Shown: positions 1 through 64,000, counted from the first letter of the stretch. The stretch is DNA of 64,000 bases from an uncultured SAR116 cluster alpha proteobacterium (GCA_902625725.1 CACOCY010000001.1:1-64000), one strand, 5' to 3'. Notes: a model not told the origin generated them from the letters alone. Numbers and translations: made by a program.

Positions 1-57
1 CTCTAGGTCAATTTTTTCAATAAGCAAAATATTTCGGATACTAAGGTTTGTCAGCAT
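1..57 (-). CDS. recN: DNA repair protein RecN, N-terminal fragment (cut by window edge)
   Basis: Only the first 19 codons are in the window, from an ATG at 57 running off the left edge. They read MLTNLSIRNILLIEKIDLE, which matches the conserved amino terminus of RecN, the SMC-like ATPase of double-strand-break repair. The gene follows bamD by 4 bp on the same strand, so the two are likely cotranscribed. This bamD-recN order after lpxC is common in alphaproteobacteria. The rest of the protein, including the Walker motifs, cannot be seen, so the call rests on the N-terminal match and the context. Confidence 0.75.
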   Translation of the reverse strand, partial: MLTNLSIRNILLIEKIDLE

Positions 58-61
58 GTTA

Positions 62-910
62 CTACTTAAAAATATTTATTTTGTTGAAGATATTATTTAT
101 CATGCTGTTGTTCTTTTTTACGGAGTCGCTAGTTTCTATACCCATCAAAGTTTCAGCTTTTTTTGTCCAAGTCGAATTTGGAAAATTATATTGAGCGACT
201 CTAAGAGACCTATTGGCCTCCTCTTGTAAATTCAATATGGTATAAGAAGCTGTAAGCCTATATAAAGCTTCTGGAACTTGATTTGAAGACTGATATTGGT
301 CAGTGACCTTCTGAAATCTATTTATTGCTGCAGATATATACCCTTGTCTGAAATAAAATCTTCCAACTGCCATTTCTTTACCGGCTAGATTAGAGCTTGC
401 CAGGTCACGTTTTAACTTACTATCTTGGGCATAAACTCCGTTTGGAAAACGACGCAGTAATTCTGAAAAAGCATCCATCGCACGTTGAGTCATTGCAGCA
501 TCACGTTCCACATCCACAATTTGTTCGTAATAACACAATGCGCGAAGATAAAAGGCATATTCCACATCTATATGGGCAGGATATAATTCAATAAATCTTT
601 CAATTGATGCCAAAGATCTTGGATAATCATTGGCCTCAAAGTAAGCCCAGGCTGCCATAAGTTGAGCTTTTACTGCCCAAGTAGAGTAGGGATGTTGTAA
701 TTCAACCTCTTCAAATAATGAGGCTGCCTGTTTTGGGTTACCAGAATAAACAGCGTCCAAAGCCTCATTATATAAGGAGTCAACGGGTAACCCAACCTGT
801 TCTACTGGGTCTGTCTGCCTATTAGAACTGCAAGAAGAAAAGAAAATATATACAAATAACAAAACCGGCAATATTTTCATTGAATGCAGATTACATTTCA
901 GCATTTTCAT
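62..910 (-). CDS. bamD: Outer membrane assembly lipoprotein BamD
   Basis: The 282-aa product is the essential lipoprotein of the BAM complex, which folds beta-barrel proteins into the outer membrane from the periplasmic side. A signal sequence ends in a lipobox-like FSSC near residue 27, so the mature lipoprotein would start at that cysteine. TPR-type helical repeats follow, including the family-typical pattern YNEALDAVYSGNPKQAASLF and the stretch with HPYSTWAVKAQLM. Length is normal for the family (about 240-290 aa). It lies 120 bp downstream of lpxC and 4 bp before recN. The start could also be the third or eleventh codon (both Met). Family call is secure. Confidence 0.93.
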   Translation of the reverse strand: MKMLKCNLHSMKILPVLLFVYIFFSSCSSNRQTDPVEQVGLPVDSLYNEALDAVYSGNPKQAASLFEEVELQHPYSTWAVKAQLMAAWAYFEANDYPRSLASIERFIELYPAHIDVEYAFYLRALCYYEQIVDVERDAAMTQRAMDAFSELLRRFPNGVYAQDSKLKRDLASSNLAGKEMAVGRFYFRQGYISAAINRFQKVTDQYQSSNQVPEALYRLTASYTILNLQEEANRSLRVAQYNFPNSTWTKKAETLMGIETSDSVKKNNSMINNIFNKINIFK

Positions 911-1032
911 TCCTTAGAATTATTAATGAACTTTTATATTGTAATGAAACAGTTTTTTACCAAATGGGCAATATAATATCGCCTTGCGAAACAAACAATT
1001 AGGAATTATTCAAGCAAAAATATCTATGCTGT

Positions 1033-1962
1033 TTAAGCAGGAACAGCAGCGGCCTTAGGTAAATTAAGAAAGCCTCTTGTGGCAACACTTTCTTTTGAGC
1101 TTGTTTTAACAATATACGAGGACTTATTAGCCATTAGAGTATGCAACAAGTCTAAAGTCAACGTATGTCCTGGTTTAAAAGCTTCGAATCTTCCAAAAAT
1201 TGGCATGCAAGTGAGAAATAAATCCCCTATGCAATCTAGCACTTTATGACGAACGCACTCATCTTGCATTCGCAAACCATCACTGTTCAAAATTTTACCA
1301 TTGTCGACAACAACTGCATTTTCAAGATTTCCCCCCTTTGCAAGACCTGCATGTTTCATATTTTCTACATCTCGCAACATGCAAAAAGTTCTGGCAGCTG
1401 ATATTTTTTCTATATAGCTAGACGTAGAAAAAGAATAGTCTATTCTCTGCCTACCAATACCGGGGTCAGGAAAATCAATCTCAAGGCAAATTTCAAGACC
1501 AGAAGAGGGCAAGATGCTTGCCCATGCACCATTTTCTCCTCTAACTTTAATTTCTTTTTGAATGTGAAGATAACGTGCAGGATATTTATGTTGTTTCTGT
1601 CCGGCTTTAAGTAACGCTTTTACTATAGGGTATGCACTTCCATCCATAATCGGCATTTCTGGGCCATCAACATAAATGTTTACGTTGTCAATTCCTACTG
1701 CAAAAAAAGCTGACATAAAATGTTCTATTGTATTTACACCAATGCCTTCATTATTTTCAATACGCGTACATAACATTGCCCGTGCAGTGTTACAGATCTT
1801 TGCAGGTATTTTATTATTTTGTCCTTTAACATCTTCACGCCAGAAACAAATACCAGTATTAGCGGCTGCGGGTTCAATTCTAGCTGTCAACGCTCGCCCG
1901 GTATGGACACCGATACCAGACAGGCAAAAAGACTTCATTATTGTGGTTTGTAAATAGTGCAC
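1033..1962 (-). CDS. lpxC: UDP-3-O-acyl-N-acetylglucosamine deacetylase LpxC
   Basis: This zinc amidase catalyses the first committed step of lipid A synthesis in the cytosol. The 309-aa protein has the QTTI start region, GVHTG, the NTIEHFMSA zinc motif (Glu80-His81), the RHKVLDCIGDL segment carrying the other His and Asp zinc ligands, and a GHTLTLDLLH segment with the catalytic His region. The start is a GTG at 1962. It is preferred over the ATG at 1938 because the N-terminal QTT motif belongs to the domain. A 12-bp hairpin separates it from ftsZ upstream, which suggests it is partly uncoupled from the division genes. Length is usual. Confidence 0.96.
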   Translation of the reverse strand: MHYLQTTIMKSFCLSGIGVHTGRALTARIEPAAANTGICFWREDVKGQNNKIPAKICNTARAMLCTRIENNEGIGVNTIEHFMSAFFAVGIDNVNIYVDGPEMPIMDGSAYPIVKALLKAGQKQHKYPARYLHIQKEIKVRGENGAWASILPSSGLEICLEIDFPDPGIGRQRIDYSFSTSSYIEKISAARTFCMLRDVENMKHAGLAKGGNLENAVVVDNGKILNSDGLRMQDECVRHKVLDCIGDLFLTCMPIFGRFEAFKPGHTLTLDLLHTLMANKSSYIVKTSSKESVATRGFLNLPKAAAVPA

Positions 1963-1983
1963 ATCAGTCCCATTTCATTTAAT

Positions 1984-2015
1984 ATACCCAGACAAACTAT
2001 TTGTTGTCTGGGTAT
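1984..2015. terminator. Terminator-like hairpin between ftsZ and lpxC
   Basis: A perfect 12-bp stem (ATACCCAGACAA with TTGTCTGGGTAT) closes an 8-nt loop. On the plus strand it is followed by TTTT; on the minus strand, the direction of the genes, the tail is only AT-rich. It sits 22 bp past the start codon of lpxC and 40 bp after the ftsZ stop. Partial termination or RNA processing between ftsZ and lpxC is an inference. Confidence 0.6.
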
Positions 2016-2055
2016 TTTACAAATCACATTTAGTTACGAATTGTTGCAGATACTT

Positions 2056-3930
2056 CTAATTAGCCTGACGTCGTAAAAAGGCTGGTATATCTAAATCGTC
2101 AGAATCTTCCTCTGAAGGAGTCTCTTTAAAAACCTCTGGTGTCTGTTCTTCTGACACACTTGGCAGATCAAGAATTTTTGGTGTCTGAGCTAAACCAGAG
2201 GTTGATTGCGCCGCAGTTTCAAATTTTTCTTGTTCAATTTCATTATCTAGCTGTGATGAAAGAGGTGATAAAGATGGAGTGTTTCCAGAAATTGACGTAA
2301 GCGGGAAAGATGATGCCACCTTGTCGGTCTCACTTTCAATAATTTTCGGTGTACCCCAAATCTTAGAAATTCGACTCATTAGACCAATTTTTTGTTTCGT
2401 AGGGGCATAAGTCGCATCGGGCGGCATTGGTTTTGTTGGCTCAGGAATAAAAGATGTTTCGGATTTACTCTTAGTTTTAGTTATCTGCTCAGAAACTACG
2501 TCAGTATTCCTAAGAGTAGGTAAGTTTGTGGTATTTTTCTCTTTTGCTTCTGCTTGGTTTTGTTCATTGATTGGCTCAGAAGCAGAGAGAACAGAGTTTC
2601 CTTTATCAAGGGAATTTTCATCTGACATTGTTTTTTTATTTGTTTCAGAAATATTGTTTGAATCTTCATTTAGCATAAGTGGTTTTTCTAAATCATTTTT
2701 TCTTTCACTTATAGAATTTGAACTAGAATGGGCTAGTAGTTCTGATTCACTTTGTTTCTCCGGTTTGATTCCATGTTCTTGTATTGCTGGGGATAACTTA
2801 TCCGCAAAGCTCCCCACTTTGTTTATCTCTAATGCATTGGTGCTTAGTTCTTCTGAAGCAGGCGGAGTTGATGAAAATAGACCAGGTATTGGATTAACTT
2901 CTCGATTATCTGAGGGGTGGGAACCATATGGTTGCGTAATTGAATTTGTATTACTTTGCTCTGCCGCCTCAAATCCTGTGGCGACAACCGAAACTCTAAT
3001 AATACCCTCAAGTTTTTCATCAAATGCGGAACCAAATATAATTGTTGCATCCTCATCTACCTCCCTTCGAATTCTATTAGCAGCTTCATCCACCTCGAAT
3101 AGTGTCATATCCATACCGCCAGTTATGTTTATTAATAGAGCTTGGGCTCCCTGCATAGTGGTGTCGTCTAATAACGGATTATTTATTGCTGCCTCTGCGG
3201 CCTCAATGGCTCTGTTTTCACCGGTACCCTCGCCAGTGCCCATCATTGCTTTACCCATTTCTGTCATAACTGAACGGATATCTGCAAAATCTAAATTTAT
3301 TATGCCAGGCTTTATCATCAAGTCAGTCACACCACAAACGCCCTGATGAAGAACAGCATCTGCCATCCCAAAAGCATCTGCAAATGTTGTTCTTTCATTA
3401 GCCAATCTAAATAAATTTTGATTTGGAATAACAATGAGGGTATCAACATAGGCTTGAAGAGCGCTTATACCCTCATCAGCTTGTTCCATTCGTCTCTGGC
3501 CCTCGAAAGAAAAGGGTTTTGTAACTACTCCAACCGTTAGTATGCCTCTATCCTTAGCAGCTTTAGCAATAATTGGCGCTGCGCCAGTTCCAGTGCCTCC
3601 ACCCATACCTGCGGTGATAAATACCATATTGCTATCGTTTAATTCTGCTAGAACTTCTTCCATACTTTCCTCGGCGGCTAGTCTGCCCATTTCAGGTTTT
3701 GAACCAGCTCCTAAACCTTGTGTAACTTCAGAACCAAGCTGTATCTTTCGAGGTGCAAGTGAATGGGATAACGATTGACCATCTGTATTCACAACTAAAA
3801 ATTCTACTCCTTCAAGGTTGGCGTTGATCATATTATTTACGGCGTTACACCCACCGCCGCCAACTCCAACGACAGTAATTTTGGGACGTAATTCTTGAGT
3901 TGTTTGTGGAATTGTAAGATTAATTGGCAT
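2056..3930 (-). CDS. ftsZ: Cell division GTPase FtsZ, with long C-terminal linker
   Basis: FtsZ is the tubulin-like GTPase that forms the Z ring. The tubulin signature GGGTGTG is at residues 110-116, [12 protein letters not shown] starts the nucleotide-binding fold, and the T7-loop region reads [11 protein letters not shown]. The globular core ends near residue 330. After it comes an unusually long Ser/Thr/Glu/Pro-rich linker of roughly 280 residues, then the conserved tail [12 protein letters not shown] that binds FtsA and other partners. At 624 aa it is longer than most bacterial FtsZ (about 380-400) but within the long-linker style seen in several alphaproteobacteria. It follows ftsA after a 130-bp gap, the largest inside the division cluster, where a separate promoter could lie. 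Confidence 0.97.
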
Positions 3931-4060
3931 GATTCACTCCATTGCAGTAATTTAATTAATTTGGTGGAAATTGTTTTTAAATTGCAGTTCGACTGCGTAA
4001 TTTATCGACTTAGATGACTTATATTTGTGGAAATATTTTAGGCGCATTAGTTTTCTCCTC

Positions 4061-5362
4061 TTAAATATTTTCGATCAACCAATTGCCAATCTTACCAAAT
4101 CTGCCAAAGGGCGGTGTTTTAGTTTGAAGTTGGATTGGTTCTTTTCTTGAGTTAAATTGAACGAAATTAGCCATACCTAGAGCAGCGGATAGAGGGTCTA
4201 TATCCTCTCTTTCACTAAGTCCAGATATGTGTTTTGGCATACCTAATCTGGCATTTTTCTTCCAAATTGTAGATACGAATTCGGATATTCCGGTTAACTT
4301 TGCAGTACCACCGACTAGAATTACTCGGTTACCTGCAGCATGTTGCATGTTAGCTTTAACTAGTTTTACCATGAGTTTTTCTAAAATTTCCTCTAATCTT
4401 GTTTTGATAATCGAGTTTAGCAAATGACGCTCAATCTGTTCTGAATTGGATAATATGATCGTGTCTAAATCTGATAGGTTGCCAGATAAAATAAAATTAT
4501 CTCCTTTTGAGGGTATTTCTGACCGAAAGTTTTTAGAATTTGTCTGCTCCGTTACTGGCATAAATACTGCGCCTTCGAAAACTTTGAGTCTCTCAGCCTC
4601 TTGAATGGAAATCGATAAAACTGTGGCAATATCTCTTGTAATTTGAATGCCTCCAATTGGCAGAGTGTCAGTGTAAATGATTTTATCTTCCATGAATAAG
4701 GCAATCCCAGATGTTCCACCGCCAATATCCAACACTATGGAGCCAAGGTCTTTTTCCTCTTCACTTAGACAAGCAAACCCTGACATACACGCACCATGGT
4801 GCATATGTCCTGGACTAAGATGATTCTGCAATAAAACTTGTTTCATATTTGCAACTGAACTTGTCCTCATAGTCGTTATAAGGACATCACTTGAGAGCTT
4901 CTGAGCAAACATTCCTACTGGATTTTGGACTTGTGATTGACCGTCAAGGATATATTGAAATTGTTCTTGCTGGATAACACTTCTAGCTTCATCAATTTTT
5001 AGATCGTTTTGTTTACTAATAATTCTGCGCAGGTCTCTCTTAGAAATTTTTGCATCTGATAATTCTATGTTAGAACGGACAATATGCGTCTTCGTATGTC
5101 CAGCATTACAAACTAGATGAATGTCTCTTACCGTTATTCCAGCCTTCTCTTCTGCTATCTGCACCGTATTGCCAACAGCAGTGCTAAACGCTTCTATGTC
5201 ATTTATCTCACCACCGCGCAATCCTACACTTTCCTGAATTGCGTCTCCTATCACATTTAATTCGCCAGTTTTATTTATTTCTGCAATTATAGCGGCGAGT
5301 TTAGAAGTCCCAGCATCCAGAACTGCGAAGGTTGCATTTGATTTTTGCTTAGTTTTAACCAT
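4061..5362 (-). CDS. ftsA: Cell division protein FtsA
   Basis: This is the actin-like ATPase that anchors FtsZ to the inner membrane. The 433-aa sequence opens with FAVLDAGTSKLAAIIAE (phosphate-1 loop), has LDIGGGTSGIALF (phosphate-2), a SHS2/1c region around residues 85-165, and VILVGGTAKLTGISEF (adenosine motif). The C-terminal end FGRFGKIGNWLIENI is a short amphipathic helix, typical of the FtsA membrane-targeting sequence. It lies 12 bp after ftsQ and 130 bp before ftsZ, in the standard order ftsQ-ftsA-ftsZ. Length is usual for alphaproteobacteria. Confidence 0.96.
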   Translation of the reverse strand: MVKTKQKSNATFAVLDAGTSKLAAIIAEINKTGELNVIGDAIQESVGLRGGEINDIEAFSTAVGNTVQIAEEKAGITVRDIHLVCNAGHTKTHIVRSNIELSDAKISKRDLRRIISKQNDLKIDEARSVIQQEQFQYILDGQSQVQNPVGMFAQKLSSDVLITTMRTSSVANMKQVLLQNHLSPGHMHHGACMSGFACLSEEEKDLGSIVLDIGGGTSGIALFMEDKIIYTDTLPIGGIQITRDIATVLSISIQEAERLKVFEGAVFMPVTEQTNSKNFRSEIPSKGDNFILSGNLSDLDTIILSNSEQIERHLLNSIIKTRLEEILEKLMVKLVKANMQHAAGNRVILVGGTAKLTGISEFVSTIWKKNARLGMPKHISGLSEREDIDPLSAALGMANFVQFNSRKEPIQLQTKTPPFGRFGKIGNWLIENI

Positions 5363-5374
5363 TAGTTGTCATAC

Positions 5375-6169
5375 TCATGTTTCTTGTCCCTTGCCGCGAA
5401 TTGGGAGGTTCGGTTCAATTAAAATTTGATTTTTCATTCGCATGTCTATTACAGCCAGATCTCTCTCAATTATTTGGTTTTTATGATCGAATCTTGCTAG
5501 TCTGGACCACGCAAAGCCTGGTTTTTTTTCTGGGAGTTTAATTGTTACCCCATTCTTCAAAAGTACATTCCAGCGTCGTTTTGATATATAATGTATTGCC
5601 CATATTTCAGCATAAAGTTCAGGCTCTGTTTTCAAGGTTTCGATAAGATGATTAGCACCAATTGCTGCATCATCGCCAGATATAACCGGTAAATGTCCAA
5701 AAGTTTCGGGTGCGGCACCAGCAATTATCTCTCCCTTTTCGTCTATTAATTGGTGTCCTTTTAGCGTTTGAAGTAATGCAACAGGTTGACGCTCGATAAT
5801 AGAGAGCCGTAGGGTGTCTGGTAATATACGCTCTAAGAATGCTTTTTCTACCCATCCTAATTGTTCAACCTTTTCTCTTTTTTCAGTGAGATTAATCGAT
5901 AATATAGGTTCATTTTTCTCAAGTTTTAACGCATTTAGTAGATCGTTTTGGGTTGTATGATTGCGACCATTTATCTCTACAACTTTAAGTCTGAATCCTA
6001 GCTCAGCTATTTGGTGGAGGACAACAGAACTGATGGTTGACCAAGTCAAAGTAGTAGTTATTAATGTAAGGATAACAATTAAAAAGAAGCCATTATACAG
6101 ATATTTATGCGTCCAGGATTCGGCTGTTTTATCTAATCTTTCATATTCAACTTGCTTGTCTAATCGCAT
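5375..6169 (-). CDS. ftsQ: Cell division protein FtsQ
   Basis: FtsQ is a bitopic inner-membrane protein that links the Z ring to FtsL, FtsB and FtsI. The 264-aa product has a short cytoplasmic tail, one membrane segment at about residues 28-50, then a POTRA domain (KVVEINGRNHTTQNDLLNAL) and the FtsQ beta domain with WVEKAFLERILPDTLRLSI and ERQPVALLQ. It overlaps the end of ddl by 10 bp and precedes ftsA by 12 bp, which points to translational coupling. Length and order are as expected. Confidence 0.94.
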   Translation of the reverse strand: MRLDKQVEYERLDKTAESWTHKYLYNGFFLIVILTLITTTLTWSTISSVVLHQIAELGFRLKVVEINGRNHTTQNDLLNALKLEKNEPILSINLTEKREKVEQLGWVEKAFLERILPDTLRLSIIERQPVALLQTLKGHQLIDEKGEIIAGAAPETFGHLPVISGDDAAIGANHLIETLKTEPELYAEIWAIHYISKRRWNVLLKNGVTIKLPEKKPGFAWSRLARFDHKNQIIERDLAVIDMRMKNQILIEPNLPIRGKGQET

Positions 6170-7059
6170 TGGGCTGCCTCAATTAGTAGGGTAATTAAGC
6201 TTTGCATACTAAGATTACAATATGACGCTTGCTCAGGCACAAGAGAGGTTCGGGTCATGCCTGGTTGGGTATTTAGCTCTAGCAAATATAATTTGTTACT
6301 CTCCTCATTCCATCTGAAATCTGCTCTTGCAACACCACGACACCCTAAGAGTGCAAACGCCTTTTCGGCCCAAATCATCGCCTTCTTGGTACAACTTTCT
6401 GGAATGGATGCTGGCAGAATATGTTTAGAACCACCAATATCATATTTTGCTTCATAATTATAAAAACTGGCGCTTGTGATTATCTCAGTTACGCAAAGTG
6501 CTTTTCCTTTTAATATTGATACAGTTATCTCACGCCCTGGAATATATTGTTCAGCAATTAACTGGGTTTTGCTATCCCACCTATTTCTTGGACAGATTCT
6601 TCCGTCCAATATTATCTCAACTCCAACACTCGAGCCGTCATTTCTAGGTTTAATCACATATGGACCTGAATAATCTATCGGTGTCACATATTGCCCCTCA
6701 TTTAGTAAAATTTTTTGAGGTGTTTTTATATCAGCACCCTCAAATAATTTGCAGGATAACAATTTATCCATAGCTATTGCTGAGGCTGTGACGCCACTAT
6801 GGGTGAAGGGAATATCTAAAATATTTAATAACCCTTGCACTGAACCATCTTCGCCAATCTGGCCATGAAGAGCGTTAAACACAATGTCAACTTTATGTTT
6901 GGTGAGGTGAATTGGTAGATTTCTATCTAATTCAATTTCAATAACTTCATACCCACATTCTCTAGCAATCGTAGAACAAAAGTGTGAAGAGGCTTTGCTA
7001 ACCTCTGCTTCAGAGTTCCAGCCACCGTAAACCATCCCAATCTTTGGATGTTTTTTCAT
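6160..7059 (-). CDS. ddl: D-alanine--D-alanine ligase
   Basis: This ATP-grasp enzyme joins two D-Ala residues to make the dipeptide that MurF adds to the peptidoglycan precursor. The 299-aa protein shows the N-terminal GMVYGGWNSEAEVS, the ALHGQIGEDGSVQG segment, the ATP-binding stretch YVIKPRNDGSSVGVE, and the C-terminal ARADFRWNEES and ELNTQPGMT metal-binding motifs. Its start ATG overlaps the murB stop as ATGA, with GAGGGAG upstream as ribosome binding site. It sits between murB and ftsQ as in other alphaproteobacteria, where it is often called ddlB. Length is normal. Confidence 0.95.
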   Translation of the reverse strand: MKKHPKIGMVYGGWNSEAEVSKASSHFCSTIARECGYEVIEIELDRNLPIHLTKHKVDIVFNALHGQIGEDGSVQGLLNILDIPFTHSGVTASAIAMDKLLSCKLFEGADIKTPQKILLNEGQYVTPIDYSGPYVIKPRNDGSSVGVEIILDGRICPRNRWDSKTQLIAEQYIPGREITVSILKGKALCVTEIITSASFYNYEAKYDIGGSKHILPASIPESCTKKAMIWAEKAFALLGCRGVARADFRWNEESNKLYLLELNTQPGMTRTSLVPEQASYCNLSMQSLITLLIEAAQCD

Positions 7060-8000
7060 ATTGCTCCCTCTTCATAAAATTTTTTAAATTGACCTAAACG
7101 CTTTATCTCCCAACGTAATTCAATTCCACATCGCTGTTTGACACGATGGTAAATTTCAAGACCAAGTTTTTCAATTTCAGTTGCGGTTGCGCCTTCGTCA
7201 TTTATCAAGAAATTACAGTGTTTTTCGGATACCTTTGCTCTACCAATTGTTAGGCCTCTACATCCAGCTTCCTCAATAAGCTTCCATGCTTTGTTCCCTT
7301 CAGGGTTTGCAAAAGTAGAACCTCCAGTGCGTTTTCCTAGTGGCTGCGCATCTGCTCTATGTTTGAGATTATTTTTTAATTTTTTACGAATATTATCCAT
7401 GCTTCCTCTGAAACCAGAGAATTCAGCATGAGTAAATATCCAGTCTTTTGGTACTCGTGCATGTCTATATTCCATTTTGAGTTCTTGCGCACTGATGACG
7501 TGTTGAATACCGTTTCTATCTACTGCGGAAACCTTTTTGAGAATATCTTTAAACTCGCCACCATTCGCACCTGCGTTCATAATTATACCGCCACCTACTG
7601 TACCAGGAATACCAATTAAAAATTCTAGCCCAGCGATTTCATTTTTTGCAGCAAATCGGGCAACTTCAGCATCAATTGCACCTGCCCCAGCGTAGATCCT
7701 ATGTGTTGGGTTTAGGCTAATTTGCTTAAAAAATCCTGAGAGCTTAACGATTATACCCCTTACCCCGCCATCTCTAACAAGAGTGTTTGAACCTGCTCCC
7801 AAAACATTTATTGGAATTTCTTTTGGACAGTTTTTTAGAAGATGAATTAGGTCCTCTGTGTCAGCAGGTTCAAAAAGCCATTCAGCTGGGCCGCCCACGC
7901 CAAACCAAGTTAGTTTGCCTATATCTGCCAAGGCAGTAAGTTTGCCACGGACATCTTGCCAACTTTCGCGAATTCTAAACGGTTTATGATACAAGGTCAT
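7056..8000 (-). CDS. murB: UDP-N-acetylenolpyruvoylglucosamine reductase MurB
   Basis: MurB is the FAD enzyme that reduces UDP-GlcNAc-enolpyruvate to UDP-MurNAc in the cytosol. The sequence has the FAD-binding motifs NVLGAGSNTLVRDGG and GIPGTVGGGIIMNAGANGGE, and the RTGGSTFANPEG segment with the catalytic Ser. Its 314 aa fit the family. The frame stays open to a TTG at 8009, which would overlap the murC stop. I prefer the ATG at 8000, but the ribosome site is weak for both. It overlaps ddl by 4 bp, so coupling is likely. Confidence 0.95.
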   Translation of the reverse strand: MTLYHKPFRIRESWQDVRGKLTALADIGKLTWFGVGGPAEWLFEPADTEDLIHLLKNCPKEIPINVLGAGSNTLVRDGGVRGIIVKLSGFFKQISLNPTHRIYAGAGAIDAEVARFAAKNEIAGLEFLIGIPGTVGGGIIMNAGANGGEFKDILKKVSAVDRNGIQHVISAQELKMEYRHARVPKDWIFTHAEFSGFRGSMDNIRKKLKNNLKHRADAQPLGKRTGGSTFANPEGNKAWKLIEEAGCRGLTIGRAKVSEKHCNFLINDEGATATEIEKLGLEIYHRVKQRCGIELRWEIKRLGQFKKFYEEGAI

Positions 8001-8005
8001 ATTTC

Positions 8006-9424
8006 TCAATTCTGCTCATATAAGCTCTCAAGTTGTTTCGGCAATTCATTTGCCCAGCTCGTAATTGTCCCAGCACCCAGACAAATTACTAGGTCTCCAG
8101 ATATTGCATGTTCTTTAATTAATTTTGGGAGTTGGTCTCTATTTTCTAATATAATTGCGTTCCGATTGCCGAATTCATGTAATCCACGCACTAGGTCCTC
8201 TTTCTCATACCCGGGTATAGGATTCTCTCCAGCTGCATAAATGTCTGAGACGATTGTAACGTCAGCATTATTAAAACAGGCACAAAAGTCCGAATATAAG
8301 TCCCTTAATCTGCTGTATCGATGTGGTTGAACAACTGCAATAACCTTTCCTGTGTCACAATATAATTTAGCTGCTGACAACGCTGCTTTTATCTCAACTG
8401 GATGGTGTCCATAATCATCGATAATAGTTATCTCATTTACACAACCTTTATAGTCAAATCTTCTGGCAACACCGTTAAATTCTCTGAGTGCATTCTCTAT
8501 TTTCGCCACATCAATACCCATTTCAAGACAAACGGAAATGGCTGCAAGACAATTCTGGATATTATGTTCTCCTAGCATAGGAAAGTATATTTTCGCTTTT
8601 TGTTTTTCTGAACCCACAATTCGTTCGGATAACTGTAAATCAAAAACCATTTTTCTATCTTTGGTTTGCAAATTACTGGCACGAACATCAGCATTGCTAG
8701 CTAGACCGAAGGTAATTATTCGCCTATCCAAAATTAGTGGTAGCAACCTTTGAACAGCAGGATGGTCGATACAAACTGATGCGAAACCATAAAAGGGAAT
8801 AGCTCTTACAAAATTTGCAAAGGCACGTTCAAGATTTTTAAAATTACCATGATAGTCAAGATGTTCAGCATCAATATTTGTTACAACTGCTACAGTTGGA
8901 TTTAGCTTAGAGAACGAACCGTCGCTCTCATCCGCCTCTACCACCATCCAATCGCCAAGACCCAATTTTGCATTGGTTCCCCAGCCTTGAATAATGCCTC
9001 CATTTACAACTGTTGGATCATATCCAGATGCTTCTAGAATTGTTGCAACCAGAGATGTTGTTGTGGTTTTTCCATGCGTTCCTGCAATAGCGATTGACCA
9101 CCGCAATCGCATTAGTTCACCAAGCATTTCAGCTCGATGTACTACTGGTAGGAATTGCTTTTTGGCTTCCTCTAATTCTACATTATCAGGCTTAATCGCT
9201 GTCGAAATTACAACAAATGCAACATCTTTAATATTTTTAGAGTCTTGTGGAATCGAGATTTGAATTCCCAAGTTTCGTAACCGTTTAACATTATTATTTT
9301 CCGCTATGTCGCTTCCTTGTATCTGATATCCAAGAGAAAATAAAATCTCTGCAATACCGCTCATTCCAATTCCGCCAATGCCAATAAAATGAATTGTGCC
9401 AATAGTTAGGGGAAGAGCCGTCAT
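8006..9424 (-). CDS. murC: UDP-N-acetylmuramate--L-alanine ligase MurC
   Basis: MurC adds L-Ala to UDP-MurNAc, the first amino acid of the stem peptide. The 472-aa protein has the N-terminal Rossmann motif IHFIGIGGIGMSG, the Mur-ligase P-loop AGTHGKTTTTSL near residue 116, EADESDGSF, NIDAEHLDYHG, and a C-terminal domain with DDYGHHPVEI and QPHRYSRL. Its ATG overlaps the end of murG as ATGA. Length and motifs are standard. Confidence 0.97.
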   Translation of the reverse strand: MTALPLTIGTIHFIGIGGIGMSGIAEILFSLGYQIQGSDIAENNNVKRLRNLGIQISIPQDSKNIKDVAFVVISTAIKPDNVELEEAKKQFLPVVHRAEMLGELMRLRWSIAIAGTHGKTTTTSLVATILEASGYDPTVVNGGIIQGWGTNAKLGLGDWMVVEADESDGSFSKLNPTVAVVTNIDAEHLDYHGNFKNLERAFANFVRAIPFYGFASVCIDHPAVQRLLPLILDRRIITFGLASNADVRASNLQTKDRKMVFDLQLSERIVGSEKQKAKIYFPMLGEHNIQNCLAAISVCLEMGIDVAKIENALREFNGVARRFDYKGCVNEITIIDDYGHHPVEIKAALSAAKLYCDTGKVIAVVQPHRYSRLRDLYSDFCACFNNADVTIVSDIYAAGENPIPGYEKEDLVRGLHEFGNRNAIILENRDQLPKLIKEHAISGDLVICLGAGTITSWANELPKQLESLYEQN

Positions 9425-10545
9425 TTTACTCCTCCATTTTTTAAACTTTGATATGAAGTAATGGACCCAATAATGTCATTGAGAGCGTTTCTATGGGCAA
9501 GACTTCTTGCCCTTGTGGCAAGTATTTCGCACTTCTTGGGACTTTCGATCAGGGACAAAAGATTTTTTGTAAGTATGTTTGAATCTGCCTTAATCTCTTC
9601 CTCCAGTAAGAGAATAGCAGCTTTTTCGGTGGTTAAGCTTCTGGCATTATATACCTGATGCTGATCTAGCGAGCCTGCAAAAGGAATAATTACTGCTGCT
9701 CTTCCAATAGCTGCTATTTCCGCAATAGATGCAGCGCCCGCTCTTGATATTATAATATCAGCTTTGGCCATTTCGTTTGGCATTTCTTTGAAAAACGAAG
9801 AACAAAAATGTTTTATTGACATTTCGGAATAGATGTTTTTGAGTTGAGAAAGTTGCTCTTTACGCACCTGCTGAGTAATTATAACCGACTTTCGTATTTT
9901 GTCAGGAAGAGCAGAAATTGCTAATGGAATAAGCTCTGCAAATACACCTGCTCCCAGAGAGCCGCCAATAATCAAAATATTGCATGGACTCTTCACACTA
10001 AATTTTGATTTTCTCTTATAATCTGGTAAATCAAAAAAAGCACTTCGTACAGGAAGGCCCGTAAGCAAAATAGGTATGTTTGGTGGCACCGGCTTGCTAT
10101 TTTTCCAACTCAGCAACATTGTATTTACACCTCTAGCAAGAAATAGGTTTGCTCTGCCTACACGAGCATTTTGCTCGTGAAGTAAACTTGGAAGCCCAAA
10201 AATATTTGCTGCTATTAGGGGAGGCGCTGACGGATAGCCACCGAAGCCAACTACACAAAATGGTCGAAAAAAAATTATATGAAACATGGACTGGATGACT
10301 CCAAAAAAGAGTATAAAAACAGCTATAAATCTCTGAATCATGTTTCCAGTAACGGGTGAACTAGCAAAAATGTTGCTGGCTTTCTGTTTGGGAGAGATAT
10401 TATCAATCAATTTTAAGCCACGCTTATCTGATAGAAACTTGCAATCAAAACCGATTTTTTTCAGCTCAGTAGAAACTGTCAAAGCAGGAATAATATGCCC
10501 TCCAGTACCGCCGGCTGCGAGAATAATTCTATTACTTGTCATCAT
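9421..10545 (-). CDS. murG: Undecaprenyl-PP-MurNAc-pentapeptide N-acetylglucosaminyltransferase MurG
   Basis: MurG is the peripheral membrane GT28 glycosyltransferase that turns lipid I into lipid II. The protein starts with IILAAGGTGGHIIPAL, has the membrane-facing hydrophobic patch (residues about 65-90), GFGGYPSAPPL, LIIGGSLGAGVFAEL, and the donor-binding SRAGAASIAEIA plus IPFAGSLDQHQVYNA. At 374 aa it is normal. The frame opens with a TTG at 10554 inside ftsW. Two tandem ATG codons follow at 10545 and 10542, and I chose the first. The gene overlaps ftsW and murC, so it is coupled to both. Confidence 0.95.
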   Translation of the reverse strand: MMTSNRIILAAGGTGGHIIPALTVSTELKKIGFDCKFLSDKRGLKLIDNISPKQKASNIFASSPVTGNMIQRFIAVFILFFGVIQSMFHIIFFRPFCVVGFGGYPSAPPLIAANIFGLPSLLHEQNARVGRANLFLARGVNTMLLSWKNSKPVPPNIPILLTGLPVRSAFFDLPDYKRKSKFSVKSPCNILIIGGSLGAGVFAELIPLAISALPDKIRKSVIITQQVRKEQLSQLKNIYSEMSIKHFCSSFFKEMPNEMAKADIIISRAGAASIAEIAAIGRAAVIIPFAGSLDQHQVYNARSLTTEKAAILLLEEEIKADSNILTKNLLSLIESPKKCEILATRARSLAHRNALNDIIGSITSYQSLKNGGVK

Positions 10546-11650
10546 CTGTTCCAATCATGTATCGAGTATCACGAGTGAGAGCTAGAATCATACCTACAGT
10601 TATACTTGAAGCAACAAGTGATGAGCCACCATAACTAATGAGAGGTAATGTCATTCCTTTTGCAGGAATTAGATTTACAGAAGATGCCATATGTATTGAT
10701 GCTTGGACGGCAAACTGCATAATTAATCCCGCCCCAGCCAATAAATTAAAGAGGCTAGGTCCAGAGGCAGACCGTTCAAAGCCTCTTAGTAGAAAGAAGC
10801 TATATAATCCTATCAGAAATAAACATGCCAGAACCCCATACTCCTCAGCAGCGACTGAAAAAATGAAATCCGCATGTGCATCTGGCAAATTTAATTTTAC
10901 CTGACCATCACCTGGACCTACACCAAAAAAACCGCCCTGTGAAAAACTTTCGATTGATTTGTTTGTCTGCAAAGTTCCGCCATCAAAGAATCTATTTACA
11001 CGACTCTCTACATGAGGCAGAAATAAATAAGCAGCGTATAGGCATAAAGGGGCAAGAGCAATTGCCATTAATACTAGCAACATCGGCATCCCAGCCAAAA
11101 ACATTTGAAAACCCCATGTAAGGGCAATGATCGATGTCATTCCAATGTCGGGTTGTAATACTAAAATAAAAACCAAAATAGCAGCTAGACTAGTTGCCCA
11201 TATCCAACCTGGGAATTCTTCACCATCTCGCCAAAGTGTCAAAAGCCACGCACAGATGATGGCAAAAAACGGCTTAGCGAATTCAGATGGTTGAATTCTT
11301 AATGGACCGGCCGAAAGCCATCTAGCTGCACCATTAATTTCATTGCCGATAATTGCTGTTGTGAGCATCAATCCTATAGCAGCAGAAAGGCCTATTAAAC
11401 TAATAACCCGAATTTGTCTTGGTGAAATTAATGAGAAAAATAACATCATGCACAAAGCGGGTAGGAGGAATATTAGTTGTCGCCAAACAAAATGTTGTTC
11501 CGGCAGGCCAATTCTGACTGCTACTGGAGGGCTCGCGGCCATTACTAAGATGGTGCCCAGTGCCATAAGTACAAGCACAATACTAAGAAGCCATCTATCA
11601 ACCGTCCACCACCAAATTCCGATTAAAGATCTGTCAGTCCTATCAAGCAT
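10532..11650 (-). CDS. ftsW: Lipid II polymerase / division protein FtsW
   Basis: FtsW is a SEDS-family integral membrane glycosyltransferase that works with FtsI at the septum. The 372-aa protein has about ten membrane segments, the NGAARWLSAGPLRIQPSEF loop, LQPDIGMTSI, SVAAEEYGVLACLFL, and SYGGSSLVASSITVGMILAL near the C terminus, all typical of FtsW/RodA. The position between murD and murG identifies it as FtsW. An upstream TTG exists at 11656, but the ATG at 11650 overlaps the murD stop codon (TAATG) and is the better start. Confidence 0.94.
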   Translation of the reverse strand: MLDRTDRSLIGIWWWTVDRWLLSIVLVLMALGTILVMAASPPVAVRIGLPEQHFVWRQLIFLLPALCMMLFFSLISPRQIRVISLIGLSAAIGLMLTTAIIGNEINGAARWLSAGPLRIQPSEFAKPFFAIICAWLLTLWRDGEEFPGWIWATSLAAILVFILVLQPDIGMTSIIALTWGFQMFLAGMPMLLVLMAIALAPLCLYAAYLFLPHVESRVNRFFDGGTLQTNKSIESFSQGGFFGVGPGDGQVKLNLPDAHADFIFSVAAEEYGVLACLFLIGLYSFFLLRGFERSASGPSLFNLLAGAGLIMQFAVQASIHMASSVNLIPAKGMTLPLISYGGSSLVASSITVGMILALTRDTRYMIGTDDDK

Positions 11651-13005
11651 TAGCAAGCCTCCATATTATTGACTTGCTGACACAGTTTTTTTGCTAAATC
11701 CGAAAATTTTTTGCCGCGCGCCTCAAAGTTTTCATATGAATCAAATGAGGCAGCTGCTGGGGATAACAAAACAAAACTGTCAACTCTATTTTCAATAGTT
11801 AATTTTTTTGCATCTGAAAATGCCTTGGTTGTGGCATCTTCTAAATTTTTAGCTAGTTTTATTGGCACTGATCCTGATAGCTCAGATTGAAATAAGCCCC
11901 GAGAGCTACCATATAAATACACGCGTTCTACTTCTGACAATTGTTCGATGCAATTTGTCAATTGGTTTTCTTTTGCGAGTCCACCAGCACACCAAAATAT
12001 ATGTTTAAATGAGGACAAAGCCTTCGATGCCGCAGCATCATTAGTAGCTTTTGAATCATTTATTACACGTAGTTGATTTCCTCCCAAATTACAGCTAGCT
12101 ACTAGCTGTAATCGATGAGGGAGTCCTTCAAAACTTAAAATTGCTTCATTTATTTGTTGTTCAGAAACATCAAAATACCTGCAAATACTTGCAGCAACAG
12201 CTGCATTTTCTGCGTTATGTGAACCAGATAATGCAAAATTCTGTTGTGTTGTGTGTGGAGTATCTGTTTGAGTAATTTGATGCAGCTGACATGTATATTC
12301 ATCTGGTAATAATTTCAAAAGACTACTATCATTTCCAAGAATAATAAGACCCTCCGATTTTACATTTTTTATTGCTGCTGCTTTTGCAGCAGCATAATTT
12401 TTCATAGAGCCATGTCGATCTAGATGATCTGGAGACAAATTAAGAATGGCGGAAACATCTGGGTTTAATGAGGGGGTAATTTCTAATTGGTAGGAGGATA
12501 ACTCAACCACTCTTATACCATCTTTGCCAGGGCTATCTAGTTCTGCCATTGATGTACCTAAATTCCCGCCAACTGACACAAGTTTTCCAGAACTCTTTAA
12601 AATATGTGCGGTTAACGCAGTTGTGGTTGATTTTCCGTTAGTGCCTGTTATTGCTACCCATTTAGATTCTGTTTGAAGTTTTATTACAAGCTCAACATCG
12701 CTTATGATTGGGACATTAAATTTTTTTGATAGCAGGGCAGCGTTGTGCGGTTTTGGAAGATAAGTCGGGACTCCTGGACTAAAAACAACCGCATCTAGCT
12801 CATTCCATGGCCATTTAGTGTAGACTAAAAATAAATTGATAAACTCTGCGGGAACATTCTCTGACTTGTCATCGAAAATGTACGTTTGGATGTTATTGCG
12901 CAACGCTAGCTTAATTGAGGCAATCCCAGTTTTCCCCAAACCAAGAATTCCGATTTTCCGGATGGGTTGCTGTTCCTTAAGTGGCATGTTTTGAAAATCT
13001 ATCAT
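11650..13005 (-). CDS. murD: UDP-N-acetylmuramoylalanine--D-glutamate ligase MurD
   Basis: MurD adds D-Glu to UDP-MurNAc-L-Ala in the cytosol. The 451-aa protein has the N-terminal Rossmann stretch KIGILGLGKTGIASI, the P-loop ITGTNGKSTTTAL, VVELSSYQLE, LNLSPDHLDRHGSM, and the C-terminal RVINDSKATNDAA and LLSPAAASFDSYENFEARG motifs. A GAGGG ribosome site lies about ten bases before the ATG. It is 12 bp after mraY and overlaps ftsW by one base. Length is usual. Confidence 0.96.
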   Translation of the reverse strand: MIDFQNMPLKEQQPIRKIGILGLGKTGIASIKLALRNNIQTYIFDDKSENVPAEFINLFLVYTKWPWNELDAVVFSPGVPTYLPKPHNAALLSKKFNVPIISDVELVIKLQTESKWVAITGTNGKSTTTALTAHILKSSGKLVSVGGNLGTSMAELDSPGKDGIRVVELSSYQLEITPSLNPDVSAILNLSPDHLDRHGSMKNYAAAKAAAIKNVKSEGLIILGNDSSLLKLLPDEYTCQLHQITQTDTPHTTQQNFALSGSHNAENAAVAASICRYFDVSEQQINEAILSFEGLPHRLQLVASCNLGGNQLRVINDSKATNDAAASKALSSFKHIFWCAGGLAKENQLTNCIEQLSEVERVYLYGSSRGLFQSELSGSVPIKLAKNLEDATTKAFSDAKKLTIENRVDSFVLLSPAAASFDSYENFEARGKKFSDLAKKLCQQVNNMEAC

Positions 13006-13017
13006 TAGCCGTGCCCT

Positions 13018-14103
13018 CTACCTTAATTTCAGAGTTGAAAGACTAATAAGGGCAAGCACAACAGAGATAATCCAAAATCTAATCACTATCGTTGATTCAG
13101 CCCAACCTTTCTTTTCAAAATGATGATGAAGAGGAGCCATAAGAAATATGCGTTTACCTAATAGTCGGAAAGAGGCAACCTGCAGTACGACTGAAATAGT
13201 TTCAACAACAAATAGCCCACCTGCGATTGCGAGAACAAATTCATGTCGAGTTGCCACTGAAATCGCGCCAAGGGCGCCGCCTAATGCGAGTGAACCAGTA
13301 TCTCCCATAAATACTTTAGCAGGTGGTGCATTGAACCATAAAAAGCCCAGACTGGCGCCAATAAGCGCGCCACATAGGGTAGCTAGGTCACCCACCCCCG
13401 GGATATAACTTATTTGCAAATATGAGGCAAAGTTTATATTTCCAGAAAGATAAGAAAATAATACAAAACAAGATGCAACTATCATGACAGGAACAATTGC
13501 TAAACCATCTAGACCGTCTGTTAAATTTACAGAATGTGAGGCACCTATGATTACAAAACTTGTAAAAATAATATAAAACAAACCTAGGGGTAGGATTTGT
13601 TCTTTAAAAAACGGTAAAGCAACGCTATAGCGTAATTCAGCAGGTGAAAGCTCTATAAAAACCATACTAACAAATATGCATATAATTAATTGAATTATTA
13701 ATTTTCGCTTTCCACTCAATCCTTTGCTCGTATTCTTGCTTAATTTCATCCAGTCATCTACAAGCCCGATAGAACCAAAACTTATTATTATGGTTAAAAC
13801 TGGCCAAAGGTAAGGGTTCTTAAGCGGCACCCACAAAATAGAGGAGATAACTAAGCTGCTTAGTATTAAAAGACCACCCATTGTTGGCGTGCCTTTTTTA
13901 TCAAAATGAGTTTCAGGTCCATCGTCCCTTATTGGCTGACCTTCTGCCTGTTTCAACTTGAGCCAATGTATGAAGGGAGCCCCAAGAATTAAAGATATAA
14001 GCAATGCGGTAAGAATGGCACCGCCTGTTCTAAAAGTAATATAATTGAAGAGATTAAAAATTTGATAATCACTGCTCAAAGGTCCAAGAAGATCAGATAA
14101 CAA
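13018..14103 (-). CDS. mraY: Phospho-N-acetylmuramoyl-pentapeptide transferase MraY (TTG start)
   Basis: MraY is the integral membrane enzyme that moves phospho-MurNAc-pentapeptide to undecaprenyl phosphate, giving lipid I. The 361-aa sequence has ten predicted membrane segments, the [18 protein letters not shown] loop, [10 protein letters not shown], the [12 protein letters not shown] segment, and [14 protein letters not shown]. It begins with TTG at 14103. No ATG lies nearby, and AAGGAG is placed seven bases before it, so the TTG start is well supported. The gene overlaps the 3' end of murF by 11 bp, implying coupling. Confidence 0.96.
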
Positions 14104-15514
14104 TTGCCGTCTCCTTATTTTGAAGTGATTTTAAATATGGGACTAATAAATGCGCACCTGACCCGTGTGATCCTTTAACGAGAATTAAATCAGAGTCAGC
14201 AATAATCTGAGTTATGAATGATTTAACTTCTTCCGCTTTGGAACATACGTATACCTCAGTAAAATCTTTGAGTGAATCTCCGATTTTACTCATTGCAGCA
14301 CCAACCAGGATTACTGATGATGGGCGTGTGCTAATGATATCTGGTACTAAAGAGAAATGCATCTCTTCGCTAAATTCGCCAAGCTCAAGCATGTCTGATA
14401 GGAGTAAAACTTTGTTGCTCTCTGGTCGGCTGGCTAAATCTTTAAGGGCGGCTTTCATAGATGAAGGAGAAGCATTATAAGCATCATCAATTAGACAAGT
14501 TGAAAAATTGTCGATAAATAATTGTGTCTCTTCTCCTCTTCCTTCCAAGGCAGTTTGAGACTCAAGTGTGGTGCAAGCGATATTAATATCTAATTTAAGA
14601 AAGTGGCACGCTGCGATTACAGATAGTGCATTAATAGCCCAATGCTCTCCGCGCATCCCAAGTCTAAACTCAAACCGCTCACTTGCAATTTTAAATAAAA
14701 TAGTTTGGCGATAAGGTGAGTTCTTTATATCGTTTTCATAACGTGATATTAATTGGATGGTACTTTTGGGATTTTTCCCAAAGCTAATTATATTACTAAT
14801 TTTTGCATCAATAGCTGCTTTTTCCAAAATAAAATAATGATCGTCATCTCTTGGCAGAATCATACAGCCATCTGAACCCATGCCCTCACATATGCTAGCC
14901 TTCTCATTTGCAACTTCTTTTAGAGATTTCATATGGCCTACATGAGACTCTGAGATTTTGGTTATTATTGCAATATTGGGCTTAACCAACCTACTAAGTG
15001 GACTTATTTCTCCTTTTTGGTTCATACCCATTTCAGTAACCAGATAGGAAATTGAAGATGATATGCCCAATATTGTGAGTGGCACACCTAGGTGATTGTT
15101 GTAATTACCTTTGTTTGCATGAGTTTGACCAAAGTATTGGAGACATCTTGCAAGCATTTCCTTGGTGCCGGTTTTTCCAACAGAACCGGTGATTGCTATT
15201 TTTAGGGCGTTCGTTTCTTGAATTAACGCCTCTGCTAATCTGTGTAGAGCATCTTTTGTTGATGCAACAATTAATTGTGGAACCTGTGCCGTACTTTCGG
15301 GTCTTTCAACGATAGCTGCAGCAGGCGCCTTTAAACTGTTTATATAATTATGACCATCTCGATTATTACCAGCCATTGCGATAAAAAGCTCGTTTGAATT
15401 TATATCGAGACTGTTGATCTTAATACCCTGAAAATAATTGGATGGAACTTTGTCAAGGTGCCAGCATCCTCCGCAGATTGCTGCTAAATCCCAGGGGTTT
15501 AACGATTTAATCAT
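14093..15514 (-). CDS. murF: UDP-N-acetylmuramoyl-tripeptide--D-alanyl-D-alanine ligase MurF
   Basis: MurF adds the D-Ala-D-Ala dipeptide made by Ddl to the tripeptide precursor. The 473-aa protein has the family's N-terminal uridine-binding region ([17 protein letters not shown]), P-loop [34 protein letters not shown], and [15 protein letters not shown]. In many MurF proteins the P-loop reads GKTSTKE; here the Ser is Gly, a mild change. The ATG overlaps the murE stop (ATGA). Length is normal. Confidence 0.96.
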
Positions 15515-17007
15515 TTGTTTTCTTCCAATGCTGAGATTTTGTCACGCAGTCGCATTACACTATTTCTAGCAACAACAGCATCATTAAAGGGAAGGGTTTC
15601 TGAACCGATTAATTGCAAGTTCTCATGACCCTTTCCTGCAATTAAAAGGCTATCAGCTGTCTGCAATTGCTTAATTGCAAATTCTATTGCTTCATCTCTA
15701 TTAGGTATCTGTAACGCATCAGGACAGCCTGCTATAATATCCTTTCTTATAGCGCTTGGTGACTCATTTCTAGGATTATCGTCAGTGATAATTATTTTAT
15801 CAGCAAGTTTTCTTGCAATTTTACCCATTAAAATGCGTTTCCCTTTATCTCGCTCACCGCCACAACCAAAAACAACATATATTTGTCTGGCTGTTTGCTT
15901 TTTCAGTGAAATCAAGACTTGCTCAAGTGCGTCTGGTGTGTGGGCGTAGTCAATTACAATTAGGGCATCTTTCGGATGACCATGTATAGCTTGCATCCGC
16001 CCGTCTATTGCACTTAGAAAAGAGAGTGATCGAAGAGCATTTTCTACTGGTAACCCAGACAAATTAGCAGCTATCGCTGCAGCAAGGGCATTTTTAGCTT
16101 GAAAAGCGCCAGTTAAACCAAGAGGACAAGTGTATTCTATATCTTTGTGCAAAACATTGAGTTCTGTTCCATACTGAGTAGGTTTTATAGATTGGATTTG
16201 GAAATCAGCATCTCCATGTTCTCCAAATTTTAAGATGTTAATTGGACGTTTTTCAAGACTGCGAAGCAGTCTTCCTCCAAAGCGGTCATCAATATTTATT
16301 ACAGCGTGACCACCATTTTGAATATGGTCTAAAAATAACTTTTCTTTAGACTTATAATAAGATTCTAAATCACTATGGTAATCTAGGTGGTCTCGACCGA
16401 GATTAGTAAAAACAGCTGCTTGAAAATTCAAACCGGTCAATCTTTCTTGGTCTAGGCCATGGCTGGATGCTTCTAAAGCAAGATATGATATATCTTGTTT
16501 GTTAAGTTTATGTAGGGCAGAGAACAAATACTCAGATGGGGGGGTTGTAAGACTTGAAAAAGGCAGATTTAGCTCGGAAGAGGTTCGCACGCCGAGTGTT
16601 CCAAGAGAAACAGCGCTCCAAGTATTGCGTTCCCAAATCTGTCTCAAAAATTCTACCGTTGATGTTTTGCCGTTAGTACCCGTGACTGCAACAGAAAAAC
16701 CAGGACGCAAGGGCCAAAATTTTCCACATGCCTTTGCAAAATCTCTTCTAACATTATCTGAGAAAAGGACTGTAATGTTTTTGGGAAATTTTATATCCCT
16801 TCGATCTGTTAAAATAGCAATAGCCCCATTTCCAATGGCATTGTCTATAAAACTGTGTCCATCAACTTTATTTCCAGAAATAGCAGCAAAAAGGCATCTT
16901 TGCTCTGCTTGTCGAGAATCACTGGTTAAATGAGTGATGGATAAATCCTTATCTCCTTGTACTAATGTCACTGAGTCTTGAAAGTCAAATACCTTAGAAA
17001 GATGCAT
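15511..17007 (-). CDS. murE: UDP-N-acetylmuramoyl-tripeptide synthetase MurE (meso-DAP type)
   Basis: MurE adds the third residue of the stem peptide. The P-loop TGTNGKTS is at about residues 109-116, with ALEASSHGLDQERL and NLGRDHLDYHSD following. The motif DNPRNE in the C-terminal domain is the known marker of meso-diaminopimelate specificity, so this cell very likely makes DAP-type peptidoglycan. The start is set at the ATG at 17007 because AAGGAAG lies seven bases upstream; an earlier ATG at 17025 lacks that. The gene overlaps ftsI by 14 bp and murF by 4 bp. The product is 498 aa, the usual length. Confidence 0.96.
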   Translation of the reverse strand: MHLSKVFDFQDSVTLVQGDKDLSITHLTSDSRQAEQRCLFAAISGNKVDGHSFIDNAIGNGAIAILTDRRDIKFPKNITVLFSDNVRRDFAKACGKFWPLRPGFSVAVTGTNGKTSTVEFLRQIWERNTWSAVSLGTLGVRTSSELNLPFSSLTTPPSEYLFSALHKLNKQDISYLALEASSHGLDQERLTGLNFQAAVFTNLGRDHLDYHSDLESYYKSKEKLFLDHIQNGGHAVINIDDRFGGRLLRSLEKRPINILKFGEHGDADFQIQSIKPTQYGTELNVLHKDIEYTCPLGLTGAFQAKNALAAAIAANLSGLPVENALRSLSFLSAIDGRMQAIHGHPKDALIVIDYAHTPDALEQVLISLKKQTARQIYVVFGCGGERDKGKRILMGKIARKLADKIIITDDNPRNESPSAIRKDIIAGCPDALQIPNRDEAIEFAIKQLQTADSLLIAGKGHENLQLIGSETLPFNDAVVARNSVMRLRDKISALEENK

Positions 17008-18709
17008 ATACAGCTTCCTTTCCATCTAGTATCATTCCTGACAGGAGATTCCGGCTATTTTCAGGCTTTGTTATGTCAACAGGGCGCACATTTAAAATTG
17101 GCGCAATTTGATTTACAATATTCCTTATAGCTGGCGCTACAACCCACCCCGCGGTTGCATAATTGAAGGAATGTTCTTGCCCAATTGGTTCATCTACCAT
17201 CATCAATATCAGGTAAGCAGGATCATTAGCTGGAAATGTTGCAACAAATGATACCCTATTCGAATTGCGACTGAAACCTTTGTTTTTGACCTTTTCAGCA
17301 GTTCCTGTTTTTCCACCTACTAAGTAGCCATGTGCATCTGCCAAATTTCCTGTCCCCAGTTTGTTACTCACAACTAGTCGCATCATTGAACGCACAGCTT
17401 TTGATGTTTGTGCAGAAAAAATTCTTACTTTTTCGAATGGTTGGTTTGGAGTTCGTTTGAGTAGGGTGGGGGGAATAAAATATCCATTTCCACCTGCGGC
17501 CGCAATAGCTGCTGCTGCTTGAGCCATGCTTACTGATAAGCCGTAACCATAAGATACAGTCATTGCAGTGATGTGGGACCAGTTTTTAGGAACAAGCGGT
17601 ACCCCATTCTCGATGATTTCAAGGGGAGAGGGTTTCAGAAGACCAAGCTGATCCATATAATTTCTTTGTGTTTGTGGGCCAATCATTTGACTGATATGTG
17701 CCGAGCCTATATTTGAAGAACGTACAAGAATTTCTGCAATTCCAATAAAACCCTCTATAGGTTCGTAATCATCAATAAGCTGACCTGCAACCGGAATAGG
17801 TTTGGAGACATCTATAGTTTGCTGCATATCGACAGCCCCTGTTTCCAGCGCAATTGCTGTATTAAGGACTTTAAATATAGAGCCCATTTCATAGACACCT
17901 TTGGTAACTTGATTGAAGCGCCCCCTATCCGTTGATAGCATGATATGATTTGGGTCAAAATCTGGAAGTGACGCGGCTGCAATAATTTCTCCCGTCTTCA
18001 TTTTAAGAATTAGACTTGCTCCGCCTAACGCTTCAAACGTTTCTATTTGAGATTTGAGTGCACTTCGAAGAATCGTTTGCAATCCAGCATCAATTGAAAG
18101 ATATATGTTTTCACCTGAAGCTAGTTTCTCATTTTGGCTTTTCTCTATGCCGGCAATGCCGTTATTATCTCTGTCTACAGCCCCAACAATGTGAGCGGCC
18201 TCTCTTCCTTGCGGATAAATTCTTATATTTGCCGGTTTAACATAAATTCCAGGCAGCCCTAATTGAAGAATAGCAGAGTGTCTCTTAGGTGTAAGTTTTC
18301 GGTCTAACTCTGAAAAGCGAGTATTTTTTGTTAATAGCCTTAGAAGTGTTTCTTTGTTGAGTGTTGGTAAAAATGGAAGTAAGGCAACGGCAACCTCCTC
18401 CGGATTAAATATATGCTTTGGGTCTGCGTATAAAACATTAACAGGCACAGTACTAGCTAGAATTCGGCCTTTTTGATCAAAAATGGTTCCTCTTGTCTTC
18501 TCAAAATTGGTAGAGGAACGGTCTGATGGTAACTGTGTTTTTTTCATAGCAAGCGCAACAGCCTGAAAACCAATAAGAAAGAATATTAGAAGCATTGAAA
18601 AACCAGAAAATACTAAACGATATCCTGCTATTTTTCTTGATTTTATGGGCTCTGGATGACCCGGCCATAATAGGCCTTGTAACGTTTTTTTGGTCCTAAT
18701 AAACCACAT
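16994..18709 (-). CDS. ftsI: Septal peptidoglycan transpeptidase FtsI (PBP3)
   Basis: FtsI is the class B penicillin-binding protein that cross-links septal peptidoglycan. The 571-aa product has one membrane segment (about 29-50), a PBP dimerisation domain, and the transpeptidase domain with SIFK (active Ser277, Lys280), SSN and KTGTAEK. The open frame reaches back to 18883, but that part lies inside ftsL. I set the start at the ATG at 18709 because AGGAG stands just before it and the resulting N terminus is family-like. It overlaps ftsL by 14 bp and murE by 14 bp. Confidence 0.94.
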   Translation of the reverse strand: MWFIRTKKTLQGLLWPGHPEPIKSRKIAGYRLVFSGFSMLLIFFLIGFQAVALAMKKTQLPSDRSSTNFEKTRGTIFDQKGRILASTVPVNVLYADPKHIFNPEEVAVALLPFLPTLNKETLLRLLTKNTRFSELDRKLTPKRHSAILQLGLPGIYVKPANIRIYPQGREAAHIVGAVDRDNNGIAGIEKSQNEKLASGENIYLSIDAGLQTILRSALKSQIETFEALGGASLILKMKTGEIIAAASLPDFDPNHIMLSTDRGRFNQVTKGVYEMGSIFKVLNTAIALETGAVDMQQTIDVSKPIPVAGQLIDDYEPIEGFIGIAEILVRSSNIGSAHISQMIGPQTQRNYMDQLGLLKPSPLEIIENGVPLVPKNWSHITAMTVSYGYGLSVSMAQAAAAIAAAGGNGYFIPPTLLKRTPNQPFEKVRIFSAQTSKAVRSMMRLVVSNKLGTGNLADAHGYLVGGKTGTAEKVKNKGFSRNSNRVSFVATFPANDPAYLILMMVDEPIGQEHSFNYATAGWVVAPAIRNIVNQIAPILNVRPVDITKPENSRNLLSGMILDGKEAVYASF

Positions 18710-19022
18710 TCCTTGCTCCTGCTTTGGCATTTGAAGAGGGGGGGCTTGCAGTTCGTGCCATTGGTATTGAAGAAATAGGTAATATACGTTCTGGCGTGAT
18801 AGTATCCATTCCAAGCAATGATTGAGATAGGCTAAGCAACCTTTCTGGACGAGTAAGATAAGTCCATTCAGCTTGGAGAACATGATTATGTTCCGTTTGC
18901 GATTTTATTTCTTGTTGTAGTTGCGTGAGTATTCGATATTGGTCGTCAACGCTTAATTTTGCAAAATAGAGTCCAGATCCAAGAACAGCAATTAGAATGC
19001 AGGATGTAAGAACAATGCGCAT
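18696..19022 (-). CDS. ftsL: Cell division protein FtsL
   Basis: FtsL is a small bitopic protein that forms the FtsQLB subcomplex and activates FtsWI. The 108-aa product has an N-terminal membrane segment (about residues 3-22) and a heptad-like coiled coil (DQYRILTQLQQEIKSQTEHN), followed by LTRPERLLSLSQSLLGM, a pattern common in alphaproteobacterial FtsL. The start is the ATG at 19022, overlapping the rsmH stop as TGATG, with GGAGAAG upstream. An earlier in-frame ATG at 19034 lacks that spacing. Sequence conservation in FtsL is low, so position between rsmH and ftsI is strong evidence. Confidence 0.88.
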   Translation of the reverse strand: MRIVLTSCILIAVLGSGLYFAKLSVDDQYRILTQLQQEIKSQTEHNHVLQAEWTYLTRPERLLSLSQSLLGMDTITPERILPISSIPMARTASPPSSNAKAGARNVVY

Positions 19023-19999
19023 CAACTTCTCCAATTCACTGTTTCGTTTTTTACCTGTTGGATATTAGCTGAGGTTCGTATTGCAACGCGCAGTTTAGCA
19101 GAACGAGCTCTTGGGTTAAGATTAATTTCACTCGTCTCTGGTGCTATTGGTCTCTGAGACGCAAGTCTAAAGGTTGACTCTGTTTTGATTTTAATTGGAT
19201 GATGTCGAGATGGCCGTGCAGAAAAGCCAGCGCGCTGGCGCATAAACCTCTTAACAATTCTGTCCTCTATCGAGTGAAAACTAACGACAGCAAGAATGCC
19301 GCCCTCTTGCAACATATGTTCTGATGCAAGCAATGCATTATTTAATTCACCAATTTCGTTGTTAACGTAGATTCTCAAGGCCTGAAAAGTACGGGTTGCC
19401 GGGTCAGCTTGACCTCTTTTTGGATGGGGTAATACGGAGCGAACAATTTGAGCTAACTCTGATGTCCTAATTACCGGTGCCACTTTACGTTTATTATTTA
19501 TTGCTCGCGCTATTTTGCGAGATGCTCGTTCATCGCCATAGGTATAAATTATATCAGCTAATTTCTTTTCTGGAAGGGAATTGATAATATCAGCTGCGCT
19601 TTCACCTGATTTAGACATTCTCATATCTAGTGGACCATCATTTTTGAATGAGAAACCGCGCTCTGCTTGGTCTAGCTGCGTTGAGCATACGCCAAGGTCA
19701 AATACTATCGCATCCGGTTTTCTGAAAGGTGTGTCTCTCACGAGGCTTTCCATATTAGAAAATGATCCCTCAAATATAGTAAATTTATCGCCAAATATTT
19801 GCATTTCTTGATGAGCGCGAGTTATCGCATCTGGGTCTCTATCGATACCAGCAACGAAACAATCTGCATGATTAAGAATGGTTTTGCTGTATCCACCGTT
19901 GCCAAAGGTGGCATCAATTATACGGTCACCATCTTTCGGTGCCAATGCTGAAATAATTTGGGGCAACATTACTGGTTGGTGAAGAATGCCCGTCATCAT
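19022..19999 (-). CDS. rsmH: 16S rRNA (cytosine-1402-N4)-methyltransferase RsmH
   Basis: RsmH (formerly MraW) methylates N4 of C1402 in the P site of 16S rRNA. The 325-aa protein has the start HQPVMLPQIISAL, the SAM-binding DATFGNGGYSKTIL, VFDLGVCSTQLDQAERGFSF, and the C-terminal VVSFHSIEDRIVKRFM. The ATG at 19999 overlaps the mraZ stop (TGATG), with AAGGAA about eight bases upstream; a second ATG follows immediately. It sits in the standard mraZ-rsmH-ftsL order. Confidence 0.96.
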   Translation of the reverse strand: MMTGILHQPVMLPQIISALAPKDGDRIIDATFGNGGYSKTILNHADCFVAGIDRDPDAITRAHQEMQIFGDKFTIFEGSFSNMESLVRDTPFRKPDAIVFDLGVCSTQLDQAERGFSFKNDGPLDMRMSKSGESAADIINSLPEKKLADIIYTYGDERASRKIARAINNKRKVAPVIRTSELAQIVRSVLPHPKRGQADPATRTFQALRIYVNNEIGELNNALLASEHMLQEGGILAVVSFHSIEDRIVKRFMRQRAGFSARPSRHHPIKIKTESTFRLASQRPIAPETSEINLNPRARSAKLRVAIRTSANIQQVKNETVNWRS

Positions 20000-20466
20000 C
20001 AAGAATTTCCTTGCCGCAAATTATGGGCAAAAGATAATGTTGGCACTTTTCCATTTCTCACATTTTTTCGTGTGGCAGTATCTCGAGGATGCCATTGCGC
20101 TGGATTCCAAATTTCAAAAGAACGGCCGATTCCAGAAAATAAAGCAATGCCCTCTAAGTCTGCATAATCGATGAAATCAGGAGAAAGCATGATTCGGCCC
20201 TCATTATCAAATTTCATTTCTTGTGTGCTCGATAACATCGTTTGCAATATAAGAGTGTCTTCAGATAAAACATCCATCTGGTCAATAGCATCGACAATTT
20301 GGTTAATACGTTCAATGCCACACCCTTCTAAACAAGACTTTGTCAGTGATTTAAATAAATAAAGAGATGTATTGTTTCTCTCAAATACCGCACGATAAAT
20401 CGCAGGTACAGATAGTCGACCTTTTTTGTCTATCTTGTTTTCAAATGTAGATAGGAAGAGATCCAC
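19999..20466 (-). CDS. mraZ: Transcriptional regulator MraZ (GTG start)
   Basis: MraZ is an AbrB/SpoVT-fold DNA-binding protein and the first gene of the dcw operon; in E. coli it represses its own operon. The 155-aa product starts with DLFLSTFENKIDKKGRLSVP, the first of two SpoVT-AbrB repeats, and the second repeat includes MKFDNEGRIMLSPDFIDYAD. The frame is open to an ATG at 20496, but GGAGGG lies six bases before the GTG at 20466, and the GTG gives the family's normal N terminus. Five 10-bp-spaced repeats upstream are its likely operator. Confidence 0.93.
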   Translation of the reverse strand: MDLFLSTFENKIDKKGRLSVPAIYRAVFERNNTSLYLFKSLTKSCLEGCGIERINQIVDAIDQMDVLSEDTLILQTMLSSTQEMKFDNEGRIMLSPDFIDYADLEGIALFSGIGRSFEIWNPAQWHPRDTATRKNVRNGKVPTLSFAHNLRQGNS

Positions 20467-20517
20467 CCAAACCCTCCAATTTATGCATCTACCCATATCA
20501 TATTCATTTTAAAAAAA

Positions 20518-20562
20518 TGGGATAATATGGGATATCATGGGATAGATTGGTAGTCAATGGTA
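20518..20562. promoter_or_regulatory. Putative MraZ operator: five 10-bp-spaced repeats
   Basis: On the plus strand TGGGA occurs at 20518, 20528 and 20538, and TGGTA at 20548 and 20558. Every copy is exactly 10 bp (one helical turn) from the next. MraZ of E. coli is known to bind TGGG-type direct repeats separated by five bases near its promoter, so this is a good operator match. The array begins 52 bp upstream of the mraZ GTG. A TTGACT in gene orientation overlaps the last repeat and could be a -35 element; I do not see a clear -10 partner. Confidence 0.8.
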
Positions 20563-20773
20563 TTTTATTGTAATTGCATGGGAAAAAGTGTTAATTTTCA
20601 ATAATTTGAATGTAAAATATAAGGAGTGATACATAATATTCTGTATTTACATAATATTTTATTTTTGTTTATGTTTTGTTCCAATATTCAGCATAAAATT
20701 TTGCTTTTATTAAAATTTTAAGAATTAAATACTCTAAAAGACCTTAAAAAACTTTGAAGCTTAATATGCGGTA

Positions 20774-21153
20774 TTCAGAGAGCCTGTAAGCCGGGTTCTG
20801 TTAGAATGTAACTTCCTTGATAGCTATTCATCTGAACTTTATTGTTACCAATAAGTTTAAGCGATCTACCCGGACATCTGGCAGGATCTCCAGTGCGTTT
20901 CAACGCTAACGTCCCTATATGATCTTGCTTCGGATGGGGTTTACCTTGACCAGCATTGTTACCAAAACTGCGGTGTGCTCTTACCACACCATTTCACCCT
21001 TACCCTATGATTTCGTTAGGGCGGTATTATTTCTGTGGCACTTTCCCTGAGGTTTCCCTCGCTGGATGTTATCCAGCATCCTGATCCTGTGAAGCCCGGA
21101 CTTTCCTCTCAAAAAAAATAAATGTAAATTAAGCAGCTATCCAGCTCTCTGAA
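20774..21153 (-). ncRNA. rnpB: RNase P RNA (class A)
   Basis: The minus strand carries the conserved 5' core GAGGAAAGTCCGGGCTTC and, near the 3' end, ACAGAACCCGGCTTA, which together form the P4 catalytic helix of bacterial RNase P RNA. The terminal helix P1 is visible as a perfect 10-bp pairing of TTCAGAGAGC at the 5' end with GCTCTCTGAA at the 3' end, which sets the ends. The length of about 380 nt suits class A. It processes tRNA 5' ends together with RnpA. A protein frame inside it is a chance opening. Confidence 0.95.
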
Positions 21154-21255
21154 TGACTGATTATTGACAAGTTTTGATATTAAAATCAACCACCTTTGCA
21201 AAAAATGCAAAAAAATTCAAAAAAAATTTATTTTAAGCAGATTATTTATTTTAAG

Positions 21256-23076
21256 TTAAATATGATCACCAAGTGCTTCGCGCCGCAATTCAAGTTCCAG
21301 CCACTTTATTTCTTTAAAGTTTAGTTGCAGTTTTAAATCTTCAACCTCTTTTGCAAAGGTTTGATACGTTTCTGGTTCATTCTGATAAAAGCTCATATCT
21401 GATAATTTATCCTCTAACAAATTAATTTTCTCAGATAATTTCTCAATTTCTAAGGGTAGTGTTTTCAGGAGGTATTTCTCTTTAAATGTTAATCTCACTT
21501 TTTTGCTAGATTTTGTCTTACGTATGATTTTTTTTGTCTTTTCATCGGTTTTCTTTTTAATATTTAAAACGCGTTTACTTAGGTATTCTGAATATCCACC
21601 CGCGTGATTGAGAATTTTACCTCCCTCCTCAAATGCCAAAATAGAAGTGACAGTTCTATCAATGAAATCACGATCGTGACTAACAATTAATATTGTTCCA
21701 TCATAATCTGCAGTCACCTCTTGCAATAGATCAATAGTTTCTAAATCAAGGTCGTTTGTTGGTTCATCAAGCACAAGAAAATTGTGAGGTTGCGAAAATA
21801 TTTTCGCAAGTAACAATCGGTTTTGCTCTCCGCCTGATAGACTGCTTATTCTTTGTGTAATTTTAAAATCGTCAAATAAAAAATCTCGAAGATAACTGGT
21901 GACATGTTTTGTCCTTCCTCCTACTTCTATAGTATCTCCGCCATCGGGGCATAATATTTTCCAAGGTGATGACTCCTGAATTAGTTGTTCGCGTTTTTGG
22001 TCAAAATATGCTGGCAATAATCCAATGCCTGATTTTACATATCCAGCATCTGGTTCTATTTGACCTAATAGAGTACGAACTAAAGTTGACTTTCCAGATC
22101 CATTCGGTCCAACAATGCCAATTCTGTCTCCTCTCTTTATTACAAGATTGAGATGATTTACAAGTACGATTGGAGGATAAGAAGGTTCGTCTGCAGGTAT
22201 TGTAAGCTTAAGATTTCGAGCTTCAACGACAATTTGCCCACCTGCTTCTGCTTTACCAGCTGAAATTCTTAATTCTTGCTCGTTTTTGTTAAAAGCGCTT
22301 TTTCTAATTTTTCTTAATTGTTCTAGCTCTCTCAATCTCCCCTGATTTCGTTTGCGTCGTGCACTTACACCCTGGCGCGACCAATTTGTTTCCTCAGCAA
22401 TTTTTTTATCCAGTTTTGATAGCCTTACTGTTTCGTCTTTTAATATATTATCTGACCATTCTTCAAATTCTGAGAAAGAACCATTTCTTCTCCTTAGAAC
22501 AGATTTATTAATCCAAATTATACCATTGCAAAGAGAGCGCAGGAATGCCCTGTCATGACTGATTACGACTAAAGCTCCTTTGTGCAACAGCAAGCATTCC
22601 TCTAGCCATTCAATGGTTGGTAAGTCAAGGTGATTAGTCGGCTCGTCAAGTAATAATACATTGGGTTTATTTACTAATGCTTTTACAATTGCTAATTTAC
22701 GTGCCTCACCTCCAGATAGTGAATTTGTGAGACGTGAAGGCTCCAAATTCATTTTCATTAACATTGATTCTGCAATATACTGGTCTACACTATTTATGAG
22801 AGACTGTTCTATGTAACTTAAAAGTGTTTGAATTCCATCTATATGAGGATTTTGTGGTAAGTAAGCGATCTCAACATCCGGTGCGACCCACAAGCTTCCT
22901 TCATCCGGCTTTATGATACCCATAATTAGTTTCATTAGTGTTGATTTACCAGCACCATTTCTGCCAACAAGAGCAAGTTTTTCACCTGCATGAAATGATA
23001 ATTCAGCATGGCGAATAAGCCATTTATCGCCTAAATTTACTCCTGAATTTTTAAGTTGAATGAGAGACTTTGACAT
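21256..23076 (-). CDS. uup: ABC-F family ATPase, Uup-like
   Basis: The 606-aa soluble protein has two ABC domains in one chain and no membrane segments, which is the ABC-F layout. Domain 1 has Walker A GRNGAGKST, signature LSGGEARKL and Walker B VLLLDEPTNHLDL. Domain 2 has GPNGSGKST, LSGGEQNRL and FLVLDEPTNDLDL. A charged Lys-rich tail of about 80 residues (from about 525) has coiled-coil character, as in Uup. ABC-F proteins act on ribosomes, and Uup has been linked to translation and to stability of repeated DNA. Exact subfamily cannot be proven here. It stands alone after rnpB, with a DnaJ-like gene upstream. Confidence 0.82.
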   Translation of the reverse strand: MSKSLIQLKNSGVNLGDKWLIRHAELSFHAGEKLALVGRNGAGKSTLMKLIMGIIKPDEGSLWVAPDVEIAYLPQNPHIDGIQTLLSYIEQSLINSVDQYIAESMLMKMNLEPSRLTNSLSGGEARKLAIVKALVNKPNVLLLDEPTNHLDLPTIEWLEECLLLHKGALVVISHDRAFLRSLCNGIIWINKSVLRRRNGSFSEFEEWSDNILKDETVRLSKLDKKIAEETNWSRQGVSARRKRNQGRLRELEQLRKIRKSAFNKNEQELRISAGKAEAGGQIVVEARNLKLTIPADEPSYPPIVLVNHLNLVIKRGDRIGIVGPNGSGKSTLVRTLLGQIEPDAGYVKSGIGLLPAYFDQKREQLIQESSPWKILCPDGGDTIEVGGRTKHVTSYLRDFLFDDFKITQRISSLSGGEQNRLLLAKIFSQPHNFLVLDEPTNDLDLETIDLLQEVTADYDGTILIVSHDRDFIDRTVTSILAFEEGGKILNHAGGYSEYLSKRVLNIKKKTDEKTKKIIRKTKSSKKVRLTFKEKYLLKTLPLEIEKLSEKINLLEDKLSDMSFYQNEPETYQTFAKEVEDLKLQLNFKEIKWLELELRREALGDHI

Positions 23077-23126
23077 AACAAAAAACTTTTATATAGAAAT
23101 AATTAAGTGATAATTTTGAAACTTTA

Positions 23127-23837
23127 TTAGCGTTTTTGCATCGAATTATAGGCTGTGTTTATTAGTTGCATTCTATCAGTTGCTGCCTCTACAAATTCAT
23201 CTGGCAATCCTTGCGATATTAATTTATCAGGGTGATTCTCTTTAACCAGTCTTTTCCAAGCAGCTTTAATTTCACTTTCCTCCGCATCTGGAGCAACTCC
23301 AAGGATGATATGGGCGGCACCTTCTTCAGTTCCATAAATATCTGCCATTCTTTTAAACTCAGGATCACTAAATCCAAAAATAGTAGATACCGAATTTAAA
23401 TATTCCCATTCAGGTATCGAAATCTCACCATCTGCTTTCGCAATAAAAAAAAGTAACTCAAGGAGTTGCTCCAAAATTGGCGCACGGCTTCCAAACAAAT
23501 CAACGCTCTGTTTCGCGTAAGATTGAAAACCATCGGGTGTTTGTCTTGCCAAATCCCAAAATTGTCCCACTCGCTTTATATCTTTAGAGGGTATGTGGAC
23601 TTTTTGCCGGAAAGCGGTAATTTCAGAGCGAGTAATTGTACCGTCAGCCTTTGCCATTTTTGCAGAAAGCGCAATTATAGCGACGGTAAAAGCTATTTTT
23701 CTTGCTTCAATAGGATTCCCAGGCCCCTTAAGTTTAGCCTCAGCGTAATGACCTGCAGCAATTCCTAAAAGGGCGCCTATAGGTCCCCCAATGGCAAATC
23801 CAGTCGCACCGCCTATAATCATTCCCCAAATATTCAT
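23127..23837 (-). CDS. TerB/DnaJ-domain membrane protein, DjlA-like
   Basis: The 236-aa protein starts with a Gly-rich hydrophobic segment (about residues 1-28) that can insert in the membrane. A TerB-type helical domain follows, visible as two acidic repeats (KADGTITRSEITAFRQ and KADGEISIPEWEYL). The C-terminal J domain begins at about residue 172 (HIILGVAPDAEESEIKAAWK) and contains the HPD tripeptide in ENHPDKL that stimulates DnaK. This order matches DjlA, a membrane-anchored DnaK co-chaperone. It is 50 bp from the upstream side of the ABC-F gene and divergent from tusA. Confidence 0.85.
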   Translation of the reverse strand: MNIWGMIIGGATGFAIGGPIGALLGIAAGHYAEAKLKGPGNPIEARKIAFTVAIIALSAKMAKADGTITRSEITAFRQKVHIPSKDIKRVGQFWDLARQTPDGFQSYAKQSVDLFGSRAPILEQLLELLFFIAKADGEISIPEWEYLNSVSTIFGFSDPEFKRMADIYGTEEGAAHIILGVAPDAEESEIKAAWKRLVKENHPDKLISQGLPDEFVEAATDRMQLINTAYNSMQKR

Positions 23838-23939
23838 AAGCTATGTTTTTACTGTTTTTGCATTTAATTGCAAGTTGCATAATATAGGCAAAAAGGTATT
23901 CTGAGATTAAGTCCCTAGTTTCGAGGAAGCTTCACTTAA

Positions 23940-24170
23940 ATGCAACATCAAAAATTTGATTTTAGGGGATTGAAATGTCCGTTGCCAGTTTTAAAGGCGA
24001 GACGCGCGTTAAAGCCAATGGAGATAGGTCAATCTATAATTGTTACGGCAGATGATCCTGCGGCTCCTATAGATTTTACACATTTTTGTCAAACAGAGGG
24101 CCATAGTATAGAACAGCATTCTCAGCAAAACGGAATATTTACTTTTGTTATTTGCAAGCTGTCTTCGTAG
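23940..24170 (+). CDS. tusA: Sulfur carrier protein TusA
   Basis: This 76-aa protein belongs to the TusA/SirA family, which carries persulfide sulfur for tRNA thiolation and other sulfur transfer. The active motif RGLKCPLPVLKAR holds the single key Cys near residue 14, and the acidic stretch TADDPAAPIDF is typical. Length and fold pattern fit the family. It is divergent from the DjlA-like gene and overlaps the end of a convergent hypothetical gene by 23 bp. Confidence 0.92.
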   Translation: MQHQKFDFRGLKCPLPVLKARRALKPMEIGQSIIVTADDPAAPIDFTHFCQTEGHSIEQHSQQNGIFTFVICKLSS

Positions 24171-24507
24171 AAAAAAGTGCTTTTTGTTGAGACTGAATGA
24201 AATATTGAGCTCTGGATGGCTCGTTATTCCAGTTAAATAGACCAATTTCCTTGCAGAATTCAAAAAAACCAGAAGATGGTAGACCTGAGTGAAATTTTGA
24301 AAACACCATGGATGCTCTGATTGGTGCACCTTTAGAGGCATCTTCTAATGTTATTTTTTCCAACCATTTTATAACACGATTTATTTTTTGGGGACCGGTC
24401 AATTCAAGACGCAAAGCAAATTCAGCATAGGAAATAGGCGTTTTGGTTTGAATTAAATTTTCTAGAATTGCCTTTGCCATAACTTGCTGATTACATGTAA
24501 GCCGCAT
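24148..24507 (-). CDS. Hypothetical protein, 119 aa
   Basis: I do not recognise a named family. The protein begins MRLTCNQQVMAKAILENLIQ, and its first 60 residues look like a small helical, winged-helix-like unit (YAEFALRLELTGPQKINRVIKWLEK). The second half has aromatic residues and a GLPSSGFFEF turn. No signal peptide or membrane segment is seen. It converges on tusA and overlaps its 3' end by 23 bp. Codon pattern and ATG start look genuine. A DNA- or RNA-binding role is only a guess. Confidence 0.6.
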   Translation of the reverse strand: MRLTCNQQVMAKAILENLIQTKTPISYAEFALRLELTGPQKINRVIKWLEKITLEDASKGAPIRASMVFSKFHSGLPSSGFFEFCKEIGLFNWNNEPSRAQYFIQSQQKALFSTKTACK

Positions 24508-24645
24508 TAGATTCGATTACGTCCTTCATATTAAAAATATCCCAAGCATTAAACTTTAAAAGAAAAAAAGGCTAACGAAATTTGTCTTTTTTTGAAATTC
24601 ACCAAGAGGCTTGTCTGGCAAGCTTAAAATGGCTACCAATTGTAT

Positions 24646-25344
24646 ATGATTTTTTTTCGCTCTTTGTTGTTTCTATTTCTTTTTTATTTTTTCACTCTGT
24701 TGCTTGGTATCTTGAGTTTGCCGTTTTTATTATTACCAGATAGATTTGCTTCTCAGCTTGGTGTTCTTTGGGGAAGAATAGTTAATTTATGCCTCGGAGT
24801 TATTCCTATTGGTTTCCAAATAAAGGGCGATATGAATAAATCCAAACAGGTAATTTATGCCGTTAAACATCAATCTGTTTGGGAAACATTAATTCTGTAT
24901 TGGCAATTAGATAAACCGGTTATTGTAATAAAAAAAGAGTTATTATCCATACCAGTTATTGGTTTATTGATGAAACGTGCTGGTTGCATCGCTGTTGATA
25001 GAAAAGCCGGAATGCGTGCCTTAAAAAAATTAAAAAGTGAGGCGGTTCTGGTTAAAAAGACAGGCAGATCAATACTTATTTTTCCGCAAGGAACCCGTGT
25101 TGCTCCATCTGATAAGAAAAGTCCTTATCAGATTGGCATATTTTCTTTATATCAATCTCTATCTTTATCAGTTGTTCCAGTTGCATTAAATTCAGGTTAT
25201 TATTGGCCTAATAAAACATTTCTTAAAAAAGCTGGAATAATTGACGTAGTTTTTTTGAAGCTTATTGAAACTGGCTTGCCTAAAGAACAATTTATGTCAA
25301 AATTAGAGAGTGTAATTGAAGAATCCTGTTCTAAACTAAAATGA
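24646..25344 (+). CDS. plsC: 1-acyl-sn-glycerol-3-phosphate acyltransferase (PlsC-type)
   Basis: The 232-aa protein should acylate lysophosphatidic acid to phosphatidic acid at the inner membrane. It has an N-terminal hydrophobic segment (about residues 1-30), the acyltransferase block 1 variant KHQSVWET (H-x4-E in place of the common H-x4-D), a CIAVDRK segment, and block 3 IFPQGTR (Gln in place of the usual Glu). These variants are frequent in alphaproteobacterial members. The frame opens with TTG at 24640; I chose the ATG at 24646, though no clear ribosome site is present. A DUF2237 gene follows after 13 bp. Confidence 0.87.
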   Translation: MIFFRSLLFLFLFYFFTLLLGILSLPFLLLPDRFASQLGVLWGRIVNLCLGVIPIGFQIKGDMNKSKQVIYAVKHQSVWETLILYWQLDKPVIVIKKELLSIPVIGLLMKRAGCIAVDRKAGMRALKKLKSEAVLVKKTGRSILIFPQGTRVAPSDKKSPYQIGIFSLYQSLSLSVVPVALNSGYYWPNKTFLKKAGIIDVVFLKLIETGLPKEQFMSKLESVIEESCSKLK

Positions 25345-25357
25345 AAGGACAAATGAT

Positions 25358-25753
25358 ATGGACGGTGAAGGTAGCGTTAGACGTTCTCAAAAAAATGTTT
25401 TGGGTGGTATATTGGAAAAATGCTCTTACGACCCATTGACTGGTTATTTTAGAGACGGCTGTTGTAACACCGATATATCTGACAGAGGAATTCACACAGT
25501 ATGTGCCTTAATGGATGACGCATTTCTTTCATTTAGTAAAAATATGGGGAATGATTTATCTACTCCACGCCCAGAATTTGGTTTCTCAGGTTTAAAGTCA
25601 GGGAATTTTTGGTGTTTATGTGCAATGAGATGGGAGGAAGCTAGGATAGCTGGCGTTGCGCCAAGGGTAAACTTAAAGGCATGCAATTACAAAACTTTAA
25701 GCATCATTCCACTTGATATTTTAAGTGAATATCACATTGAAATCAGATCATAA
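25358..25753 (+). CDS. DUF2237 family protein
   Basis: The 131-aa protein matches the DUF2237 family: NVLGGILEKCSYDPLTGYF, RDGCCNT, GIHTVCALM, GNDLSTPRPEFGF, and a WCLCAMRWEEA segment followed by APRVNLKA. The paired and clustered cysteines are the striking feature and could bind a metal, but no function is established. AGGAC lies about eight bases before the ATG. It is 13 bp after the acyltransferase and overlaps the next small gene by 29 bp, so the three may form one transcript. Confidence 0.85.
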   Translation: MDGEGSVRRSQKNVLGGILEKCSYDPLTGYFRDGCCNTDISDRGIHTVCALMDDAFLSFSKNMGNDLSTPRPEFGFSGLKSGNFWCLCAMRWEEARIAGVAPRVNLKACNYKTLSIIPLDILSEYHIEIRS

Positions 25754-25931
25754 ATTTAACGATAAAAAAATTCGGACTTCAGAGAGTGACAGTATATCTC
25801 ACGAAGATAAAACTATTTGGTTCATTTGGCTTGGGCTAATATTTATTGCGGTTGCCGCTTTACCCTTTATAGCAAGAATACCAAATTTGGCAGGTTTCGT
25901 ATTTAACCTATGTATTTCAATCATTCCATGA
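25725..25931 (+). CDS. Small single-pass membrane protein, 68 aa (GTG start)
   Basis: The frame starts with a GTG inside the end of the DUF2237 gene. The first 30 residues are charged (KFNDKKIRTSESDS), then comes a strongly hydrophobic stretch from about residue 31 (IWFIWLGLIFIAVAALPF). I recognise no family. The 29-bp overlap with the upstream gene suggests coupling if it is real. The start is uncertain, and an internal start close to the membrane segment is possible. Confidence 0.45.
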   Translation: MNITLKSDHKFNDKKIRTSESDSISHEDKTIWFIWLGLIFIAVAALPFIARIPNLAGFVFNLCISIIP

Positions 25932-26631
25932 AAAATCGACGACGAAATTGAGCTACGAAAATAAGTGTCCCTCAGGTGAGTTGGGACCGGCTAGTATTAC
26001 TCAGCTAAGGGACTAATATGTATACGGATCTTTGTTATTTATGGATCTTTTAGACATGAATTTTTTTTGTGTGTTTATTGCTTTTTTTCAATAAGTGTTT
26101 TGTTCAAAAAGACAATAACACGATTTTTTTTACTTCTGATAATAGGATTTAAAACTAGTGCTAACAGGGGGAGAGCAAAAATTTAAAGTAATCATAAGAT
26201 TACTATGCCATCTAAAAAAATTGAGCGACTAATTCAGCCGTTCGACCACCTTCTTTTAGGCTTTCGAAAGATATCCAGATTTTTAGCTACATCCGACATA
26301 CCACAAACAGTCACTTTAGGAGAACGAGAAAGCGTTTCAGCCTCCCATTGTATGAAAGAAATGGCATGAATTTTTATTTAACTATATCATCATTTCTTAT
26401 GAAGGCACGACAGGTTTTAAATCTCTCTGTTACATTCTGCAAAACTTCATTCATACATTTGTAACGTCATTTACTATTGATATATTGAGAAAAATTGGTG
26501 TTGTTATCGTTAATAATAACAATAAACTCATCTTTAAATTTCTATTTAAATTTGTGACGGCAATTTAATATTATAATTTGATTTTCTTTCATTTTGCTTG
26601 TTACTATTGGTTCAAAAAAACTTAAGCATAT
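25932..26631. other. Intergenic stretch, 700 bp
   Basis: No credible gene is visible on either strand. The stretch is very AT-rich, with poly-T runs near 26071 and 26132. Its one clear structure is the hairpin at 25967-26013. It separates the plus-strand plsC group from a minus-strand transporter, so it holds the convergent 3' ends of both. Confidence 0.6.
25967..26013. other. Long imperfect hairpin
   Basis: Arms of 15 bp pair at 13 positions (GTCCCTCAGGTGAGT with ACTCAGCTAAGGGAC), around a 17-nt loop. There is no T-run directly after it on either strand, so a simple intrinsic terminator is not supported. It lies 36 bp after the small membrane gene. A 3' processing or stability element, or a small RNA, is possible. 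Confidence 0.5.
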
Positions 26632-27507
26632 TTAATTATTTTTCTGAAGTTTTATTTCTCGCAATGCTATATAGACTCCTGCGCCTACTATTATAAAAAT
26701 TCCAACCCATGTTATCTTATTTGGGATCGCGCCAAATAAACAATAGCCAACTACTGTTGCAGCAATTATCTGAGCATAAATAAAAGGGGATACAATATTA
26801 GCAGCTGCAAGTCTGAAAGCTGCAATCATTCCGACTTGGCCGACTGCAGAGCAAATGGCAAAGCCTGATAGATAAGGAAGTTGGGCTTGGCTTATCGGGC
26901 TCCAGAAGAAGAACAATAATGGTAATAGAAAAAAAGATGCACAAAGCGCAGTGTGAAAAGCGCCGCAGATGAGGGGGCTTTCTGGGGCTAATTTTCTGTT
27001 TAAAATATAGAAAAAAGAGATAAAAACACCAGAGCCTAGTGCTATCAGATAACCGGGCGTTTTACCTGTAAAACTTGGTTGCAATATAATTATTACTCCT
27101 AAAAAACCAACAAATATTGCAATTATTCTTCTCAAGCCGAGCGGTCGCTCACTCAACAACCAAGGAGATAGAGCGGTAACTATTAAAGGAGAAACGAAAA
27201 CTACAGCAATGGCGTCTGCTATATGTATAAAACCTATCGACCAATAATAAAGCCCTATACCAAGGCAAGCAGACGCACCTCGCAAAAGTTGAAGCCAAAT
27301 TTTAGGGGGAGTAAGCGCTTTATATCCAAAATATAAACTAATCGGTATGGATAGTATTAACATTAAAAATATATATTGGATGGATAAAAAGGTCACGGGA
27401 GTTATTTCTGCAGACAATAATTTTGAGATTCCGTCTTTAACAGCATTAAAACTTACAGCCCCAACAAAAAGAAATATTGCAAGAGGCACATTATTATGTG
27501 TTGACAT
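26632..27507 (-). CDS. EamA/DMT family transporter
   Basis: The 291-aa protein has ten predicted membrane segments arranged as two EamA repeats of about 140 residues, the drug/metabolite transporter fold. Visible markers are the first-repeat segments ending in FVSPLIVTALSPWLLSERPLG and the second-repeat AQIIAATVVGYCLFGAIPNKITW. Substrates of such proteins (amino acids, nucleobases and others) cannot be read from sequence. Long gene-free stretches flank both sides. It is one of three EamA genes on this strand within 10 kb. Confidence 0.85.
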   Translation of the reverse strand: MSTHNNVPLAIFLFVGAVSFNAVKDGISKLLSAEITPVTFLSIQYIFLMLILSIPISLYFGYKALTPPKIWLQLLRGASACLGIGLYYWSIGFIHIADAIAVVFVSPLIVTALSPWLLSERPLGLRRIIAIFVGFLGVIIILQPSFTGKTPGYLIALGSGVFISFFYILNRKLAPESPLICGAFHTALCASFFLLPLLFFFWSPISQAQLPYLSGFAICSAVGQVGMIAAFRLAAANIVSPFIYAQIIAATVVGYCLFGAIPNKITWVGIFIIVGAGVYIALREIKLQKNN

Positions 27508-28082
27508 ACGTCGCTTAATCCCTTGATTTATATTCTGCCGTCTTAAAATCCATAATCAGGAATTTACCTAAAAGTACAACATAAATATTTGTACTGCCTA
27601 TTGTATTGCAAACAGGTGGTCACGTCGATTATTGATAAGCTAAAAACATGAGCTAAATCAATGAATATAGCAGCAATTGAATGCCACAGCGTATCTTAAA
27701 GTTGTTTAACCTTTCCTATAAAGACTAAATATCCAAAAAGTAGTTTTTGTTGAAGCATTTAAAAATAAAAATATTGAATTGCTCTTTTGTTAATTAGCAG
27801 TAAATATGAAAATCAGCACAATTTTCTAAATTAATTGGCCATTAACTATTTATACTAGTGGGTCCTATAATTAGTGATCTTACCAGTCAATTAATGATAT
27901 ATCGAGAGATATTTGCTATCTTTTTTTAAAAATGTGGAATATTGGATTCGTATTGAAATTATAAAGAGCTGTAAATTAATATTTTATTAAATTATTGGAT
28001 AGATTAAAACCCCGTTATTTTAAGTTTTTTTTGTGTCGGTAAAGTTGTGCCTGTTTAAATACCCAAAGACCGGAGTAGTAGC
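27508..28082. other. Intergenic stretch, 575 bp
   Basis: This divergent region lies between an EamA gene and a Gfo/Idh gene, so it should hold both promoters. It is very AT-rich. I see no convincing open frame, tRNA or strong hairpin. A GGAG ribosome site for the plus-strand gene is at its right end. Confidence 0.55.
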
Positions 28083-29237
28083 GTGCAAAATAATAAAATA
28101 AAAACAAAAATTAGATTGGCTGTAATTGGATGCGGAGATATCGGAAGAGCTAGAGCACAATTCGCAAGAATGTATCCAGCCGTTGATTGGATAGGTGTTT
28201 GTGATATTAATTTAGGACTAGCAAAATCATTAGCCAAAGAAATCCAAGCTGATTTTGTTACCACTGATGCTGCTGAATTACTATCATTTCCTGAGGTAAA
28301 CGCGGTAATTATAGCCACAAACGAGACGGCGCATTACACGCCAGTATTACTTGCTATTGAAAAAAACCTATCTTTGTTTATTGAAAAGCCATTAGCAGTC
28401 GATTTTGATCAGTCTAGAGAGTTATTGAATAAAATCATCTCTGCCAATATTGATGCAGTAATGGGCTACACACAGCGCTTTAGGCAGCGATTTCTAATAG
28501 TGAAAGAAAAGCTCGTTAACAACCAGATTGGAGATGTGACATCAATTTCAGCTAAAGGATTACTTAATCGTACAATCGCTAATATGGTCCTCTCAAGAGC
28601 TAATGACCAGAGTAATATAACACCGATGGTTACAAGTGGAACGCATATGCTAGATATGTGTCTGTGGTTAGTCGGAAGATGCAAGCCAAAAAAAATCTTT
28701 GCGCGGTCGACTGACAAAGTCTTTGGTGTTGCGGGTAGTAAAGACACTACCATGGCGATTATAGAATTTGACAATGATATTGTTCTCTCTTTGAGCCATA
28801 GCTGGGCAGCACCAGAAAATTGGCCTGGTGGTGTTTACGGAATGCAAATTGGGATTATTGGAACAGAAGGCGTAATAGAAATTGATGATATGCATAAGGA
28901 TGTGATACTCGCAAGCAATCATTATCAACCCGCAGGTTACAAACAAAAACTATCAGATAATATTGATGCGTCGGGTAAAATCCAGCAAAGTAGGAGTGTT
29001 GATTTTCTTACAAGTATTCCATTTGGTCAGAGAAGTCAGTCAGAAATGTGGGGACCAATAAGGGAAGAAACATTTTCTTGGTTTAATAGACTTATAACAG
29101 GCGATAAAACACCACATACAACTGCTCTGGAGGGCCATGAGAATTTGGCGTTATGCATGGCAATTGATCTTGCAGCTAAAACGGGCAGCATAATTGATTT
29201 GCCTGAAAATTTAAGCGATTTAGACCTTCATCTTTAA
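28083..29237 (+). CDS. Gfo/Idh/MocA family NAD(P)-dependent oxidoreductase (GTG start)
   Basis: The 384-aa protein has the N-terminal Rossmann motif LAVIGCGDIGRARAQ and the EKPLAVD signature (FIEKPLAVDFDQSR) typical of Gfo/Idh/MocA dehydrogenases, which act on sugars, inositols and related polyols. A GTSGTH-like region (VTSGTHMLDMCLWLVG) carries the conserved D-x3-W/H region of the active site. GGAG lies eight bases before the GTG at 28083, supporting that start. It stands alone between gene-poor stretches, so substrate cannot be inferred from neighbours. Confidence 0.87.
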   Translation: MQNNKIKTKIRLAVIGCGDIGRARAQFARMYPAVDWIGVCDINLGLAKSLAKEIQADFVTTDAAELLSFPEVNAVIIATNETAHYTPVLLAIEKNLSLFIEKPLAVDFDQSRELLNKIISANIDAVMGYTQRFRQRFLIVKEKLVNNQIGDVTSISAKGLLNRTIANMVLSRANDQSNITPMVTSGTHMLDMCLWLVGRCKPKKIFARSTDKVFGVAGSKDTTMAIIEFDNDIVLSLSHSWAAPENWPGGVYGMQIGIIGTEGVIEIDDMHKDVILASNHYQPAGYKQKLSDNIDASGKIQQSRSVDFLTSIPFGQRSQSEMWGPIREETFSWFNRLITGDKTPHTTALEGHENLALCMAIDLAAKTGSIIDLPENLSDLDLHL

Positions 29238-29376
29238 AAAATAAATCTGCGCTTTGTTACAAAAAAGCATGTAATAACATGCTTTGGGATATTACAATCG
29301 TTCTTGACAGAATGGAATTATTATCAGACGCCTTGCCCAATTCGAGAGGCAGAAAAAATTCATATGAAAACATAAA

Positions 29377-29523
29377 TTATTCGCTAAATAATGCAATAGT
29401 TGCTAGACAAGCAATACTAAATCCAACCCAATATTTCCAGCCAGATAAGTTTGACCTTTCTGCAATAAGTGTCCAAATAAGCCAAACTGAGCCTGCAATT
29501 ATAATTTTTGTAACATTATTCAT
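29377..29523 (-). CDS. Candidate small membrane protein, 48 aa
   Basis: An ATG at 29523 opens a 48-codon frame with two short hydrophobic stretches separated by a polar turn (AERSNLSGWKYW). The first is IIIAGSVWLIWTLI; the second is WVGFSIACLATIALF. Such composition is typical of genuine small membrane proteins and unlike a random AT-rich frame. No good ribosome site is seen. A longer frame on the opposite strand looks like its shadow. It fills part of the 428-bp gap between the Gfo/Idh and quinone oxidoreductase genes, in which I see nothing else. Confidence 0.42.
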   Translation of the reverse strand: MNNVTKIIIAGSVWLIWTLIAERSNLSGWKYWVGFSIACLATIALFSE

Positions 29524-29665
29524 ATAATCAGCTTAAAAATTTCTTCGGATTATGTTTAGCAGATAAACTTCCTTTAACAGCAATTTGCAAATAGTTATTA
29601 TCACAAGCCGATACATTAAATCTAATTTTTTAGGGAAATGACAAATTTACTTGGATATTTGTTTG

Positions 29666-30643
29666 TTACTGTTTAAATACTAACATTATCCTTCCTAAAT
29701 GTTGATTTTGCGACATTTTTATCAAAGCCTTGTCGACATCCTCAAAATAAAATTGTGAATCTACAGGCATTTGAAGATGATTTGACGCAATTGCCCCCCA
29801 TAAATCATTGAAAGCAGATTTTGCAACTTTCTGGTGCTCTTGAATATTTCTCGTGCGACCTGTTGTTCCAATGAAGGTAATGCGCCTTTCTGCATGTTTA
29901 TTAAAATCAAACTCACCCGATTGACCGCTTAACCTACCAACATTTATTATCCTTCCACCAATTTTTGTAACAGATAAATTTAGGCTTGCAAAAGGTCCAG
30001 AGAGTTGGTCAATCACTAAATCAACTCCGTGCTGTTCGGTTGCATTTAGAATTGAATCTTGCCAGTTATTTTGCGAAATATCTATGCAAATATCAGCATG
30101 ATATTGTTTAAGAATATTAAATTTTTTATAATTACGGGTACTACCAAATATTTTTTTTGCTCCAAGAAATTTAGCTATCTGAAGTCCCATTAAACCAACA
30201 CCACTTGAAGCACCCTGTATAAAGATTGTCTGACCTGTTTTAAAAAGTCCATTAGTAACGATCGCGTCATGCATCGTTAAAACGGCAGAATTATAGGCTC
30301 CTGCCTGCACAAAGCTCATCTCATCGGAGGGAAACGGTAAAACTCGTCTATAGTCAGCAGCATTAAATTCTGCCCAACCGCCTGCTCCTTGCGCAACTAC
30401 TTTATCGCCCAATGAAAATCCTGTAACACCATTTCCAAGCGCTATTATTTTTCCGCAGCAAGTAGCTCCTAAAACTTTTCGTTTACCTGATAGATGACCA
30501 AAAGATTGGCCTTCTGTTTCAAGCAGGTCTGAGCGATTTACAGAGGACGAAAAAACTTCAATTAAAACCTGGTTTTCATTTATGGTAGGTTTTTCAACAT
30601 CTGCTATCTCAACGCCGTTAACTCCTAATATAACAGCTCTCAT
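29666..30643 (-). CDS. Zinc-independent quinone oxidoreductase-like protein (MDR family)
   Basis: The 325-aa protein is a medium-chain dehydrogenase/reductase of the quinone oxidoreductase group, using NADPH. It shows the GroES-like N-terminal domain (VLIEVFSSSVNRSDLLETEG), the nucleotide-binding FIQGASSGVGLMGLQIAKFLGA, and a GGRIINVGRLSG segment. The Cys/His set that binds catalytic zinc in alcohol dehydrogenases is missing, as usual in this subgroup. A substrate cannot be assigned. It is 113 bp downstream of the MotA/ExbB-like gene on the same strand. Confidence 0.85.
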   Translation of the reverse strand: MRAVILGVNGVEIADVEKPTINENQVLIEVFSSSVNRSDLLETEGQSFGHLSGKRKVLGATCCGKIIALGNGVTGFSLGDKVVAQGAGGWAEFNAADYRRVLPFPSDEMSFVQAGAYNSAVLTMHDAIVTNGLFKTGQTIFIQGASSGVGLMGLQIAKFLGAKKIFGSTRNYKKFNILKQYHADICIDISQNNWQDSILNATEQHGVDLVIDQLSGPFASLNLSVTKIGGRIINVGRLSGQSGEFDFNKHAERRITFIGTTGRTRNIQEHQKVAKSAFNDLWGAIASNHLQMPVDSQFYFEDVDKALIKMSQNQHLGRIMLVFKQ

Positions 30644-30756
30644 TTATTTTTTACTCCATATTAGAATACGTTATCGTCAGATTTGTGCTGTTTACATATT
30701 TATTTACTACTTAAAATTTAGGCAGAAATGCAGGCGTTGTTTTATTAATTTAATTA

Positions 30757-31125
30757 CTAATCTTCGGGAGATAATATAGCAGTAACAATATTTATTGCGT
30801 ATCCATATAGTATGGTGAGCAGGCAAATTGAGAAACCTTTTGGCAAAAATTCTATTAATATTGTATCTTGATTGATCATTCCCATAACCATTATCAATCC
30901 AATTATAAAGCCAATCCATCCACTTCTAATTGCAGACTTTCCGAAATATCTGATTAATTTAATTTGGGGGTTGGCCGCTTTTGCCCCGATTGTAGATAGA
31001 ACAGCCAATCCTATTACGGTTATTGCAGCTGGAAGATTGAATGTTAATTCAACATTACCGCCAGTCACTATAGCAAATAACATTAATAAAATTGAGCAAA
31101 TAGCCATCACAATTGAAATTAACAT
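30757..31125 (-). CDS. Small MotA/TolQ/ExbB-like membrane protein
   Basis: The 122-aa protein has about four hydrophobic segments. The last part, GWIGFIIGLIMVMGMI followed by GFSICLLTILYGYAINIV, resembles the channel-forming segments of MotA and ExbB (GLxxML..GMAVALLTTLYG pattern). The N-terminal GGNVELTFNLPAAITVIG resembles the start of short MotA-like proteins. There is no partner MotB or ExbD gene nearby, and the loop domain of full-length MotA is absent, so a working stator is not implied. Family call is moderate. Confidence 0.55.
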   Translation of the reverse strand: MLISIVMAICSILLMLFAIVTGGNVELTFNLPAAITVIGLAVLSTIGAKAANPQIKLIRYFGKSAIRSGWIGFIIGLIMVMGMINQDTILIEFLPKGFSICLLTILYGYAINIVTAILSPED

Positions 31126-31159
31126 GGCTCAATATCCTCTGATTTATGCGTAAAGAACA

Positions 31160-31516
31160 TTAGTGGCTTTCACCCCAGGCTCCATGAAACTCATAAGCTA
31201 CTGCCGGTATATTTCCAACGACCCAAGCATCGTGCCCTGGCTCAATAGCGTACGCATCCCCTGCTGAATAGGTTATCTTGCTTCCATCAATATGTTGGCA
31301 AGTAATAGTACCTTCTACAATAACGCCAATATGCTTAGCTTGACAGCTCTCCGTTCCAACAATGGGCTTAATATCTTTAGACCATTTCCAGCCAGGTTGA
31401 ATAGTAAGTTTCATCACTCTTTGGCCGAGAACATTTACCGTCTCAACTCTTGCATTATTAGGTGTTGATATTTCATCTGCCTCTTCTGAAAAACTTTTAG
31501 ACTCTAAATTTGCCAT
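31160..31516 (-). CDS. Cupin-domain protein
   Basis: The 118-aa protein is a single-domain cupin. Visible are the KLTIQPGWKWSKDI segment, the first cupin strand pair with AKHIGVIVEGTITCQHIDG, and the second motif SAGDAYAIEPGHDAWVVG. The classical metal ligands are partly conserved (His in KHIG and in GHDAW). It resembles cupins of ethanolamine-utilisation or sensor type, but the ligand is unknown. It lies 34 bp upstream of the MotA/ExbB-like gene, so the two are likely cotranscribed. Confidence 0.8.
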   Translation of the reverse strand: MANLESKSFSEEADEISTPNNARVETVNVLGQRVMKLTIQPGWKWSKDIKPIVGTESCQAKHIGVIVEGTITCQHIDGSKITYSAGDAYAIEPGHDAWVVGNIPAVAYEFHGAWGESH

Positions 31517-31693
31517 TTTGACCCCACTATTTTTTGGTTTTTACATTAATATAAAATAATAGCGCAAAAAAAATTAAATTTATCAATATTTTTTTTCAAA
31601 TCAATGGTGCTATTACCGTTTCAGTTTATTACGAAAGCTGTATTTACTTCTGCCTTGCGTTTTAAAAATAAACCCTATCTACAAGGTAAATAT

Positions 31694-32452
31694 TTAATTT
31701 TTTTGAAAAAAGAAATAATAAATACGACCAATATATTCTCTTATTCCTTTGCTAGTTTTGTAAAATCCGTAAGCGCTTGGAAAATAGTATGTCCAATCAA
31801 CTTCATGCCCAATTGCTTTAAAATCTACTGGGTATAAGCCAATATTTATCCCTTGTCTTCGAAACAAAAGTTCAGCTCTTGGCATATGAAAGCTCGAGGT
31901 GATGATTAGTACATTATTAATATTATTTGATTGCAATAATTCTTTTACTGCCTCAGCTTCTTCAGCTGTATTAGTGACTTCTTTAGTAAGAATTATTTTT
32001 TCCGATGGAACACCAAAGTGAATAGCTTTACTTTTGAGAATTTCTCCTTCAGGGGTCGAATTAGACCAAGGTAATTTTCCTCTAGTAAATATAATTTTTT
32101 CAGCTTTTTTTTCTTTATAAATTTCCAAACCAGCAAAAAACCTATCCGGGTCGCTCCATTCAACGAAATCGACACCGTTTATTTGATTATTAGTCAGCAT
32201 GCCGCTTAAAACTACAACAGCGTCATAATTATTAATCTCATTTCTTTGTTTGGGCGGATAAGCAGACTCAAGGGTAAGCCAAATTAGATGTGCAGTTAAT
32301 GGTAATGAAAAAAAACAAATTAACACTATGCTAAAAAAAATTATCCTAGTGTTTTTTACCAATAATCCTACCGATATTATAAAAATAATGAATATTAAGG
32401 GTGAAAAGACTAGCGGTAAAATTTTATGAAGGTAAATCAAAAGTGCTGCCAA
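31694..32452 (-). CDS. YdcF/ElyC family (DUF218) membrane protein
   Basis: The 252-aa protein has two N-terminal membrane segments (about residues 10-55) and a DUF218 domain: AVVVLSGMLTNNQ, RFFAGLEIYKEKKAEKIIFT, EGEILKSKAIHFGVPSEKII and VLIITSSFHMPRAELLFRR. ElyC of E. coli belongs to this family and affects peptidoglycan precursor supply in the envelope. The frame starts with TTG at 32452; no in-frame ATG lies upstream before a stop, so the TTG is taken. It sits alone downstream of copCD. Confidence 0.85.
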   Translation of the reverse strand: MAALLIYLHKILPLVFSPLIFIIFIISVGLLVKNTRIIFFSIVLICFFSLPLTAHLIWLTLESAYPPKQRNEINNYDAVVVLSGMLTNNQINGVDFVEWSDPDRFFAGLEIYKEKKAEKIIFTRGKLPWSNSTPEGEILKSKAIHFGVPSEKIILTKEVTNTAEEAEAVKELLQSNNINNVLIITSSFHMPRAELLFRRQGINIGLYPVDFKAIGHEVDWTYYFPSAYGFYKTSKGIREYIGRIYYFFFQKN

Positions 32453-32697
32453 TATTTTAAATTCATCAAAGTTTTTACAGACTTATTTTAAAAGATAATA
32501 CTCTAAATGCAGTTATTATTTATAAAAAAGGACCTTACAAAATACGTCTTTAATTTTTTTAATTTTTCGAAATAAGTAATTGTAACAAATTGATAAATGG
32601 GATTTGTTCTAAGCGCAATGGAAATATCGTGGCCGAAATCAAAAAAATATTTTTCAATTCATGCTGTATATTCCATTGATGACTTAATTGCTAAATT

Positions 32698-33573
32698 TCA
32701 TACCCCAACAGGAGTCGGTAATGAAGTAGTTAGAATGCTCGTTGAAATTAAAATTAGTAAAGTAATCAAAATTTCAATTTGAATGGACTTTTTTAATTTC
32801 TTCGTCCCCACATCATAATCTACTCTTATGTGAGGGACTAATCTGAATTTATTTAGAGCTCCTAAAGCTAAAATAGCCGATACTAGAAACAATTTTAACA
32901 TTAAAAAATTTCCATAACTAGTTGATATCAGCGCACCAATTCCACCGACTAAAATATATGAAAAAATGAGCCCAGTTATTATAAGGCTACTGATGTAAAA
33001 GACGGCATATCGCCCAAATTTTTCAGAGATTATGCTTAAATTTTTGGAAGTGTCTTTCATACACATAAATCGAAGTGGTAGAAATGATCCTAACCAGAAT
33101 GATATACAGAATAAATGTATTGTAACTAATGTTTGAGTAGAAAGTCCTTTTACAGTTGAGTGCCCAACTATAACAAAAGAACAAAGAATCATGGTAACAC
33201 TGAGAAATTTTGTAAAGTTGGAAAAAGTGTTGTCGAAGAAGATTGACATAACCATAACAAGATAACCAATAATAAAAAGAAGGGCGGATTTCCCAGATAA
33301 AGTTTCAAAAGATAACAGAATTAGAGAAACATCAGTTGTGCTGCGAAGATCACCGCCTAAGTTTCCAGCCACTGATAAAAAAACAAGAAAACCGATTAGC
33401 AAACCCCATAAAGACAATTTTTTTAAGAGGTTTTGGCAGTAAAAGCGTAACTCATCGTCAAAAAATTTACCGAAATGAAATTGAAAAAGGATAGTGCCAA
33501 CAGTTATTAAAGCAGAAACATAAACTAACACTCTTAAAATAGGATTTAAAAAACTCCAAACATCAAAAAACAT
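32698..33573 (-). CDS. copD: Copper resistance protein CopD
   Basis: CopD is an inner-membrane protein that works with periplasmic CopC in copper uptake or tolerance. The 291-aa product has eight predicted membrane segments. It has VTIHLFCISFWLGSFLPLRF, where the His and Trp match the conserved CopD core, followed by FGRYAVFYISSLIITGLI and SYGNFLMLKLFLVSAILALGALNKFRL. It starts one base after copC ends, so coupling is certain in practice. A CueR-type operator upstream of copC should control both. Confidence 0.9.
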   Translation of the reverse strand: MFFDVWSFLNPILRVLVYVSALITVGTILFQFHFGKFFDDELRFYCQNLLKKLSLWGLLIGFLVFLSVAGNLGGDLRSTTDVSLILLSFETLSGKSALLFIIGYLVMVMSIFFDNTFSNFTKFLSVTMILCSFVIVGHSTVKGLSTQTLVTIHLFCISFWLGSFLPLRFMCMKDTSKNLSIISEKFGRYAVFYISSLIITGLIFSYILVGGIGALISTSYGNFLMLKLFLVSAILALGALNKFRLVPHIRVDYDVGTKKLKKSIQIEILITLLILISTSILTTSLPTPVGV

Positions 33574-33574
33574 A

Positions 33575-33919
33575 TTATTTCACTTCAAAATCAGATTTGC
33601 CTTTTATAATATGCCCGTCAGGACTTAATGCACGCCATTGAAACCTGTATATCCCAGTATCTAATTGAGGCATAGAAATGACAAATTCTTTTGACTTGTT
33701 CTTAAGCGTACCGGTATCCAATTTAACTTTTTCTTTATTATCGAACCTTATCATGTCTATTTTAATTAATTTCACCTCCGACTTAAATTTCATCTCGATG
33801 TGAGGGGGGGCTTCATTGTAGGTAACGTTATCCTCAGGTAAAATTTCAATTAATTGAGAGTGCGCAAAAACTGCAGAATTACACATAAATAGCGTTAATA
33901 TTATAAGTATTTTTTTCAA
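33575..33919 (-). CDS. copC: Periplasmic copper-binding protein CopC (TTG start)
   Basis: The 114-aa protein has a signal peptide ending at VFA, so the mature form starts with His-Ser. CopC proteins bind Cu(II) with an N-terminal His and further His/Asp residues; here the C-terminal SPDGHIIKG His is also present, as in the family. The beta-sandwich motif LPEDNVTYNEAPPHIEMKF is clear. The start is TTG at 33919, supported by AGGAG eight bases upstream. The CueR-like promoter begins about 100 bp upstream. Length is typical. Confidence 0.9.
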   Translation of the reverse strand: MKKILIILTLFMCNSAVFAHSQLIEILPEDNVTYNEAPPHIEMKFKSEVKLIKIDMIRFDNKEKVKLDTGTLKNKSKEFVISMPQLDTGIYRFQWRALSPDGHIIKGKSDFEVK

Positions 33920-34019
33920 AATAATCTCCTAATGTTTTAGAATTTTGACTTTATTTACTCCATAATTTTTAGATTGCTGAGGTAAGTTAAACCTTTTTTA
34001 CAAAAGCAATTTTTGCGAA

Positions 34020-34050
34020 AAAATAGTGTCTCCTGTTAGGGGAGAGTAAA
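34020..34050 (-). promoter_or_regulatory. CueR-type promoter and operator of copCD
   Basis: In gene orientation a -35-like TTTACT and a -10-like TATTTT are separated by 19 bp, the overlong spacer that MerR-family activators require. The spacer region holds a dyad (CTCTCC, seven bases, GGAGAC) at 34028-34046. Eighteen bases are the same as the dyad next to the CueR-type gene at 38967-38985. Confidence 0.82.
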
Positions 34051-34195
34051 GACAAAAAATACGGAAGTTTTAATTTAAACCGAAAGTAATCTGAATTTCT
34101 TGTTTAGAGAGAGATTAATAAGTCCAGCTTTGTTAATTTAAAACTTAAGAAGAACCTAAACAGCATTTTTTATTGGTTTTTTGGAATATAAAAAT

Positions 34196-35086
34196 TCACG
34201 CCTTGCGTGTCTTGATATATTCTTGTCTTAATACTATGTAAATTTCAGAAATTATTACTATGAAACTACCCCATAAAACAAGATTGTTTGGATCCTCACC
34301 AAGAAAAATAACTCCAAAGAGCAAAGCAAAAAGAACTCGAACGTATCTGAAGGGCGTTACAAAGGATATGGCCCCGTTTCGCATTGCGATGGTTAAACAT
34401 TGGTAGGCTATAACGCCAGCAATACAATTACCTAATATAAAACCACCATTTTCCGCCGAGATACTTACCCAGATTGGGTTTGATGTGAAAAAAATCGAGT
34501 TGAAAATTGTTATAATTGTTCCCGATATCAAAACCATCAAAAAGCCAAAACTTCCTAATTGAAAATTAGACATATTCACAGGGCTCATGCGAGTGGCTAT
34601 ATCTCTTCCAGCAAAACCTATCATTCCCAAAACTGCAAAGATGGAGAATATATTGAACCCTTCAGTTCCAGGTTGTATTACCAATACAACGCCTAAAAAA
34701 CCAAAGATAATGGCGCCCCATCTTCGCCAACCAACCTTTTCATTTAAAAAAACAACAGCTCCCAGTACTACAACTATTGGTGTAGCTTGTAATATGGCAG
34801 AGGCGTTTGTAATTGGCATTAATGCGATGGCCAATGCATAAAATATTCTTCCAGACACTTCAAAAATTGAACGAACATACAGAATAGGCGTAAATATTTC
34901 TCTATAAACTATCTTTTGTTTTGCAACACAAGAACATGCTGTAAAGAAGATAAAGCCAAAAATGCCGCTTATTATTAATACCTCTCCCAACGGCACAACT
35001 TGAGTAGCTTTCTTTAAGAAAAAATCCTCAATTGTAAAGCCAAGCATGGCGAGTGTCATGAAGACACTTCCTTTTAAATTCTTCAA
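34196..35086 (-). CDS. EamA/DMT family transporter
   Basis: The 296-aa protein has ten predicted membrane segments in two EamA repeats. The first repeat ends with ATPIVVVLGAVVFLNEKVGWRR and the second with RYVRVLFALLFGVIFLGED, both close to the E-K/E-x-P signature of this family. The frame starts with TTG at 35086; an ATG at 35059 with AAGGAAG upstream is a rival start, but it would cut into membrane segment 1. The substrate is unknown. Its best relatives are probably the RhaT/EamA permeases of other alphaproteobacteria. Confidence 0.83.
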   Translation of the reverse strand: MKNLKGSVFMTLAMLGFTIEDFFLKKATQVVPLGEVLIISGIFGFIFFTACSCVAKQKIVYREIFTPILYVRSIFEVSGRIFYALAIALMPITNASAILQATPIVVVLGAVVFLNEKVGWRRWGAIIFGFLGVVLVIQPGTEGFNIFSIFAVLGMIGFAGRDIATRMSPVNMSNFQLGSFGFLMVLISGTIITIFNSIFFTSNPIWVSISAENGGFILGNCIAGVIAYQCLTIAMRNGAISFVTPFRYVRVLFALLFGVIFLGEDPNNLVLWGSFIVIISEIYIVLRQEYIKTRKA

Positions 35087-35368
35087 TTTGACCTTACCTC
35101 CTGGGTCAGGATTTAATAAAAATAACTTGGTCAGAAGCTTAAAGACATTAGTTTACCTGAATGGTATTGGCTCGTGAAAACAAACACATTATTAGTGCAC
35201 TCTCTAAACTATTTGTACTCAAAAAAGAAGAAAAAACGCCGTATTGTACAAATTATATTGTTAAAATTTCCCCAAAACATTTAATAAATAGAAAAATGCC
35301 GTCTAAAAAATGGCTTATAATTAAATAAATGACTGATGGAATGAAAGCAGAAAAGTTTAAAAATTTAT

Positions 35369-36319
35369 TTAGAAATCTCTCTGGCGTTTAATTAGAAACT
35401 CACTTTTTACAACCGTCCCACGTGTCATTAGAAATACACCACCAAGAATAAGAATTATTGCATATACATGAAAGTTTTCGAAAGTTTCACCCAATATAAA
35501 AACTGCAAGTAATGCAGTGAATAGAGCCCGCATGTAATTTGATATGCTGGCTTTATTTGCACCTACCTTACGGATAGAAAAGCTAATCATTCCTACAGCA
35601 ATAGCGGTTACTGCAATTCCAACCCAGAGAATTGGAAAAATAGTTCCAAGGGACACTTTAACAGGGGTATAATAAATAGTTTCTAATGCGTAGAGGGGTA
35701 AAGTGATTAAACTGCCTGAGAACAAAACTAAAACTAATAGTTCATTCACTCTAATTTGTTTAGGTACGTTTCGAATAAGCACATTATAAAGCGCGCCAAA
35801 AACGACTGCGGTAAACATTGTAAGGTCACCAAAGTTGAAGTTCATTAGAAGAAGAGCTGATGGTTCGCCCTTAGTGATAATCCAAAGCACACCTATTCCA
35901 GCAGCAAAAATTCCAATACATTGTCTCCAATTGATACGCTCACGAAATAATAACCAGGTTAAAAGTACGGTAATTGCTGGTTGAGATGCTGATACAACAC
36001 CTCCATTTATTGCTGTAGTATGCAGATATGCGACATAGATGAGACCATTGCCTAAGGGAACGAAAAGCGCTCCCATTAAAAAAAAGAGCTTCCAATGCTG
36101 TAAAATAAGGTGACGATTCTTCAATAAGCCAAGCATTGTGACCGGAGCTAAAAATATTGCTGCAACAATCATTCGCCAAAAAACTAATCCCAGTGGCGGT
36201 ATAGACCCATCTAAGTAGCGTGCGAGGACATGGTTTGAAGCAATAATTAATGCCCCAATAACAATCATTAAATAAGGCACGGAGTTTCCTAATTCTGAAT
36301 TAGTCTTAGTTTTATACAT
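35369..36319 (-). CDS. EamA/DMT family transporter
   Basis: This 316-aa protein also has ten predicted membrane segments in two EamA domains. Markers are FWRMIVAAIFLAPVTM in segment 2, SASQPAITVLLTWLLFRERINWRQ at the end of repeat 1, and NYMRALFTALLAVFILGETF at the end of repeat 2. It is not a close copy of the other two EamA proteins in the window, so recent duplication is unlikely. A 280-bp AT-rich gap separates it from the downstream transporter gene. The substrate is unknown. Confidence 0.85.
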   Translation of the reverse strand: MYKTKTNSELGNSVPYLMIVIGALIIASNHVLARYLDGSIPPLGLVFWRMIVAAIFLAPVTMLGLLKNRHLILQHWKLFFLMGALFVPLGNGLIYVAYLHTTAINGGVVSASQPAITVLLTWLLFRERINWRQCIGIFAAGIGVLWIITKGEPSALLLMNFNFGDLTMFTAVVFGALYNVLIRNVPKQIRVNELLVLVLFSGSLITLPLYALETIYYTPVKVSLGTIFPILWVGIAVTAIAVGMISFSIRKVGANKASISNYMRALFTALLAVFILGETFENFHVYAIILILGGVFLMTRGTVVKSEFLIKRQRDF

Positions 36320-36480
36320 TTAAAAGATATATACTTACAAGGCATTCTCTTTGCTCTTTTTAGAGAGGTCATAATTAATTCATAGTCTTTGTATGATTTT
36401 TTTTAATTTTTAAAAACCTTTTTCACCTAGTATAATGTTTTCAATCTAAATTCAAATAACATGAATTTAGTTTGAAAACA

Positions 36481-37482
36481 TTAGTGAACAAAAAAGTCTT
36501 GATACTTATTAAAAATTTCGTTCGCGACGTCAGCGCTTGGTGAAGCTCCAATTTGTCTAATTACTTTCGCTGCCAACATACTCCCAAGGTCAAGCGATAT
36601 ATCCAAATTTGAAGTTAAAATCTGACCCAAAATAAAACCAGCCGCGTAAAAATCGCCTGCTCCTGTTGTGTCTGAAATATAATCTTTGTTCAATGCCTCT
36701 ATTTTTCTTGTTTCATTCTGAAAAAATGCAACTGCACCATTTTTACCATCTGTTACTGAACCTGACTCTGCTATCTTTTTCAATCGGAGTATTGCAGTGT
36801 CAACGGTACCACCAAACATAAGCAATAGCTCTTCTTTATTACAAACGACCATGTCAGTGTATTCACTAATAAAGTTTTTTAGCTTTTCTCTATGTCTATC
36901 TACGCACCAGCTATCAGAGAGTGATAATGCTATTTTTGTTCCGTATTTTTTTGATAAGTTTCCAATTTTTTGCCAGCACTCAGGTCCTTTTGGAGCATCA
37001 TAAAGATAACCTTCCACATATATCAAATCTGCAGATTTAATCAAATTTTCTGATATGTCGTCTGGTTTTAAATTTATGGAAGCACCTAGATAAGTGTTCA
37101 TCGTTCTTTCTTTATCGGGAGATACAAAAATGTAAGAACGTGCGGTTGGCAACTTTAGATCGGTAATTAAATGAGTTTCCACGCTCTGCTTTCTCAAGCT
37201 ATTTTCATAATTAATGCCATAGTTATCGTTTCCAATTCGTCCGATAAAGTGCGATGAACAATTAAATTTTGATAGACAAGCTGCCGTATTAGCTGCAGAA
37301 CCTCCCGCTACAATAGTTGAATTATGAATTAACTTATCTATTTCTTCTGACCGTTTATGCTCAATCAAATTCATAGCATTTTTAATCATTCCATTTTTTG
37401 TCAAAAATTCCTCACTAGCGAATGTGATAACATCTGTTATGGCATTTCCGATACTAATAATTTTAGGACGCTTTTCAGCCAT
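36481..37482 (-). CDS. PfkB-family sugar/nucleoside kinase, adenosine-kinase-like
   Basis: The 333-aa protein belongs to the PfkB carbohydrate kinase family, which phosphorylates sugars or nucleosides with ATP. The N-terminal signature region is AGGSAANTAACLSKF with HFIGRIGNDNYG. The C-terminal signature DTTGAGDFYAAGF holds the catalytic Asp. The order and the GNAITDVI start resemble the adenosine kinase/ribokinase-like proteins common in alphaproteobacteria. The true substrate is not shown by the sequence. A structured element lies about 235 bp upstream. Confidence 0.85.
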   Translation of the reverse strand: MAEKRPKIISIGNAITDVITFASEEFLTKNGMIKNAMNLIEHKRSEEIDKLIHNSTIVAGGSAANTAACLSKFNCSSHFIGRIGNDNYGINYENSLRKQSVETHLITDLKLPTARSYIFVSPDKERTMNTYLGASINLKPDDISENLIKSADLIYVEGYLYDAPKGPECWQKIGNLSKKYGTKIALSLSDSWCVDRHREKLKNFISEYTDMVVCNKEELLLMFGGTVDTAILRLKKIAESGSVTDGKNGAVAFFQNETRKIEALNKDYISDTTGAGDFYAAGFILGQILTSNLDISLDLGSMLAAKVIRQIGASPSADVANEIFNKYQDFFVH

Positions 37483-37999
37483 TAATTTATATTCTTTTTT
37501 CTGTCAGGTTTCATTGCTCTATAAGGCTTAACCCTTTTTTACATAATTTTGAATATATGTCTTCATATCTCATGCACTATTTTTTCTAAGGGAATAATAG
37601 TTATTGTTTCAGTTTGATTATCATTTCGGAATAAATTATTTTACATGCGTTTATCTCGAGTTTGATACAATTGAATTATATAAATAACAAATAATGAGCA
37701 GAAAAATTGGATTGACCTAGATGGAGGTGGGCTTATCCGCAACCGAATGGTTAAATTTGTTTTTTATATGAGTAAGGAGCGGAACTCCCCCACCTCTAGA
37801 GCGATATTTGCAAATATCGTACCAATTACGCATAAATTGATGTTGTCATAAATTATTTTATTGTAAATAGGCACTTCAAGTAAGGTTCAGTTATATCAAT
37901 TCTAGCTCAATAATCGTCAAATGAATTTATCTGCCTGTCTTAGAAAAGAGGTGGTGCATTTTTGCTTTTGATGACTGAGTCGAAAAGCTATAAAACACT
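37483..37999. other. Intergenic stretch, 517 bp, with a structured element
   Basis: No credible gene is seen. The stretch contains a nested inverted-repeat structure at 37723-37797 and, next to it, a perfect 18-bp palindrome (CGATATTTGCAAATATCG) at 37802-37819. The rest is AT-rich, and the region lies between the cytochrome 3' end and the PfkB start, both on the minus strand. Confidence 0.6.
37723..37797. ncRNA. Candidate structured RNA (nested stems)
   Basis: An outer stem pairs GGAGGTGGG with CCCACCTC/T. Inside it TCCGC (37736-37740) pairs with GCGGA (37779-37783). A small hairpin, AACC-GAAT-GGTT, follows the left arm directly. CTTA at 37732 can also pair with TAAG at 37773 and would then cross the TCCGC stem as a pseudoknot. 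I do not recognise the RNA family. If read on the minus strand it would be a 5' leader about 235 nt upstream of the PfkB start. Confidence 0.4.
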
Positions 38000-38482
38000 T
38001 TAGCGTGAATCTATTGAGTCGTGATGTTTTTGTATGTCATCGGGCCAGGTGCTTTTAATATACGATAAAACAGCGATAATTTCGGTATCTTTGAGTTCAT
38101 TTTCGTACGCTGGCATATTATTCTTGTATTTTTTGCCAATTATCTCCTCAATTCCATATTTGGTCATTAAAAAAAGATATTGATCTGAGTGGTGCCATGT
38201 ATGACCTATTTCATCGTGAGGTGGCGCTGGCAAGTAACCTTTTAGGTCTCGTTGGCGCCAATTTAATTGACCTTCTAAATTGGCTCCGTGATAGGATGCG
38301 CAATAATCAGAATATACAGAGCGACCTAGTGATGTGATAAGAGGTTCGTCGGGTTTCAATGATATTTTTGCTTCAACCTGCTTTGTAGGAAATATAAAAT
38401 TGTAAATAACAATTCCTAAAAATAAAGAACCAATTATTACTATCGAAATGAAACTAAACCTGTTTATTTTCTTTTTTGACAC
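38000..38482 (-). CDS. Membrane-anchored cytochrome c-like protein with CxxYH in place of CxxCH
   Basis: The 160-aa protein has one N-terminal membrane anchor (about residues 12-30) and a small class I cytochrome c domain. The haem motif reads CASYH at 61-65: Cys61 and His65 remain, but the second Cys is Tyr64 (codon TAT at 38291-38293, one base from TGT). A likely axial Met123 is kept in NNMPAYENEL, and TEIIAVLSYIKSTWP is the usual C-terminal helix. The start is GTG at 38482. It follows the DUF4396 gene by 7 bp, under a CueR-type promoter. It may bind haem by one thioether, bind another ligand, or be losing function. Confidence 0.8.
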   Translation of the reverse strand: MSKKKINRFSFISIVIIGSLFLGIVIYNFIFPTKQVEAKISLKPDEPLITSLGRSVYSDYCASYHGANLEGQLNWRQRDLKGYLPAPPHDEIGHTWHHSDQYLFLMTKYGIEEIIGKKYKNNMPAYENELKDTEIIAVLSYIKSTWPDDIQKHHDSIDSR

Positions 38483-38489
38483 GATATCC

Positions 38490-38936
38490 CTAGTGACAAG
38501 CTTTCCCTAACGCTTTAAGACGCCAGTAATTGTAGGGTAGAGGTGTAATGAAGCCTGCAGACAACATTATTGGTACTAGCCACCATTTCAAAATAGCTCC
38601 ACCAGTGAGCAGAACGTCAGTTATATTCATGGCGGATTCCATCGCAATCATTGAAATTAGGGACATTCCTATAGCTGTTTTAAAAGCTAGTTTTATTGGC
38701 ATTTGCCTTACCAAAATTACAGTTTCGAGCATTATTGAGGTCATAATTCCATTAAAAATGGCCAGCGTCATGATTGCCCAAACTGGCCAAGGGATTCCGG
38801 TGAACTGAAAATACGCAATGGTGCCCAAATCACCAATAGAACATCCTATTAAACACCAAAAAGTGTTGTAAGACGCTGTTTTCCATGTTCGTTTGCATTT
38901 CCAATTTATGGATAGATTATAAGTTATTGACGTCAT
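38490..38936 (-). CDS. DUF4396-like membrane protein
   Basis: The 148-aa protein has about four membrane segments: TFWCLIGCSIGDLGTIAYF, WAIMTLAIFNGIMTSIML, a Met-rich segment (GMSLISMIAMESAMNI), and ILKWWLVPIMLSAGFI. It resembles the DUF4396 family, whose function is unknown. Met-rich segments and Cys residues would suit copper handling, but this is inference. The frame reaches an ATG at 38960, which overlaps the promoter's -10; GGAGG lies seven bases before the ATG at 38936, which I take as the start. It is cotranscribed with the cytochrome gene and divergent from the regulator. Confidence 0.65.
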   Translation of the reverse strand: MTSITYNLSINWKCKRTWKTASYNTFWCLIGCSIGDLGTIAYFQFTGIPWPVWAIMTLAIFNGIMTSIMLETVILVRQMPIKLAFKTAIGMSLISMIAMESAMNITDVLLTGGAILKWWLVPIMLSAGFITPLPYNYWRLKALGKACH

Positions 38937-38958
38937 TCTTTGACCTCCATTAATTTTC

Positions 38959-38989
38959 ATACTAAACTCTCCCCTAACAGGAGAGGCAA
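38959..38989 (-). promoter_or_regulatory. CueR-type promoter and operator of the DUF4396-cytochrome pair
   Basis: In minus-strand orientation TTGCCT (-35) and TAGTAT (-10) are separated by exactly 19 bp. The dyad CTCTCC-seven bases-GGAGAG lies at 38967-38985 inside the spacer. This is the geometry of MerR-family activated promoters. The regulator gene itself starts at 38997, only eight bases away on the other strand, so its own promoter must overlap this region. Confidence 0.85.
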
Positions 38990-38996
38990 GTTAAAA

Positions 38997-39386
38997 ATGA
39001 ATATAGGAAAAACAGCTAAACTGTCTGGATTAACAGTCAAAACTGTGAGGTACTACAGCGATATAGGATTGATTAAGCCAGAGGTGAATAAAATAAATGG
39101 TTATAGAGACTTTTCAGAGGCAGACCTTGCCAAACTTCAATTTTTAGCCAAGGCTCGCAAGTTTGATTTTAGCTTGGAGGAATGTAGGGAGCTACTAGCA
39201 TTATACGAGAATACTCAGAGGCCTAGTAGAGAAGTCAAGGCTCTGACCTTGGAAAAAATTGCGGAGATTGATTTGAGACTAAAAGAACTTCTAGGGTTAA
39301 AAAATCAGTTAAGTGTGTTAGCCTCAGCCTGTCACGGTGATGATAGACCAAACTGCCCTATTTTGGATGCTCTTACCAAGAATTAA
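38997..39386 (+). CDS. cueR: Copper-responsive MerR-family regulator (CueR/HmrR type)
   Basis: The 129-aa protein has the MerR winged-helix head (NIGKTAKLSGLTVKTVRYYS), the dimerisation helix LEKIAEIDLRLKELLGLKNQ, and the metal loop ACHGDDRPNCPI. Counting from this start, the metal Cys residues fall at 112 and 120, the same numbers as the Cu(I)-binding pair of E. coli CueR. The frame is open from 38940, but the ATG at 38997 gives the standard N terminus. It is divergent from the DUF4396-cytochrome pair. Its operator is duplicated at copCD, so it likely activates both in response to Cu(I). Confidence 0.92.
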   Translation: MNIGKTAKLSGLTVKTVRYYSDIGLIKPEVNKINGYRDFSEADLAKLQFLAKARKFDFSLEECRELLALYENTQRPSREVKALTLEKIAEIDLRLKELLGLKNQLSVLASACHGDDRPNCPILDALTKN

Positions 39387-40822
39387 ATCTCAAGAATTTA
39401 AATATTTAATTTGTTTTATTAATCAGTATTAATATTGCAATTGAAATGAACTTTACACCGCAAAAGTGTTCTAAATTAGCGATATTTTGAAGTTCCGCTT
39501 ACCAATTTTTTATGCTTTCGCATTAGCTATAATTTATGATTACAGACTTTAAAACTATAATTTCGAAAATTAACAAAAAAGGCACATATAACTAACGGAA
39601 ATATTGCTAAACGTTGAGAGAACAAGAAAATTTATAACGTTGCGATGATTGATGCAAAGCCGATTTTGTTTTTAACATAAAACTTATCTTATTTAATCCT
39701 ATAAATTAAAATGGTAAATACTCTCTAAAAGCAAATGCGCCCCAAAGTACAAGCGCAGTCCATAAAAGCATCCTCCGAAATTTTGGGCTCATTATCTTTT
39801 CCCTTTAATAAATGTAAATGAAACCGATTTACAAAATATGCATAAATCATACAAGTAATATGAGATCTAAAACATGGAGTATTTTGCTGTAAAAAATCTA
39901 CTTTGGGGTAGTCCTGCATTTCAACTTAACATAAAGGTTATGTGTCCAAGTTTTAAAATGTAGTTAAGAATTTATTCCAGAGACAATTATTACTGGGTGG
40001 TATGGTAGTAATAAAATGAAGCAATTATCAAAAATAGATATACAAAAAAGTAATATCTAAATTGATATAGCATCCGCCTGTCACTTTTTAGTCGATGGAT
40101 TTTTATTTTTATCATATTAAAAAACCTTTTTTAAAATAATACGAAAAGCGAGTGTTTTCAGATGAATATTTCAATCTAATAATACAAACTTTAGGCTATT
40201 TGCCCATATTCCATCAAAACATGCTTAATGCAAAAAATATGGGATACTAATTACATTGTATTCAAAATGGTCTATTATTTTTAGAGAGGTAAAATACCAA
40301 AAAAAATAAAAAAAGTAATTAAACTATGTTTTCGCTGGAGAAACATTTTATGTAAATGGGCACTAATCCCACACAATCATATAGAAATAACATAATATAT
40401 AATTAATAGAGGTGATATTATAAAAATCTCTCCAAGAATGACTTTAAAAACCAGCCATGGTGTTTCAATAAGCCTTTTCCCGGAGGCGCTGCTCCTCTTA
40501 TCATCATCTAAATCATCTACTGCTGCTTTAAAATCATCTGCTGTATCAATACAACCGAAAGCAACAAAAAAACTTACAGAAGTGTCAATAAAAAGTATTG
40601 GTAAAATAAATTCAGTTCTTTATCCAAAATTTAGTGTTATTAATGTTAGAAAATTACTTAATAAACCAATACTAAAAAACCAAATAACTTCTCTCGAACG
40701 CACTGAAAAAAAAACTAATTGTCTCTTGTTTGAAAAAATTCTTTTTGTTCATAATCTGTCCCTACTTTAAAATAACAATTATTATGCAAGAATAAATCAA
40801 GAACTCTATGATTAACGTTCTA
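39387..40822. other. Gene-poor AT-rich stretch, 1.4 kb
   Basis: The stretch separates the regulator from a SnoaL-like gene. Long open frames here (for example 40438-40770 plus and 39725-39919 minus) have low-complexity or unlikely composition and I do not call them. One short frame at 39706-39792 (minus) looks better and is listed separately. I see no tRNA or CRISPR. Confidence 0.55.
39706..39792 (-). CDS. Candidate small membrane protein, 28 aa
   Basis: An ATG at 39792 opens a frame of 28 codons: a basic start MSPKFRRM, a hydrophobic stretch LLWTALVLWGAFAF, and a short tail REYLPF. The n-region/hydrophobic/short-tail layout is typical of real single-pass small proteins. AAAGGG lies roughly 9-14 bases upstream as a weak ribosome site. 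I recognise no family. Too short for confident calling. Confidence 0.4.
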   Translation of the reverse strand: MSPKFRRMLLWTALVLWGAFAFREYLPF

Positions 40823-41152
40823 CTAATCAAGTGTGGTAGCACCGGTTTCCATTTTAACAATTTTACCATTTTTAATCATAGCGATTAACATTACCGCTTC
40901 TCTTGAATTATCTGGATAAGACATAAAGCTATGATCTACTAAAATTTCATCGTTTTCATAAACAAGACGCGATGATTCTTGCACGAACTTTTCGTTTTCC
41001 AAAATTCCTGTAACCAATGACGCCCATTCTTTTTTATTGAATGATTTTCCTGACTTATGAAATACGACTGTAAAATCTTCATGTAACAAATCTAGATAGC
41101 TAGTAACGTCTCTATCGGCCGTGCACTTGCTTAATTTTTCATGTAACCCCAT
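40823..41152 (-). CDS. SnoaL/NTF2-like domain protein
   Basis: The 109-aa protein looks like a single NTF2-like alpha+beta barrel: a helical start (LHEKLSKCTADRDVTSYLDLL), HEDFTVVFHKSGKSFNKKEW in the typical SnoaL position, and late strands SREAVMLIAMIKNGKIVKMETG. Such proteins range from isomerases to binding domains, so function is open. AAGGA lies eight bases before the ATG. It is isolated between AT-rich gaps. Confidence 0.7.
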   Translation of the reverse strand: MGLHEKLSKCTADRDVTSYLDLLHEDFTVVFHKSGKSFNKKEWASLVTGILENEKFVQESSRLVYENDEILVDHSFMSYPDNSREAVMLIAMIKNGKIVKMETGATTLD

Positions 41153-41438
41153 AAAATCATCCTTTATGATTTACGTTAGTGTTCGTTTATTATTTTTTAA
41201 TTTTTGCGCACAACGCTTACATCTAAATTCTATCTGGTCAATATTTACCGCTTATTGAACTATTTTGCTTATATTTTAGCCTAAATTCTCTCCACAAAAT
41301 CAAATGTATTCTGCGCATAAAATTAAAATAGAATGATTTCGACAAATTAATCAAAATTTTGTCTAAAGTTCGGTTTGGTTACATCTAGCAGGGGGAGGCA
41401 ATTGTTATATCCTAAACGTAAAAAGATTATTATCTTAA

Positions 41439-41711
41439 TCAAAAAGGTAAGAACCCTCTTATCAATGGAAAGATTGCGAGTAATCTCTGGAAAAGACCTC
41501 CTGCGTTAATACCTAATTTGGAAAGGAAAAATATTGCTAATGCAAAAAGGGCAACTCCAATTATTAAAAAAGGCAACATTTCTGTAAATGATTTAGCTCT
41601 TCGCCAAGCTGCAGCATCGATAATATTGTCGTCCCTTCTCTTAGAAAACAAGAATCGTAACGCCAGATAAAAAGAAAAAATCGCAATTCCTGTCACAATC
41701 AATTTCAGCAT
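41439..41711 (-). CDS. Hypothetical two-segment membrane protein, 90 aa
   Basis: The protein has an N-terminal membrane segment (VTGIAIFSFYLALRFLF), a basic/polar loop (SKRRDDNIIDAAAWRRAK), and a second segment (MLPFLIIGVALFALAIFFL), followed by an amphipathic tail. No family is recognised. It follows the small gene at 41721-41942 by nine bases on the same strand, so the two probably form a pair. Confidence 0.6.
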   Translation of the reverse strand: MLKLIVTGIAIFSFYLALRFLFSKRRDDNIIDAAAWRRAKSFTEMLPFLIIGVALFALAIFFLSKLGINAGGLFQRLLAIFPLIRGFLPF

Positions 41712-41720
41712 AAGTTATAC

Positions 41721-41942
41721 CTAATTAAAAGGAAAGGTAGAGCGCGGTGTATCGGGTATCAACAATTTCAACTCTGTTTCCATTGCAACCGGTACACAAA
41801 TAAATTTCGGCACAGCCATTCCCAACTCGCGAAGCTCAATACCACTATTCTGAGCGGCGGCATAGCAATTACCAGCATCGTTAAACCTCAGGCCACTATC
41901 TAAAAAATTTCCAGTTAGTACCCATATCAGAAGAAATTCCAT
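41721..41942 (-). CDS. Hypothetical protein, 73 aa
   Basis: The ATG at 41942, with GGGACGGAC just upstream, gives a 73-aa product; an earlier TTG at 41963 is less likely. It starts MEFLLIWVLTGNFLDSGL, a hydrophobic start that may act as a signal or anchor, and then has Cys residues in AGNCYAAAQ and FICVPVA. The composition looks protein-like, but I do not recognise a family. It is close to the downstream two-segment membrane gene. Confidence 0.5.
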   Translation of the reverse strand: MEFLLIWVLTGNFLDSGLRFNDAGNCYAAAQNSGIELRELGMAVPKFICVPVAMETELKLLIPDTPRSTFPFN

Positions 41943-41963
41943 TGTCCGTCCCACCAACTTCAA

Positions 41964-42898
41964 CTTATCATTAATAGTTATCCTTCAAAAAAATGCAGTT
42001 ATATAGCGAAAGTGCACCATTAAGGACTAAATACAACTAGATTAAAAAGCAAGAATTTGTAAAAATATTTTATTGAAGTGTTTAATGCCTATTCGTCTTT
42101 TCATTTGAAGAGAGAAGCTAATTGCATTACACATTACACATTCTTTATTCCAGGCTTGTTTCATACATCAACGAAAAAGCCCAAATTGCTAAAAGTTTAA
42201 CAATTCCTTTATTTTCCCAAAGAAATAAAAAATTAATCTGGCTATGCTGGGGTAGAAAAAATTTACAGCGAATAGCCGTTTAATTTAGTGCCTGTTTCCA
42301 TATGTTTTTATGTATTTATTTTTAACCTTTCTAAAATTTTGCCTTTAATATGTTTATTTCACCTACCCATCCTATTTAAATTTGTTTGTTACGTTCGTTA
42401 TAACCATAAAATCTCCTCATAAAGAATGCTACAAATGATAACTAAAGTTAACCTTGTGCGCTTAGAAAATATATTAAAAATCCCTAATACCCATAAAAAG
42501 AGACTACTAGAAAATTATAATTACGAAATCATACTCTTATTTATCAAACGTATAGGTTCATATTTTCTGCAGAGGGAGCGACTCACGCATGGGGTAAATA
42601 TGTATGCTGGTCTACTAAATTACTATTATATTCAATAGTTAATCCTGGCGTTTAAAGAGTAACAAAAGGGGTTGTGTAAGCATATTATTTTGACCAATAA
42701 AAGGGCGCTTATTGTTTTTCAAGGTATTGCTCGCTATCGTAATATTTCAAAAACTGCTTAAAAAATATCAATTAGTATACAGGACGCAAAGTGATTTTCT
42801 ATGCTTATAGAGAGTATTCGTATTATTTGTCATTTCATCTATTAAAGAAATATTCTATTCTTTTAAATTAATGGGATCTTAAAAAAAGGGAGAGTTAA
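41964..42898. other. Intergenic stretch, 935 bp
   Basis: This divergent region upstream of glutamate dehydrogenase is strongly AT-rich. A 70-codon frame at 42426-42638 has no ribosome site and a composition expected from AT-rich DNA, so it is not called. I see no clear RNA gene or repeat. Confidence 0.5.
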
Positions 42899-44332
42899 AT
42901 GGCTAACTTAGGAGAAATGACTTTTCGTGAGAGTGTTGACCTGATGTTCAGTAAAGCAGCTAAATTGTCTAACCTTGAGCCAGGATTAGAAGAACGTATT
43001 AAGACTTGTAATTCAACCTATACTGTTCGTTTTAGCATCAATATAAAGGGGAAAATCGAGACATTTGTTGGATATAGAGCGGTTCATTCTGAGCATATGG
43101 AGCCTGTAAAAGGAGGGATTAGATATGCAGAAACAGTGAATCAGGACGAAGTAGAGGCTCTAGCAGCCTTGATGACATATAAATGTGCGGTAGTTGAGGC
43201 ACCTTTCGGCGGCTCCAAGGGTGGGCTCTGCATTAATCCAAATAATTATGATACAAATGACCTTGAACTTATTACAAGACGTTTTGCGACTGAATTAATT
43301 AAACGTGATCTTATTAGCCCTTCCCAAAATGTTCCCGCGCCAGATATGGGCACTGGTGAGCGAGAAATGGCATGGATAGCAGATCAATACCTAAGACTAA
43401 ATCCCACCGACATAAATGCATCGGCATGTGTTACTGGTAAACCAATAAACAAATGGGGAATAAATGGCAGGACTGAAGCAACAGGGAGAGGTGTACAATA
43501 CGCACTTCGTGAATTTTTCAGACATCCAGAAGACATAAAAATTGCAGGATTAGACGGCTCATTAAGCAACAAGCGTGTTATAATTCAAGGACTAGGAAAT
43601 GTTGGTTATTATGCTTCTAAATTTCTACAAGATGAAGATAATTGTAATATAATTGGTATCATCGAAAGAGATGGTGCTTTGGTAAACAAAAATGGGATTG
43701 ATGTTGAAAAAGTAAAAGAGCATATCATGAATACATCATCCATAAAAGGATATGTAGATGCAAAATATATAGAAAATGGGAATAGCATATTAGAAAGTGA
43801 CTGCGATATTCTGATTCCTGCAGCTCTTGAGGGTGTTATAAATGTTTCAAACGCAGCTAAGGTAAGAGCCCCCTTGATTATTGAGGCGGCAAATGGACCA
43901 ATAACACATGGCGCGGATGAAATACTTAAAGAAAAAGGTACGATAATCATACCAGATATGTATGCAAATGCTGGTGGCGTAACAGTATCGTATTTTGAGT
44001 GGGTTAAAAATCTAAGTAGAATAAGATTTGGTCGAATGCAGCGTAGAGAAGAAGAAACTAGAAATAACCTTCTTGTTAATGAATTGAGTAAACTTGATAA
44101 TCTTTTGGATGACCAATGGTCAATGTCTGACGAATTTAAAACACGATATCTGAGAGGAGCCGGAGAACTAGAATTAGTGAGATCAGGATTAGATGACACC
44201 ATGAGGAATGCGTATCAGCAGATTAGTGAGAATTGGAAAAGTAATGATAATATTCACGATTTGAGGACCTCTGCTTATGTTTTAGCTATCAAAAAAATTG
44301 CAGACAGCTACAGAGCACAAGGTATTTACTAA
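42899..44332 (+). CDS. gdhA: Glutamate dehydrogenase
   Basis: The 477-aa protein belongs to the Glu/Leu/Phe/Val dehydrogenase family and should interconvert glutamate and 2-oxoglutarate plus ammonia. It has VKGGIRYAE, the active-site PFGGSKGGL with the catalytic Lys, PAPDMGTGEREMAW, the GRTEATGRGV hinge, and the Rossmann motif IIQGLGNVGYYASKFL. Its length is between the hexameric NADP and NAD types, and coenzyme choice cannot be set by eye. GGGAGAG lies six bases before the ATG. It stands alone. Confidence 0.93.
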   Translation: MANLGEMTFRESVDLMFSKAAKLSNLEPGLEERIKTCNSTYTVRFSINIKGKIETFVGYRAVHSEHMEPVKGGIRYAETVNQDEVEALAALMTYKCAVVEAPFGGSKGGLCINPNNYDTNDLELITRRFATELIKRDLISPSQNVPAPDMGTGEREMAWIADQYLRLNPTDINASACVTGKPINKWGINGRTEATGRGVQYALREFFRHPEDIKIAGLDGSLSNKRVIIQGLGNVGYYASKFLQDEDNCNIIGIIERDGALVNKNGIDVEKVKEHIMNTSSIKGYVDAKYIENGNSILESDCDILIPAALEGVINVSNAAKVRAPLIIEAANGPITHGADEILKEKGTIIIPDMYANAGGVTVSYFEWVKNLSRIRFGRMQRREEETRNNLLVNELSKLDNLLDDQWSMSDEFKTRYLRGAGELELVRSGLDDTMRNAYQQISENWKSNDNIHDLRTSAYVLAIKKIADSYRAQGIY

Positions 44333-44992
44333 TTAATAACCAAAAATTACTGAAATTAATATTATATAAACATTATATTAATAAGTGTTATCTTCAAAAA
44401 AGTATGGCTCATTTCTGCAAATTAAGAATGTTTAAAATTAGAAGGTAAATATTACTTTATTGATGTGCTGATGAATTCACACAATTAATTTTTCCTGTAG
44501 TAATGTGTAAAAGTGACAAACTAACACATAATCTGCATCAGAATTAGGAATTGTTGGAACGACCAAGAGATTATGGTGCTGCAAGAAAGGCTGTCATAAT
44601 TAGTCCTGTGCCAGCTTCAAGCTCTCGCCAGATATTCAATAGGTTAGTCTATTACGCGTGGGTGCCAAAAGGCAAATTTGTTATACTGTGTGTTAGGCGA
44701 CAACAAGTGTGAATTTCTTCATCTCTGAGACCCTAGTGGGCACCGATAAATTTGATTTAAAAATCCGAAAAAAACCCTCTTGTTTTTCTTATTAAAGCTT
44801 GTTGTCGTCGCTTTGGTCCGACCGAAGAATTGTTTGCAAGCTTGTAAGATGATATCAAAAGAAGGAGTTTGGAAGGCTGTCGCTACTAAATGCAAATTCA
44901 TTGAGAAGATTGTATAGAGTAGGGACGTAGTGCAAGTACTGAGCGTGGACTTGTGTGGCGCTTATGAAACTTGTCTGGGGTTGTTCTACTTT

Positions 44993-45050
44993 CCAAAAAG
45001 TAAGGGGCAGCATAAAAACACTACCCCTTTACCTACTTTTTGGGCCATTT
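44993..45050. repeat. Imperfect inverted repeat upstream of a small ORF
   Basis: CCAAAAAGTA with AGGGG on the left pairs with CCCCT and TACTTTTTGG on the right, with a small bulge and an internal A-rich loop. It ends about 16 bp before the ATG of the 32-codon frame. It could be a terminator-like or leader hairpin. Confidence 0.45.
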
Positions 45051-45065
45051 TAGGGAGGAAATCTA

Positions 45066-45164
45066 ATGACCAAATTCAATTACAAAAATCCTGCGCTTCT
45101 TCATACTGCTAAGATTACACACAAGCGGTGCATTTTTTGCAGCAGCACTTTATTAAACCATTAA
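45066..45164 (+). CDS. Candidate small Cys-pair protein, 32 aa
   Basis: The frame starts with ATG at 45066, with GGGAGGAAATCTA as a strong ribosome binding site. The product is basic, starting MTKFNYKNPALL and ending in KRCIFCSSTLLNH. The C-x2-C near a C-terminal His is suggestive of a metal site, but this is inference. No family is recognised. Strong initiation signals are the main support. Confidence 0.42.
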   Translation: MTKFNYKNPALLHTAKITHKRCIFCSSTLLNH

Positions 45165-45262
45165 ATCTTCGAATTAGTCGTTATGAGAGTTGACTGATTT
45201 TAGAAAAGAGGCAAGATACATCTAAATGCGTATCAACTAAATAAAAGGTCGGAATATTTCAG

Positions 45263-45691
45263 ATGAAGGCATTGCATTTAATTTGCAGATTTAACCCGGA
45301 AACGAATAGAGGCTTCGGTGTCGATGCCTATGACAGAAAAGATCCACCTAGTTGGGTAAGAGATGACCCCAAGAATATATTTACATCAGGATTTTGGGTG
45401 TGTGGAACTTCAGAAGCTACAGAGCTTGTTGGAGGTCGATTGCATTTGCACGAAAGCAAAACGGAGAGGTCTTGGTTAAGTGGGAAGGTAATAGACGTTC
45501 TGTTGATAAATATGGACTTTCCAGGTAGATGGTTTGTCGATGAAAAAGATGGGTCAAATGATTGGCAGCCTGAAAAAATAAGAGATAGAATTGTCTTTAA
45601 GGTTGAGGTTACTGCATCAACACGCGTGCCAACTACTTGGAGAGGCGCAAAACACAAAATGGCTTACTCTAGTGGTGTTATAGAAGTTTAA
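45263..45691 (+). CDS. Hypothetical protein, 142 aa
   Basis: The protein has no signal peptide or membrane segment and looks like a compact beta-rich domain. Notable stretches are GFWVCGTSEATELVGGRLHL, the middle KTERSWLSGKVIDVLLI, a DRIVFKVEVTA strand, and the end RGAKHKMAYSSGVIEV. The GGRLHLHESK and W-RG-KH-MAYSSG spacing suggests a small nucleic-acid or ligand-binding fold (PUA/EVE-like), but I cannot assign it. ATG start with GGAA about 12 bases upstream. It sits in an accessory segment. Confidence 0.6.
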   Translation: MKALHLICRFNPETNRGFGVDAYDRKDPPSWVRDDPKNIFTSGFWVCGTSEATELVGGRLHLHESKTERSWLSGKVIDVLLINMDFPGRWFVDEKDGSNDWQPEKIRDRIVFKVEVTASTRVPTTWRGAKHKMAYSSGVIEV

Positions 45692-45935
45692 GTTTTGTTA
45701 TCTTTTCAGCCCATGGTTGCGTGTCTAAAAACAATAGGGATGTTTAAATAGCCGACTTTATCTTGTTCAAGTTGAAGGTCAGATTTGTTAAAATCAATGA
45801 ATTTTCCAGACATTTTTTTATTTGCTTTCTCTTTTATTCAAAGATCTATTTTGCAGATGAAGCTATGTTTAATAAATTTAAAATAACAGGAATTTACATT
45901 GATTTAGAAGTGCACAAAGTTGGGTGGAGGCCAGA

Positions 45936-46267
45936 ATGGAAGAAAAAAAGTCTCAATTAAGTTCCTTTAATGTTTTTTCATTCAAAACAGAGGCAGAGAT
46001 GATTGTTTGGATAAAATTTTGGGAAAAACATGCTGATGATTATTTCAAAAGATTTTCTCCATTTGGTCTTGTAAAAATCACCTTTAATCAAGTGTGGAAT
46101 AAAAAAATGTCTTTAAAACTTCTACGTATTTTGAATACGAAAGCCCCGAAGCATTTAAAAAAATTCAAAAAGAAATGGAAACATGGCGAAAGGAGGTAAA
46201 TGACGACTATAAATTCTCACCTATAGTAGACGCTACTAGAAACATTATTCTGCAGCAGTTTGAATAG
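45936..46267 (+). pseudogene. Frameshifted gene interrupted at a poly-A tract
   Basis: The first part (from ATG 45936) reads MEEKKSQLSSFNVFSF then KTEAEMIVWIKFWEKHADDY. At the seven-A run 46101-46107 the protein-like signal moves to another frame, which continues with TSTYFEYESPEAFKKIQK and ends KFSPIVDATRNIILQQFE before the TAG at 46265-46267. Adding one A would join both parts into a product of about 110 aa, with the size and alternating pattern of an ABM-like small domain. It may be a pseudogene, a sequencing error, or a gene rescued by slippage. Confidence 0.6.
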
Positions 46268-46398
46268 AATATTCACCATACTCTAAAGGAACGAGTTCAA
46301 GCAAATCCTGCATGAATCATGTATGGGTCTGCGGAGTTGATAACCATTACAGTTAACTGTTACTCTTGATGAGTTAGTAATAAGGTTTGTGAAAAGTT

Positions 46399-46521
46399 AT
46401 GTTATCCAAGCGTGTGTGGTTAGTTGTCTTTATTATTTGTGGCATTGTTTTAATGATGCGAATGCATGGTTATGACGAACGTAACAAACAAATTATTTCT
46501 ATAATAATTGGAAATAGCTAA
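46399..46521 (+). CDS. Candidate small membrane protein, 40 aa
   Basis: The ATG at 46399 opens a 40-codon frame with a basic start (MLSKRVW), a hydrophobic core (LVVFIICGIVLMM), a polar middle (RMHGYDERNKQ) and a hydrophobic end (IISIIIGN). No strong ribosome site is visible (GAAAAG six bases upstream is weak). Composition fits a real small membrane protein but a chance frame cannot be excluded. Confidence 0.33.
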   Translation: MLSKRVWLVVFIICGIVLMMRMHGYDERNKQIISIIIGNS

Positions 46522-46556
46522 TATATAAAGACGAATTCTAGAGAAACACTTCATGA

Positions 46557-46766
46557 CTAATATAAATTCTCAATTAACCACGTTTGGTGCTTCTTCATCA
46601 TAACCTGATACCCGCCAGTACCTTTATTCTTAAATATACTCATGAACATATCATAGAACCATTGCCTGTTCAAAACACCATGAGCATGAAAAAACCTGTG
46701 CAAGTAAATCTTTCTGGAATCGTGATAATCACTATCACGCATAATTAAATCATATGATGTGAACAT
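46557..46766 (-). CDS. Hypothetical protein, 69 aa
   Basis: The frame encodes a polar, aromatic-rich product with GVLNRQWFYDMFMSIFKNKG and GGYQVMMKKHQTWLI, unlike a random AT-rich frame. I recognise no family. It may be the C-terminal remnant of a longer gene, since the N-terminal start (MFTSYDLIMRDS) is not preceded by a ribosome site. It is divergent from the caspase-like gene. Confidence 0.35.
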   Translation of the reverse strand: MFTSYDLIMRDSDYHDSRKIYLHRFFHAHGVLNRQWFYDMFMSIFKNKGTGGYQVMMKKHQTWLIENLY

Positions 46767-46894
46767 AAGAATGCAATATTGAACTTAGTGTAATTCAGGC
46801 ATTGAGAGTACATTTGGCAACTAGCTTGCTTTTTGGTAAGTTTGAAAAATGATAAAGCTTTTAATCATATTTTTGTTTTCTGACTGCTAGGAAA

Positions 46895-48277
46895 ATGCTG
46901 ACATCTATCATACGATTTATTTTCCTACTTTTTTTCGTTAATGTCACTCTTGCCGGATGCATGATTTATGTTAGCTCCGACGATGCTGATGTTGTAGCGG
47001 CAAAAATTACGGGTGGTGCAAATGACTTTAATGTATGTGAAGAGGCTGCATATTTAAACAAAGCGGACAACCTAATTTGGCGGCAAGGAAAACAAATTTG
47101 GATTACAGAAGTAAAAAATCGAAACTTGAATTGCAGTACGCTCCTTAAAGCAGGATTTAATTCAAGTTATAATGCTTCTTTGAAGACACAGCAACAGAAG
47201 GAGCAGAAAGTAAAAAATAATGACACTAGCGTACCTCTGATTGACTATTTATTTGCTAATACAAGTGGCAAGCAGGGTATCATTAAAGGCCGTGCGAGAG
47301 ACAATATTGGGATAGCTGAGGTGACTGTTGATGGCCTCGCCGTACAGGTACATCCTGATGGACGATTTGAACATCGCACGTTTATTCCGGTAGATGGGAA
47401 GCAAATTTTAGTAGAAGCAACAGACCTAGCTGGACTTACCTCTCAAAGGCAACTCAACCTGTTTAGAAACACCGGCAACCAATTAGAATCCATCTCCTTC
47501 GATAAACTGAACCCACTTGGTAAACGAGTAGCGAAGAATAGAGATGCTCTTGCCCTGATTGTAGGTGTGACAAAGTATCAGGAGACTCCCGCCGAAGCCA
47601 TTTATGCAGATAACGATGCTAAAATGTTCGTAGACTTTGCTACTGAGAAGTTGGGCGTATCTGATAACCGAATTGAGACACTCATCAACGATGAAGCAGA
47701 GCTGACAGACATGCTTCATTCAATTAAAAACTGGTTATTTCGTTCTGTTAAACGGGAAAGAACTGACGTATATGTCTTCTTCGCTGGGCACGGACTAGCA
47801 TCAGATGATGGTGAGAAGATGTATCTGCTACCCTATGATGGCTCTCCACAGTTCCTTGACCGAACTGCCATCTCAAGCTTTGAGTTATTTAATGACATAG
47901 CCAGTGCCAACCCACGTAGTGTGACAGTCTTTCTAGACACCTGTTACTCAGGCACGACACGTGGACCAGAAATGCTGATAGCTTCCCGTCCTATTGTCAT
48001 TAAAGCTAAGGAACAGGCTATACCAGATAACTTTACGGTGTTTACAGCAGCAGCAGGTGACCAGACCGCTAATCCATTACTAGAGGCAGAGCATGGTATG
48101 TTCTCCTACTTCCTTATGAAGGGTATGGAAGGCGATGCGGATGCTAATCAGGATAATCAGATTACAGCAGGTGAGTTACATACCTATGTGGAAGAAAATG
48201 TCATACAGCAGTCCAGTGGCTCACAGACACCTGACTTACAAGGTGATACCAATAGAGTGATTGTGCAGTTTAACTAG
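46895..48277 (+). CDS. Lipoprotein caspase-like (C14) protease with EF-hand loop
   Basis: The 460-aa protein has a signal sequence with lipobox LAGC (Cys22), a beta-sandwich domain at about residues 120-195 (KGRARDNIGIAEVTVDG...EATDLAGL), and a caspase-like domain from about 220. The His-Cys dyad is visible as FAGHG (His299) and LDTCYSG (Cys350). A perfect EF-hand loop, DANQDNQITAGE, is at 416-427, with acidic or polar ligands at positions 1, 3, 5, 7, 9 and 12. Bacterial orthocaspases with Ca control are known. TAGGAAA precedes the ATG. It would act at a membrane, facing the periplasm. Targets are unknown. Confidence 0.88.
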   Translation: MLTSIIRFIFLLFFVNVTLAGCMIYVSSDDADVVAAKITGGANDFNVCEEAAYLNKADNLIWRQGKQIWITEVKNRNLNCSTLLKAGFNSSYNASLKTQQQKEQKVKNNDTSVPLIDYLFANTSGKQGIIKGRARDNIGIAEVTVDGLAVQVHPDGRFEHRTFIPVDGKQILVEATDLAGLTSQRQLNLFRNTGNQLESISFDKLNPLGKRVAKNRDALALIVGVTKYQETPAEAIYADNDAKMFVDFATEKLGVSDNRIETLINDEAELTDMLHSIKNWLFRSVKRERTDVYVFFAGHGLASDDGEKMYLLPYDGSPQFLDRTAISSFELFNDIASANPRSVTVFLDTCYSGTTRGPEMLIASRPIVIKAKEQAIPDNFTVFTAAAGDQTANPLLEAEHGMFSYFLMKGMEGDADANQDNQITAGELHTYVEENVIQQSSGSQTPDLQGDTNRVIVQFN

Positions 48278-48312
48278 CACATAGACACACCCATTTAACC
48301 CTAGCTATGTGC
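48277..48312. terminator. Hairpin between convergent genes
   Basis: GCACATAG at 48277 pairs perfectly with CTATGTGC at 48305, with a 20-nt loop. The gene after it on the minus strand ends at 48370. No T-run follows, so termination here is only probable from the convergent layout. Confidence 0.35.
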
Positions 48313-48369
48313 ATATCTTGGTAATCACATTGATAACTAAATTCTAAATCACCACCTTTGGTCTCAATT

Positions 48370-49626
48370 TCAATTAAGCGAAGAGAGAAAAACATGCACT
48401 GATTTGCCAAGTTCTTTATACAAACGATTAGCATATGGGTCGGTATCTGATAGCTGTTTGAGCTTTTTAAATGAACGATATATTTTTTTATTTTCTTTGT
48501 TTTTAATTGCTAAGTTACCAGCTTCAAAAATACTGTCACTACCCTCCACATATTTACCTTGAGCAATTAATACTACACCAAGGTTATAAAAATCTGAACT
48601 TCTTGCATCTTTGTTTTTAAGTTTTTTTTTGAATGCACCCTCAGCCAGCTTAAAATCTTTAAGGTTGAGATATGCAACCCCAGCAATAGATAAAGCATCT
48701 GCATTATTTCCATCTAGAACTAGCAATCTAAGACTATAATCAACTGCATTTTTTGGGTCTCTTAATAATAGGCTTGCTCTCGCAGCTACCAATAAATTCT
48801 CTTTATCTACAGGATTTTGCTTTAAAGTACTTTCAGCTAAAACAAGTGCTTCTTCATAAGCACCCTTTGAAAGTAATGAAATTGGTGTTTCATTAGATTT
48901 TCTCAGCTCTGACTTGTTTTCAATATCATTCACACTGATATTGTCAATAATATCAATTATTTCCGTATCATCATAAGTTAGGACACTTCTATCTGGTAAT
49001 TTCTCTATTGTTTTTCTGATTGCTAAATCAATCATTTGCATTGCTACTTCCTCGCTATTATTCTGGGTGGCAGAATAAATGCCGGTGAGTAAAGATATCG
49101 GAGATAGTGGAATGTTGCCATCTGAACTATCGGCGAGGTGATGTGCCTTCCATATTAATTGATTGTTTTCGTCTTTAAGAAATAGACTTATTTCTACTTT
49201 TGTAGAGGAAAAAGCTACTAGATAATCATTCTTAAATTGGGTGATTTCACCTTCCATTACGGCATCACAATCAAGGATTTGCAGTATCTCGGAATTACTT
49301 TTTTCAGAAAAATTATCAATTCTGGTTAATTCTATATCCCGGTAGTTTTTTGAAGATAACGCTCCGTAAGCTGCTTGCCTAACTAGAGTTGATTTGGACA
49401 AATTACTAAAGTCTTTAGATTCAGAGTTATCTATTATGTTTCTGACAGCAATACACTCAATTTCTTCAGGATTAAAATCGGTAGTAAGAACGGTATTTGA
49501 TTTAGTAACTTCAGAATTTTTAATTTTGACTTCAGAATTTAGATTATTTTGTGCAGAGCAGCTTGCTAAAATACAAAAAGAAAGAGCATTAAGAAAAATT
49601 ATTCTGTATTTGCCTAAGGAGAACAT
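48370..49626 (-). CDS. Lipoprotein with GNA1162-like and TPR regions
   Basis: The 418-aa product starts at the ATG at 49626, giving a signal peptide with lipobox LASC; the frame is open further upstream. The first half (about 45-220) looks like the lipoprotein domains of the GNA1162/LpoB type: ECIAVRNIIDNSE, LVRQAAYGALSSKNY and CDAVMEGEITQF. The second half is TPR-like: EEALVLAESTLKQNP, AVDYSLRLLVLDGNNADALS and KLAEGAFKKKLKNKDAR. It is divergent from the protease operon with a 40-bp gap, and converges on the caspase gene. It is likely an outer-membrane scaffold, by inference. Confidence 0.72.
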   Translation of the reverse strand: MFSLGKYRIIFLNALSFCILASCSAQNNLNSEVKIKNSEVTKSNTVLTTDFNPEEIECIAVRNIIDNSESKDFSNLSKSTLVRQAAYGALSSKNYRDIELTRIDNFSEKSNSEILQILDCDAVMEGEITQFKNDYLVAFSSTKVEISLFLKDENNQLIWKAHHLADSSDGNIPLSPISLLTGIYSATQNNSEEVAMQMIDLAIRKTIEKLPDRSVLTYDDTEIIDIIDNISVNDIENKSELRKSNETPISLLSKGAYEEALVLAESTLKQNPVDKENLLVAARASLLLRDPKNAVDYSLRLLVLDGNNADALSIAGVAYLNLKDFKLAEGAFKKKLKNKDARSSDFYNLGVVLIAQGKYVEGSDSIFEAGNLAIKNKENKKIYRSFKKLKQLSDTDPYANRLYKELGKSVHVFLSSLN

Positions 49627-49666
49627 ATTACCTATTCTTATATTTAATTTATTATTATTTAAAACG

Positions 49667-51274
49667 ATGGGCCATGCTGTGTATAAAGTCATTAGAAATT
49701 TAATAATTTTATTTTTTTCATTTTCCTTATTTTCTACTCATTTAGCGGCTATGAGCAACGACGAATATGACAAAATAAATAAACTAGTTGAGCAGCAAAA
49801 CATTGAGGCAGCATTTGCTAAAGTCAAATCTATATCTTCAGGTAAAAAGAAACTAGAACCAAAGACTCTTCTCATTCTGGGTAAAATCTATCTTGAGCTA
49901 GAAAAACCAAAAAAGGCAAAGGAATATTTTGAAAAAGTTTTATTTTCCTCAACCCAATATGACGGGAAAGCGAAAGCAGGAATAGCTTTAGCGGAATTAA
50001 AGATGGGTAATTTTTTGGAAGCTAAACAACTTTCAACTGATGCAACGAATTTAAACCCTGATGATGTTTATTCAAAAATAATTTATGCAATAGCTCATGC
50101 TAGTGCTTTAACAGATGATGAAGAAGAAAAATTATTTTTAAATGCGATGGAAGCAGCTGGGCAGAGTACTTTTGCAGGGCGTAAATATGTGGAGATACTT
50201 CTAAGAAAAAACAGAGTAAAAAAAGCAGAAGAAATACTAAAAAAAACTATGATACAGAATTCTTTAGATGCGCCTTCCATGGAATTATACTCTGACATTA
50301 GTTGGCTTAAAGGAAATTCAGAAGAAGCTATAAAATACCGAATTGATGCAGAGCAAGCTTATCGTAATGCAGGTAACATAATAAAGGCTGACCAAATTAT
50401 TAGATGGCTCAATTTTGAAGCTGTGCCAAATATTGAAATTAAAGTAATTGAAAAACCAAAATCACAAAACGACGAGAATATTTCAGAGGATACAAAGATA
50501 CAGCCTGTTGATACCAAACCAGAAATTGTTCAAGATGCGCCAAAGATTGCAGAAGTCCAAGAAAAACTAGAACCAACACCCAACAGAAAAGTATTTGACC
50601 CTCTTGAAGCACCAGAGCCAATAAATATTGACCCAGATAAAGTCGTTATAACAGGAAGTGGAACCATCATCGCTAACGGTAGAGAAATACTCAGAAATCG
50701 TCATGTGGTTGAGGGTCTAAATTATATAATTGTCCGAAACGGATTAGGAGAAGTGCGAAGGGCTGAGGGAGTTACACTTTCAGAAGAAGATGACTTAGCC
50801 ATCGTTTATTTAGAAAGACCATTCTCTAATGAATATGCATTTTCTGTAAATGATTTTAGAGCCGTTGAGGCAGGTGAACAAATCTATGTTATAGGCTATC
50901 CAATGGCCTCCACTTTTGGCTCTTTTCATCCAACCATCACTACAGGAATTGTAAGTAATGCAACTGGTTTTGCAGACACTCCAGGAGAGTTCCAAATAAC
51001 AGCTGGCGTAAATCCTGGTAATAGTGGTGGACCTATTTTTAATAAATTTGGAAAAATAGTAGGTGTTGCCACTGGTGGAATTGACAAATCTGCGGTTTTA
51101 GAAGAAGAAGGTTTTATTCCTGACGGAATAAACTTTGGGGTAAACACCCCTGCCGTGTTAGATTTTTTAAGTCGCCCCGTAAACGCATCCAGCTCTATTG
51201 ATTATGAGTATGACGCGCAAACACTTTATCGCTACATGAGGTCTTCTGTTGTATTCATTGTGGGTCAGGAATAG
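49667..51274 (+). CDS. Secreted TPR-trypsin-like serine protease
   Basis: The ATG at 49667 gives a 535-aa protein with a clear signal peptide (ILFFSFSLFSTHLA), TPR-like helices (about 30-250: KTLLILGKIYLELEKPKKAKE), a Pro/Glu-rich linker, and a trypsin-like domain from about 325. The triad is readable as His346 (RNRHVVEG), Asp376 (DDLAIV) and Ser453 (PGNSGGP). No PDZ domain is seen, so it is not a standard DegP. No strong ribosome site is present. The frame is open further upstream, but that part overlaps the divergent lipoprotein gene. The downstream gene overlaps its end by 26 bp. Confidence 0.85.
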   Translation: MGHAVYKVIRNLIILFFSFSLFSTHLAAMSNDEYDKINKLVEQQNIEAAFAKVKSISSGKKKLEPKTLLILGKIYLELEKPKKAKEYFEKVLFSSTQYDGKAKAGIALAELKMGNFLEAKQLSTDATNLNPDDVYSKIIYAIAHASALTDDEEEKLFLNAMEAAGQSTFAGRKYVEILLRKNRVKKAEEILKKTMIQNSLDAPSMELYSDISWLKGNSEEAIKYRIDAEQAYRNAGNIIKADQIIRWLNFEAVPNIEIKVIEKPKSQNDENISEDTKIQPVDTKPEIVQDAPKIAEVQEKLEPTPNRKVFDPLEAPEPINIDPDKVVITGSGTIIANGREILRNRHVVEGLNYIIVRNGLGEVRRAEGVTLSEEDDLAIVYLERPFSNEYAFSVNDFRAVEAGEQIYVIGYPMASTFGSFHPTITTGIVSNATGFADTPGEFQITAGVNPGNSGGPIFNKFGKIVGVATGGIDKSAVLEEEGFIPDGINFGVNTPAVLDFLSRPVNASSSIDYEYDAQTLYRYMRSSVVFIVGQE

Positions 51275-52055
51275 TATATTAACTCTGTCATTTTTAGTTT
51301 GTACTCACGTTAATGCCGAGACAATAACAACTGAAGGAAGGGCATTTTTTCCGACAAACATCAGTCAAGTTGACAGTTGCAATTTGGCATTTACTAATGC
51401 AAAGAAAAACGCTTTGGGTCTGGCAGGATTAGAGAAGAACAGATTCAATACAATAGACATTTGCATTGAAAATAACGACGTGAAGAAATGCGAACTATTT
51501 CAAGAAAATCATAGTTACTTTGATGGTGGTTTTATCAAAAGCGATGAGATATTAGGCAAGCCTAAAATTGTTGGAGAAGGACTTCAAAGAGAGTGTTTGA
51601 TAACGGCTAAATTTGAAATAAAAAAATACCAAGACCAGCCAGACCCTAACTTCGTACTTATAGCGGAATTGGAACGAAAAAGATTAATTGAAGGTGACGA
51701 TATTATAATTAGAGGTGAGACAAGCCTACCAGCAAACCTTTATCTTTTAGGAGTTACAGATAAAGACAAATACATTAAATTGATTCCAAATCAGTTTGAA
51801 AAAACAAAAAAAATTAACGGAAAGTTTCAACTGCCATCAGTTGAAGCTGGTAAAAAATATAGTTTGGAGGCACAACTTCCCTCTCAATCAACGGATATTA
51901 AAGAAATAACGGAGTATATTATTTTGTTGGCAACAAAGAAGGATTTTGTTTTAGTAGATGAGGAAGATGAAGCGAATTTTCATAAACGGTTGGATGAGTT
52001 AGGACGAGGGAACTGGCGCAAACGACCTTTGGTCTATTCAATTTATAAGGAATGA
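51249..52055 (+). CDS. Secreted DUF4384-like protein (TTG start)
   Basis: The TTG at 51249 gives a signal peptide (SILTLSFLVCTHVNA). The N-terminal part (TTEGRAFFPTNISQ..AFTNAKKNALGLAG) looks like the FlgT/LPP20-type domain that precedes many such proteins. The C-terminal half resembles DUF4384: ELERKRLIEGDDIIIRG, LYLLGVTDKDKYIKLIPNQF, PSVEAGKKYSLEAQLPS. DUF4384 often occurs with caspase-like or kinase domains, which fits the neighbours. It overlaps the protease gene by 26 bp and the next gene by 4 bp, so all three are coupled. Total 268 aa. Confidence 0.7.
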   Translation: MYSLWVRNSILTLSFLVCTHVNAETITTEGRAFFPTNISQVDSCNLAFTNAKKNALGLAGLEKNRFNTIDICIENNDVKKCELFQENHSYFDGGFIKSDEILGKPKIVGEGLQRECLITAKFEIKKYQDQPDPNFVLIAELERKRLIEGDDIIIRGETSLPANLYLLGVTDKDKYIKLIPNQFEKTKKINGKFQLPSVEAGKKYSLEAQLPSQSTDIKEITEYIILLATKKDFVLVDEEDEANFHKRLDELGRGNWRKRPLVYSIYKE

Positions 52056-52057
52056 AA

Positions 52058-52675
52058 ATGTCTAAATATAAACTTACCTATCTACCTGTACTGGCTATTA
52101 TTGCCTTAAGTGCATGTAATACGACACCCTCTCCAGGTACTCCTGAGGCAAAAGCACAAGCAATAGTAGAGCAAGAAAAGAAGGCTGTTGAGGCGGTAGA
52201 GCAAACGGTAGGTGATATTCCAGATTGGTGCTTGCAACTGCCAACTTCAGATTTTGCTTTATATGCTTGTGGGTCTGGAGAATCTGGTAGCCTAAACATG
52301 TCACGTACAAGGGCAAATCTTGCTGCTAAACGACAGCTTGCCGATATGATAGATAGCGAAATATCTTCAAGGATGGAAGATTTTCTTAGTTCAACAGGCA
52401 CAGGTGATAATGAACAAATACTGCAACAAAGTGAAATTATTACAAAGAACGTAACTATTGAAGCAAGCTTAACTGGGTATAAGCAAATTCAATCTGAGGC
52501 GCAAGCAGTAGGAAGTAAGTTTTTAGTCTATACTCTATTGGAATATCCTATTGGACAGGCCAATCAAGCGTTGGTGAATAAAATCAAAGAAAATGAAATT
52601 TTAATTACTCAAGAAGCAGCAGATGAAGCCCTGGCTGAATTGGAAGCTGAAATTGAGAAAAAACGAAATGAATAA
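52058..52675 (+). CDS. LPP20-like lipoprotein
   Basis: The 205-aa product has a lipobox LSAC after a short signal peptide, then CNTTPSPG and an LPP20-like domain: WCLQLPTSDFALYACGSGES, RTRANLAAKRQLADMIDSEI, and a helical C terminus with acidic repeats. The ATG at 52058 has AAGGA eight bases upstream; an ATG at 52052 overlaps the previous stop. The LPP20 family includes FlgP-type and Helicobacter Lpp20 outer-membrane lipoproteins. It closes the protease operon and would tether the complex to the outer membrane, by inference. Confidence 0.78.
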   Translation: MSKYKLTYLPVLAIIALSACNTTPSPGTPEAKAQAIVEQEKKAVEAVEQTVGDIPDWCLQLPTSDFALYACGSGESGSLNMSRTRANLAAKRQLADMIDSEISSRMEDFLSSTGTGDNEQILQQSEIITKNVTIEASLTGYKQIQSEAQAVGSKFLVYTLLEYPIGQANQALVNKIKENEILITQEAADEALAELEAEIEKKRNE

Positions 52676-52724
52676 TCGTTTTGGGTATTAGTAGGTTATT
52701 TAACTTATTGTTTTTATTGAGAAA

Positions 52725-52800
52725 TGGTGCTGGCAGAGAGACTCGAACTCCCAACCGCCCGATTACAAATCGGGTGCTCTACCAATTGAGCCATGCCAGC
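52725..52800 (-). tRNA. tRNA-Thr (anticodon TGT)
   Basis: The minus strand folds as a complete cloverleaf with acceptor stem GCTGGCA/TGCCAGC, a D arm with GGCTCAATTGGTAGAGC, an anticodon arm CCGATTTGTAATCGG with TGT, and a T arm with GTTCGAGTC. The CCA end is encoded. It lies convergent to the LPP20 gene. Confidence 0.96.
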
Positions 52801-52912
52801 ACATATAATCAGATCTAAAAACCATTTAAGCCTAATGAGGCGCAAACGCAAATAAAAAATAATTTAGTAGATTTGTTTTTTTGACCCAATACTTACTTAT
52901 ATAATAACGAAT

Positions 52913-53791
52913 TTATTTAATGCCTACTTGTGTAGCATAGAGTGCAATCGCTGATGCTACCGAAACGTTTAACGACTCTGTTTTATTTTTCATTGGTATT
53001 TTTACGATGAAATCGCATGCTTCTTTTGTTAATCTGCGCATTCCAATATTTTCTGAACCTAAGATTATTGCTAGTCTTGGCTCTGAAGCAAATGTTTCTA
53101 GCTTGTTATCACCTGAAGCATCCAAACCAATACAACAAATGGTATTCGATTTTAATGTCTCTATGGTCCTTCTAAGATTTGTTACTGTTATTATTGGAAT
53201 ATCCTCTAAGGCACCTGCTGCAGCTCTTGCTAAACTTCCATTTTCTGGGGGTGAATTATGCTTCGTCATGATTAATGCATCACATCCAAAAGCTTTTGCA
53301 GACCTAATAATTGCGCCTATGTTTCGTGGGTCAGTTATTTGGTCTAACACGATTAGTCGTAAATTCTCGTTGCCGGATAATATATCTGATAAATAGGAAA
53401 TTTCTAACGGTCTTACTTCGATCATTAGATTTTGATGGACTATATTATCATGAGAATCAGATAAAAAATTGAACTGCTCTTGTTCTAAAATTGAAAATTT
53501 TAGTGGGGTCGATTCGGTTTTGCAACTCGCATTTTTAGCAAGCTTTAATGCTATATTTTTCGATTTAGGCGATGCGTAAAATGTTTTAACTAATCTTTTT
53601 GGGTTTGAAAGAGCTGCAAGAACAGCATGATATCCCCAGATAAAATAGTATCCGTTTTCAGCAGTTACGCGATATTTTTTGGAGAGTGGCCTAGCATTTC
53701 TGGCGATTGAATTTTTCTTGGGTAGATTTTTTTTTGAATGTTGGTCGCTAGAAAACCTCAATTCTTTTTTCTTTGATTTTTTTTGCCGCAT
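52913..53791 (-). CDS. rlmB: 23S rRNA 2'-O-methyltransferase RlmB (TrmH family)
   Basis: RlmB methylates G2251 of 23S rRNA with SAM. The 292-aa protein has a basic N-terminal tail, a substrate-binding start (YYFIWGYHAVLAALSN), and a SPOUT domain with the three family motifs LDQITDPRNIGAIIRSAKAF, LAIILGSENIGMRRL and IPMKNKTESLNVSVASAI, which form the trefoil knot. The ATG at 53791 is preferred over a TTG at 53812. It is divergent from tRNA-Tyr and tuf. Confidence 0.92.
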   Translation of the reverse strand: MRQKKSKKKELRFSSDQHSKKNLPKKNSIARNARPLSKKYRVTAENGYYFIWGYHAVLAALSNPKRLVKTFYASPKSKNIALKLAKNASCKTESTPLKFSILEQEQFNFLSDSHDNIVHQNLMIEVRPLEISYLSDILSGNENLRLIVLDQITDPRNIGAIIRSAKAFGCDALIMTKHNSPPENGSLARAAAGALEDIPIITVTNLRRTIETLKSNTICCIGLDASGDNKLETFASEPRLAIILGSENIGMRRLTKEACDFIVKIPMKNKTESLNVSVASAIALYATQVGIK

Positions 53792-53887
53792 TATGGACTT
53801 CTTTATTGACAAATTGCCTAAGCTTTCTTAATTCGCAGAACAAATTGATTTTCACAAGTAAATCTTTACATTAAGGAAATCAAGTAT

Positions 53888-53972
53888 GGTGGGGTGGCCG
53901 AGTGGTTAAAGGCAGCAGACTGTAAATCTGCCCGCGTAGCGTACGTAGGTTCGAATCCTACCCCCACCACCA
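53888..53972 (+). tRNA. tRNA-Tyr (anticodon GTA)
   Basis: A full cloverleaf with a long variable arm, as expected for class II tRNA-Tyr. The acceptor stem pairs GGTGGGG with CCCCACC, the anticodon loop reads CTGTAAA (GTA), and the CCA end is encoded. It lies 63 bp before tuf, the classic tRNA-tuf arrangement. Confidence 0.96.
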
Positions 53973-54035
53973 TTGTAATAAAATATTTCTCGATTATGAG
54001 GAATAATATTAACGTTTATAAGAGGCAATAATATC

Positions 54036-55226
54036 ATGTCCAAAGAAAAGTTTGATCGTTCGAAGCCACATTTAAACATTGGTACGATAGGCCATGTTGA
54101 CCATGGTAAGACAACATTGACGGCGGCTATTACTAAGGTGATGGCAGAGCGAGGTGGTGGAGAATTTCAGGCATATGATCAGATTGACAAAGCTCCGGAG
54201 GAGCGTGCACGTGGTATCACGATTTCAACAGCGCACGTTGAGTATGAGACAGAAAACCGTCACTATGCTCATGTAGATTGTCCCGGTCATGCTGACTATG
54301 TAAAGAACATGATTACAGGTGCGGCACAGATGGATGGAGCAATATTGGTTGTTTCAGCAGCAGATGGTCCAATGCCACAGACACGTGAGCACATCTTATT
54401 AGCAAGACAAGTTGGTGTTCCAGCATTATGCGTATTTATGAATAAGGTTGATCAGGTTGATGATGAGGAATTATTAGAACTTGTTGAAATGGAAATACGA
54501 GAGTTACTAAGTTCTTATGATTTTCCGGGAGACGATATTCCGATTGTCAAGGGTTCAGCACTTGCTGCATTAGAAGATAGTAATGAAGAGATTGGTCGTA
54601 ATGCAATATTGGAGTTAATGAAAGAGGTTGATGCCTATATACCACAACCGGATCGTCCAAAGGATCAGGCGTTTCTGATGCCGATTGAGGATGTTTTTTC
54701 AATATCTGGTCGTGGAACAGTCGTAACAGGCAGGATTGAGCGTGGTGTTGTGAATGTGGGCGAGGAGATTGAGATCATCGGTCTTAAAGATACTGCAAAG
54801 ACAACTTGTACTGGCGTTGAGATGTTTCGCAAGCTATTGGATCAAGGTGAAGCAGGCGACAATGTAGGGGTGTTGCTACGAGGCACTAAGCGAGAAGAGG
54901 TTGAGCGTGGGCAAGTATTAGCCAAGCCAGGTAGTATTACACCTCATACAACATTTAAATGTGAAGCATATGTATTAAACAAAGATGAAGGCGGGCGTCA
55001 CACGCCATTTTTCTCAAATTATCGTCCGCAGTTTTATTTTCGAACTACGGATGTAACTGGTTCTGTTGAACTTCCCTCAGGTACAGAGATGGTAATGCCA
55101 GGGGATAATGTTGCGATGACGGTAACGCTGATAGCGCCAATTGCTATGGATGAGGGTCTCCGCTTTGCAATTCGAGAGGGTGGCCGTACAGTTGGAGCTG
55201 GTGTGGTGTCGTCTATCGTTAAGTAA
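54036..55226 (+). CDS. tuf: Elongation factor Tu
   Basis: The 396-aa protein is the GTPase that brings aminoacyl-tRNA to the ribosome. It has the P-loop [22 protein letters not shown] (switch I), [12 protein letters not shown] (switch II), NKVD and SAL (guanine specificity), then domains 2 and 3. It fits the family length almost exactly. AGAGG lies about ten bases before the ATG. Its codon choice differs somewhat from flanking genes, consistent with high expression. It lies between tRNA-Tyr and tRNA-Trp. Confidence 0.98.
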
Positions 55227-55233
55227 ATCGGTA

Positions 55234-55258
55234 TTAAGAGAGGCGTGAGCCTCTCTTT
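55234..55258 (+). terminator. Intrinsic terminator after tuf
   Basis: AAGAGAGGC pairs with GCCTCTCTT across a GTGA loop and is followed by a T-run. The tRNA-Trp gene starts 24 bp later, so tRNA-Trp may need its own promoter or partial read-through. Confidence 0.9.
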
Positions 55259-55281
55259 TTGTATTTTGAAAGCTGGGTTAT

Positions 55282-55357
55282 AGGAGTGTAGCTCAATTGG
55301 TAGAGCACCGGTCTCCAAAACCGGGGGCTGGGGGTTCGAGCCCCTCCACTCCTGCCA
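55282..55357 (+). tRNA. tRNA-Trp (anticodon CCA)
   Basis: The cloverleaf has acceptor stem AGGAGTG/CACTCCT, a D arm GCTCAATTGGTAGAGC, anticodon loop CTCCAAA (CCA), T arm with GTTCGAGCC, and an encoded CCA end. Its 3' half is duplicated at 58492, so it is the likely target of a mobile-element integrase. It lies in the standard place after tuf, where secE normally follows. Confidence 0.97.
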
Positions 55358-55359
55358 CT
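55312..55359. repeat. Attachment site att-L (tRNA-Trp 3' half)
   Basis: This copy is part of the intact tRNA gene. Forty bases are identical to 58492-58531, then one mismatch (C here, T at 58532) and seven more identical bases. It covers the anticodon arm to the CCA end, the usual target of tyrosine recombinases. Confidence 0.85.
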
Positions 55360-55389
55360 ATTTAAAGTAACAATTACAGTGGTATGAAT

Positions 55390-55421
55390 ACCTCTTTCCC
55401 ATATTGGGGGAGGGGTTTTTT
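55390..55421 (+). terminator. Intrinsic terminator after tRNA-Trp
   Basis: ACCTCTTTCCC pairs with GGGGGAGGGGT (11 pairs, some G-T) around a 5-nt loop, followed by six T. It lies 33 bp past the tRNA end and inside the island side of the junction. Confidence 0.8.
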
Positions 55422-55439
55422 GGAAAAAATCACCTGCGT

Positions 55440-55460
55440 GGTACGAAAATGGTACGAAAG
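55440..55460. repeat. Arm-like repeat, left copy
   Basis: GGTACGAAAATGGTACGAAA is present here and in a near-identical form at 58361-58382. Both lie about 80-110 bp inside the att copies, in the same orientation. They may be integrase arm-binding sites or shared vestiges of the element ends. Confidence 0.5.
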
Positions 55461-55504
55461 TTTGTGCGCGGGTGAATAAAACATGCTGGATAACCTAAAT
55501 CTGT

Positions 55505-55621
55505 TTAAACGTCTTTGACGTTAATTTGGGTAAGATACGGCTCTGTCGCTTCTCTGTTTGCCGTAGAGTATCTGTCCATAGTCGTTGTTGCTGAAGAATG
55601 ACCAAGCCTGAATTTACTATC
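55505..55621 (-). pseudogene. Tyrosine recombinase (integrase) C-terminal relic
   Basis: The minus strand reads KFRLGHSSATTTMDRYS and on to a TAA at 55505. LGHSS carries the conserved His and DRYS the nucleophilic Tyr of phage-type integrases. Stop codons lie immediately upstream in this frame, and the preceding part can only be joined by a frameshift, so the gene is decayed. It lies next to tRNA-Trp, as integrases of tRNA-borne elements usually do. Confidence 0.8.
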
Positions 55622-55855
55622 TTACTAACTTCCACATACATTTCATCACAGCTAAACGGTTCAACCTGCGCCATTTAATGCAGCATCTAATGCCACATTC
55701 AATGACTCATTAATGGTCTTTTAAGAGTCACTGACAGGCTTTAAGTAAGCATATGATGTTTAATTAATGTGAAGTTATTAGTTAGTCTGCATTACTCTTA
55801 AATGCACTCACTGAAAAATCTTCTCGTGATGGGATGAAGCTGTGTGAATGAGATA

Positions 55856-57352
55856 TTATAAAATGGTAGTTTCTTCGATAAATTTATTAGCTTTTGAAAA
55901 AATCTTTTCTTTTCTCTCTTTTGATAGTTTTTTCAACATATTTACCTGAAAAGCAAGTCGAACATTAGAGGAATAGAAAATTTTATGTTTCTCCACAAAC
56001 TGCCAATACAAACCATCAACAGTATCACACCAATCACCCTTAGAATAATTGCTCATTTTTAGAATATAATTTGAACTACATGTATATGGTTTAGTCGACA
56101 TCAATCCACCATCAGAAAAGGTAGCCATACCATACACGTTTGGAACCATTACCCAATCAGAAGAATCAATATACATTTCCATAAACCACTTGAATATCTC
56201 GTCAGGATTTACCTCACAAAGATTTAAAATATTACAAATTACCATGAGTCTTGGTATATGATGATTATATCCATCCCGTAATACAGATTTAATACTATCG
56301 TCCAAAGGAAGAATACCTGTATTGCCCTCATACCAACAACTCCCAATCTTCCTATAATGTCCCCAGTAGTTTCGGCTTTGTTGTTCATCACTCCTTATCT
56401 GGTAGATTCCTCTTATAAACTCTCTCCATCCCAAGATTTGTCTAATAAATCCTTCCACAGAATTGAGTGGTGCACTGCGTCTTTCAAAAATATCGACAGT
56501 CTTTTTTATCACAACTTCAGGCGTTATGAGACCAATGTTCAATAAAGCACTGAGACAACTATGGAAAAGGAAGTTTTTACCCTGTACCATAGCATCCTCA
56601 TAAATTCCAAAATTATCTAACTTATTTTCTAAAAATTCGTCCAAATGCGCTTCAGCATCTTTTCTCTTAACTGGAAACCAAACATTTTCTGTCTCCCCGG
56701 GATGTTCTGAAAAATAAATGTCTATTATATCTAATATTTCATTATGGTATTTTGATTTTTCTGGTGATTTTTGAAACGGTAATGAAAGATGTTTTGGAAT
56801 TTTTTTCCTGTTCTCCTCATCAAATGACCATTGTCCTCCAAAGGGATTTTTTTCTTCATCAACAAGAATATCAAATTTCTTTCTAGCGTTTTTATAAAAA
56901 TGGGCTAACCGAAAAGTCCTATTTTTGCCATACCAATCAATAAATTCTTTTCTAGTAATCATAAACATAGGATTGGCGTGAAATGTAAAATTCACCGAGT
57001 TTTTTTTCAACATCGAAATAATTTGGTTTTCAAAAAACTTATCTTCAATTTCAAAAAAATTTAGGTGCTCTATCTCTTTTTCTCTCACGAATTGTAAAAG
57101 AAGAGACGCATAATCAAGCTTGCGATTTTTTTCTTCCAATTGAAGATAATCTATTTGTATGCCATGGGCTGTAAGTTCATCACGATATTCTCTCATGGAA
57201 CATAAAAACAAGTATAGTTTTAATTTATGATGCCTTTGATATGTGCAAAGACCGAAATCTTCTGCCATAAATACATGAGTACACTCTTTAGATAATAGAA
57301 TGGTTGGTTCAAATAGCTGATTTCCAAGCACAACAAAAAAATTTCCCGTCAT
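55856..57352 (-). CDS. Cryptochrome/photolyase-related protein (DPRP family)
   Basis: The 498-aa protein belongs to the deoxyribodipyrimidine photolyase-related family that includes the FeS-type (6-4) photolyases. It has the N-terminal FFVVLGNQLFEPTILLSKEC, a helical FAD-binding half with SVEGFIRQILGWREFIRGIY, SDWVMVPNVYGMATFSDGG, and KMSNYSKGDWCDTVDGLYW. In FeS photolyases this last region has a paired YCxxC; here it is YSKGD, so the classical cluster ligands are incomplete. It is one of two repair genes in the tRNA-Trp island and probably reverses UV lesions in light. Confidence 0.85.
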   Translation of the reverse strand: MTGNFFVVLGNQLFEPTILLSKECTHVFMAEDFGLCTYQRHHKLKLYLFLCSMREYRDELTAHGIQIDYLQLEEKNRKLDYASLLLQFVREKEIEHLNFFEIEDKFFENQIISMLKKNSVNFTFHANPMFMITRKEFIDWYGKNRTFRLAHFYKNARKKFDILVDEEKNPFGGQWSFDEENRKKIPKHLSLPFQKSPEKSKYHNEILDIIDIYFSEHPGETENVWFPVKRKDAEAHLDEFLENKLDNFGIYEDAMVQGKNFLFHSCLSALLNIGLITPEVVIKKTVDIFERRSAPLNSVEGFIRQILGWREFIRGIYQIRSDEQQSRNYWGHYRKIGSCWYEGNTGILPLDDSIKSVLRDGYNHHIPRLMVICNILNLCEVNPDEIFKWFMEMYIDSSDWVMVPNVYGMATFSDGGLMSTKPYTCSSNYILKMSNYSKGDWCDTVDGLYWQFVEKHKIFYSSNVRLAFQVNMLKKLSKERKEKIFSKANKFIEETTIL

Positions 57353-57381
57353 TTTTAAATCACCATGAACATAAAAAAATG

Positions 57382-57444
57382 AAATAGTTCCCCTATATAG
57401 CGCTTTCGCAACGGCTGCCGTTGGTTGATGATATGGAACTATTT
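57382..57444. repeat. Inverted repeat between nth and the photolyase gene
   Basis: AAATAGTTCC at 57382 and GGAACTATTT at 57435 are perfect inverted copies, 43 bp apart, with an inner AACGG/CCGTT hairpin between them. The right arm overlaps the nth stop codon. It may serve as a terminator or processing site between the two genes. Confidence 0.45.
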
Positions 57445-58089
57445 ATTAGAAATAAAAGGTTTTTTCCGATTTGGATAACATGTTTTGCAGATTTCACATA
57501 TTCTACCGTCACAACCTCTTGCTGTACAATACTCCCTACCATAAAATATTATTTGCAAATGCAATTTATTCCAGCGTTGCTCTGGGAATATTTTTTTTAA
57601 ATCTGCCTCTGTTTGTTTTACGTTTTTGCCGTTTGTTAGCCCCCATCTTTGGGCTAATCTATGTATATGGGTATCAACAGGAAATGTTTGGAATCCAAAC
57701 CCCTGAGAAAGAACAACACTAGCGGTTTTATGACCAACTCCAGGCAATGACTCTAAATCCTTTTCGTAGCTGGGAACCTCTCCATTATAAGTTGTTAAAA
57801 GTATATCTGACAGTTCAATTATCGCCTTACTTTTTTGAGGAGAAAGGCCACATGGTCGAATGATGTTGTGCACTTTTTCCTTCCCTAATTTAAGCATTGA
57901 ACTTGGATCACTGGCTTGAGAAAAAAGTATAGGCGTAACTTTATTCACTCTCTCATCTGTGCATTGAGCGCTCAACAAAACCGCAACTAATAATTCGAAT
58001 AAATTATTGTGTTTAAGTGGACTAGGTGTTTCTGGATAGAGTTGCTCTAACTTATCCATTATAAAATTAGCTCTATCTTTCTTTTTCAT
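57439..58089 (-). CDS. nth: Endonuclease III (Nth)
   Basis: Nth removes oxidised pyrimidines from DNA and nicks the abasic site. The 216-aa protein has the helix-hairpin-helix LPGVGHKTASVV with the catalytic Lys, and the VDTHIHRLAQRWG segment with the catalytic Asp. The iron-sulfur loop is unusual: Cys residues in EYCTARGCDGRICEICKTC do not follow the C-x6-C-x2-C-x5-C pattern of E. coli Nth, so a normal [4Fe-4S] site is doubtful. It lies 86 bp upstream of the photolyase gene, in the same direction. Confidence 0.92.
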   Translation of the reverse strand: MKKKDRANFIMDKLEQLYPETPSPLKHNNLFELLVAVLLSAQCTDERVNKVTPILFSQASDPSSMLKLGKEKVHNIIRPCGLSPQKSKAIIELSDILLTTYNGEVPSYEKDLESLPGVGHKTASVVLSQGFGFQTFPVDTHIHRLAQRWGLTNGKNVKQTEADLKKIFPEQRWNKLHLQIIFYGREYCTARGCDGRICEICKTCYPNRKKPFISNK

Positions 58090-58360
58090 ATTTAATTCAA
58101 TATATTATGTTAAACAAGTTAAATAAATCATTTGAAAAATTGAATATAACCTCTGACTGGTTCATTTGTACAAATATAAGGCACACTTGTTTTCGAAATT
58201 GCCCCATTCTAAGAGCAGAGTCTTACCATATTTTGCCTCTAAAGAAACCAATTTAATAGGTAGAAATTAGGTAAAGTCATTGTGTAGAAAAAGTCAAAGC
58301 TGTCGCGAATTCCAAATCCTTCTTGTCCATAATGCTCATTCTCTTTTAGTTGTGAAAAAT

Positions 58361-58382
58361 GTTACGAAAAATGGTACGAAAA
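58361..58382. repeat. Arm-like repeat, right copy
   Basis: GTTACGAAAAATGGTACGAA, followed by AA, matches the left copy at 55440-55460 with one extra base and one substitution. It lies 110 bp before the right att repeat. Confidence 0.5.
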
Positions 58383-58491
58383 TACTAACATAGGCTGGAA
58401 TGTGTTGAATATACCGTAATGACCAATCTCATAAGCCCATGATTTTCATACTGTATTTAATGCCTTGATTCAGTGTAGGTTATCCAACTGT

Positions 58492-58539
58492 TCTCCAAAA
58501 CCGGGGGCTGGGGGTTCGAGCCCCTCCACTCTTGCCACT
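58492..58539. repeat. Attachment site att-R (duplicated tRNA-Trp 3' half)
   Basis: This isolated copy of the tRNA-Trp 3' half has no 5' half and cannot fold as a tRNA. It marks the other end of the island. Its flank (TAGGTTATCCA at 58476-58486) is the inverse of an 11-bp stretch at 55487-55497 near the left end. The rest of 58090-58636 holds no gene I can support. Confidence 0.85.
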
Positions 58540-58636
58540 CATAACCAAACTTATGGATAAGTTAAAAGTATTCCATTAAGTCTTAAAAAGTTAAATAAGT
58601 AAACTTTTTAGTTTAAATTAAAATCTTTCAGTTTTT

Positions 58637-59269
58637 TTAAAACGTTGTAAATGTTATTGGTCTATTGGTGCTGAGTTCATTATCCCGTGGATCGTGGCTT
58701 ACCATCAAGACAGGAATATTTAGTAACTTTATTTCTTCTAAAACATAATTAACGGTGATTTTTCTTATATCTTCGTCGAGATTTGAAAAAGGTTCATCAA
58801 GAAGTAATAAGTGAGGTTTAGAAAGAACGGTCCTTATCAATGAAACCCTCGTCTGTTGCCCAGTTGATAAAGATAGTGGGTCTCGTTTTTCCATTCCGTG
58901 CAGTCCGGCTTTTGCAAGATTATCATGTATTAACTCATCTCTTTTTTTTCTTTGGATTGATGCAGCTATTCCAATACCAATGTTTTCTTCCACGGTAAGA
59001 TGAGGAAACAACATTGGTTCAGAAAACAATATCCCAATTTGACGTTTTTCAGCAGGCAATTTGGTAATTTCGCATCCATTTAGATAAATTCTCCCCTTTG
59101 ATGTCATGTTTATATCTGATATTCCCGCTATCCATCTAAGTAATGAAGTTTTCCCAGCGCCGCTTTTTGCCTGCAAAAGGCAAATATCACCGTTTGAAAT
59201 TTCTAAATTAAAAGGTTTAAAAAGAGGTTTTTCGGAAAAAAATAAACTTACATTCTCTACTCTAAACAT
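58637..59269 (-). CDS. ynjD: ABC transporter ATP-binding protein, YnjD-like
   Basis: The 210-aa protein is a small ABC ATPase: Walker A AKSGAGKTSL, Q-loop GILFSEPMLFPHLTVEENIG, signature LSTGQQTRVSL (a Thr in the usual LSGGQ) and Walker B HLLLLDEPFSNLDE. Length matches YnjD, whose partner genes ynjB and ynjC follow on the other strand. The gene is divergent from ynjB, with a 164-bp gap, unlike the single ynjBCD operon of E. coli. Substrate is unknown; thiamine-type ATPases (ThiQ) are similar in size. Confidence 0.85.
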   Translation of the reverse strand: MFRVENVSLFFSEKPLFKPFNLEISNGDICLLQAKSGAGKTSLLRWIAGISDINMTSKGRIYLNGCEITKLPAEKRQIGILFSEPMLFPHLTVEENIGIGIAASIQRKKRDELIHDNLAKAGLHGMEKRDPLSLSTGQQTRVSLIRTVLSKPHLLLLDEPFSNLDEDIRKITVNYVLEEIKLLNIPVLMVSHDPRDNELSTNRPITFTTF

Positions 59270-59433
59270 AACTACTCACAGAAATTTTTTTTTGTTAGAT
59301 AAGCGCAAATTTAATTATCTCAAGTTTAAAGTGGTATTGGTAACTTGATGTGTAAAGCAAAAAATTTATGTTAAAATTATTTTATAAATTTAGAACAAAC
59401 GAATTTTCATATTATTTTTGGAAAAATTATTTA

Positions 59434-60660
59434 ATGATTAGGATATCGTATAAAAATTTAAAATTAAATTTAGTGGTTTCAATTATGTCACTATTTTTAG
59501 TTTCCACAGGTTTTGCATCAGAGAATGATAACCTTGAACTCTCAAAACAGGCTTCTAATTCTAAGAAAGTTTCATTTCATGCTTGGGGCGGATCTTCTGC
59601 TATAAATCAATATATACAGTGGGTTGCAACGAAAGTTAACGAACAACACGGAATTGTCCTTAAGCATGTCAAGCTAACAAACACATCACATGCTGTTTCA
59701 AGAATCCTTGCCGAAAAAATTGCGGGCAAGAATGAGGATGGATCAGTAGATCTGCTTTGGATAAACGGCGAAAATTTTTCTACAATGAAAAAAGCAGAGT
59801 TATTACAAAATGATGGCTGGGCATTTGAATTGCCATCCTTTGTTTACGTTAATCCCAAAAAAATGCCAGACACAATATTTGATTTTGGTATACCGACTGG
59901 TGGGCTGGAATCTCCCTGGGGCAGAGCACAATTTGTTTTCGGATATAATAGTAAAAATGTTTTGGTCGAGCCAAACTCAGCCGTAAAATTGAAAAATTGG
60001 ATTAAAACTAACGCGGGCAAATTTACATATCCACAGCCACCTGATTTCCTTGGCACAAGTTTTTTGAAACAATTGTTACTTCAATTGGTGAAAGACATAC
60101 ATGTTCTTTATGAGCCAGCTTCAGCTAGTAAACCATTAGACATACTCGTCCCACTCTGGGAATGGCTCGATGAAACACATCCTTTTTTATGGCGAAATGG
60201 AAAAAAATTTCCTTTGAGTAACTCTCATTTGATTCGATTGCTCAGTGATGGGGAGATAGATATTGCAATGTCATTTAACCCGGCCGAATTTTCTTATGCT
60301 GTTGAGCAGGGTATTTTGAACCAGGATATCAGGAGTTTTATTTTTGAAAAAGGGTCTTTAGCTAATGTACATTTTGTAACTATACCTTTCAATGCGACTT
60401 CGCCTGATGCTGCAAAACTTGTAGCGAATTTTCTTTTGTCTCCAGAAGCACAGTTGCAAAAAGCTAATATAAGAATTTGGGGCGACCCGACCGTTTTAGA
60501 CATTCAAAAATTGCCGGCAAAATATAGAAAGCAGTTCAAAATGTTGCCAGCGCACCCGGCAATGCTCAATGCAGAGGAGCTTCAAAATATAGCTGCTGAG
60601 CCACATCCAAGTTGGGTTGAGTTAATTGAAGAAGAATGGCTAAAAAGGTATGCGAACTAG
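59434..60660 (+). CDS. ynjB: ABC transporter substrate-binding protein, YnjB-like
   Basis: The 408-aa protein has a signal peptide (LNLVVSIMSLFLVSTGFA). The N-terminal lobe holds WGGSSAINQYIQWVATKV, and SVDLLWINGENFSTMKKAEL and GLESPWGRAQFVFGYNS match the YnjB family closely. The start is set at the ATG at 59434 to give a normal signal peptide; the frame is open from 59368. It would bind the substrate in the periplasm and pass it to YnjC. The ligand is not known for the family. Confidence 0.87.
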   Translation: MIRISYKNLKLNLVVSIMSLFLVSTGFASENDNLELSKQASNSKKVSFHAWGGSSAINQYIQWVATKVNEQHGIVLKHVKLTNTSHAVSRILAEKIAGKNEDGSVDLLWINGENFSTMKKAELLQNDGWAFELPSFVYVNPKKMPDTIFDFGIPTGGLESPWGRAQFVFGYNSKNVLVEPNSAVKLKNWIKTNAGKFTYPQPPDFLGTSFLKQLLLQLVKDIHVLYEPASASKPLDILVPLWEWLDETHPFLWRNGKKFPLSNSHLIRLLSDGEIDIAMSFNPAEFSYAVEQGILNQDIRSFIFEKGSLANVHFVTIPFNATSPDAAKLVANFLLSPEAQLQKANIRIWGDPTVLDIQKLPAKYRKQFKMLPAHPAMLNAEELQNIAAEPHPSWVELIEEEWLKRYAN

Positions 60661-60710
60661 AGTCATACCCAATAAGGTTAATAATAAAATTTACAGAGCT
60701 TTTTTAATTA

Positions 60711-62393
60711 ATGTTATGTAACTCTAATATTATTATTTTTTGTATGGTTCCAACCTTAGCGGGGTTTATGGGGGTAGTTTTTCCAGCTTTTGGATGGTTT
60801 CCCGTTTATGGAAAATCAGAAATTACATTTGAATTTCTTTTACAATTGTTTGGTAAGCCAGGTTTTATGCGTTCTAGCTTGTTAACAATTTTTACGGCTC
60901 TTTGCGCAACTTTTCTATCATATTGGATATGCATTTTTACGTTAATTTTTAGCCAACAAGTATCTTACTATTCTATTTTAAGAAAAGTTATTGCTCCATT
61001 AATTTCAGTTCCACATATAACAGTTGCGATTGGTGTTTTGTTTTTAACTCAACCAAGTGGCTGGATTTCTAGGTTTTTTTCTCCATGGATGACTGGTTGG
61101 GAAAGTCCCCCAAATTTTAGTTTTGCAACTGATTTGTATGGGTTTTCCCTTATAATAGGACTGGTAGTAAAAGAATTACCATTTTTGCTAATGGTCGGTT
61201 TTGTAATAATTAAACAGACCCACATTGCAGACTACAAAAAACAAATACTGACTCTCGGTTATGGTCCAATATCTGGATGGTTCCACGTGATACATCCCCT
61301 CATCGCAAAGAGAATGAAATTATCAGTTTTGATAGTTCTTTGTTTCACTATTTCTGTCGTCGACATGGCTCTCATACTCGCTCCCTCAATCCCTGCGCCA
61401 TTAGCAATTAAAATTTTTAACTGGTATCAGTCTCCAGATATAACAAGTAAGCTCTTCGCTGCTTCAGGAGCACTTTATCTTTTGGTGATTTCAATTCTCT
61501 GTTGCTTAATTTGGATATCTTTTGGGAAAGTTTTTGAAATTAGTTTTCGTATCCTTAGCTATAATGGGCGTAGATTGTCTGCCACCAAATTGCTAAGGAA
61601 TTTGACACTTTTTATTATTTTAATTTTTTTAACGTTTTTTTTGATTATTGGAATTTTATCTTTAGTATCGGCAGGCATTTGGGCTTTTGTTTCTGTATGG
61701 CAATATCCAAGTTTTCTTCCTCAGCAATTTAGTTTTTCTGGTTGGAAAGTTGGCTTTGATGCGTATGTTGAGCCTATGATCAATACGTTAATTATAGGCA
61801 TCATATCCTCAACTTTAGCTATTGCATCAGCAATAATTTGGCTAGAGTATTCAGCCAAACTCACTTCTAAAATTTTAGAAATGTTTATATATCTACCTCT
61901 TTTATTACCCCAAATGGGATTTTTGTTTGGCATCCAGGTACTTTTAATTTGGCTCAATTTAGACGGTTTATATTTCACTATGATATGGATGCATTATCTT
62001 TTTGTTTTTCCATATATCATTCTTACATTAGGTCCAATATGGAGAAGATCGGATATACGCTATGAAATATTGGGCGCAAGTTTTGGGTTTAGTAAAATCA
62101 AAAGATTAATCCGTATTAAAATTCCATTAATGGTGTTGCCAATTCTTACATCTTTTGCAATAGGTTTTTCTGTTAGTTCAGCGTTATATTTACCAACCAT
62201 ATTTGCGGGCAATGGAAATTTTTTAACGTTGACTACTGAAGCAGTTGTGTTGGCAGCAAGTGGAAGTAGGCAGGCTGCTGGCATTGCAGCGATTTTGCAA
62301 ATGATGTTACCATTAGCTATCTTTATTTTTGTTGGGATGTATATAAAAGTGAAAACTAGAAATTTCAACTATTTTAAAATTACTAATAATTAG
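60711..62393 (+). CDS. ynjC: ABC transporter permease, YnjC-like
   Basis: The 560-aa protein has two fused BPD-transp-type permease halves, each with about six membrane segments and the cytoplasmic EAA-like loop (GYGPISGWFHVIHPLIAKRM in the first half, GASFGFSKIKRLIRIKIPL in the second). This fused layout is typical of YnjC and of iron/thiamine-type permeases. It follows ynjB by 50 bp on the same strand. With YnjD it would make one importer in the inner membrane. Confidence 0.87.
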   Translation: MLCNSNIIIFCMVPTLAGFMGVVFPAFGWFPVYGKSEITFEFLLQLFGKPGFMRSSLLTIFTALCATFLSYWICIFTLIFSQQVSYYSILRKVIAPLISVPHITVAIGVLFLTQPSGWISRFFSPWMTGWESPPNFSFATDLYGFSLIIGLVVKELPFLLMVGFVIIKQTHIADYKKQILTLGYGPISGWFHVIHPLIAKRMKLSVLIVLCFTISVVDMALILAPSIPAPLAIKIFNWYQSPDITSKLFAASGALYLLVISILCCLIWISFGKVFEISFRILSYNGRRLSATKLLRNLTLFIILIFLTFFLIIGILSLVSAGIWAFVSVWQYPSFLPQQFSFSGWKVGFDAYVEPMINTLIIGIISSTLAIASAIIWLEYSAKLTSKILEMFIYLPLLLPQMGFLFGIQVLLIWLNLDGLYFTMIWMHYLFVFPYIILTLGPIWRRSDIRYEILGASFGFSKIKRLIRIKIPLMVLPILTSFAIGFSVSSALYLPTIFAGNGNFLTLTTEAVVLAASGSRQAAGIAAILQMMLPLAIFIFVGMYIKVKTRNFNYFKITNN

Positions 62394-62630
62394 CATTTTT
62401 ATAATCTTCAAACATAAAAAAGATGAAAGATCACATAATTTTAAAACTCTAGGAAAGTTAAATATATTTTATTTTCATATATTTTTTAACTTGCAATTTG
62501 GAAGGATAAATGATATCTCGCACCTTGTTTACATTTAATTTTTAATCTGCCTTCTCTTTGTAAAAATTTGATAGTTGAGTTATCTATTTAAATTGTGCTT
62601 AGTTTGGGCGAAAACGTAACGGCAAGTTTA

Positions 62631-62828
62631 ATGGCAAAAACCTCCCCAGCACAATTCGTCAGACAAGTTAGACAGGAAATTGTGAGAATTTCATGGGCGA
62701 ATAGGCGCGAAACGGGTTTGGCAACCATAACCGTGTTTGCGATGGCGACAATAGCTGCGGTGTTTTTCCTACTTGTTGATGCTGTGTTATCAAATATTGT
62801 TCAATTTTTATTGAATTTAGGTTCCTAA
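62631..62828 (+). CDS. secE: Preprotein translocase subunit SecE
   Basis: SecE stabilises SecY in the Sec channel. The 65-aa product reads MAKTSPAQFVRQVRQEIVRI, then a single membrane segment near the C terminus with TVFAMATIAAVFFLLVDAVL. The frame is open from a GTG at 62595; the ATG at 62631 gives the usual alphaproteobacterial start, so it is chosen. It is followed by nusG after 33 bp, the conserved secE-nusG-rplKA order. Confidence 0.92.
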   Translation: MAKTSPAQFVRQVRQEIVRISWANRRETGLATITVFAMATIAAVFFLLVDAVLSNIVQFLLNLGS

Positions 62829-62861
62829 AATACAAAGCCCCAGCAGAGGATTTTTAAAATT

Positions 62862-63392
62862 ATGGCAAAACGCTGGTATGTGGTTCATGTGTTTTCTGGT
62901 TTCGAGAAAAAGATGAAACAAGCTATTTTAGAACAAGCCGTAAATAATGGTCTCGAGGATATGATAGAAGACGTCCTTGTGCCTACTGAAGAATATGTTG
63001 AAATGCGCAGGGGAACGAAAGTTCAGGCAGAAAGGAAATTTTTTCCTGGATACATTTTGGTAAAAATGGAGCTAACCGACGCCAGCTGGTCATTAGTTCA
63101 ATCACAGCCAAGGGTTACTGGTTTTCTTGGGGGTAAAGGGAAACCCGTTCCGATCACTGATGCTGAAGCGGAACGATTGCTCCGTCAAATGGATGAGGGG
63201 GTAGAACGACCTGCCTCCACAATCACTTTCGATATAGGTGAGGAGGTAAGAGTTATCGATGGGCCGTTTGAATCTTTTAATGGTCTCGTTGAAGAGGCTG
63301 ATGACGAGAAATCTCGTCTTAAGGTAGCGGTTTCCATCTTTGGTCGGTCTACTCCAGTCGAGCTAGAATATAGTCAGGTTGAAAAAGTCTAA
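62862..63392 (+). CDS. nusG: Transcription termination/antitermination protein NusG
   Basis: NusG links RNA polymerase to Rho or to the ribosome. The 176-aa protein has the NGN domain (KRWYVVHVFSGFEKKMKQAI, FFPGYILVKMELTD, RVTGFLGGKGKPVPI) and a C-terminal KOW domain (GEEVRVIDGPFESFNGLVEE). Length and order are standard. GAGGA lies about 12 bases before the ATG. Confidence 0.97.
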   Translation: MAKRWYVVHVFSGFEKKMKQAILEQAVNNGLEDMIEDVLVPTEEYVEMRRGTKVQAERKFFPGYILVKMELTDASWSLVQSQPRVTGFLGGKGKPVPITDAEAERLLRQMDEGVERPASTITFDIGEEVRVIDGPFESFNGLVEEADDEKSRLKVAVSIFGRSTPVELEYSQVEKV

Positions 63393-63459
63393 CTGCGGAG
63401 AAATCTGATAAAACAACAAAGCAGGAGCTAGCCTCAGAGCTAGCGTCAAAGAGAGTAAA

Positions 63460-63891
63460 ATGGCAAAAAAAATAGATGGCTACATAAAGTTAAATATTCC
63501 TGCGGGGGCAGCAAATCCATCGCCGCCAGTTGGTCCAGCATTGGGACAACGCGGTGTAAACATAATGGAATTCTGTAAAGCTTTTAACGCAGCAACAGAT
63601 AATTTAGAAAAAAACATGCCAATTCCTGTTGTGATTACAGTGTATCAAGATAAGTCTTTTTCTTTCACTACAAAGAATGCTCCGGTTAGTTATTTCTTAA
63701 AGAAAGCTGCTGGATTGGGAAAGGGCGGCCAAACACCTGGAAGAGAGATTGCGGGTAAAGTTACAATTGCTCAGATTGAAGAAATTGCGGAACAAAAAAT
63801 GAAAGACCTTAATGCAATCGACCTAAAAGGTGCAGTCGAAATGGTTCGAGGTTCAGCTCGGTCAATGGGTCTAGAAGTAGTGGAGAGTTGA
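63460..63891 (+). CDS. rplK: 50S ribosomal protein L11
   Basis: L11 sits at the GTPase-associated centre of the large subunit. The 143-aa protein has [36 protein letters not shown] and the C-terminal rRNA-binding part with [16 protein letters not shown], all conserved. AGAGAG lies about five bases before the ATG. A repeated GAGCTAGC motif lies just upstream of the gene. It overlaps the rplA start region. Confidence 0.98.
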
Positions 63892-63893
63892 TG

Positions 63894-64000
63894 ATGGCAT
63901 CTGGCAAAAGATTAAAATCAGGCTATGAACTTATAGACCGCAATAAAACTTACACAGTTGATGAAGCTGCCAAAATTATAAAAGCCGCAGCCAAAGCGAA
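63894..64000 (+). CDS. rplA: 50S ribosomal protein L1, N-terminal fragment
   Basis: The frame runs off the right edge. It begins MASGKRLKSGYELIDRN, then KTYTVDEAAKIIKAAAKA, typical of L1. A tandem ATG at 63891 overlaps the rplK stop (TGATG); I use the second ATG. The rplK-rplA order is universal. Confidence 0.9.
   Translation, partial: MASGKRLKSGYELIDRNKTYTVDEAAKIIKAAAKA

Follow-up and report, generated by a model that had tools for sequence, protein, structure and literature searches.

Exported caspases with variable N-terminal heads and shared envelope partner proteins in SAR116 and other bacteria: a candidate mobile cell-envelope system

Where immune roles of bacterial caspases are known or have been proposed, the enzymes are mostly treated as residing in the cytoplasm or close to the membrane. 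Among described systems, those closest in logic to the locus analyzed here are EACC1, a two-gene caspase system (Kaur et al. 2020, PMC7159879), and EACC2 (PMC8195603). Trypsin, QC-pseudo-orthocaspase and DUF4384 domains are also found fused in single alphaproteobacterial proteins in which the trypsin triad is intact (PMC6426788), and a survey by Asplund-Samuelsson et al. 2012 (PMC3501461) describes bacterial metacaspases with an N-terminal helix and TPR or Sel1 repeats. On the envelope side, a study of the Campylobacter flagellar scaffold attributes an SHS2-like fold to FlgP, Lpp20 and FlgT and places PflC, an HtrA relative lacking the triad, on the FlgP rings (PMC12222027).

The window analyzed here is a stretch of 64,000 nucleotides from an uncultured SAR116 cluster alphaproteobacterium, whose genome assembly comprises 2.0 Mb in 39 contigs. 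It carries a cassette of five genes, g1 to g5 (Table 1).

Table 1. Features of the five-gene cassette and the adjoining tRNA gene, in window coordinates.
Feature	Position	Strand	Remarks
g1, exported caspase lipoprotein, 460 aa	46895..48277	+	Peptidase_C14 8e-16; lipobox LAGC
g1 layout: short variable head, Ig-like domain, caspase domain	46895..48277	+	
g1 variable head, residues 1-93	46895..47173	+	signal peptide, lipobox, Cys-bracketed motif; upstream of conserved module
g1 constant Ig-caspase module, residues 94-460	47174..48274	+	alignment
g1 catalytic dyad span	47789..47944	+	His299 codon 47789-47791 (CAC), Cys350 codon 47942-47944 (TGT)
g1 EF-hand-like loop, predicted Ca site	48140..48175	+	conserved Asp and Glu
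g2, lipoprotein, PelC/GNA1162-fold domain and TPR domain	48370..49626	-	structure model
g3, exported TPR and trypsin-like (HtrA-type) protease	49667..51274	+	Trypsin_2 2.9e-19
g4, exported FlgP-like domain and Ig-like DUF4384 domain	51249..52055	+	model, Pfam
g5, LPP20-like outer-membrane lipoprotein	52052..52675	+	LPP20 profile; lipobox LSAC
tRNA-Thr adjoining cassette	52725..52800	-	other contents at same site in relatives

Like EACC1 and EACC2, the locus combines a constant caspase module with a highly variable partner region in one membrane-associated chain, with a predicted conflict function through proteolytic activation. The variable domain, however, lies C-terminal to the caspase in EACC1 and N-terminal here. 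The present caspases also differ from EACC1 and EACC2 in bearing a signal peptide on the whole protein and an Ig-like domain joined to the tail, and they are accompanied by outer-membrane lipoproteins together with a trypsin-like protease. No EACC1 transmembrane protein was recognized in the gene maps of the neighborhoods. Because the score against the EACC1-associated caspase model NF047832 (69.3 bits) is far below the cut-off of 140 and the variable part occupies the opposite terminus, EACC1 membership is not claimed.

The alphaproteobacterial fusions bring these three domain types together as a functional unit, also with an intact trypsin triad, and thereby support a functional link between the parts; in them the domains share a single polypeptide whose caspase dyad is substituted, whereas separate genes and intact dyads are found here. 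The metacaspases of the 2012 survey likewise join a caspase to repeat domains, with a possible signal peptide and multi-caspase operons in Alphaproteobacteria; the available portion of that source describes neither variable-head arrays nor a GNA1162/DUF4384/LPP20/trypsin set. Searches against the PADLOC models, which come without cut-offs, gave partial matches of the caspase to PDLC02987 (5e-8, model positions 5-149 of 453) and of g3 to the protease part of RT-Protease_XI (1e-15). The open-access literature yielded no description of the five-gene set, in agreement with the sequence-only reading, which knew of no system with this exact composition, and its novelty is provisional; the same literature yielded no paper combining LPP20 with DUF4384 and none relevant on caspases with SAR116. 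The gene set is real and conserved and, as a system, apparently undescribed.

That reading had proposed an envelope protease module of five exported proteins, three of them with lipoboxes. The five open reading frames are indeed present, each with an N-terminal hydrophobic stretch, and lipoboxes are visible by eye in g1 (LAGC), g2 (LASC) and g5 (LSAC). The g2 frame extends to 49692 on the minus strand, a possible alternative start, and g4 begins with a TTG codon at 51249 or 51258. The last three genes overlap, as had been noticed (g3/g4 by 17-26 nt, g4/g5 by 4 nt); since g2 is on the opposite strand, the single overlapping operon consists of g3-g4-g5 only.

The Peptidase_C14 match of g1 scores 58.8 bits against a curated Pfam cut-off of 21.4, while the match of its Ig-like domain to Glucodextran_B (7e-5) falls below the cut-off. 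The catalytic dyad reported from the sequence, His299/Cys350, is intact, and relatives retain the His in 93 of 93 cases and the Cys in 90 of 91. In the EF-hand-like loop, the Asp is conserved in 89/91 relatives and the last Glu in 90/90; this loop is the one feature that suggests control of the module by Ca. The lipobox of the window caspase is atypical of the family, being present in 12 of 86 relatives. A sequence search of the structure database with the caspase tail gave no match at E 1e-5.

In the AlphaFold model of g2 (pLDDT 79), the N-terminal domain superimposes on PelC (5t11_E; Z 15.7, rmsd 2.5 over 138 of 139 residues) and the TPR domain on that of MamA (Z 18.4); the model also matches the GNA1162 structure 4hrv. 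The Pfam GNA1162 score is 20.8 bits in the window versus a cut-off of 25.9, but 16 of 19 g2 members match at E <0.05 (best E 6e-7). The fold of the N-terminal domain and the lipobox are shared with GNA1162/PelC outer-membrane lipoproteins, from which g2 differs in its additional TPR domain; no Pel genes were noted nearby. The Trypsin_2 match of g3 is above the Pfam cut-off, and its triad, already recognized in the earlier reading (His346/Asp376/Ser453), is intact and invariant in 16 relatives. In this it resembles HtrA, with the difference that no C-terminal PDZ domain was matched by Pfam up to E 1.

For g4 (model pLDDT 86), the best Foldseek match is 9hmf_A (probability 1.00, E 3e-3), a chain that is probably FlgP; further structure comparison of residues 131-268 returned only common Ig-like matches with Z <8. 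The labels DUF4384-like for g4 and LPP20-like for g5 had been proposed from the sequence. The window g4 is below the DUF4384 cut-off, but 22 of 25 relatives match (best E 1.9e-8); g5 scores 18.5 bits against the LPP20 cut-off of 25.9, but 18 of 27 members match (best E 1.6e-7). A lipobox pattern is present in 57% of complete g5 relatives, and the best relevant solved relative of g5, 9hmf_C, is a weak match (E 0.12). Both proteins recall the SHS2-fold group of LPP20, FlgP and FlgT through the LPP20 profile of g5 and the FlgP-like N-terminal fold of g4; they differ from it in that no flagellar context was recognized in the gene maps and in the Ig-like DUF4384 domain added to g4.

The sequence-only reading was to be refuted if the genes failed to co-occur in other genomes, and this is not the case: all or most of the set recurs, with its order shuffled, in SAR116, SAR11, a gammaproteobacterium and another alphaproteobacterium. 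An envelope protease module is well supported; it may sense or respond to damage, as the same reading suggested. Among 60 relatives, all five genes stand in the window order in G024, G044 and G055, the caspase of G055 adjoining g2 in the other orientation; G053 holds four of the genes, its caspase being broken by contig ends. A caspase-tail scan of genome contigs gave 72 loci, which were then searched with profiles. They revealed the five-gene set once more in SAR116 and, in other orders, in SAR11 (L121), Litoricola (L123) and an alphaproteobacterium (L124). Two SAR11 single cells, L125 and L126, have g3 and g4 along with caspases and an LPP20 fusion. Nitrosomonadaceae have the order caspase-g4-g2-g5, an operon without g3. 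A class-level search, in which L124 and L168 proved to be one locus, yielded no further full cassette.

Of 136 SAR116-order genomes, 33 have the caspase tail, 25 have g5 and 15 have g2; SAR116 data consist for the most part of single-cell genomes and MAGs. Of the g5 genomes, 23/25 also have the caspase (hypergeometric P=4e-16), as do 15/15 of the g2 genomes (P=3e-11), both values ignoring relatedness. The full set is found in a minority, and many genomes have caspases without g2 or g3.

The strongest clues are the architecture of variable heads on constant tails, the caspase arrays and the mobility, none of which figured in the sequence-only reading. Similarity among caspases sets in sharply near residue 94, and the Ig-caspase module of the window shares 36-78% identity with 19 copies whose heads differ. 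Among 94 tail-bearing proteins, pairs were compared whose tails are at least 60% identical and whose heads are long enough; in 510 of 632 such pairs the heads have no detectable similarity (BLAST, E 1e-4). Head length ranges from 44 to 743 aa. Carrier genomes have 1-6 caspase copies, often in tandem, and one copy each of g2 and g5, the exceptions being a g5 fragment at a contig end (G042) and a split g2 (G062). In the tandem arrays L075 and L054, homologous DNA covers the start with the signal peptide and then the tail, where it runs about 50-80 nt past the stop codon, with the head in between. Such a layout would suit head exchange through homologous recombination.

Pfam searches of 62 heads identified MORN (10), Sel1 (7) and TPR (about 6) repeats, and PG_binding_1, PDZ, CARDB and TPR-S in one head each. 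Those heads in which a domain is recognized are binding or scaffold repeats. A Cys-bracketed motif, C..A...W....EAKRRGLxC, which has no Pfam family, is shared by 13 caspase heads and two non-caspase proteins; it is present at L123:5849-6466, where it is apparently repeated, and at L114:1190-2068, and is possibly an unnamed disulphide-bonded binding module. The short head of the window caspase is filled by a close variant, C..A..W...E.K.RNL.C.

The genomic context suggests mobility: the distribution is patchy, cassettes lie near integrases and tRNA-Thr, and there has been transfer between classes. The most frequent extra neighbor is an integrase family, present at 14 of the 72 loci; three of its copies were examined with Pfam, and each is a Phage_integrase. 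A caspase remnant, 93% identical to the window protein over residues 169-460, is located elsewhere in the G004 genome with 92% DNA identity over 930 bp, against 68-86% for other window segments aligned with same-genus genomes. In a tail tree built by a quick method, the gammaproteobacterial sequences require four label changes, all forced by well-supported branches; some of the genomes behind them are single-cell or MAG assemblies, although the contig bearing L123 measures 696 kb. The tail module is absent from the phage and plasmid records searched, and none of 132 pattern-matching stretches of viral contigs encodes a relative.

The site beside tRNA-Thr (window 44999-45708 and 52725-52800; L162:6147-11000) holds the cassette in the window, lacks it in G001 and holds copper-resistance-like genes in G004. 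With different genes in each relative, it is a possible insertion hot spot. An integrated element marked by a direct repeat of the tRNA-Thr 3' end was considered and rejected, as the window contains no such repeat; because, in addition, the block flanking the site is inverted in G001, a simple insertion is not claimed.

We tentatively favor, at somewhat less than an even chance, a mobile caspase system of the cell envelope in which sensor heads are exchangeable and the outer-membrane platform is shared. Its composition, conservation, co-occurrence, head variability and transfer are read from sequence, and its activation, substrates and outcome might be as follows. The heads would bind different envelope ligands, such as a foreign protein, part of a phage, or a wall or membrane that has been damaged. 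Binding could cluster the receptors through their coiled-coil-like linker, and clustering, perhaps with Ca2+, would activate the caspase. The active enzyme may then target the partners common to all receptors; the likeliest candidates are the TPR-trypsin protease, giving a second proteolytic step, and the platform of outer-membrane lipoproteins made up of g2, g4 and g5. The envelope of the threatened cell would thereby be changed or breached. The function may lie in defense, conflict or stress. Against the proposal stand the small share of full sets, the Nitrosomonadaceae operons lacking g3, the absence of tail matches from the phages, plasmids and viral contigs searched, the partial nature of the defense-model matches, and head variability, which also fits uptake, adhesion or stress functions.

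A more ambitious form of this proposal is doubtful. It would be an undescribed open-ocean envelope immune system, in which a repertoire of exported receptors, their heads recombinable and their caspase tail constant, all signal to one outer-membrane lipoprotein platform and to a second, trypsin-like protease, the heads being exchanged via flanking homology arms and, in SAR11, by locus inversion. If true, it would correspond in the periplasm to the caspase conflict systems of the cytoplasm, and exported multi-head caspases with an outer-membrane platform would extend caspase immune logic to the envelope. The envelope is the first contact point for phages, predators and rivals, and the carriers are among the most abundant ocean bacteria. 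The role of alphaproteobacterial caspases thereby becomes a testable question of one tail, many heads and one platform.

HtrA proteases degrade or process damaged outer-membrane proteins, and the cassette could accordingly serve envelope quality control or a stress response, with g2, g4 and g5 as a scaffold and the heads as substrate adaptors. The HtrA-type protease, the TPR, Sel1, PDZ and peptidoglycan-binding domains, the structural nature of LPP20 and PelC-fold lipoproteins, and the proximity of the Nitrosomonadaceae operon to the mre, PBP2-like and RodA-like genes described below all agree with this explanation. It is nevertheless rather unlikely: a patchy, mobile, multicopy family with unrelated heads is unlike housekeeping proteases, and the majority of these genomes are already equipped with HtrA-like copies of the ordinary kind.

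Polymorphic cargo release, with heads as effectors freed by a self-cutting caspase tail and a platform that may export or display them, is distinctly unlikely. It draws on the constant protease and variable partner in one chain, an arrangement for which self-release of cargo by the caspase was proposed in EACC1 (PMC7159879), on the Lys/Arg-rich coiled-coil-like linkers adjoining the tail, given that orthocaspases cut after Lys/Arg (PMC6426788), and on the fold that g2 shares with PelC, solved as a dodecamer. The heads themselves argue against it, since the 25 most frequent Pfam families of the 62 heads include no recognized toxin-type enzyme and are mostly binding repeats, and no immunity-gene partner was noticed.

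It is highly improbable that the cassette is a surface-display or motility accessory in which the proteases assemble or prune rings of g2, g4 and g5 resembling the flagellar H-ring or basal disk. The SHS2-like fold common to FlgP, Lpp20 and FlgT, the inactive PflC on FlgP rings (PMC12222027) and the origin of the best g4 fold match in that Campylobacter structure are in its favor, but the gene maps show no flagellar gene beside the cassette, the g3 triad is intact, and caspases play no part in the Campylobacter rings. A chance neighborhood of unrelated exported genes, to which the opposite strand of g2 and the minority of full sets might point, is already contradicted by conserved sets in differing orders across several lineages and by the strong co-occurrence.

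Two SAR11 single-cell genomes differ at one chromosomal place. In L125, a 98-aa leader runs on into a caspase; in L126, an 84% identical leader runs on into an LPP20 protein. DNA alignment of L125:7553-12250 with L126:76-4568 shows a segment of ~4.1 kb to be inverted between the two; one of its breaks falls within the leader gene, and both contigs end where a second leader copy would lie. Amplification in single-cell genomes can produce false inversions, and the rearrangement is either a possible lead toward a phase-variable switch or an amplification artifact.

In Nitrosomonadaceae (L129, L131, L136), mreB/mreC/mreD together with PBP2-like and RodA-like genes precede the caspase-g4-g2-g5 operon, which follows about 3-4 kb downstream; the 2012 survey reports a metacaspase with mreBCD in Alcanivorax (PMC3501461). 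A protein of ~480 aa with SRPLDVHRWSD near its N-terminus is encoded in caspase islands at L054:6229-7668, L056:10014-11465 and L120:4547-5998; its L054 copy has no Pfam match. In KSB1 bacteria (L137, L138), a caspase, an LPP20 and a protein-kinase-like gene stand in a row, hinting at a coupling to phosphorylation signaling.
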